Below are positions 1-38,070 of a stretch of DNA of 38,070 nt, piece after piece; the first letter of the stretch is position 1; each line of letters opens with the position of its first letter. The stretch is from Clostridiales bacterium (GTDB taxonomy: Bacteria; Bacillota; Clostridia; Lutisporales; Lutisporaceae), in assembly GCA_012521375.1 (NCBI GenBank), contig JAAYMO010000234.1, positions 1 through 38,070 on the forward strand, in the 5' to 3' direction. Position numbers and translations under genes: made by a program. Under the pieces are notes generated by a model. The model worked only from the letters and a program-made list of their open reading frames with translations, was not told the DNA's origin and did no database searches.

Positions 1-805
1 AATGTGGTACTAACCATTTCTTATCTGTAGAATATCTAGAAAAACCGAAACCTAAATGATCGTATATTCCACCTCTATACATTGATTCAAGGGTCTTAAT
101 AGTCATTTTTAATGCTTTTTCTTCCTTGGTCATCCTATAATATCTCAGTAAAAACATTATGTTATGAGGCATAGGAAACTTAGGAGCGGCTCCTACCCCA
201 CCATATTTTTCGTCAAAATTGTTACTTAGTGATTTATAAGCCTTCTCAATAGTATCTTCATTCATAGTGCTTTTATTTTCCTTGTTTTCTGTTCTAGACA
301 GGACTTCTATTATACTATCTGCTGAGCTTAGTAGTTTATCTCTTTGTTTTTGCCAAATATCATTGATTTTTTCAAGCAACTCTTTTAGTCCTATATGACC
401 ATAACTTGATTTTTTGGGGAAATATGTGCCTACAAAAAAAGGTTCTTTATCTGGTGTCATTATTATGGTTAGAGGCCATCCACCGCTTCCCGTAAGTAGT
501 TGACAAACTTCCATGTATATATGGTCGATATCTGGCCTTTCATCTCTGTCTACCTTTATGGAGACATAGTGCTTATTTAATATTTCAGCAACTTCTTCGT
601 CCTCAAAAGACTCTCTCTCCATTACATGGCACCAGTGACAAGTAGAGTAGCCAATGGATAAAAAAATTGGTTTATCTTCTTTTTTTGCTTTGTCAAAAGC
701 TTCTTTTCTCCAGGGATACCAATCCACTGGATTATAAGCATGTTGGAGTAAATATGGTGACTTCTCATATATCAACCTATTGGATACATTATTCAAGTTA
801 GTCAT
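1..805 (-). CDS. DUF255/thioredoxin-domain protein (YyaL/SSP411 family), N-terminal part; runs off the window start
   Basis: Not in ORF track (truncated). Translation from ATG at 805: [32 protein letters not shown]...[30 protein letters not shown]...KWLVPH; CHWCHVM motif and in-frame continuation to base 1. Confidence 0.93.
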
Positions 806-938
806 TTTATCAACTTCCTTCTTAAGTATGATTATTTAGTATGCCCAAAAAATAAAAGGATACTGCTTTAAGATAGTTTAAATAATGAAAAAGTAGAGTG
901 TTAGTCAAATCGGCACTCTACTTTAATCGTTAATATTT

Positions 939-1910
939 CTATTCCGCAAGCCTCAATCCCAAACTTTTTGCAAATAAATATGCTTCTTTAAATTCTCTCG
1001 TGCTTAGAGCCTTTGAAATTTCTTCGCATTCAAAGGCTTTATGAGCTGGATGATATTGATCCAACAAATTTACCAGGCAATCGGGTGATAATTCCTCCTT
1101 TATAAACGTCAATATATCTTTTGTATCCTGTATACCTCCAGGTATCACAAGATGTCTAATAATCAAGCCTCGATAGGCTATGCCGTTTTCATCGGTCTTT
1201 AATCCACCCACTTGCCTATCCATTTCCTTTAAAGCTAACTTAACTTTTTCAGGGTAATCCTTTACTTTTGAATACTTCTTCCCGCGCATAGCATTGTAGT
1301 ATTTAAAATCAGGCATATAAATATCTATTACACCATCTAACAACTGTAGAGTTTGCATTTTTTCATAACCGCCACAATTATAGACTAGGGGTAATTTTAA
1401 GCCCTTATGTGCTGCTATATACAGAGCTTCCAAAATATTTGGAACAAAATGAGTAGGAGTAACAAGATTTATATTATGACAATTGTAGCTATTTTGAATT
1501 AAAAGCATGATATTTGCTAGTTCTTCATTGGTAATTACCTTTCCTTCACCGTAAAAGCTTAGTTCCCAATTCTGACAAAAAACACATCTCATGTTACAAT
1601 AACCAAAAAATATAGTTCCAGAACCCCTATTGCCTACCAGAACAGTTTCTTCACCAAAATGGGGTCCATAACTTGAAACCACAATTTTATCACTTGCGCC
1701 ACAAAAACCCAACTTTTCCTTTCTGTTTATGTTGCAAGCACGAGGACATAAATTGCACCCTGCAAGATGTTTCTTGGCTTCCTTTACAATATCTTTCAAT
1801 CTGCCGTTTTCTAAGAGATTTAAATAATTAGGATTTTCGCTTAACTTTACCCTCATCTCAAAAAACACCCTTACCCACCGAACTTCAAATAAAATCCCTG
1901 GCAATCGCAC
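939..1910 (-). CDS. Radical SAM protein, PflX / pyruvate-formate-lyase-activating-enzyme-like
   Basis: CNLCPRACNINR N-terminal Cys motif and CNMRCVFCQNWE (CX3CX2C) radical SAM motif. True start may be internal (MRVKLSEN...). Confidence 0.88.
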   Translation of the reverse strand: MRLPGILFEVRWVRVFFEMRVKLSENPNYLNLLENGRLKDIVKEAKKHLAGCNLCPRACNINRKEKLGFCGASDKIVVSSYGPHFGEETVLVGNRGSGTIFFGYCNMRCVFCQNWELSFYGEGKVITNEELANIMLLIQNSYNCHNINLVTPTHFVPNILEALYIAAHKGLKLPLVYNCGGYEKMQTLQLLDGVIDIYMPDFKYYNAMRGKKYSKVKDYPEKVKLALKEMDRQVGGLKTDENGIAYRGLIIRHLVIPGGIQDTKDILTFIKEELSPDCLVNLLDQYHPAHKAFECEEISKALSTREFKEAYLFAKSLGLRLAE

Positions 1911-2203
1911 TTAATAAATTCCCAGCAACTTCTATTCTCTATTATGAATATACTCTATAGAACATTATACAATGAAATGTTTAGTGCTACAAAGATGTTT
2001 AATCAATGCTCCTTTCATTAAAAAAAGAGAATCATTATTATACCAAAAAGAAGGAATGAGGGGAAAAAGAAAAAAGGAGAAAATTAAAAGTGAAGCTCAT
2101 TATCAAGCTAGTTCCTTTAATTTTTCTCCAGCAAAAATGATGTTCTTAATCAATAATTAATCCTATTTTATTCTGGCTTTTATATAAGTTATCAGCACTA
2201 ACT

Positions 2204-3397
2204 TCATTTATCATCATTATTTAAGTAATCTAATGCAGCAGCACACATAGTTTTTATTCCTATGGGTATAGCCCTTTCATCCACTAGAAAATTTGGATTA
2301 TGGATGATACAATTGTCTTTATTGATTTCAGATCTTATGCCTAACCAATAAAATACAGAAGGTACACGTTTAGCAAACTCAGAAAAATCCTCTCCCCCAG
2401 ATGCAGGCCTTTGTGCTATTATTATATTTTCCTTACCCAACACCTTTATGAAGCTGTTTTTTACTTTTTCTGTCATAGCATTATCATTGATAGTGAGAGA
2501 GTAACCGTTAATGTATTGGCATTCGTGTTCGCAGCCAAAAGCATTGCATACATTTGCTACTATATCTTTAATCATATCAGGTATAATAGAAGCCACTTTT
2601 TCATCGAAAAGCCTTACTGTTCCTTCCATGCTCACTGCATCTGCTATTACATTATATCTGTTGCCACCATTTATTTTCCCTATAGATACTACAGCACTAT
2701 CCATAGGATCAATTTTTCTACTTACTATAGTCTGCAATGCTGTTATTACATGAGCCGCAGCAACTATAGCGTCTATGCCTTCATGAGGTTGAGCTCCATG
2801 AGAACTTTTGCCTTTTATGTTGATAAAAATTCTATCGGATTGAGCCATTATTGGTCCAGATTTCAATGCTACCTGCCCTAAGGGCAGATCCCATACATGG
2901 AGCGCAAGTGCCGCATCTACTTTTGGATTCTCCAATACTCCATCTTCTATCATATATCTTGCTCCACCAGTTGGATTGCATTCTTCTGCAGGCTGAAATA
3001 CAAACTTTATATTCCCTTTTATCTCGTCCCTAAGTTCAGACATAACCATTGCTGTACCCAATAATATTGATGTATGAACATCATGGCCACAGGCATGCAT
3101 TTTTCCAGGAACCTTTGATTTAAATTCCAAATCTGTATGTTCATCCAAAGGAAGAGCATCCATGTCTGCTCTGAGGATTATGGTTTTTCCAGGTGTATCA
3201 CCTTTTACAAGTCCTACAACACCTGTACCTCCTATATTTCTTTGAGTTTCAATACCCAGCTTCTCCAATTCTTCTGCAACCTTTGCAGAAGTTCTGAACT
3301 CTTCCATTCCTAATTCTGGGTTTTCATGTATGTCTCTTCTAATAGCTATTACTTTATCAATATTCTTTTCTATTAAAGCATCCAATTTATCAATCAT
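2204..3397 (-). CDS. M20 family amidohydrolase (N-acyl-amino-acid / hippurate hydrolase type)
   Basis: RRDIHENPELGMEE, HACGHDVHTSILLG, FQPAEE, SGGEDFSEFA motifs. Confidence 0.92.
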   Translation of the reverse strand: MIDKLDALIEKNIDKVIAIRRDIHENPELGMEEFRTSAKVAEELEKLGIETQRNIGGTGVVGLVKGDTPGKTIILRADMDALPLDEHTDLEFKSKVPGKMHACGHDVHTSILLGTAMVMSELRDEIKGNIKFVFQPAEECNPTGGARYMIEDGVLENPKVDAALALHVWDLPLGQVALKSGPIMAQSDRIFINIKGKSSHGAQPHEGIDAIVAAAHVITALQTIVSRKIDPMDSAVVSIGKINGGNRYNVIADAVSMEGTVRLFDEKVASIIPDMIKDIVANVCNAFGCEHECQYINGYSLTINDNAMTEKVKNSFIKVLGKENIIIAQRPASGGEDFSEFAKRVPSVFYWLGIRSEINKDNCIIHNPNFLVDERAIPIGIKTMCAAALDYLNNDDK

Positions 3398-3420
3398 AAT
3401 AACCTTCCTCTATCATATAT

Positions 3421-4947
3421 TTATAAGAGCAATCCTCCACCAGGTCCCAAAGGCAATCCTGCAATATACCATATGACTCCATAAACTGTCCATGCTATCA
3501 ACATTATCATGCTGTATGGAATCATAAGTGATAAAAGTGTTCCTACGCCTGCTTTTTCATCATAATCATTTAAAAATCCTAGAATTATTGGGAAATAAGG
3601 GAATAGAGGAGAGATAATATTAGTTGCTGAATCCCCTATTCTATATAACATCTGCGTCAAAGCAGGATGATAACCAAGAAGATAAAACATGGGAACAAAT
3701 ATAGGTGCAAGTAATGCCCATTTAGCAGAACCACTTCCAATGAAAAGATTTATAAATGTAGTAAATATTATAAAAGAAACAAATAGAGGTATTCCTGTGA
3801 ATCCGGCTGCTTTCAGGGTATCTGCTCCTTTCACAGCCAGAATAAGTCCAAGGTTGCTCCAATTGAAGTACGATATAAACTGACCTATGATAAATGCCAA
3901 CACTATAAAGGGAGCCATATCCTTAATAGCTAAACTCATATATTTTGGTATATCTCCACTTGTTTTTATTTTTCCCATTGCCTTACCATAAGGAATAGCT
4001 GCTACAAGGAACAATATAAGCAATATAGGTATAATGCCTGACATCAATGTTGAACCACTAATAAGTGAACCAGTGTTTGGATTCCTTAGAAAACTATTTT
4101 TTGGTGCTGCAAGAATTACTAAAATTGCAAGATAGATTAATACAGCTATTCCGGACTTCTTCAATGCTTTATTTTCTTCTGGTGTTAGCTGTTGTTCTCC
4201 TATTTGTTTTTTACCTGTATACTTGCCTAACCTTGGTTCAATCATTTTTTCTGTTATCCACGTAATAATAATGGCTAGTATAATAGTGGAGGAGGCCATA
4301 AAGTACCAGTTAGCAGTTACAGGAATTTCAATGCCATTTACAATTTTTGATGCCTCATTTGTTATTCCTGCAAGCAAACCATCCGTACCTGCTATTAAAA
4401 GGTTGGCACTAAATCCTGCAGTAGTTGCTGCATAACCTAAGGCTATACCTGCTAAAGGGTTTCTCCCTAAAGACAGGAATATCATAGCTGCAATAGCTGG
4501 AACTATAATTATAGCAGCATCTGAGGCTAGATTTCCGCATATACCTATTACAGCTATTATGAATGTAACTATTTTAGGTGGTGCTCCTAATATTGTCTTT
4601 TTCATAAAGGCTGACATAAATCCTATTCTTTCAGCAAGCCCTATGCCTAAGGCCATTGTCAAAACTAATCCTAAAGGCGCAAACCCAGTGAAGTTTTTTA
4701 TAACATTGGTCAATGCAAAGGTAATTCCTTCTGCTGACAGCAGATTTTTTGCAACAACTTCATCTCCAGTGGAAGGATTGATTGCTTTTACTCCGGTCAT
4801 TGAGCATATAAGCGATATGATCCAGAGAATAACAATTAGCCAGAGAAATAAAATAAATGGATGAGGTATTTTATTTCCTACCCTTTCGACCCAACCTAAG
4901 AAGCCACCAGTTTTTTGTTTTGGTTCAAGATTTGTGTTAGTTTGCAT
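3421..4947 (-). CDS. AbgT family transporter (p-aminobenzoyl-glutamate transporter family)
   Basis: KTGGFLGWVERVGNKIPHPFILFLWL N-terminus and multi-TM AbgT pattern; ends 23 bp before the M20 gene start (likely operon). Confidence 0.92.
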   Translation of the reverse strand: MQTNTNLEPKQKTGGFLGWVERVGNKIPHPFILFLWLIVILWIISLICSMTGVKAINPSTGDEVVAKNLLSAEGITFALTNVIKNFTGFAPLGLVLTMALGIGLAERIGFMSAFMKKTILGAPPKIVTFIIAVIGICGNLASDAAIIIVPAIAAMIFLSLGRNPLAGIALGYAATTAGFSANLLIAGTDGLLAGITNEASKIVNGIEIPVTANWYFMASSTIILAIIITWITEKMIEPRLGKYTGKKQIGEQQLTPEENKALKKSGIAVLIYLAILVILAAPKNSFLRNPNTGSLISGSTLMSGIIPILLILFLVAAIPYGKAMGKIKTSGDIPKYMSLAIKDMAPFIVLAFIIGQFISYFNWSNLGLILAVKGADTLKAAGFTGIPLFVSFIIFTTFINLFIGSGSAKWALLAPIFVPMFYLLGYHPALTQMLYRIGDSATNIISPLFPYFPIILGFLNDYDEKAGVGTLLSLMIPYSMIMLIAWTVYGVIWYIAGLPLGPGGGLLL

Positions 4948-5263
4948 TATTATATCCTCCTTTATTATATTTTGAGTATATTAATATGTCATAACCTTAA
5001 TGAGAATGCTAAACGAAATCCCAAGGCAGGATATACAAAATATTATTTTCTATTTATTTCTACATTTCTATATTCTATAAAAGTTGTTTTTTCCCTTCTT
5101 ATTTTTCATAATTATATGTTTTTTCAATATATTTTGTATATCTTATATATTTAATAATTTTTTTAAATTCAGTATATAATGGTGTTTTTTATGTTAGCTA
5201 TGTTATAATTATGTATATGCATTATTTTTTAATTTAGATTAAAATTATATATGGAGGTTATAA

Positions 5264-6520
5264 ATGGTTAATACTGATCAAAAGCTTATCAATTTAAGAA
5301 GAGAGTTTCATAGATGTGCTGAAACAGGATGGCTTGAATTCGAAACTACAATAAAAATAATCAAATATTTAAAGTCCTTTGGCTATAAAGTAAAATATGG
5401 TAAGGAAATCCATGGTGATCGAATGGGACTTCCTGACAGTGATGCCATCAAGAAGCATAAGGAAACTATATCAATAGATACAGATTTTGATGTATCTGAG
5501 ATATTGGATGGCTATACAGGAGCAGTTGGCATTTTGGATACACATAAAGATGGACCTGTCATAGCTCTACGGTTTGATATTGATGCAAATGGCATTGAAG
5601 AAAGCAATGATAAAGAACACAGGCCGACTATGGAAGGCTTCGCATCAAAAAAACCAAATGCTATGCATGCATGCGGTCATGATGGTCATATAGCTATAGG
5701 ACTTACTGTTGCTGAGCAACTAGCCATGGATAAACACCATCTGTCGGGAAAATACATACTAATTTTTCAGCCTGCGGAGGAAGGTGTAAGAGGCGCAAAA
5801 AGCATAGTCGAATCAGGAATATTAAAAGATGTAGATTATTTAATCTCTGGACATATAGGATTAGGTGCTGAGGAAAATGAAATCGTATGTGGTACTATAG
5901 GATTTTTAGCTACTTCCAAGTTGGACATATATTTTGAAGGAAAACCTGCTCATGCAGGAGCCAATCCAGAAATGGGCAAAAATGCGCTACTTGCAGCTTC
6001 CAACTGTGCCTTGAATCTCCATACCCTAACTCAATTTGGAAGAGGAATGAGTAGACTTAATGTGGGAATACTCAAAGCAGGAACAGCAAGAAATATAGTT
6101 CCACATAAAGCATTTATGGAAATAGAAACAAGAGGAGAAAATGGAGATGTCAATAGTCTCCTTCTCCAAAAGGTGTATCAGGTCATAGAAGGCAGTGCCA
6201 GGTCCTTTGATGTGAAGTACAGAATTGTTGAAGCAGGGGGAGCGCCGGCTTATAATAATCTTGATAAAAGTTTTATAGATGGATTGGTAGAAGTTTTAAA
6301 GAAAAAAAACATGAAGATTACAACAGGAAAATCATTGGGTGCCTCTGAAGATATTACTTATATGATGAATGAAGTAGAAAGAAACGGGGGCAAATCTGTA
6401 TACCTCATGTTCGGTACCAAATTGACTGCCCCCCATCATAATAATAGATTTGACTTTGATGAGAGTGTGCTAAACCTAGCATATGAGGCTTATTTAGAAA
6501 TCATAAGGAGTCTTCTGTAG
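5264..6520 (+). CDS. M20 amidohydrolase, AbgA-like (p-aminobenzoyl-glutamate hydrolase subunit A-like)
   Basis: RREFHRCAETGWLEF, GDRMGLPD, HACGHDGHIAIGL, FQPAEEGVRGAKS, FGTKLTAPHHNNRFDFDE; pattern close to recalled E. coli AbgA. SD GGAGGT upstream. Confidence 0.88.
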   Translation: MVNTDQKLINLRREFHRCAETGWLEFETTIKIIKYLKSFGYKVKYGKEIHGDRMGLPDSDAIKKHKETISIDTDFDVSEILDGYTGAVGILDTHKDGPVIALRFDIDANGIEESNDKEHRPTMEGFASKKPNAMHACGHDGHIAIGLTVAEQLAMDKHHLSGKYILIFQPAEEGVRGAKSIVESGILKDVDYLISGHIGLGAEENEIVCGTIGFLATSKLDIYFEGKPAHAGANPEMGKNALLAASNCALNLHTLTQFGRGMSRLNVGILKAGTARNIVPHKAFMEIETRGENGDVNSLLLQKVYQVIEGSARSFDVKYRIVEAGGAPAYNNLDKSFIDGLVEVLKKKNMKITTGKSLGASEDITYMMNEVERNGGKSVYLMFGTKLTAPHHNNRFDFDESVLNLAYEAYLEIIRSLL

Positions 6521-6567
6521 TCAATTAATGATATATTGCTCATTAGTTATGTGAATAATCTTGACCT

Positions 6568-7941
6568 TTATTTCACTGGTCTTAATTTTGCAGTAAAATG
6601 TCTTAATACCTTTGGTTCATATTCTATTTCAACACCTTTTATCTCAGAAGCTTTATCCAATAGTGCTATCAGTGAATCGGCAATATAATCCATATGGCTG
6701 TTGGTGTATACTCTTCTTGGTATAGTAAGCCTCATAAGCTCCATATCTGCTTCCCTCTGCTCTCCTGTTTCAGGATCTCTTCCTAACAAGAAGGAACCTA
6801 TTTCTACAGCTCTGATTCCGCTTTCTATATATAAAGCGTTTGCCAGTGCCTGAGCTGGGAACTGATAATATGGAATATGAGGTAAAAATTTCTTAGCATC
6901 AACGAATATGGCATGGCCTCCAGGAGGTGTCTGTATAGGTACGCCTCCTTCTATAAGCCTATTACCCAGATATTCTATCTGAGCTATTCTGTATTCTAAG
7001 TATGCTTCATCTATCCCTTCATATAATCCTACTGCTAAAGCTTCAATATCTCTACCTGCCAAACCTCCATAGGTTGGAAATCCTTCATAGGGAACAACTA
7101 TTGATCTTGTGCTTTGATAAAGTTCTTCATCATCCTTTATTCCTACAAGTCCACCCATATTTACTATAGCATCTTTCTTAGCGCTCATAGTAAAACCTTC
7201 TGCATAAGAGAACATTTCTCTCACTATCTCTTTTATAGATTTGTCCTTATAGCCTTCTTCCCTTGTCTTTATGAAATAAGCATTTTCTGCAAATCTAGCA
7301 GCATCTATGAATACTCTTATACCATATTTTTTGCATATCTCACTGACTGCTCTCATGTTAGCCATGGATACAGGCTGACCTCCAGCACTGTTACATGTAA
7401 TAGTCATGATGAGGAAGGCAATATTTTCTACTCCTCTGGTTTTGATGTAGTCTTCCAATTTTTCTAAGTCAAAATCACCTTTAAAAGGATGTGGTGTAGT
7501 TGTATCGAATGCCCTCTCGTGTACCAGATTCACTGCATGGCCTCCAGCCAGTTCTATATGTGCCATAGTGGTATCAAAATGCATGTTGCCTAATACATCC
7601 TGTCCTTTTTTTATCATTTGAGGAAATAATATTTGCTCTGCACCCCTCCCTTGATGAGCAGGTATTATATATTTGTAACCGAATATGTCCTGGGCCGCTG
7701 CTTCTAATTTGTAAAAGCTTCTGCTGCCTGCATAGGATTCATCCCCCATCATCATTCCAGCCCATTGTCTATCACTCATGGCTCCAGTGCCGCTGTCAGT
7801 CAACAAATCTATAAAAATATCGTCGGATCTTAATGAAAATGGGTTATAACCTGCCCTCTCTAATGCCTTAATTCTTTCTTCCCTTGGAATAAGCCTTATA
7901 GGTTCTACCATCTTAATTTTAAAAGGTTCCGGTTTTCTCAT
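6568..7941 (-). CDS. tnaA: Tryptophanase (PLP-dependent beta-eliminating lyase; tryptophanase/tyrosine phenol-lyase family)
   Basis: [81 protein letters not shown]; the C-terminal half is more tryptophanase-like than TPL-like. SD GGAGG upstream of ATG at 7941 (MRKPEPFK); ORF-track start at 7968 is upstream of the SD. Confidence 0.88.
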
Positions 7942-8124
7942 TTTCTTACCTCCTTCTAAAATACTCATTTATTATACATGCAAAGAGTATGCCAGAATAT
8001 AAGAACTTTCTATAGGCTGAAAAGAGTTAAATCAATAAGTCCAAGATAGATCTGAAAGTCAATTTCTATAAAATGTTTAAAAAATTGTAACATTATAATA
8101 CATATAAAATTTTGTTGTGTAATA

Positions 8125-8168
8125 AAATGACACATGATATCTAAAATTTTCCTAATCATGTGTCATTT
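8125..8168 (-). terminator. Hairpin downstream of the MCP gene
   Basis: Perfect 14-bp inverted repeat AAATGACACATGAT / ATCATGTGTCATTT, 16-nt loop; T-rich but interrupted tail on the minus strand. Confidence 0.7.
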
Positions 8169-8180
8169 ATAAACAACTAC

Positions 8181-9887
8181 CTATATTTTAAATCTACTTA
8201 TTAATTCTTTAAGCTTCAAAGCCATTTCTTGCTGTTCTTTTGCAGATTTTACTAGTTGTTCTACTGCTTCAACACTCTCACTTACAGTGCTATATATTTC
8301 CTCAGTACTTGCTGCTGATTCCTGAGCAATAGCCGATACATTTTGTATAGAACCACTAACTTGTTCAATAGATTCATTCATAGTTTTAACAGCAGATAGT
8401 ATCTCATCAGCCATTTTATTTATGAATTCGGCATCTTTACTGTATTGTTCTCCTGTACTCATCAAAAGTTGGTAGCTTGGTTGCATTTCATTGGATATGA
8501 AACCAAGAACTTCATTTGCACCCATTGATAGATTTTCGAAAGCCTTTTCAACTTTGTCTACCACATTATGTATATTATTTACAGCTTCACTTGATTGTTC
8601 AGCAAGTTTTCTTACTTCATCAGCAACTACAGCAAAGCCTTTACCTGATTCTCCTACCCTTGCAGCTTCTATAGCTGCATTTAAAGCCAGCAAATTAGTC
8701 TGAGATGCAATATTACCTATAGAATCAGCCATAACTTTAACTTCATCAACTACCTGTCCTTGTTCCATAGCTTTTCTTATGATTTCATATTTTTCTTTAT
8801 AAATTGTATTGCCTCTTTCTATAGCCTTAGTTGATTGATTTTTGATTGCAATTGCCCTTTCATGAATTTCTTTTGAAGAGTTTTTAGCCTCTTCCGCCTT
8901 AGTCTCAAGTTGAATTGCAGCACTTGAGATTTCTTCTGTAAAAGCATTAACTTCTTCAGTGGTTGCGCTTAATTCTTCTGCACCACCTGTTATTTCTTCC
9001 ACTGATTGGTTTATGCCCTTCATCCTCATAGATACTTCATCAATAGTAACTTCGACTTTTTTTGTTTCCTTTGAAACTAATTCTGTGGTATCATTAACTT
9101 CTGAAATTAGACTTCTGAGATTGGAAATCATTTTATTAAAGGCAATACCAATTTTTCCTACTTCATCTTTGCTCTTTATCTGCAATTGTGAAGTCAAATC
9201 ACCTTCGTTATTGGAAAGCTCTGTCATCTTGTTTGATATTTCAGTAAGTCGGGAGATTTTTTTGTGTAGAATGATAAAAGTGAAAAGTACGAATACCACG
9301 AGTAGTGATGCAGTTATTACAATTATCTTAAATAGAAAGTCGGTTTGAATCATTATCTCTGAAGTGTAGGCTTTAGCTTCTTCTTTTATTTTCTCTTCAA
9401 ATAACTCTAGATATTCCATCATTTTACTCTTACTTGCTTCATAACCTGAATTGGTTATCAGAAATTCAGCCTCATCCATATCTTTATTTTCATATGCCTC
9501 AAGAGCTTTCATTTCAGCCTTAGTAAGGTTTTTAGAAACAGAAATGGCATTTTCTAAATAATTCATGCTTTCTTTGGAGACATTTAATTCTCTGATCCTG
9601 TTTAATATTCTTTCTTCAGTTTTAGTTTCGTTTACCTCTTTTATATAGTTTTGATAGCTTACTTCCAAGCCAAACTGAACATAGGCTTTAACTTGCTCTG
9701 TCTTATATTCTGTAACTGCTATCAGTTCAGAGGCCAAATCTCTCATTTCTTCTTGCCTGCTTACAGCATTCCTTTCTTCCTCAATGCCTGTATTAAAATA
9801 GTAAATGCTGGTGCCCGTTAATAAAGCTAAAATAACATATATTAATCCTGTTACCTTTAATAATCTTGAGATATTCAGAATAAGCAC
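8181..9887 (-). CDS. Methyl-accepting chemotaxis protein (two TM, 4-helix-bundle-like sensor, HAMP, signalling domain)
   Basis: Signalling hairpin [48 protein letters not shown] after second TM. Confidence 0.96.
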
Positions 9888-10030
9888 CTCCTACACGGCA
9901 ATTATTATTACATATTTTATCATATAAATACATAATACGCCATGTATGGATAAATAATATTCAAATTTCAAAATATTTACTTGTCTGGAATTACATTATG
10001 TTTTGCTTCTCCATTTTTATATATTAGGCT

Positions 10031-10091
10031 GCTCCTGCACCTGCTTGTTGAGAAAATACTTTTCCCCTTTATGTAATGATTCTGCAGGAGC
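10031..10091. repeat. 9-bp perfect inverted repeat enclosing a smaller hairpin
   Basis: GCTCCTGCA (10031-10039) and TGCAGGAGC (10083-10091); interior GAGAAAATACTTTTCCCC is itself dyadic. Confidence 0.7.
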
Positions 10092-10112
10092 ACCATATAA
10101 ATCAGACTTAAT

Positions 10113-10680
10113 TATTTAAAGTCTTTCAAAACCTTCTTTAAATGGATATTCTCCTTTATACAGAACAACCTTATTAGCACTGTTATAACAAAGCATACAT
10201 ATACTGTTTCTTCCTTTCCCACAATTTATAAATTACAATAAATAGTATTGCACCAATAATAGAGGCCACTGCATAAATTTCTTTATAAAAAACATAGGGA
10301 ATTTCATTAGCAAATACATCTCTAAGTATACCTCCACCAGCTCCAGTGAGTACAGCTAGAGCCATAATAACAAAGGGTTGTTTTAAACTATTATTAATAG
10401 CTACTTTCGCACCGATTGCAGTAAAAGCTCCAAGCCCTATAGCATCAAAAATCAGGAGAACTTTACTTAGATGAATAATTTTATTATAAAAAAACTATAA
10501 CTATTACTGCAGAAAAAATACTAATAATTATATATACTGGATTGATAAGTGCAGAAGGCAAACCTTTATTAATTAAATTATCTCTAATAATTCCTCCTCC
10601 TACAGATGTAATTAGTGCAAAAATATAATTCCATACTACTCACGCTATGCATAATGCAATTGCACTATAAACATAGCTCC
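10113..10680 (-). pseudogene. UPF0126 / TRIC-like (Pfam Gly_transporter) membrane protein, multiply disrupted
   Basis: Fragments in different minus frames: ALITSVGGGIIRDNLINKGLPSALINPVYIIISIFSAVIVIVFL*; IFDAIGLGAFTAIGAKVAINNSLKQPFVIMALAVLTGAGGGILRDVFANEIPYVFYKEIYAVASIIGAILFIVIYKLWERKKQY; VCFVITVLIRLFCIKENIHLKKVLKDFK*. The two GGGI(I/L)RD repeats are the family hallmark. Confidence 0.85.
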
Positions 10681-10703
10681 TCCCTTCTTTCTTATTTTTT
10701 CAT

Positions 10704-10739
10704 AAAAAAAGAACGCAAGCTAATAAATGCCTCACGTTC
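10704..10739 (-). terminator. Intrinsic terminator (expression platform) after the glycine riboswitch
   Basis: Minus-strand GAACGTGAGGCATTTATTAGCTTGCGTTC followed by TTTTTTT. Confidence 0.8.
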
Positions 10740-10955
10740 TCTGTTCCCCTACCTAAAAGCACTGCCATATTTAAAAAAAATTAACCCTACTGTGCTTTAT
10801 TACTGGAATTCCCAGAGTTCCATCTTGCAATGATTTATTTGCCTGAAAGTTTCTATAAAGTTTTGGCGTCCTTTATATTGCCCCTTCGGCTATTCTTATA
10901 AATCCACCTAAATTGTGAATTTATTGAATATCTCTCACTACAATCATCTGGAATA
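10735..10955 (-). ncRNA. Glycine riboswitch (aptamer I well conserved; aptamer II probable, degenerate)
   Basis: Minus strand: CCAGA...GTGAGAGATATTC...AATAGCCGAAGGGGCAATATAAAGGACGCCAAAACTTTATAGAAACTTTCAGGCAAA...GGAACTCTGG (P1 CCAGA/TCTGG), then AAAGCACAGTAGGGTTAA...GGCAGTGCTTTTAGGTAGGGGAACAGAGAAC. Confidence 0.85.
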
Positions 10956-11117
10956 ATATTCAATTTTATAGATGCTATTAAAACTATTCGAAAAAATAGT
11001 ATTATAAATAGTATAATAGGTCAATTGGATTATACTCCTGCTGAATCAAATTAGGCAATTTGCTATGTGTTTATCAAAACATCATAAAAGCTAATAAAAC
11101 AATACTGTTTAAGTCAG

Positions 11118-12137
11118 TTATTTTTCTTTTTCAGTTTCATCTCCATCTATAACATTGATAAATATTCTCTTCGATATTCCACCATTTACAGGCTTTATAT
11201 ATATATATTCATTACCTGAATTTCCTGCATAAAGATGCTTTATATCATTATTTAATCTAACTAGACTACTTTCCCTATCCCAACTTAATAAAAGCTTAGA
11301 ATCTGATATTTCAATAGGCACACTCTCATCTCCAATAATGGCAATATGTTCTCCTTTATTCATATTAAGTTTTTCTAAAGGTAATGTAATATTTCCCCAT
11401 TTATCAGATTGATAAGGTATATAATAAGTAACAATTTTACTCATATCTTGATCATCATTTTTTTCAACATAGTTATTAGGAACAAGGCGTGTTTCTTTTA
11501 TAGCTCCGTCGACTACTTCAATCTTTCCGCCTGCTACATAGTTTTGTTCAAAGTAAGTTAAAAATCTATTATCTTTGTAGCTTATTATTCTATAATGGAT
11601 ATATTTCCCCTCATCATTTTTCGATGAAATTATTATTATTGAAGATCTATTTTCAGGGAAGCCAATAATATGGACAGGAAGTGGTCTGCTACTGTTTTCA
11701 AACATGCTGCTATATACCATCTCAAAATCACCATTATTTATCGGACTCCATATTACTGCTAATAAATTGTTATCTTTTTGATAGGGCTTATTAATTTTGA
11801 AAAAATGAAGCCATTGATATATATTTTCTTCCTCAAACTTTAACATTTGTTGTGATACAGGCTCACCCATGGATACCATTTTATCTCTCACAAAACTATT
11901 TTTATTGTATTTATAAATAGCACCAATTAAAAACAACAAGAAGCATATACCTAATACAGAATATTTTAAACATAATTTATAATTGAGAGATTTAATAGGT
12001 ATTGGTTTTCTTCCCTTTTCCAAATTATAATGTACATCCTTGTTGAAATTTGCATAAGGGAAGCTAGAAAAAAATTTATTAGCATCTTTTTTGGCTCGTA
12101 AAAGGAGTTTTTCCATATCATCTTTATCTTTTCTCAT
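11118..12137 (-). CDS. Single-pass membrane protein, probable regulatory partner of the adjacent ECF sigma factor
   Basis: 339 aa, one TM near residue 55-72, 4-bp overlap with the sigma gene; no recognised domain. Confidence 0.6.
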   Translation of the reverse strand: MRKDKDDMEKLLLRAKKDANKFFSSFPYANFNKDVHYNLEKGRKPIPIKSLNYKLCLKYSVLGICFLLFLIGAIYKYNKNSFVRDKMVSMGEPVSQQMLKFEEENIYQWLHFFKINKPYQKDNNLLAVIWSPINNGDFEMVYSSMFENSSRPLPVHIIGFPENRSSIIIISSKNDEGKYIHYRIISYKDNRFLTYFEQNYVAGGKIEVVDGAIKETRLVPNNYVEKNDDQDMSKIVTYYIPYQSDKWGNITLPLEKLNMNKGEHIAIIGDESVPIEISDSKLLLSWDRESSLVRLNNDIKHLYAGNSGNEYIYIKPVNGGISKRIFINVIDGDETEKEK

Positions 12138-12682
12138 ATATTCTCCTCCTTAGATATAAGCTTTCTCAGCTTTTCTCTCCCCCTATGCAAACGAACTTTT
12201 ACATTGCTTTCACTAATTCTTAAAATATCTGCTATTTCTGCAACAGTAAAATCCTCAAAATAATAAAGGCTTATAGGAAGCCTGTATTTTCTTGGAAGAT
12301 CCATCACAAACCTGAATATCTGGCTTCCTTCTACCTCTTCCAACATTCTACTGGCTTCCCTTAAAGATTTATTATAATCATTCACAACACCGACTGTAAT
12401 AAACTTTCTAAAAGCTGCGGACTTAAGATAATCTTTGCATAAATTAGAAGTTATTCTGCATATCCATGTATAGTAACTGCATTCTCCTCTAAACTTATCT
12501 AAATTATAATATACTCTAATGAATACTTCTTGATAAATATCTTCCGCTTGATGTATATCTCTTAAATAGTAATAAGCAATCTTCATTACCTGGCTTCCAA
12601 ATCTTCGCATTAAATACTCCAGCTGTTCCTTCTTATTGTCGTAACTATTCCATTGCTTTTCAGCATATTCTTTCATATTCAT
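12134..12682 (-). CDS. ECF-subfamily RNA polymerase sigma-70 factor
   Basis: Region 2 DIYQEVFIRVYYNLDKFRGECSYYTWICRITSNLCKDYLK; region 4 LPISLYYFEDFTVAEIADILRISESNVKVRLHRGREKLRKL. Confidence 0.95.
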   Translation of the reverse strand: MNMKEYAEKQWNSYDNKKEQLEYLMRRFGSQVMKIAYYYLRDIHQAEDIYQEVFIRVYYNLDKFRGECSYYTWICRITSNLCKDYLKSAAFRKFITVGVVNDYNKSLREASRMLEEVEGSQIFRFVMDLPRKYRLPISLYYFEDFTVAEIADILRISESNVKVRLHRGREKLRKLISKEENI

Positions 12683-12713
12683 CTCTCCAGTATATCCACA
12701 TGTCTAGCTTATT

Positions 12714-13661
12714 TTATGCCCTTATCTCTTGTCGCATAAAATATATATAAGAAATTGTAAAACAGATCATGTTTATTGCAATTAAGCTTATAAAGTGAGG
12801 CCAAATAATCATTAAGCTTTGTGAAAAAGGCAATGCACTCGGTATGGCTCCTATTAGCTGCTCCTGAGAAATAAAGCCTAATGATCTAACCCCTGGGTTT
12901 AGAAGTGTTAGTGTTGCTTCATTATAAAGAGTTGCAGGTGATATTCTATTTAAATACAATTTCATTTTACTGTTTTTTAAAACAATATCAAGTGTAGATG
13001 AATTGCTTAGAGGATATAGAAAATCTGCCAAAACATTTATCAAAAGTCCTAGAAATATTGATAAAAACAACCATACAGCTACAACTGCAAGGGCAGAAGT
13101 TGCGGTCTGTTTAAACAGGATTGAAAACAATTGTGATAAAGCAAGCCAAAATGACATATAAAATATGGTCAATAACAAATATGTGAATATCCTAAATAGT
13201 TCATCGAAAGTAGGAGGTACTCCTGTCATGATAATACCTAAAGCTCCTATGGCAATCCCTAAAACAAAAACCATTAGAGCTATTATCGTAACCCCTGCTA
13301 GGAATTTCCCATTGATTATTGAATCCCTGGCTATTGGCTGTGCCATTAGCCTGCTTAAAGAACCTCTGTTCCTCTCCCCATTTATTGAATCAAAACCAAG
13401 AGCTAATCCAACAAAGGGTCCCAAAAACGACATAAATGATATAAATGACGGAACAGAACCACTGGAAGTGGTAAAAAGTCTCAAAAATATGAATGTATCG
13501 CTTTCTTGTTTTCCTATAGCTTCTACTATTCCTTTTCCAGCGGCAAAAATACTCGAAAGTCCTGTAATTGCAATAATAAATAACACTATCAAGAATCTTT
13601 TGCTATGAAGATGATCTGCTAGTTCTTTTTTATACAAAATCCATAAGCCGCTTTTGTTCAT
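12714..13661 (-). CDS. ABC-2 type transporter permease
   Basis: MNKSGLWILYKKELADHLHSKRFLIVLF..., ERNRGSLSRLMAQPIARDSIINGKFLAG; start at 13661 fits the SD GAAAGGAG and removes the overlap with the upstream ATPase gene. Confidence 0.9.
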   Translation of the reverse strand: MNKSGLWILYKKELADHLHSKRFLIVLFIIAITGLSSIFAAGKGIVEAIGKQESDTFIFLRLFTTSSGSVPSFISFMSFLGPFVGLALGFDSINGERNRGSLSRLMAQPIARDSIINGKFLAGVTIIALMVFVLGIAIGALGIIMTGVPPTFDELFRIFTYLLLTIFYMSFWLALSQLFSILFKQTATSALAVVAVWLFLSIFLGLLINVLADFLYPLSNSSTLDIVLKNSKMKLYLNRISPATLYNEATLTLLNPGVRSLGFISQEQLIGAIPSALPFSQSLMIIWPHFISLIAINMICFTISYIYFMRQEIRA

Positions 13662-13665
13662 TTTT

Positions 13666-14607
13666 TCACTCCTTTCCGGCAAAATACCTGCTGTAAATAT
13701 CATCTAGTTCTCTTCCCCTTTGTTTTAAATATCGAATTTCATAATCATTTTGACTTAGAACCTTAACAAGATCCTTTCGAACCTCTTCATGAGATTGAAT
13801 AATAATCTTTCCTTCAATTATTTTTATATCAGTTATCCCATTTATTGAATTTAACAACTTCTTCACTCTATCATCTAAAGGTAGAATCTCTATTTCCAGT
13901 GTAAGAGGCTCATCTGAAAAAACCTTTTCTCCTAAAGTTTCTATAGGCCCTTTTGCTAATAAATTACCTTTTACAAATATACCTACCCGATCACATATTT
14001 TTTGAATTTGATGCAAGAGATGAGAAGATATAAGTATAGTTCTATTATCTTTTTTGGAAAGTTCCATGATCAAATCAAGCATTTCTTTAACACCTTCGGG
14101 GTCAAGCCCTAGTGTCGGTTCGTCCAATATGATTATCTTTGGTTCTTTCATGAGGATATCTGCTATCCCAAGCCTTTGTTTCATTCCCCTGGAATAAGCT
14201 CCAACCTTTTTGTCTCCTACATCTAATAATTTTACTCTCTCTAACAATCTTTCAATTCTCTCTTCAATGGTATAATGATCCAGACCATTTAATTGTCCAA
14301 TAAATCTAAGATTTTCCCTTCCAGTCATATCTTCATAAAAACCGACATGATCTGGCAAATAGCCTACAATTCTTTTAACTTGAAGTGTTTCTTTGGTTGC
14401 ATCGTAACCATTCACTTCAGCGACACCTTTAGTGGGTTCCGTCAATCCAAGAAGCATGAGAAGGGTTGTTGTTTTACCCGCTCCATTAGGCCCTAAAAGC
14501 CCAAAAACTTCTCCTTCGTATATTTCTAAATTCAAATTGTTAACTGCAGTAAAATCACCGTATTTTTTTGTAAGCTCTCTGATTTTTATTATTATATTAT
14601 CCTTCAT
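13666..14607 (-). CDS. ABC transporter ATP-binding protein
   Basis: Walker A GPNGAGKTT, signature YSRGMKQRLGIADIL, Walker B IIILDEPTLGLDP. Confidence 0.97.
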   Translation of the reverse strand: MKDNIIIKIRELTKKYGDFTAVNNLNLEIYEGEVFGLLGPNGAGKTTTLLMLLGLTEPTKGVAEVNGYDATKETLQVKRIVGYLPDHVGFYEDMTGRENLRFIGQLNGLDHYTIEERIERLLERVKLLDVGDKKVGAYSRGMKQRLGIADILMKEPKIIILDEPTLGLDPEGVKEMLDLIMELSKKDNRTILISSHLLHQIQKICDRVGIFVKGNLLAKGPIETLGEKVFSDEPLTLEIEILPLDDRVKKLLNSINGITDIKIIEGKIIIQSHEEVRKDLVKVLSQNDYEIRYLKQRGRELDDIYSRYFAGKE

Positions 14608-14609
14608 AG

Positions 14610-15794
14610 TTACCGTCTCCCATAGGTTTTAAATATCTTATATAATCCAAAAGCCAATAAAGCAATAACGCCTATTGCTACTAACCCCCATAAAGTTGAT
14701 GTCTTAACCATCACTCTTATTTCGGCAGAACTAGTAACCTCTGGGGTTTTAGCAGATATCTCTACCACATAATCTCCTACAAGAGCTTTTTCATCTGGTA
14801 TTATGGTAGTTTTAATAGTTTCACTTTCTCCTGCAGCAATAACATCAATATTCTCTTTGTCAAATTCAACCTCCCACCCGCTAGGTTGCCATGATGATAA
14901 TTTTATATTTCTCAATTCTGTACTTCCAGTATTTTCTATAACAATATCTATGGTTTCTTTTCTTCCAGCAGTTGTCTCTGCGTTTAACCTACCTGTTACC
15001 GTAGTTACCTTCATTCCATAGGTACCTGTTATAATTACCTTAACATCTGTTCTTAGTATTTCGCCACTGGAGACTGCAGCAATAGGGATTGTATACTCAC
15101 CAGCAGTTATAGTGGCAGGCGGTTTTATTTCTACTTCCAAATTTGCTGTTCCATTGGCTTCTATGGGAATACTAGCAATCTCTTTGCTGTCATATTTTTC
15201 AGTAAATTTTACCTGCCATCCTCTATCCACTTCAGCTCCTAAACTATAGGTTTGCGAATCATTTTTATTGTTCTTTATCTTCAACTCATATTTAAAGCTT
15301 GTATTACTTGATCCTTTTAATTCTTTATAGTTTGTTTCTATATCTCCCTTGTTTTCAATATCTGACTTTATAGTATATCTCATATTCAATCTATCACTAT
15401 AGCCACCGGAAGAAGCCTCCAAAACTACAGTATAATCGCCTTCTTCAGCTTCCTTTGGAACTTTAACATTCAAATATATAATGGCATTATCTTTAGTTAC
15501 ATGAACTCTGTCAATTATTCTTCCTCCACCTTCTAAGTATGCCTCCCAGTTTTCAGGCATGGATAGTATTTTCATTTCTATTTCTCTTCCGATACCGGTA
15601 GTATTTGATACAGTAATCGCTGTTTCAATATTTTCCCCTGGTTTTACCACTATACTGGGGTATGTAGTATAGATAGATATCCCCCCTGCTGCCGATACCT
15701 CCACAGCTAAAAATAAAAACATGATCATTAATGCTAATGAAAGATGTTTTCTGTTAATACGTTTCTTATTCATAACTATTTCCATCCTCCTCAT
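14610..15794 (-). CDS. NEW3-domain (COG1470-like) exported membrane-anchored protein
   Basis: Signal peptide, repeated Ig-like NEW3 patterns (GYSDRLNMRYTI..., NTGSTELRNIKLSSWQPSGWEVEFD), C-terminal TM. Start may be MNKKRINRKH. Confidence 0.8.
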   Translation of the reverse strand: MRRMEIVMNKKRINRKHLSLALMIMFLFLAVEVSAAGGISIYTTYPSIVVKPGENIETAITVSNTTGIGREIEMKILSMPENWEAYLEGGGRIIDRVHVTKDNAIIYLNVKVPKEAEEGDYTVVLEASSGGYSDRLNMRYTIKSDIENKGDIETNYKELKGSSNTSFKYELKIKNNKNDSQTYSLGAEVDRGWQVKFTEKYDSKEIASIPIEANGTANLEVEIKPPATITAGEYTIPIAAVSSGEILRTDVKVIITGTYGMKVTTVTGRLNAETTAGRKETIDIVIENTGSTELRNIKLSSWQPSGWEVEFDKENIDVIAAGESETIKTTIIPDEKALVGDYVVEISAKTPEVTSSAEIRVMVKTSTLWGLVAIGVIALLAFGLYKIFKTYGRR

Positions 15795-15939
15795 TTTTGT
15801 CTTCTATAAAATTGACGACACTCAAAAACATAAGGTTACAAATGGATATAAATTTTTTTATTATATTACGTCTCTATTGCATAAATAGGAATATTAATGT
15901 TATCCTGAACATGATAAATATAATGTAAAGGAGTAAGCC

Positions 15940-17127
15940 ATGAACATAGATAAAGCAAAGGAATTGGTATTAAAAGCTGGCATCAAGCTTATGAAAAGCG
16001 GACTTATTGTAGGCACATGGGGAAATGTAAGCTGTAGGATAGATGATAAGTACTTTGCAGTAACACCAAGTGGAAGGAGTTATGATACCCTTACCTCAGA
16101 TGATATTGTAGTTGTTAATATATGGAATGGAAGTTATAGTGGTAATATAAAGCCCTCCTCTGAAAAAAACATACATGCTGAAGTATATAAGTTATTTCCT
16201 GAAGTAAATTTTGTGATTCACACTCATCAAGAATATGCTTCCATAATAAGCTCTTCTTCATTAGATAAAATTAGATTAGAAAAGCATTATCCCTATATTG
16301 GTAATGAAATACCCTTTGCAGATTATGCATTGCCAGGCACAGATGCTCTGAAAAATAACGTCATTAAAACATTAAGAGAATCAAAGGCTAAAACAGTCAT
16401 ATTGAAAAATCATGGGGTCCTTTGTTTGGGAACTGATTTTGAAGAAGCATTCTCAATAGCTTTTGAACTAGAAAAAGCATGCAATGATATCATAATAAGC
16501 CGATATCTAAAACTGAGTGGAAAAAATGAATTTAATGCTGAAGAGATGATAAAGTTTTCTCTTTCTTTCAAGGGTAAGGTTATTAAAGACATTGATTCCA
16601 AAACAGAAATCTTATATACAAATTGTAAAAGAACTGAAAATAGCATTATTGCCTATGGTAATAATACTGGCATTAAGGTAGTAGATGAATTAGAAGCAGA
16701 AATGTCCGGTGAAATAAAAGTTTATTATAGTATTTTAAAAAAGTATAATGATGTAAATAATATACTATTAATAAATACGCCAGCAATAGAAACCCTATGT
16801 CACTATGATATAGAATTGAAACCCCTTTTGGACGACTTTGCACAAATTGCATGTACTGGTGCAAAAATTATCCCTTTTGATCCAGATTATATAGTTAATG
16901 CACTCACAGAATCACTGGTAGTGCTTTTACAAAATATAGGGGCCTTGTGTTGTGGCAGAAATGAAATAGAAGCAAACACAGTAGCTATGATCACTCAAAA
17001 AAATTGCAAAGCTTTTATAGGCGCATCATTGTTTGGTGAATTAGACTTTATCAATCCAACGGAATGCATAACCATGTATAATAATTATTTAAACAACTAT
17101 TCGAAATTGGATGAAGTAAACAAATAA
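15940..17127 (+). CDS. Class II aldolase/adducin family protein with a second, degenerate aldolase-like domain
   Basis: Domain 1: GTWGNVSCRI, HTHQEYA, LKNHGVLCLG. Domain 2 aligns by eye but has INTPAIE and LQNIGALCCG. Confidence 0.82.
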   Translation: MNIDKAKELVLKAGIKLMKSGLIVGTWGNVSCRIDDKYFAVTPSGRSYDTLTSDDIVVVNIWNGSYSGNIKPSSEKNIHAEVYKLFPEVNFVIHTHQEYASIISSSSLDKIRLEKHYPYIGNEIPFADYALPGTDALKNNVIKTLRESKAKTVILKNHGVLCLGTDFEEAFSIAFELEKACNDIIISRYLKLSGKNEFNAEEMIKFSLSFKGKVIKDIDSKTEILYTNCKRTENSIIAYGNNTGIKVVDELEAEMSGEIKVYYSILKKYNDVNNILLINTPAIETLCHYDIELKPLLDDFAQIACTGAKIIPFDPDYIVNALTESLVVLLQNIGALCCGRNEIEANTVAMITQKNCKAFIGASLFGELDFINPTECITMYNNYLNNYSKLDEVNK

Positions 17128-17132
17128 TATGA

Positions 17133-18083
17133 TCATTTCAGCTTTTCTGCTATTGATAAATAATCTTCAATATTTTTTAGGTTTTCATCTTTATACCTTG
17201 ATAGATACTTAATCAATGCTTCTGAATTCTTCCCTTTCACATCCCATTTAAATGAAGCAATATTAAGATCTATTTTATTATAGTAAGCTTTAAAAATATG
17301 TCCTATATTAGCCCCTCTGGTTTCTTTTCCAATAAGTTCTACTTTATCCTTTAAGTTTTCTTTTAGTGTAAGTGCCAACATTTCAGAGCCAAAACCACTT
17401 CCTTCATCAAGAAAAATAAATATCTTTTGAAAATCAAAATAAAAGTCATCTGATTTAAATTCATGTCTCGAATTTGAGAATTCTATAGAAGCAATTAGCA
17501 TTCCTCCTGGCAGTAAATCATCAGCAATGCTTATCACTTCAGCATAGTTACCCATATAATTGCCTCTCAAATCCAATATCAGATAATCTAATCCTTTAGT
17601 CTTATCTAGAGTTTTAAAAAATTTGTTTTCAGCATTTTCACCAAAACTGCTGAGTCTTATATAACATGTATTATTGTCTATTCTCTTTTTTGTGAATTTC
17701 ATCTTCCTATATAAAGTATATCTAAGTTTCCCTTGCATTAAATCTGCATAGCTGAAATCCGTCACTTCATCTCCTGTAAACTTTTTTGAATAATCGATAA
17801 GTCTTTTAATCTCTGCTTTGGTTGTAAATATCTTGTTCAATATGTTTTTCTTTAAATTTATATATTCGCTATTTGACAGCGCATTACTATAAAGATAATT
17901 TTTTTCGAAATCCCTTATGATACTTTTGGCATCTGAAGCAACAACAATTCCGAAATAGCTAAATAATGAAAATCTATATACTATAAATAGTATTAAGACT
18001 GTAAATATAAATAACATGGGTCTTTTTTTCTTAATAACTATGGTTTTGTCATCAATTGCTGTTTTATCCCTCACAGATTCCAC
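17133..18083 (-). CDS. S41 (C-terminal processing protease) family homolog, probably catalytically inactive, N-terminal TM
   Basis: YLILDLRGNYMGNYAEVISIADDLLPGG...IFIFLDEGSGFGSEMLALTLKENLKDKVELIGKETRGANIGH aligns with the S41 core. Confidence 0.75.
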   Translation of the reverse strand: MESVRDKTAIDDKTIVIKKKRPMLFIFTVLILFIVYRFSLFSYFGIVVASDAKSIIRDFEKNYLYSNALSNSEYINLKKNILNKIFTTKAEIKRLIDYSKKFTGDEVTDFSYADLMQGKLRYTLYRKMKFTKKRIDNNTCYIRLSSFGENAENKFFKTLDKTKGLDYLILDLRGNYMGNYAEVISIADDLLPGGMLIASIEFSNSRHEFKSDDFYFDFQKIFIFLDEGSGFGSEMLALTLKENLKDKVELIGKETRGANIGHIFKAYYNKIDLNIASFKWDVKGKNSEALIKYLSRYKDENLKNIEDYLSIAEKLK

Positions 18084-18149
18084 CTTCCGCTAATAAAAGT
18101 ATACATTTTAATTATTTGCCTATTTGCCATTTATTAATCAAAATTTTAA

Positions 18150-18171
18150 TGCAGCATTTTATAATGCTGCA
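18150..18171 (-). terminator. Hairpin spanning the stop codon of the GH18 gene
   Basis: TGCAGCATT-TTAT-AATGCTGCA, perfect 9-bp stem; the TAA stop begins in the loop. Confidence 0.55.
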
Positions 18172-20204
18172 CTAAGTACTAAACTTATAACATTCCAGAC
18201 CGCAGGTTTCTCAAAGCCTTTTCTCCAGGAGGCTACTCCTGCAATGTCATATTTATTTGCTAATTGGACTTTCAACTTTATTGAGTTCTCGTCCTCCAAC
18301 CATATTCTATACAGAGAACCATCTTTCTTATATTCAGCATAATACTGGCCGCTTTCTTCATCCCATACCTTAATTGCATTATTGTCACGAATAGCTCTTT
18401 CTCCGGCCTCCATGGAAATTGCGCTTGATGTTACTACAGTCTTTCCATTTACATAGGTTTCCTTCCATAACCTTGTATAAAATGGTACTGCCAATATAAG
18501 CTTGTCCCTTGGAACTTCTTCAAGAATTTTTTCCAAACTATCCTCTACCCAGCTTAATTGCGCTACTGAACCGCTTATGGGACTTCCTTCCCAGTGTTGA
18601 TCATATCCCATCATTATTATATAATCTGCGTACTTGGATAGTTCTTTTCTGTTATAACACATAGACCAACTGGAATACTTATTTATGGGAGTTACATCAA
18701 CGGATACTGTAAGCCCCTTGGTTTTTGCTTTCACTGATAGCTCCTTGATAAGCAATGTATACTCATCACTGTCTTCTGTTCTCATATTCTCAAAATCCAT
18801 GTTTATTCCGTCAACGTTGTATTTTAAACAAAGATCAATTATTTTATCCACCAGATTTTTTCTTTTAACTGGATCTGCTAACACCTTAGCTGTCATTTCT
18901 TTATTGAATTCATTGCCAAAAAGAGGCCATACTTCATAACCCTGTTCATGAGCCCAATTGGTATACTTTATATCTCCTTTATCCATAATGTTTATAGATT
19001 CATCCAGCAGCACAAACCAAGTGGGAGATATCACATTTAAGCCCTCAATCTTTTGTGCATCTGTCATGTCAGGAGTTTTTCTGTATATATAATCCCAGGT
19101 AAGATTTACTTTCTCACCTGTCCCCTCACTTCTGACTATACTATAGTCGCATGATGATTCATATACTGACAAATGTCCATTTCTATAAGTCATAAATAGT
19201 ATCTTTCTTATATTATATAGACTCTTTCTTAAAACTCCCCTTTCTACAGCTAGTTCATAGCTGACCTCTGCTACAGCTTTATACAAAGAATTCTGTATAA
19301 TGTGGACTCGAACTTCTCCCATATTTCTGTTTAAGTTTGAACTTTTTAATTCTAATATAACATTTTTCCGCTCGCCATTTAAAAGTCTTTCTTTACCAAT
19401 ACTATTTTCTATTACACCTTTTAAAGACTGATTTTTTTCATTTGCTGCTTTTATAATATTGGTCTCATATTCCTTTGCAAAATTGATTATATGAGACTTA
19501 TCAATATCAGATTTAATATTTATAAATCTATAGAACATGGCAGCAGCTTCTGCCCTTGAGGATGTGCCCTTTGAAGAAAAGCTTCCATCAGGCATTCCAT
19601 TGATTATCCCTGCTGATGAAACTTTATCTATGCTTTTTTTGTTTATATATCCTTCTTTTATATCATTAAAATATACAGGCTTGTCCACTATAAAGCTTTC
19701 AGGTAAAGCTTTGGATAATATAATGGCCATTTCCTCACGGGTGATTATCTTGTTGGGATAAAAATCTTTATCACTAAAATAATCCAACAATCCATAAGCT
19801 TTACCCCTATTGATGTAGGAATAAGCCCAATGGTTTGTGGGAATATCCGCATAGTTAATATACCTTTTAGAATCTTCTTTTAGATTCATAACCCTAACTA
19901 ACATAGTTATGAATTCGGATCTAGTGATAACCTTATCAGGCTTCATTGTTTTATCAACGAATCCATTAAGTATTTCCATATTGCTTAATTCCACCATATA
20001 CTTCTCTGCCCAATGTCCTTTTAAATCCTTGTAAACTTGATGATTTACTCCTGGTTGGAGCATCTCGGTTCTAAGTATTTCCGGATTGTCAACCATATAC
20101 GTATTATCCTCAGCCTTTGCAGTAGATAGTAGTGGTGAAGCTGCCAGTGTAAATACTAGAATAGTAATTATAATATATTTATACGGGTTCTTTTGAAAAC
20201 TCAT
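18159..20204 (-). CDS. SLH-domain-containing glycoside hydrolase family 18 protein
   Basis: SLH repeats (LKGHWAEKYMVELSNMEILNGF...; HWAYSYINRGKAYGLLDYF; GIINGMPDGSFSSKGTSSRAEAAAMFYRF) then GH18 (VDGINMDFENM, YADYIIMMGYDQHW, LAVPFYTRLW). Start MSFQ with SD GGAGGA. Confidence 0.93.
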   Translation of the reverse strand: MSFQKNPYKYIIITILVFTLAASPLLSTAKAEDNTYMVDNPEILRTEMLQPGVNHQVYKDLKGHWAEKYMVELSNMEILNGFVDKTMKPDKVITRSEFITMLVRVMNLKEDSKRYINYADIPTNHWAYSYINRGKAYGLLDYFSDKDFYPNKIITREEMAIILSKALPESFIVDKPVYFNDIKEGYINKKSIDKVSSAGIINGMPDGSFSSKGTSSRAEAAAMFYRFINIKSDIDKSHIINFAKEYETNIIKAANEKNQSLKGVIENSIGKERLLNGERKNVILELKSSNLNRNMGEVRVHIIQNSLYKAVAEVSYELAVERGVLRKSLYNIRKILFMTYRNGHLSVYESSCDYSIVRSEGTGEKVNLTWDYIYRKTPDMTDAQKIEGLNVISPTWFVLLDESINIMDKGDIKYTNWAHEQGYEVWPLFGNEFNKEMTAKVLADPVKRKNLVDKIIDLCLKYNVDGINMDFENMRTEDSDEYTLLIKELSVKAKTKGLTVSVDVTPINKYSSWSMCYNRKELSKYADYIIMMGYDQHWEGSPISGSVAQLSWVEDSLEKILEEVPRDKLILAVPFYTRLWKETYVNGKTVVTSSAISMEAGERAIRDNNAIKVWDEESGQYYAEYKKDGSLYRIWLEDENSIKLKVQLANKYDIAGVASWRKGFEKPAVWNVISLVLSAAL

Positions 20205-20273
20205 TTTGTCTCCTCCTTCAGATATATTATATATCATTATGTAAACTAACTTTAAGCGGAATATACTGGCATA

Positions 20274-20927
20274 TTATGATATATTGCTATCTTCCAATCT
20301 TTCATTCATAGACTTAATCTTTGTACTGTTGTAGTAATCTATATAATCTAAACCGGCTATACCCAGCTGAATAGCTACTTCTTCTATGAGGTAAATACAT
20401 AATATATCTAAAATCTGATTGTTTAAAACCCTTTCCTCAATTTCTGTCAAATAATATGAGTTTTGCTTTTTTATATATAAGCCCATATCAAATTTTTTGC
20501 TATAAGAGAGACCAATTCTATAATAAAGGAGTGGATCTAATTCTACGTTGCATAACCACAAGCTAAAAAAATCCATAAGTACTTTATATAACTCAATAAA
20601 AAGTTGCTCTTTTTTATCTTTATCCAGGCTTTTTAGTTTATAATTTTTAGTCAATTTCCTTAGTGGTGGTATAAACAATGCGCAAATTATCACTGGATAA
20701 AAATCTTTCGCTTCTCCCAAAAGCCTTTTATACTCTTTAGGGTTAATTATTTTCTTTTCATTTATATAACTCATAAGAGCTTCTATATTCTCAGATACAT
20801 AATAACTGATAAATATGCTTTTAAAGGTGCACAAAACGCCGCGCAGGATTATGCTGTGAATCTCAGAAGCACTCATTTCATCGGAAGCTATTCTCAGATT
20901 CCTGCTGTCTTTTTCTTTTTTTGTCAT
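20274..20927 (-). CDS. Hypothetical protein, 217 aa
   Basis: Single ORF with good upstream SD (AGGAGGT); no recognised motif. Confidence 0.7.
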   Translation of the reverse strand: MTKKEKDSRNLRIASDEMSASEIHSIILRGVLCTFKSIFISYYVSENIEALMSYINEKKIINPKEYKRLLGEAKDFYPVIICALFIPPLRKLTKNYKLKSLDKDKKEQLFIELYKVLMDFFSLWLCNVELDPLLYYRIGLSYSKKFDMGLYIKKQNSYYLTEIEERVLNNQILDILCIYLIEEVAIQLGIAGLDYIDYYNSTKIKSMNERLEDSNIS

Positions 20928-21104
20928 TACAATACCTCCTAAAAGCTCTCATATTAATTATTACCATCATTTGGCTTATTATGCAGCAATTTCACATAAT
21001 AGGATTAAAAGATTTTGGTATGTTATAGTTGATAAGTTAATATATAAATTATGAAACTTTTATAACCAAAATTAGTCTAATAAGACAAAGAAATTATTTG
21101 AAAG

Positions 21105-23267
21105 GTGATGGACATGAAAAAAACTGTATCATTAATTCTGGCTATTGCATTGCTTTTTACCAGCACAACTGCTATTTTTGCTGATAAAAAAGCAAATGAA
21201 GCAAAAATCAGCTTAGAAAAAGCTATTGAAATCGCTAGAAAAAGCTTCGACTTTAATACAAAAGACTATGATTTCAATCAGAGCTATTATGAAAATATAG
21301 AAGGAACAAGGCAATGGCAACTGAATTGGAACGCAAAAAACAATAATCACAGCATAAGTATAAATGTGGATGGAGATAGCGGAGATATTCTCTATATGTA
21401 TCAGTGGAAAGACGAATACTCCAATCCGCCAAAGCTAGCTAAATACAGCAAAGAAGAAGCTCAAAAAGTTGCAGAAAACCTATTGAAAAAGCTTCAACCC
21501 ACTAGATATAATGAAATGTCCCTTAAATATGAAAACGAGAATAAATATGGACTTAGATATTACTATGATAGTCCAACATATAATTTTTACTTCATAAGAA
21601 AAGTAGATGGCATTGAGTTTCAAGGGGATGGAGTAAACATTGCCATCGATAAGAATACATTAGAAGTAAACAATTATACTTTCAATTGGAGTAAATTAGC
21701 TATGCCTGATTCAGCAAAAGCTATCAGTCTGGAAAAAGCAAAAGAAATATTCAATAAAGAAAATGGCATAGAATTAGCTTATATAATAAAATATGACCAA
21801 AAAACAAAAAAGAATACTGCAAAACTGGTTTACACACTAAAGAACGGTAATAGACCTATCGATGCCATTACCGGTGAAATAATAGAATATGGTTATTACT
21901 ACCCTGCTTATGATATGGTTGGTGCTGGTGAAGTGGCAATAAAATCATCACAGGAATTAACTCCTGAAGAAAAGAGAGAAATAGAAGAAAATAAGAAGTA
22001 CTTAACTCGTGAACAGGCTTTGGAGATAGCGTTGAAATATATCAAGATCGATGAAAAACTTAAATTGGAATATGCATCCTTATATCCTGATTATAACAAT
22101 ACAGGTGCCAGTTGGAATTTTTCTTGGAGCTATAGTGATAATAATAAGAACGAATATTCCTATGCAAATATCTCATTAAATGCTGAAAGCGGAGAAGTAA
22201 AGAGTTTGTATAGCTATGATAGCGTCAGAGACAATGCAGCTAAAGCAGGAACTCCTAAATATGATATGGAAAAATCGAAAGAGTTGGCAGAAAACTTCTT
22301 AAATGCTGTAGTATCTGAAAAGTTTGCACAGACAGAGTATAGGGCTGATATTAGTCAGAGCAACCAGGTTGATAAGCCAATAAACTATAATTTTAACTTC
22401 GTAAGAATGGTAAATGGAATACCTTGCCCAGGAAATAATCTCAATGTGGCAGTAAACGCCTATACAGGTGAAATAACAAACTTCTACAGTAATTGGATGA
22501 ATATTGATTTTCCAATGCTGGATAATATAATGCCTTTAGATAAGGCTTATGAATCACTATACACGAATATAAACTTCGATATAAAATATATATATCATTA
22601 TGATTATACGATTAGGCATACAGATAACCAAGTAGTAAAACTTGTTTACTCTTTCGATGACTTTTCAGGAATGCTGGATCCTGCTACCGGTAAACCCCTA
22701 GATTACAATGCAGAAATTATAAAGGAAAAAGAAGACATTGCCTTTGATGATATAAAAGGCCACTGGGCAGAAAATGATATCTTAACATTATTGGAAGCAA
22801 GAATAATTGAAGCTGACAGCAATAAATTTCTACCGGATGAAAATATTAAACAAAAAGACTTTATAAAAATATTGATAAAATCACTTGAGCCTAGCTATGT
22901 GCTAATCCCTTATGCTTCTGATTCTGCCGATGAAGAATATAATGATTATTATAAACAAGCCACATCAAGAAAAATAATCAATGAAAAAGAAAAGAACATG
23001 AACTCAGAGGTTACAAGAGAAGATGCTGCAAAAATGATTGTTAGAGCTATGAATCTTGGTTTTATAGCAAATAAATCAGATATCTTCTTTTTAAACTATA
23101 CTGACAAAGATGCCATATCTAATGAGTTAAAAGGTTATATAGCTGTTGTAACAGGACTTGATATAATGTCCGGTAAAGAAGGCGAGGCCTTTGCACCTAA
23201 GGATAAACTTACTAGAGCAGAAGCAGCAGCTACAATAGTAAAATTCTTAAAAGTTGATAAAGAGTAA
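21105..23267 (+). CDS. YcdB/YcdC (PepSY-like) domain protein with C-terminal SLH domains
   Basis: Signal peptide; repeated ISLEKAIEIARKSF / TREQALEIALKYI and DGDSGDILYMY / NAESGEVKSLYSY patterns; DIKGHWAENDILTLLEARII and DKLTRAEAAATIVKFL SLH motifs. Confidence 0.88.
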   Translation: MMDMKKTVSLILAIALLFTSTTAIFADKKANEAKISLEKAIEIARKSFDFNTKDYDFNQSYYENIEGTRQWQLNWNAKNNNHSISINVDGDSGDILYMYQWKDEYSNPPKLAKYSKEEAQKVAENLLKKLQPTRYNEMSLKYENENKYGLRYYYDSPTYNFYFIRKVDGIEFQGDGVNIAIDKNTLEVNNYTFNWSKLAMPDSAKAISLEKAKEIFNKENGIELAYIIKYDQKTKKNTAKLVYTLKNGNRPIDAITGEIIEYGYYYPAYDMVGAGEVAIKSSQELTPEEKREIEENKKYLTREQALEIALKYIKIDEKLKLEYASLYPDYNNTGASWNFSWSYSDNNKNEYSYANISLNAESGEVKSLYSYDSVRDNAAKAGTPKYDMEKSKELAENFLNAVVSEKFAQTEYRADISQSNQVDKPINYNFNFVRMVNGIPCPGNNLNVAVNAYTGEITNFYSNWMNIDFPMLDNIMPLDKAYESLYTNINFDIKYIYHYDYTIRHTDNQVVKLVYSFDDFSGMLDPATGKPLDYNAEIIKEKEDIAFDDIKGHWAENDILTLLEARIIEADSNKFLPDENIKQKDFIKILIKSLEPSYVLIPYASDSADEEYNDYYKQATSRKIINEKEKNMNSEVTREDAAKMIVRAMNLGFIANKSDIFFLNYTDKDAISNELKGYIAVVTGLDIMSGKEGEAFAPKDKLTRAEAAATIVKFLKVDKE

Positions 23268-23281
23268 AATAGCTTAAACAT

Positions 23282-23312
23282 GTGAGGCTGTTGCATTATG
23301 CAACAGCCTCAC
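23282..23312 (+). terminator. Hairpin terminator between the YcdB/C-SLH gene and rnpB (convergent)
   Basis: GTGAGGCTGTTGCA-TTA-TGCAACAGCCTCAC, 14-bp perfect stem. Confidence 0.8.
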
Positions 23313-23321
23313 TAATATTAA

Positions 23322-23659
23322 AATGAGTAAATCTGTAAGCCGGGTTCTGTCTTAGATGGTCATCTATCTCGATCTGCTGTTGCCAGCAGACTCTAGCGAT
23401 CTTACCCGGAAGCTAGGCGGGCCACCTAATTAGCTTCCCTATTTGATCTTGCTCCAGATGGGGTTTACATAGCCGATTAGTCGCCTAATCGCTGGTGAGC
23501 TCTTACCTCACCTTTCCACCCTTACCATAAAAATGGCGGTATATTTCTGTTGCACTTTCCTTGAAGTCGCCTTCACCGGGTGTTACCCGGCATCCTGCCC
23601 TATGGAGCCCGGACTTTCCTCATGCACATATATGCATGCGACCATCCGATTTACTCATT
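23322..23659 (-). ncRNA. rnpB: RNase P RNA (bacterial, type A-like)
   Basis: Minus strand: GAGGAAAGTCCGGGCTCC, GGTGAAGGCGACTTCAAGGAAAGTGCAACAGAAA, GACAGAACCCGGCTTACAG; ends pair as P1 (AATGAGTAAATC / GATTTACTCATT). Confidence 0.97.
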
Positions 23660-23690
23660 TATCTTCTTTTTATTTTCTTTGTAGAAATTA

Positions 23691-23719
23691 ATTATATTAT
23701 GAATCCTGTTTCATGTCAA
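23691..23719 (-). promoter_or_regulatory. sigma-A-type promoter for rnpB
   Basis: Minus strand TTGACA-17 nt-TATAAT (-35 at 23714-23719, -10 at 23691-23696). Confidence 0.85.
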
Positions 23720-23730
23720 AGTTATTTTTT

Positions 23731-24444
23731 TCAATTATTATTCTTTATGTACACTAATATTCTTCCACAGCTTTGACATTTCATATAATCACCTAGCTTC
23801 ACAGCTTCATAATGCATTGCAGGAACTTCCACGCCACAGCCACCACATTTTCTATTTTTTATCTCTGCAATGGGATTAGATATTTTCCCTTTCATTTTCA
23901 TATAATTATTAAATAAATCAGCATCTATTCTGACCTTTAGTTCTTGCAAAAATTGTTCTGTACCAGTTTTTTCATTCAGTAAAAAGTTCATCCTTTGCTC
24001 ATTATCCTCTTTAGTTTTATTATATTTTTTCTTAATAAATGCATATTTTTTCTTGATTTTTTTTATTTCTTCTTCTACATTTTTTAAGTTCTTTTCTAAA
24101 TCTTCAATATCAGTTCTCTCCAGCATAATATTTTTTTCAACATCTTCAATCTGTTTCATAAGTGTTTCTAGTTTTTTTACATTATTAATTTCAGGTGTAT
24201 ACAACAGTTTTTCATAATTATTTTTGCTTTCTTGCAGCCTTTTACAATTAGTATTTTTACTAAGTATTTTCTTTTCAATATCCGTTTTTTTGGAATATAG
24301 TATGCTGTATTCGCTTTTCAATCTTGAGTATTCGTCCTTAAGCCTTCTCGTTATGTCATCATTTTTTATTTGATTTATTTGTTGTATCAATTTACTATAG
24401 TAGTTTTCCTGTTGCTGGTATTCATATAAAAATTGTAGTTTCAC
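23731..24444 (-). CDS. C4-type zinc-ribbon, coiled-coil protein (COG1579-like)
   Basis: Long coiled coil then CGGCGVEVPAMHYEAVKLGDYMKCQSCGRILVY. Confidence 0.85.
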   Translation of the reverse strand: MKLQFLYEYQQQENYYSKLIQQINQIKNDDITRRLKDEYSRLKSEYSILYSKKTDIEKKILSKNTNCKRLQESKNNYEKLLYTPEINNVKKLETLMKQIEDVEKNIMLERTDIEDLEKNLKNVEEEIKKIKKKYAFIKKKYNKTKEDNEQRMNFLLNEKTGTEQFLQELKVRIDADLFNNYMKMKGKISNPIAEIKNRKCGGCGVEVPAMHYEAVKLGDYMKCQSCGRILVYIKNNN

Positions 24445-24505
24445 ATTCTATCATCCCTTCTATCTTGTAAATTAAACAAATAAAGGAATAGCAAAAATAC
24501 TATTC

Positions 24506-25627
24506 CTAAACGTTCATTATTATATCTATATTAGATTTTGATTCAATGACTTCTGCATTATACCCATTTTTTTCTAGAGTATCTCTTAGACAGTCTGAAA
24601 GTGCTTTTATCATTATCTTTTCTGTCCCAAAATGCCCTGCATCAATGGCATAAATACCCTCTTCTAAAGCATCTAATACTTGATGATACTGCAAATCTCC
24701 TGTTATTATCACATCAGCTCCTGCATACCTTGCAGCACTAATAAAGTTGTTTCCTGAGCCATTTAACATAGCGACAGTTTTGATTGCTGCATTTGGAGGC
24801 CCTGAAAACCTAATATTATCTAAATCTAATGCTTTTTTGATGAAGGATGCATAAGATGATAGCGTAACTTCATTGTCCAAATAGCCAATCCTTCCTAAAC
24901 CTAAAGATTGACCTTTATTTTTCAATTCATAAATATCGTAAGCGACTTCTTCATATGGATGGGCATTCAACATGGCTTTTATAACTTGATTCAATTTTGA
25001 TTCTGATACTATGGTTTCTAATCTATACTCATTAACTTTCTCCAATCTATTTATCTGCCCAATATAAGGATTAGTTCCTTCCATAGGTTGGAAAGTCCCC
25101 GTACCTTTTACTCTAAAGCTACAGTTGCTATAGTTCCCTATAAACCCTGCTCCGACTTTAGACATTTCTTCTAATATTTTGTCTTCAAAACCTTCAGGTA
25201 TATAAACTACAATTTTAAAGAGTTTTTCTTGGGCAGTTGTCCTGATGATTTCAGTTTTTTCAAAGCCTAATTGCTTAGCAAAAATATCATTTAGCCCTCC
25301 CTGAACAATATCATAATTTGTATGAGATGCATAAACAGCAATATTATTCTTAATCAGCTTAATAATCTTTTTACCTAACGCAGTATCATTATTTATTTTC
25401 TTAATGGGATTAAATATTATAGGGTGGTGAGTGATGATCATATCTACATTGTTCTCTATAGCCTCATCTACTACCCATATTGGCAAATCCAAAGAAATCA
25501 TAATTTTATTTACAATACTACTGCTATCGCCTATTATAAGTCCTACGTTATCCCATTCTTCCGCTAGTTTTCTAGGCGCAATACTATCCATAATGCTCAC
25601 TACTGTTCCACATTTAAGCTGTGCCAT
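24506..25627 (-). CDS. Nif3-like dinuclear metal center protein (YqfO type with inserted domain)
   Basis: AEEWDNVGLIIGD, ITHHPIIFNP, NAHPYEEVAYDIYEL, DVIITGDLQYHQVLDALEEGIYAIDAGHFGTE. Confidence 0.95.
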   Translation of the reverse strand: MAQLKCGTVVSIMDSIAPRKLAEEWDNVGLIIGDSSSIVNKIMISLDLPIWVVDEAIENNVDMIITHHPIIFNPIKKINNDTALGKKIIKLIKNNIAVYASHTNYDIVQGGLNDIFAKQLGFEKTEIIRTTAQEKLFKIVVYIPEGFEDKILEEMSKVGAGFIGNYSNCSFRVKGTGTFQPMEGTNPYIGQINRLEKVNEYRLETIVSESKLNQVIKAMLNAHPYEEVAYDIYELKNKGQSLGLGRIGYLDNEVTLSSYASFIKKALDLDNIRFSGPPNAAIKTVAMLNGSGNNFISAARYAGADVIITGDLQYHQVLDALEEGIYAIDAGHFGTEKIMIKALSDCLRDTLEKNGYNAEVIESKSNIDIIMNV

Positions 25628-26313
25628 TGTTTTGCCTCCCTATAACCATTTAATTCTTCAATACATTCTTTTAGTCTAATCTGGTTATCATCTTCATTTG
25701 TTGCTTTTATTTGACTTATAATCTTCTTATACTCATTTATCTTTTTATCTATGTATTCATGCAATGTATTGTTATTCTTGTAATAATAAACTTCGTTATT
25801 AGCAACACTGCTTTGAAAAGTATACCCTTCCCTAAACTGCGTCCATATTATCTCATAGAATTTATTGTCTTCCTTTACAACCTCTCCCCTGAGTATTTCA
25901 AAAGAATTTTCTATTAACCATTTTATCAAAATTCTACTGTCTCTCATAGGTTGCAATATAATTTGTCTTGCATTTTTTGCTATTTCAATACCCGCTTCCA
26001 AGATATCTTTAATCAGTATTCCCCCCATGCCAGCTATAACAATTACATCTGCTTCATCTTTATCTATCACACTCAAACCATTTCCTATTCTAACATTGAT
26101 TAATTCATCTAATCCAAATTTTTTGATCCTTCTCATTGCAATTTCTGCAGGACCTTCATTAACATCAGTAGCAATAGCCGTTTGGGCTTTGCCTGTTCTA
26201 ATAAGATAAATTGGAAGATAGGCATGGTCGGAACCTATATCTACAACAGTATTGCATCTTTTTATACTTTGTGCTATGGTTTTAAGTCTTGGAGTTAAAT
26301 CCAAATCAATCAT
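25600..26313 (-). CDS. trmK: tRNA (adenine(22)-N(1))-methyltransferase
   Basis: LTPRLKTIAQSIKRCNTVVDIGSDHAYLPIYLIRTGKAQTAIATDVNEGP, VIVIAGMGGILIKDIL; overlaps the Nif3-like gene as commonly seen in Firmicutes. Confidence 0.95.
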   Translation of the reverse strand: MIDLDLTPRLKTIAQSIKRCNTVVDIGSDHAYLPIYLIRTGKAQTAIATDVNEGPAEIAMRRIKKFGLDELINVRIGNGLSVIDKDEADVIVIAGMGGILIKDILEAGIEIAKNARQIILQPMRDSRILIKWLIENSFEILRGEVVKEDNKFYEIIWTQFREGYTFQSSVANNEVYYYKNNNTLHEYIDKKINEYKKIISQIKATNEDDNQIRLKECIEELNGYREAKQWHSLNVEQ

Positions 26314-26431
26314 CCTTTATAGTCCGTAACTTACATATTTATTATACTATACTTATCCAATTTTCATAAGTATATATGAAGTTTATTTTTGTTTCTTTTT
26401 TCAAAAGCATACTGTACCCTATATATAGCAA

Positions 26432-26459
26432 AAACTCCAAAGTTTAAAACTTTGGAGTT
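26432..26459 (-). terminator. Terminator of the tRNA pair
   Basis: Minus strand AACTCCAAAGTTTTAAACTTTGGAGTTTTTG: ~13-bp stem plus T-run. Confidence 0.85.
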
Positions 26460-26476
26460 ATCTTCATAAAATAATA

Positions 26477-26553
26477 TGGTGGGCCTTCAGGGACTCGAAC
26501 CCCGGACCAACCGGTTATGAGCCGGTTGCTCTAACCAACTGAGCTAAAGGCCC
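26477..26553 (-). tRNA. tRNA with CAU anticodon (tRNA-Ile2 or elongator tRNA-Met), CCA encoded
   Basis: GGGCCTTTAGCTCAGTTGGTTAGAGCAACCGGCTCATAACCGGTTGGTCCGGGGTTCGAGTCCCTGAAGGCCCACCA; complete cloverleaf. Confidence 0.95.
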
Positions 26554-26557
26554 TAGA

Positions 26558-26633
26558 TGGCTCCTCAAGTTGGACTCGAACCAACGACCCTGCGGTTAAC
26601 AGCCGCATGCTCTACCGACTGAGCTATTGAGGA
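26558..26633 (-). tRNA. tRNA-Asn (GUU), CCA encoded
   Basis: TCCTCAATAGCTCAGTCGGTAGAGCATGCGGCTGTTAACCGCAGGGTCGTTGGTTCGAGTCCAACTTGAGGAGCCA. Confidence 0.97.
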
Positions 26634-26699
26634 AAGTGAACTGACAAATATAATTCTACTAACTTTATATGAAATTGTCAAGGGTATATTTATAAAATT

Positions 26700-27788
26700 T
26701 TATTCCAGGTAATCCTTTAGTTTCTTGCTTCTACTTGGATGTCGAAGCTTTCTTAGAGCTTTAGCTTCTATTTGTCTGATTCTTTCTCTGGTAACATTGA
26801 ATTCTTTACCAACTTCTTCCAAAGTTCTTGCTCTACCATCGTCTAATCCAAACCTCAACCTTAACACTTTTTCTTCCCTTGGCGTCAATGTGTCTAATAC
26901 TTCTATTAACTGCTCTTTTAGAAGAGTAAAGGCTGCAGCCTCTGCAGGTGCTGGTACATCATCATCTGGAATAAAATCACCTAAATGGCTATCTTCTTCT
27001 TCCCCAATGGGAGTTTCCAAGGAAACAGGTTCTTGGGCAATTCTCTGAATTTCCCTAACTTTCTCTTCAGATAAACCCATTTCTTCTGCAATTTCTTCTG
27101 GGAGAGGATCTCTACCTAGCTCTTGAAGCAATTGCCTTGATACCCTTATCAGCTTATTTATTGTTTCAACCATATGAACAGGTATTCTTATTGTTCTGGC
27201 TTGATCTGCAATGGCTCTAGTAATTGCTTGCCTAATCCACCATGTAGCGTAGGTACTGAATTTAAAACCTTTTTCATAATCGAATTTCTCTACAGCTTTT
27301 ATAAGGCCAAGATTGCCTTCTTGTATTAAATCCAAAAACAGCATTCCTCTTCCTACATATCTCTTAGCAATACTTACTACAAGTCTTAAGTTAGCTTCGG
27401 TCAATTTTTTCTTTGCCTCTAAATCTCCTTCCTTCATCCTTTTTGCCAGTTCGACTTCTTCTTCAGGGCTTAGAAGAGGGACCTTTCCTATTTCTTTTAG
27501 ATACATTCTTACAGGATCATCTATACTGACACCTTCCGGAACAGATAGATCTAATTCAACAGACTCATCTTCATCATCCATAGGAGGCAAATCAATATCA
27601 GCATCAGCACTTCCAACAACATCTATTCCTTTAGCCTCTAAATATTCATAAACCTTATCAATTTGATCAGGTTCCATTTCTACTTCTTCTAATGCATCCA
27701 TTATCTCTTTGTATGTTAGCATGCCATTCTTAGTACCTTTTTGAATCAACTCTTTTATATTATTCATCTTTAATTCATTGTTCTTCAT
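26700..27788 (-). CDS. rpoD: Primary RNA polymerase sigma factor RpoD/SigA
   Basis: [65 protein letters not shown]; region 4 [41 protein letters not shown]. Confidence 0.99.
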
Positions 27789-27811
27789 GCAATCCCCTCC
27801 CTTCCAGGAAA

Positions 27812-29587
27812 CTATTTCTTCTTCTTTTGTAACTCCATAATTTCTTTAAATAGTTCATTGGATTTATCCTTATCCCCAATCTCATAAAATTCATTCATTT
27901 TTTTCGTCAATTCTTCAATCCTTTTTCGGATATGAGCTTGACAAAGTTTATCTATATATGAATCAACTAATTTCAAATCATTATCTGTTATGTCTATGCT
28001 AAAAATTTCCGCAGCTTTTTTTGTATCTTCTTCATTTTCTAAATGGATTATTATTTCTCCAGCCGATATCATTTTTCCTTCTTTTATTTTTAAATTTATT
28101 ATTTCAGCAATTTTCTTATTAATTGGACTATTAAAGTAATCAGGCTTTATCTGATTAAATATATTTTCTGCTCTATTCTTATCTTGAATACAAATATTCA
28201 AAAGCTTTTTTTCTGCAATCAGTTCTCCACTTATAACTTTTTTTCTATTATTAGTGATGTTATTCCTGTCTACTATATTATGCCTGTTATTTCCACTAGT
28301 ATGCTTCTTTTTTATCTTATTTAATTCATCATAAATAGCCCTTTCGTTTATTTGCATTTCTTTAGAGTACTTTTTTATATATGCGTCTATTTCGGCAGGA
28401 CTGTCTAATACAATTAGAATGCTTGCCAGCTGTTTTATAAATTTTACTCTTCCTTCAATAGTTGCTATATCTGTATTCTGTTTCAAATTATATATTTTAT
28501 AATCTATCAAAGACATGCAGTTTTCAATTAATTCATTAAAAGAATCAAGACCTTCCTGCCTAATATATTCATCAGGATCTTTCCCTTTCGGAAGCCTGAT
28601 TACCTTCACATTGCACCCTTCCTTTTCCAATATAGCCAACCCTTTTAGTGTTGCCGCCTGACCAGCAGCATCAGAATCGTAAGCTATTATTATCTCATTG
28701 GCATATCTTTTTAGAAGCCTTGCTTGATTTTCTGTAAAAGCTGTTCCCAATGAGGCAACTACATTATTGATACCATATTGATGCAAAGATATTGCATCAA
28801 TATATCCTTCTACAACAATTATATTCTTTAGGTTTCTAATTTTTTTGACGAGGTTTAACCCGTAGATATTATTGCCTTTGCTATAAATTTCAGTTTCAGG
28901 AGAATTTAGATACTTAGGTATACTATCATCCATTACTCTGCCACCAAAAGCAATGACATTGCCTTTTAAGTCTATGATAGGAAACATTATTCTATTTCTG
29001 AATCTATCATAATAATCGTCATTATTGGTTTTTTTAGCTAAAAGTCCTGCAGAATATGCCAGTTCTGGAGATATACCATTTGCGTCCATATATTTTTTTA
29101 TTGAATCCCAAGAGTCTAGCGAATAACCAAGGCCAAATTTTTTTATTATATCTATGCTTAAACCTCTATCTCTCAAGTATTTCATAGCACTAGATTGATT
29201 GTTTAAATTATCATAGAAAAATCTAGCCGCCATTTTATTGATTTTATATAATAAATTTCTCCTTCTTATCCTTTCTTTTTCTTTTTTGTTGGATGTACCC
29301 TTAACCTCGATACCTACCCTTTCTGCCAGAAAGTTTAGAGACTCAGGATAGTTCATCTTTTCTATCTTCTGTATAAATGTGCTTACATTACCTCCCACAC
29401 CACATCCAAAACAATAAAAAAGCTGCTTATCAGGAGAAACATTAAAAGAAGGAGTTTTTTCTGAATGAAAAGGACACAAGCCTACATAATTATTTCCTCT
29501 TCTCCTTAGATTCATGTATTGAGATATAACATCTACAATATCGTTTTTTTCAATTATCTCAGAAATAAGCTCTTCTGAGAAATACAT
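27812..29587 (-). CDS. dnaG: DNA primase
   Basis: Zinc-binding [75 protein letters not shown]. Confidence 0.98.
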
Positions 29588-29601
29588 ATGCTATACCACC
29601 T

Positions 29602-30054
29602 TTAATATTTCATGTTAGCCTTTATCAATCTTTCCAAAGATGCAAAAAATAAATCGTCATCCTTCTTACTTCGCTTTTTAGGTCCTTTATTTCTACCGCC
29701 GCTACGCAACAACCTTAGTTTGTGATGTCTTATATTTAATAAATCATCAATTTGCTTATCATCATATATTCTTCCATTAAAAGATAATGCATAAGCTCCC
29801 TTTGATAATGCCATAGCAGCAAGTCCAAAATCATCGGTTATTACAATATCGCCATCTATAGCTCTATTGATTATTGCCAAATCTGCTGATTGAAATACAT
29901 TATCTACATAAATAGTCTCTATATTGTGTATTTCACAGTAATTTGAATAATGGTTTAAACTACATATAAATATAGTTTCTATATCATATTTTTTTGCAAT
30001 TTCTATAATAATCTCTTTAACAGGACAAGCATCGGAATCAACTAATATTTTCAT
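29602..30054 (-). CDS. YaiI/YqxD family protein (DUF188)
   Basis: MKILVDSDACPVKEIIIEIAKKY, DGDIVITDDFGLAAMALSKGA, GPKKRSKKDDDLF. Confidence 0.94.
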   Translation of the reverse strand: MKILVDSDACPVKEIIIEIAKKYDIETIFICSLNHYSNYCEIHNIETIYVDNVFQSADLAIINRAIDGDIVITDDFGLAAMALSKGAYALSFNGRIYDDKQIDDLLNIRHHKLRLLRSGGRNKGPKKRSKKDDDLFFASLERLIKANMKY

Positions 30055-30121
30055 AATCCTCCTATTGAAAACACTGAATTAATATTAATTCGATATAAAA
30101 TACAAATATCCTTCAATTATT

Positions 30122-31120
30122 TTAAATCTTCCATCCAATCGGTAAAAATAATGATTTATATTTAATTAAAGCATATCTATCTGTCATTCCTGCAATATAA
30201 TCGCATGTTATACGTTGAATATCAGTATCTTCCATTTTATTTCTTATATCATCTGGTATCTCATAAGGCTTATTGACAAAATATTCATATAGTTGTTTTA
30301 CTATATACTTAACTTTCTCTTCCTCATCCTTAGCTTTTGAACCAATATAGACATTATCAAACATAAATTTTCTTAACTTATTTGTTGCATCATATACATC
30401 TTTGCTCATTTTAACATATGGCTTATCCAAACTTTCATATATTATATCTGTAATCATTGTATTTATCCTGCTTTTATGATCCTTCCCCAGGATTTCAATA
30501 CAATCATTAGGCAAATCATCAACGCTCAATATTCCTGCTCTCATTGCATCATCAATATCATGATTTATATATGCTATTCTATCAGAAAATTTTACTACCA
30601 TTCCTTCCAGCGTATTAGGAGTATTATCCCCTGTATGATTTACTATTCCATCTCTAACTTCCCAAGTGAGATTCAAGCCTTTGTTGCTTTCCAAAACATC
30701 CACTACCCTTAAACTTTGTTCATTATGCTTAAACCCTCCTGGATGAATATCATTTAATACTGCTTCACCAGCATGGCCAAAAGGAGTGTGGCCTAAATCA
30801 TGGCCAAGGGCTATGGCCTCAGTTAAATCTTCATTTAGTCTCAGGGCTCTAGCAATAGTTCTGGCTATCTGTGCTACCTCAAGAGTATGAGTCAGCCTTG
30901 TTCTATAGTGGTCCTTTTCAGGGGATATGAAAACCTGAGTTTTGTGTTTAAGTCTTCTAAATGCTTTGGAATGGATTACTCTATCTCTATCTCTCTGAAA
31001 TTCAGTTCTTATGTCACATTTAACCTCTTCCTTTTTCCTACCTTTACTTTCTGCACTATATACAGCATAAGGGGATAAAAAACGCCTTTCCAATTCTTCA
31101 GTTCTTTGCCTAATATTCAT
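30122..31120 (-). CDS. dgt: Deoxyguanosinetriphosphate triphosphohydrolase-like HD protein
   Basis: [60 protein letters not shown]. Confidence 0.96.
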
Positions 31121-31364
31121 AATAACAACTCCTAAACAATTTCATACTGAAATATATACTACAAAACTATGCATTTTCCTTTAAAATAATAATCAAACTG
31201 TAAATATATATAAGCTTCCATTGAAATTTGCTATTTGAGTAAGATTGAATAAAACAAGGTACCACACTTATTGATCAATAAATTTAAGTGCAATACCCTA
31301 AATATATATTCTTCATTTTGTTAAAATCCACAAATTTTAATATTAACATTTTTTATTATAATAT

Positions 31365-32087
31365 CTAAAGTGGTTCAAAAAATCCTATCTGTCGCTTGCC
31401 CAATTTGAAGTATTGAACACGTTCAAAAGACTTGTGTTTTAACTTTGACTTTTTATCAGCTACTATAACTAATACAGACCTTTTTTTATCAAGTGCTTTG
31501 TAGCAATTCTCAAATAGATTTTCTAGTGGATTATTATTTCTTCCTTCCCAACTAACAATATTTCCATAGGGAATATCTGTAATAATAATATTCACATCTT
31601 TAATAGGAAAGTCTCTTATATCTGTAATATCTCTTTTCATACATCTTATCTCAATCTTCTTTGCTCCTATCAAGGTTTCCAAATAATCTATGCTTTTCAA
31701 TGCCTCCATATGAGATTCTTTTCCAAATTTTTTTATGTATTCTTCGATTTCTTTTTTTCTTTTATTAAGTCCTTCTTTTGAAAGCAAGGAAAGATTTTTC
31801 CTTGCGGTTTCTAGCACATAATCATCATAATCAGTTGCTATAAGTTCTAAAATTTTATCATAATGCAAAAACCCGATAGTTGTAAGCAAAAAACCTCCTC
31901 CGCAGCATGGATCATAAATTTTGTATGGACTATAAACTCCCTTTTTTTCAAGAATATCAAAACATCGCTGAGCTATCTCGCTTGCCAACCTGACAGGAAA
32001 AGCCGTTGTATTTGCAGCATTATATAACACTCGCCCGCTTGAAAAATCACTGAAATCTCTTTTATCCGTTTCAAATTTATACTTCAT
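31365..32087 (-). CDS. rRNA methyltransferase, AviRa family
   Basis: SSGRVLYNAANTTAFPVRLASEIAQR, YDPCCGGGFLLTTIGFLH, LIATDYDDYVLETARKNLSLLSKEGLNKR, IIITDIPYGNIVSWEG - matches recalled AviRa throughout. Confidence 0.85.
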   Translation of the reverse strand: MKYKFETDKRDFSDFSSGRVLYNAANTTAFPVRLASEIAQRCFDILEKKGVYSPYKIYDPCCGGGFLLTTIGFLHYDKILELIATDYDDYVLETARKNLSLLSKEGLNKRKKEIEEYIKKFGKESHMEALKSIDYLETLIGAKKIEIRCMKRDITDIRDFPIKDVNIIITDIPYGNIVSWEGRNNNPLENLFENCYKALDKKRSVLVIVADKKSKLKHKSFERVQYFKLGKRQIGFFEPL

Positions 32088-32285
32088 TCCGGTAAAGTCA
32101 CCACTTTTTCTATAAAATAATTATAACTCTTACTTTGCCTCTTATTCAGCTTAAAATCATATACCTGTTTTTCCATTAAAAATACTCAAATACTCTTCGA
32201 GTTTCCAATTCTATCTTTTCTTTCGTATTTGGAACAGAGATCAAAGAAGAATAACCTATAAATTCTAATCAATCACGTATAAGTC

Positions 32286-32936
32286 TTAAGGCTCATTATT
32301 TTCAGCAACCTTATTCTTCCTCAATATATCTATTCCATTAAATAAAAGATAGAAGGCAACTATAATGCAACCTAAAGCATCAATATACTGGGTAACGGGA
32401 TGATTTGGTGCAATTGATACTGAAGTAAGTGCTGATACAACACATATATCAACAGAAGCCTTTGCTCGATACAGTTTCTCCTGACCTGCAATTACGGAAT
32501 TATATTTCTCCCGTATCATATTTCTATAGCGCCACCAAAACCATAAGTTTGTTATTACACCTAAGATTGCTATAATTAATCCCAAAACTACATTCCCATT
32601 AGCTTTATATATAAAGAAACGAAATACTCCGACAATAAACATTGCTATTCCTGAACACATCATGGCACCGAAAACAGTTAGATTAGCTATACGCTCCATG
32701 TGATTGCGATAGGTATCATCAGACTTCACACTATGCTTAAGTTTTCGATAAATCCACCAAGATACAAACAAAGCAACCAATTCCGAGGTACGTCGCAAAA
32801 AATCAGCTATTTGTGTTGCAGAATGACTTAATACCGCAGGAATGCCAGTTACAATTGGTCCAGGTGCGCTTAACACAAGAGACATCAGCATCACTTTTTC
32901 ACGATTAGAGGATTCATATTCATTTAAAGCTTTCAT
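32286..32936 (-). CDS. Cation-diffusion-facilitator-like membrane protein (short; TM domain only)
   Basis: ATQIADFLRRTSELVALFVSWWIYRKL and LYRAKASVDICVVSALTSVSI...IDALGCIIVAFYLLFNGIDIL resemble the CDF TM domain; no C-terminal cytosolic domain. Confidence 0.65.
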   Translation of the reverse strand: MKALNEYESSNREKVMLMSLVLSAPGPIVTGIPAVLSHSATQIADFLRRTSELVALFVSWWIYRKLKHSVKSDDTYRNHMERIANLTVFGAMMCSGIAMFIVGVFRFFIYKANGNVVLGLIIAILGVITNLWFWWRYRNMIREKYNSVIAGQEKLYRAKASVDICVVSALTSVSIAPNHPVTQYIDALGCIIVAFYLLFNGIDILRKNKVAENNEP

Positions 32937-32937
32937 A

Positions 32938-33663
32938 CTATACCCCCATTAAAGAAAATAATATCATAAGTGAAAATATGGGAAATGCTGTTGCTAAGGG
33001 TACAGTAATTGTATCCATTCCGTTACGGGATACTAGTTCAACTATTGCACATATTGGTGCAACAAGGAAGGCTCCTGATAAGCATAAATACCAAGGCATT
33101 GAGGTATAAATCATAAGGCAGATAAGTATTGCAATAGCAGATACGAAATACATAGCAATTGTTCCTTCCCTAGTTTTAGTTCCTTCTACCCATCGATGAT
33201 TAATAGGATGGCGGCCAAAGGCTTTTCCAACCAGAGCCGCTGCTGCATCTCCAAAACCCCAGGCCATAACTGAAACAATAACAATAAACTTCCATTGCTC
33301 TCCCATCAATCCCCAAAATATAGCAATAAGCACTGCCATCATAAAGAAAACAATTAATAAACTTAATTTTATCTCGCCTTTTTTACGTTGAATCAGTATC
33401 TCCATTACCTTAGGAAATCTTTCAGTATAAGCTATTACCGGATACAAAACTAAGGCAAACACTATGACCGTATACATTGCTAGATACCATGTATCGAAGG
33501 CATATAGAAGCACCAACACCGATGAAACACACGTCATATGGAGAAGTTTTCTAAATAGCTCTTTTGGAGGCTTTAAATATGCTCTAATTATTAAAAGCAG
33601 TAAAACGGCAATTATATAATATCCAATAAAAAGCCCAAATCCAGACATAAACTCACTTAGCAT
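32938..33663 (-). CDS. CTP-dependent lipid kinase-like membrane protein (SEC59/DGK1/VTE5 family)
   Basis: PPKELFRKLLHM and WGFGDAAAALVGKAFGRHPINHRWVEGTKTREGTIAMYFVS. Confidence 0.82.
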   Translation of the reverse strand: MLSEFMSGFGLFIGYYIIAVLLLLIIRAYLKPPKELFRKLLHMTCVSSVLVLLYAFDTWYLAMYTVIVFALVLYPVIAYTERFPKVMEILIQRKKGEIKLSLLIVFFMMAVLIAIFWGLMGEQWKFIVIVSVMAWGFGDAAAALVGKAFGRHPINHRWVEGTKTREGTIAMYFVSAIAILICLMIYTSMPWYLCLSGAFLVAPICAIVELVSRNGMDTITVPLATAFPIFSLMILFSLMGV

Positions 33664-33820
33664 TTATTATTTCTCCTCCTTTAAGATTCAGAAAGCCAAT
33701 ACTATATGAAATTTATTTTTGGCAACATAGCATTTAAAAACATTCAGGATAAAATTATTACATGCATCATAATATTGCAGAATTAGACGAATATCACCAA
33801 GCTTTTGTAATTTTAATTAA

Positions 33821-35899
33821 TCAATTTGCAGACATTTCAGTAATGCTCAATACGTAACCATCCTTTGTTTCTATTCTAAAGGGCACTTTAGCAGCATTAT
33901 CTGAATAAATGTTTAGATATCTAATAAATTCGTCTTTATCTTTAGTGCTGTAGAATCTGACTTCATCCATTCCAACAGAGTTATTTCCCCAATCAATGAA
34001 GTTATATTCTGTCTTCTCATTTACCAAGAAAGCAAGGTTATCCTCTCTAGGATTATAAATGTAGTATCCGTTAGGCATATCATAAGCTTTAATATCTAAC
34101 TCTTCTATCCTTTTAGTATCCTCCAAAGTTATCCATTCAATTGGGTCAAAGTGGAATAAATCAGGATGGGACACAGCAAAATTGGATATAAATCCAATAT
34201 ATGTACTAATTGGTGTTTGCAAAAAATCATCCACCGATACATTATAAATCAATTCAATCATTTCATCACTGGGCTGGCCTAGCGTTCCATGAATAAAATC
34301 GAGAGCAACATCCAATGGTTCCAAAAGCCATGGATGATGACCATTATCGCACTGTTTCTGTAATTCAGTGTAATAGTCAGCTAATGAGTTATCAACCTGT
34401 GGGTCATTATAATACACTGTTCCGTTACCATCCATCCATCTTTCCACACACCATATGCCCCGGCTACCTTTAGTTGCAGGCTGTGATAATAGAGCTTGAG
34501 CCGTTTCACCTGTAGAAAGCTTAAACTTTGCAATTACATGTTGTCCAGTAAAAAATTCCTGCGGAAGATACCCAGATAACTCCAAAAATTGCCTCAGTGC
34601 AATTTCCTGGCTCGATAACAAATCACCCATCTCACCGTTCCAAATTATACCTAAAAATTCTGGTTTTCCATCCTTATAGGAAAAAACCATAACAGGTTTG
34701 CCCATGCTGCTATCTTCAGTAATCCAGCCATCTACTTCATTCATTCCCCCTGCTAGCACAACGTTTTGGATGTTATCAGGCTTTAATCTGTATTCAATTG
34801 ACCATAACTCAATAGGATAGTTCATTAAATCATAAAACATAGCTAATTTATTAAGTGATGTTATCTTATACTCAACAACTTTAAAATTTTGATACTCAGC
34901 CTTTTCATAATTCTCAATAACCTGTTCTACATACCTATTTGCATAATCTTCTATTGTAAGTATTTCATTCTTTGGATTGGAAAGGAGGCCAAAAGAAAGA
35001 ACTGCAATGCCAATCACCGCTATAATTATAACCCAGAACACAGGCTTTTTGTAATTCATTACATTTTTGATACGGTTTTTGGTGTCGCCTTCACCAAAAG
35101 CAAGCGGATTTGCTTTTAAAGTTCTTCTTCCTGTGGTAAGTGACAAAAGAGATGATGAATATTCTTTTTTTACACCAACGCCCAGTTTTCTTATAACTGC
35201 CTCATCGCATGACATTTCCATATCCTTGCCACTTTCAAAATAGGCTATCCATACCAGAGGATTAAACCAATGGATACATAAAGCCAAATAACCAATTATT
35301 CTGAATACATGGTCAAATCTTCTAATATGTATTTGCTCATGAAGTAATATATATCCTTTTTCTGATTCCGATAATAACATTGGTAGATAAATCTTGGGGC
35401 GGATAATTCCAAGTACAAAGGGTGTATCTACCCCATTTAGAAGATATATATTATCCCTGTCGTATACTGCATTTTTAAGTTTTCTTTTCAACCTCAAGAG
35501 GTCTACTAGACTATATATTAAGAGCACCAAAACCCCAATCATCCACAGTGTCTCACCTATATTAATCCATATTTTCATTGGGTTTACACTTTCGTATATA
35601 GTCACCGCCGGAAGAGATGAATTAGTAAAATAATCAACATTTATTATTCCTGTATTAACTTGGGAAGCACGGGTATACAGAATATCATAAGATATAGGCT
35701 CCGGATTAACAGGAATAAAGCTTAGCATGCTTTCAAAAGAAATCGGAAGTAAGAGTCTGAATAATGCCACAGCCCATAGGCAATAAGAAAAGATTGTTGG
35801 AGCTTTCTTCAAAAAAAGCCTTGCTGCCAGCACAAACAGTATGACTACACTTCCAATGTAACTCATATTGAGAATCTGTAAAAAGAGCCTTTCCAACAT
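33821..35899 (-). CDS. M56 family metallopeptidase, BlaR1/MecR1-type
   Basis: Multi-TM N-terminus with LLHEQIHIRRFDH (HExxH) and ESGKDMEMSCDEAVIRKLG; C-terminal extracellular part not penicillin-binding by eye. Confidence 0.92.
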   Translation of the reverse strand: MLERLFLQILNMSYIGSVVILFVLAARLFLKKAPTIFSYCLWAVALFRLLLPISFESMLSFIPVNPEPISYDILYTRASQVNTGIINVDYFTNSSLPAVTIYESVNPMKIWINIGETLWMIGVLVLLIYSLVDLLRLKRKLKNAVYDRDNIYLLNGVDTPFVLGIIRPKIYLPMLLSESEKGYILLHEQIHIRRFDHVFRIIGYLALCIHWFNPLVWIAYFESGKDMEMSCDEAVIRKLGVGVKKEYSSSLLSLTTGRRTLKANPLAFGEGDTKNRIKNVMNYKKPVFWVIIIAVIGIAVLSFGLLSNPKNEILTIEDYANRYVEQVIENYEKAEYQNFKVVEYKITSLNKLAMFYDLMNYPIELWSIEYRLKPDNIQNVVLAGGMNEVDGWITEDSSMGKPVMVFSYKDGKPEFLGIIWNGEMGDLLSSQEIALRQFLELSGYLPQEFFTGQHVIAKFKLSTGETAQALLSQPATKGSRGIWCVERWMDGNGTVYYNDPQVDNSLADYYTELQKQCDNGHHPWLLEPLDVALDFIHGTLGQPSDEMIELIYNVSVDDFLQTPISTYIGFISNFAVSHPDLFHFDPIEWITLEDTKRIEELDIKAYDMPNGYYIYNPREDNLAFLVNEKTEYNFIDWGNNSVGMDEVRFYSTKDKDEFIRYLNIYSDNAAKVPFRIETKDGYVLSITEMSAN

Positions 35900-35901
35900 A
35901 T

Positions 35902-36264
35902 CTAATCCTCCCTATATCCATCAATTAATTTTTGTATCTCCTGGACTTCCTTATCACTTAGCTTTTTATGGCGTGTAAAAGCTGCTATAAACCTTGGCAA
36001 TGAACCTTCAAAGGATTCCTCAAGAAACATCTCTCCTTGTAACGTCAAAAATTCATCTCTTGACATCAAAGAAATGACCGTTCCATTCTTATTCTTAAAT
36101 AAACCCCTATCGCAAAGCCGTCTAAGCATTGTATAAGTTGTTGTCCGTTTCCAATTAAACTCCTGAGCACACAGTTCAGTAAGCTCCCGGGATGTCACTG
36201 GTTCATGCTCCCAGATTAAATCAGCAAACTTTTGTTCCATTTCACCTAATTTATATTTTTTCAT
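35902..36264 (-). CDS. BlaI/MecI/CopY family transcriptional repressor
   Basis: MKKYKLGEMEQKFADLIWEHEPVTSRELTELCAQEFNWKRTTTYTMLRRLCDRGLFKNK; start at 36264 placed after SD AGGAGG, 27 nt downstream of the ORF-track start. Confidence 0.95.
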   Translation of the reverse strand: MKKYKLGEMEQKFADLIWEHEPVTSRELTELCAQEFNWKRTTTYTMLRRLCDRGLFKNKNGTVISLMSRDEFLTLQGEMFLEESFEGSLPRFIAAFTRHKKLSDKEVQEIQKLIDGYRED

Positions 36265-36279
36265 AATTATGTACCTCCT

Positions 36280-36331
36280 GTCTACTGCCATTAGACAACA
36301 ATAGTCTAACTCTATTAGACAAGCATGTCAA
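36280..36331 (-). promoter_or_regulatory. blaI-blaR1 promoter overlapped by twin operator dyads
   Basis: GTCTAC-TGCCA-TTAGAC (36280-36296) and GTCTAA-CTCTA-TTAGAC (36304-36320); minus-strand TTGACA (36326-36331), 17 nt, TAGACT (36303-36308). Confidence 0.8.
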
Positions 36332-36347
36332 GCAATCTGAATAAAAA

Positions 36348-36379
36348 ATACTGCCTTTAATCTCAATCAATGGCAGTAT
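36348..36379 (-). terminator. Intrinsic terminator of the 89-aa membrane protein gene
   Basis: Minus strand ATACTGCC...GGCAGTAT followed by TTTTT. Confidence 0.75.
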
Positions 36380-36506
36380 CTTTATAAAAACTATCAAAAT
36401 AGGCTAGTCGCTATTTATGCATTATGAAACAATTATTCTAATTATAAATATTAGAGCTGTTCTGGCTAACTTCACAAATAAGAATGATGTGTCAATCAGT
36501 TTATTA

Positions 36507-36776
36507 TCAATTTTTATTCTTATACTCCTTGTACTCCCTATAAGACTGTTTTAAATATGGTATAAACATTATAAATAATACTAATATAGTCATCATGTCT
36601 AAGACTGATTTTAAAGGTTCTTGAAGAGTTCGATACACATTTAAACTTCCTGAATAAAATGCAGTACACCAAGATAAAGCTGCAAATATTAAATATATAT
36701 TCTGTTTTGACTTGCTAAAAGAATAAAAGCAGTATACAGCTATAGGTACAAAAATCAATACCCGACCAATATCCAT
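36507..36776 (-). CDS. Small hypothetical membrane protein, 89 aa
   Basis: ORF with predicted hydrophobic segments and own terminator; no family recognised. Confidence 0.55.
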   Translation of the reverse strand: MDIGRVLIFVPIAVYCFYSFSKSKQNIYLIFAALSWCTAFYSGSLNVYRTLQEPLKSVLDMMTILVLFIMFIPYLKQSYREYKEYKNKN

Positions 36777-36914
36777 ATCAATTCTCCTTCCTAGTAAAAG
36801 GTGAAATATAGGATCATAACTTATTTTTTATTGGTCATAAATCTACTTATGCTCATTGTTTAACATTTGTCCATAGATTTCCTGATGAGTAGAAATGTGT
36901 TTTATGTCGGAAGA

Positions 36915-37982
36915 CTATTTTCTATTATAAATTGTTTTAATTTTGCTTACTGATGCGATTCTATCTTCAGCCATTTTATCAGCGGCCTTATATGTTGGAA
37001 TGCCTTCCTTTTTGGCCAGCTCAAACACTTTCTTGCAGGCGTCATAAATTTTTGCAGTGTTTTTCATGGCATTTTCTTTGCTATATTCACGTCCTGATAT
37101 ATCATCAATTATATTGATAACACCGCCGCTGTTTATTATATAATCCGGTACATAAAGTATTCCTTTTTTATGAAGAATATCACCATGTCTAGGCTCGGCT
37201 AATTGGTTGTTAGCTGAACCAGCAATAATTTTGCATTTTAATTGTTCTATTGTTTTGTCATTTATTATGGCACCTATGGCGCAGGGCGAAAACACATCAC
37301 ATTCTACTCCGTATATTTCATCCAGCCCTACAGCAATTGCACCTAATTCTGCTACGGCTTTATCAATTTTTGTTTTATCCCTTGATGTTACTATTAATTT
37401 GGCTCCAGTTTCATACAATAAATCTGCCAGGAGTCTCCCTACAGCTCCTAATCCTTGAATTGCCACGGTTTTCCCTTTCAAATCATCGCTGCCATAAACT
37501 TCATTAACAGCTGCTTGCATTCCTTTAAAAACTCCATAAGCTGTCATCGGTGAAGGATTGCCACTTCCTGTCTCCAAACCCACTATATAATTCGTTTCAC
37601 AACTAATATATTCGGCATCCTGCTGTGTCATATTCATATCTTCACCAGTTATGTATCTGCCGTTTAGTCCTTCAACAAATCTTCCGAAAGCTCTAAACAA
37701 TGCTTCGCTTTTTATCTTTTTTGGATCACCTATAATAACTGCTTTCCCACCGCCAAGATTTAATCCTACAGCCGCATTTTTATATGTCATACCTCTGGCC
37801 AATCTTAAGGCATCTATAACCGCTTCTTCTTCAGACTCATAATCGTAGATTCTTGTCCCGCCTAACGCCGGTCCTAAAGTAGTATCATGAATAGCGATAA
37901 TTGCTTTTAACCCGGAACTTTTATCCTGACAAAACACTAGTTGCTCATAATCATATTCTTCCATTTTACTAAATATATCCAT
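36915..37982 (-). CDS. Glu/Leu/Phe/Val dehydrogenase, leucine dehydrogenase type
   Basis: [100 protein letters not shown]. Confidence 0.93.
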
Positions 37983-38070
37983 ATATTGTACCTCCTTTTA
38001 TAAATGTATTCTTATGGTTTATATTATATTAATTAGCTTGTAATTGGTCAAACGTTAGGCCGCTTGGAAT

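Follow-up and report, generated by a model that had tools for sequence, protein, structure and literature searches.

Type-1 singlets, i.e. glycine riboswitches made of one aptamer followed by a 3' ghost aptamer, are a described class and have been proposed to be degraded tandems (PMC6944388; PMC9481103), a degradation model that comes from sequence clustering. Glycine cleavage genes are the targets of 93% of them (PMC6944388), and the account of Ruff 2016 given in PMC9481103 has singlets binding glycine as well as tandems do. The tandem riboswitch of Bacillus subtilis works through aptamer 1, a kink-turn and a terminator in an ON mechanism (PMC5666159). Destruction of its second pocket left regulation intact, and destruction of the first lowered the output about tenfold (PMC5666159).

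Here we describe a glycine riboswitch leader on the minus strand of the window, i.e. the whole stretch of 38,070 nucleotides that was analysed, from a Clostridiales bacterium (G000). It is probably a tandem-derived riboswitch that has come to resemble the type-1 singlets and, now an orphan, is decaying along with the TRIC/UPF0126 gene that was its target.

Architecture of the leader

10944-10951, minus strand: leader strand of the kink-turn P0 (CCAGATGA), kept in family leaders; pairs with 10820-10824
10821-10947, minus strand: glycine aptamer 1 (RF00504), cmscan 42.0 bits, helices intact
10943-10935/10833-10825, minus strand: aptamer 1 P1, by homology and pairing
10930-10926/10895-10891, minus strand: aptamer 1 P2, with a long AT-rich extension
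10890-10881/10849-10841, minus strand: aptamer 1 P3a
10877-10871/10860-10854, minus strand: aptamer 1 P3b
10836, minus strand: J3/1 position, A in the window versus G in 28/28 intact family riboswitches (alignment column 142)
10820-10824, minus strand: linker strand of the kink-turn (GATGG), by family alignment and pair checking
10739-10819, minus strand: ghost (eroded) aptamer 2, by alignment to intact second aptamers, lack of an RF00504 match and fold
10817-10813/10743-10739, minus strand: ghost P1 CTCTG/CAGAG, intact, within a ghost whose core is eroded
10798-10792/10762-10756, minus strand: inner stem AAAGCAC/GTGCTTT of the ghost, predicted fold

The sequences quoted in the original prediction were all found on the minus strand. 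A cmscan of the whole window returned one glycine match, to RF00504 at 10947-10821(-), whose 42.0 bits exceed the gathering cut-off of 32 bits; the proposed glycine aptamer elements are thus borne out, with a significant covariance match over aptamer 1 and none over the second aptamer. The E-values of this match, 2.2e-5 for both strands of the whole window and 3.9e-7 for the bacterium's own genome, indicate that it did not arise by chance. Membership in glycine-GGAnGA (RF03166) was rejected, as the score of 55.2 bits is under the gathering cut-off of 110 and the second half barely aligned.

P1 had been assigned to CCAGA/TCTGG, which is a misassignment where the ligand-binding fold is concerned. 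By homology and pairing, P1 is UUGUAGUGA/UCAUUGCAA, with 9/9 pairs on pair checking. The CCAGA/TCTGG pairing occurs in the unconstrained minimum-energy fold, where it competes with the ghost P1; comparison with the homologues assigns CCA..UGG to the leader-linker kink-turn and CUCUG to the 5' strand of aptamer-2 P1. The kink-turn (CCAGAUGA/GAUGG) is present in the window, its CCA/UGG stem forming 3/3 pairs by alignment and pair checking, and the latter also gave 8/8 pairs for P3a, including two G-U, and 7/7 for P3b.

The leader was aligned with 28 intact tandem glycine riboswitches of the same taxonomic family. It departs from 10 of the 64 invariant or nearly invariant columns, and its intact relatives from at most 5 of 68-69. 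Seven of the ten broken columns belong to aptamer 2, affecting the J1/2 G, CACCG (CACAG in the window), GAA (UGC) and CUCUCAGG (CUUUUAGG). Segment 10819-10739 still aligns over its full length with the 28 tandems, and its P1, CUCUG/CAGAG (5/5 pairs), aligns with P1 of the intact second aptamers; no second RF00504 match was found in 10690-10830 up to E = 10. Because of the broken invariant columns and the lack of such a match, we regard this segment as derived from aptamer 2 but no longer an aptamer, which agrees with the eroded second aptamer proposed originally. The leader contains one recognisable aptamer, not the two of a tandem and, judged by its sequence, is in architecture a tandem-derived type-1 singlet.

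In aptamer 1, the G of J3/1 is the sole fully invariant column that changed without compensation; another altered column belongs to a P1 pair that went from C-G to U-A and so remained a pair. The good preservation of this aptamer, together with the pair-preserving change, could be a sign of continued selection. As the kink-turn, the aptamer-1 helices and the ghost P1 are kept, function with a single aptamer, one of the two options offered in the original prediction, would be structurally possible. A singlet that still works would bind glycine through aptamer 1, use the ghost as a scaffold, and control transcription of the TRIC region or a short regulatory RNA under selection. Besides the intact helices and the compensatory change, the binding of glycine by singlets (Ruff 2016, as related in PMC9481103) and the dispensable second pocket of B. 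subtilis (PMC5666159) are consistent with such a switch. However, its TRIC target is broken, an A at 10836 replaces the invariant J3/1 G, the terminator is weaker than in the gcvH homologues, and the sister species G004 has dispensed with aptamer 1 (see below); we consider a working singlet quite unlikely.

The P2 helix of aptamer 1 is lengthened by an AT-rich hairpin (ATAAATTCAC/GTGGATTTAT, 10926-10895(-)) not seen in other family members. This extension is older than the split of G000 and G004, since the G004 relic described below still shows some of it.

The same genome contains two further glycine riboswitches, both intact tandems, one before gcvT (contig C287) and the other on C264 (L002, 112-294), where it precedes a small gene and a thioredoxin-reductase-like gene. 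The small gene resembles grdX of the glycine reductase operon, and the same arrangement, probably representing that operon, occurs in most family genomes.

The TRIC/UPF0126 pseudogene and the origin of its leader

10672-10684, minus strand: ribosome-binding site AGGGAGGAG and former start ATG (10674-10672), by sequence and by homology to the G001 gcvH leader to about 10678
10124-10674, minus strand: TRIC/UPF0126 (PF03458) pseudogene, a damaged N-terminus followed by pieces in frames -3, -1 and -3

The two halves of the gene match PF03458 (Gly_transporter) with 83.2 and 38.2 bits (cut-off 23.5). When compared by tblastn with the intact homologue of G356, residues 37-79 fall in frame -3, 79-170 in frame -1 and 176-199 in frame -3 (10618-10130), i.e. 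three pieces in two frames, with at least two frame changes, so that the reading frame is not intact. Clear homology to TRIC begins about 56 nt past the ATG, the first 36 codons being damaged and only weakly recognisable (10/300 shuffles reach the mean score with 24 TRIC genes). The frameshifts rest on a draft assembly, in which a general error is unlikely because the neighbouring genes are full length. No intact gene remains downstream for the leader to control, and it is therefore an orphan.

A separate gene past the second TRIC piece (peptide ...VVLYKGEYPFKEGF...) was considered and rejected, since the peptide had no match and tblastn with intact TRIC extended the TRIC C-terminus to 10124. 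No gene is recognisable in the following 230 nt or so, up to the chemotaxis receptor gene (9890-10123); one imperfect inverted repeat in this stretch (GGTGCTCCTGC...GCAGGAGCAGCC) may be a former terminator.

Of the 22 family genomes, only that of the window carries PF03458. In the wider class, a glycine riboswitch lies near TRIC in 4/20 loci examined, so the pairing is not unique; a literature search retrieved no paper in which a glycine riboswitch is mentioned alongside UPF0126 or TRIC channels. In locus L072 (G060 C44), the TRIC gene (minus strand, about 1400-2025) has a premature in-frame TGA near codon 173, with TRIC sequence continuing beyond it. This may be an independent and more recent loss of a target of this kind, behind a leader that looks type-2-like.

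At the DNA level, the leader is most closely related to that of the gcvH-gcvP operon in G001, of the same family (blastn: 71% over 216-224 nt; E 1.8e-21 and 2.1e-22). The similarity spans aptamer 1 to the ribosome-binding site, and a second such leader occurs in G010. These homologies suggest that TRIC acquired a leader of the gcvH type, whatever the order of events. Alternatively, the leader might be what remains of a gcvH operon, with TRIC never a regulated gene and brought adjacent by a deletion. This would agree with the likeness of the closest family leaders, all of gcvH, through the terminator and ribosome-binding site, with the regulation of glycine cleavage genes by 93% of type-1 singlets (PMC6944388), and with the redundancy of a second glycine-cleavage operon in a genome that has a separate gcvT operon. 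However, a gcvH remnant between the start codon and TRIC was rejected, as shuffling gave it no support (31/200 and 87/200 shuffles; p 0.26 and 0.48), the same stretch is weakly TRIC-like (10/300 shuffles, above), clear TRIC homology begins so close to the ATG, and other loci of the class have a glycine riboswitch before TRIC. We find an origin of this kind unlikely.

Within the family, the operon behind the riboswitch begins with gcvH in G001 and G010 (L059, L063) or with gcvT in most other genomes (L001), and these two kinds of glycine-cleavage operons have different terminators.

The terminator and the orthologous locus of a sister species

10704-10742, minus strand: intrinsic terminator, by folding; 10742-10739 is shared by its 5' arm and the 3' strand of ghost P1
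11118-12137, minus strand: second flank protein, probably an anti-sigma partner; no Pfam match; orthologous flank in G004
12134-12682, minus strand: ECF-type sigma factor, upstream flank; orthologous flank in G004

A terminator made of GAACG...CGTTC and a run of T's had been predicted. The hairpin is real, but its stem is longer and begins inside the ghost P1: it extends over 10742-10708, followed by T's to 10704, with a dG of about -14 kcal/mol (-14.6). Folding detected this hairpin; a simple terminator scan gave no match, as its loop and stem limits exclude it. P1 and terminator are arranged in the same way in the gcvH leaders of G001 and G010, whose terminators are stronger (-19.5 and -18.1 kcal/mol; z-scores of -6.2 and -5.7 vs -2.5 in the window). 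As the stem starts at 10742, inside the P1 3' strand (10743-10739), the ghost P1 and the terminator are mutually exclusive, and the layout is therefore that of an ON switch, as in B. subtilis gcvT.

In such a leader, glycine would bind aptamer 1, which would dock on the ghost P1 (CUCUG/CAGAG). The ghost P1 would sequester the AGAG at the start of the terminator 5' arm, allowing read-through into TRIC, and without glycine the terminator would form, the predicted direction thus being ON. Today the orphan leader would mostly terminate transcription, and its switching is presumably weak or inconsequential, because no intact gene follows.

In G004, a species of the same genus and the nearest relative with this locus, the sigma/anti-sigma pair is found on one side of the locus (the second protein is 77% identical) and the chemotaxis receptor on the other (85% identical, in a public record that is probably the same genome). 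The two flanks are on contigs C167 and C70, which share a 15-bp end, and the order is as in the window; this junction rests on a draft assembly. The receptor also has a 75% match to L. thermophila, and this match and the shared beta-eliminating lyase gene nearby suggest that the bacterium is a Lutispora or closely related to it. A plasmid origin was rejected, as similar DNA was absent from the plasmids searched. Elsewhere, at 23320-23657(-) and 26480-26633(-), the window encodes a class A RNase P RNA (330 bits) and two tRNA genes, all of them ordinary.

No glycine aptamer follows the anti-sigma gene on C167, the glycine matches of G004 being limited to C17, and TRIC is absent from this genome. 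What C167 retains is a relic collinear with the 3' half of the window ghost, the terminator and the nucleotides beyond; its score of 47 was reached by 0/500 shuffles (mean 24.5, maximum 38). The aptamer-1 5' region (AGAGATATT..AATTTAG) is also matched, more weakly (4/500 shuffles reach the score). The hairpin arms are AACGCAAG/CUUGCGUC in G004 vs AACGUGAG/CUUGCGUU in the window; two changes in the 5' arm turn G-U wobbles into Watson-Crick pairs, and the T tract is kept. Judging from this alignment, the G004 terminator has outlasted the sensor.

The sensor might then be dead, and the terminator kept by selection as a plain terminator of the upstream sigma/anti-sigma operon. It lies on the same strand, it is the first strong terminator-like hairpin past this operon in both genomes, and G004, which has lost the sensor, keeps the hairpin, with pair-preserving changes, and the T tract. 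If this is true, an expression platform can outlive both its sensor and its gene, G000 being the intermediate and G004 the end stage. On the other hand, the locus is carried by two genomes only, a weaker AT-rich hairpin with T's is present at about 10990, and some 30 nt can survive passively. With two genomes, passive survival and recruitment of the terminator are inseparable, and we hold recruitment to be a possible, though doubtful, explanation.

The reading that we favour, i.e. decay together with the target, had already been put forward in the original prediction, and it has gained from the TRIC pseudogene, the 10/64 broken invariant columns and the further-decayed locus of G004. It joins what was observed of the architecture and homology of the leader, the P1/terminator overlap, the broken target and the more decayed orthologous locus. 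Related leaders represent successive stages: an intact gcvH leader, a singlet-like leader with a dead target, and a near-empty site with a terminator. This suggests that the second-aptamer core was lost first, then the target gene and aptamer 1, and the terminator last, an order poorly resolved by the two genomes that carry the locus. Loss of the second pocket first fits the effects of the two pockets in B. subtilis (PMC5666159). The locus also calls for caution, as a riboswitch can score above its Rfam cut-off and yet lack a live target.

Comparison with known systems

Like the type-1 singlets (Ruff 2016; Crum 2019), the window leader has one RF00504 aptamer, an eroded second aptamer with its P1 kept, and an expression platform. 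Unlike them, it faces a broken TRIC gene instead of a live glycine-cleavage operon and has lost one invariant aptamer-1 base, and its glycine binding is predicted. With the tandem gcvH leaders of G001 (C17) and G010 (C50) it shares a homologous kink-turn, aptamer 1, P1/terminator overlap, terminator and ribosome-binding site; however, those leaders have two recognisable aptamers and an intact gcvH, whereas the window has a ghost aptamer 2 and a TRIC pseudogene.

The B. subtilis tandem gcvT riboswitch resembles the window leader in its transcription-terminator ON layout, its kink-turn and its dominant first aptamer, and differs from it in that both of its aptamers bind and its operon is live. 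In other Clostridia, too, glycine riboswitches lie upstream of TRIC (L070, L072, L073 and L076); the leaders there score 45.7-61.8 bits, in contrast to 42.0 in the window. In L072 it is the aptamer adjoining the gene that looks conserved and the 5' one that is eroded (type-2-like, as read by eye), unlike in the window. What is new here is a decaying member of a described class; its staged decay and the possible recruitment of its terminator do not amount to a new kind of system.
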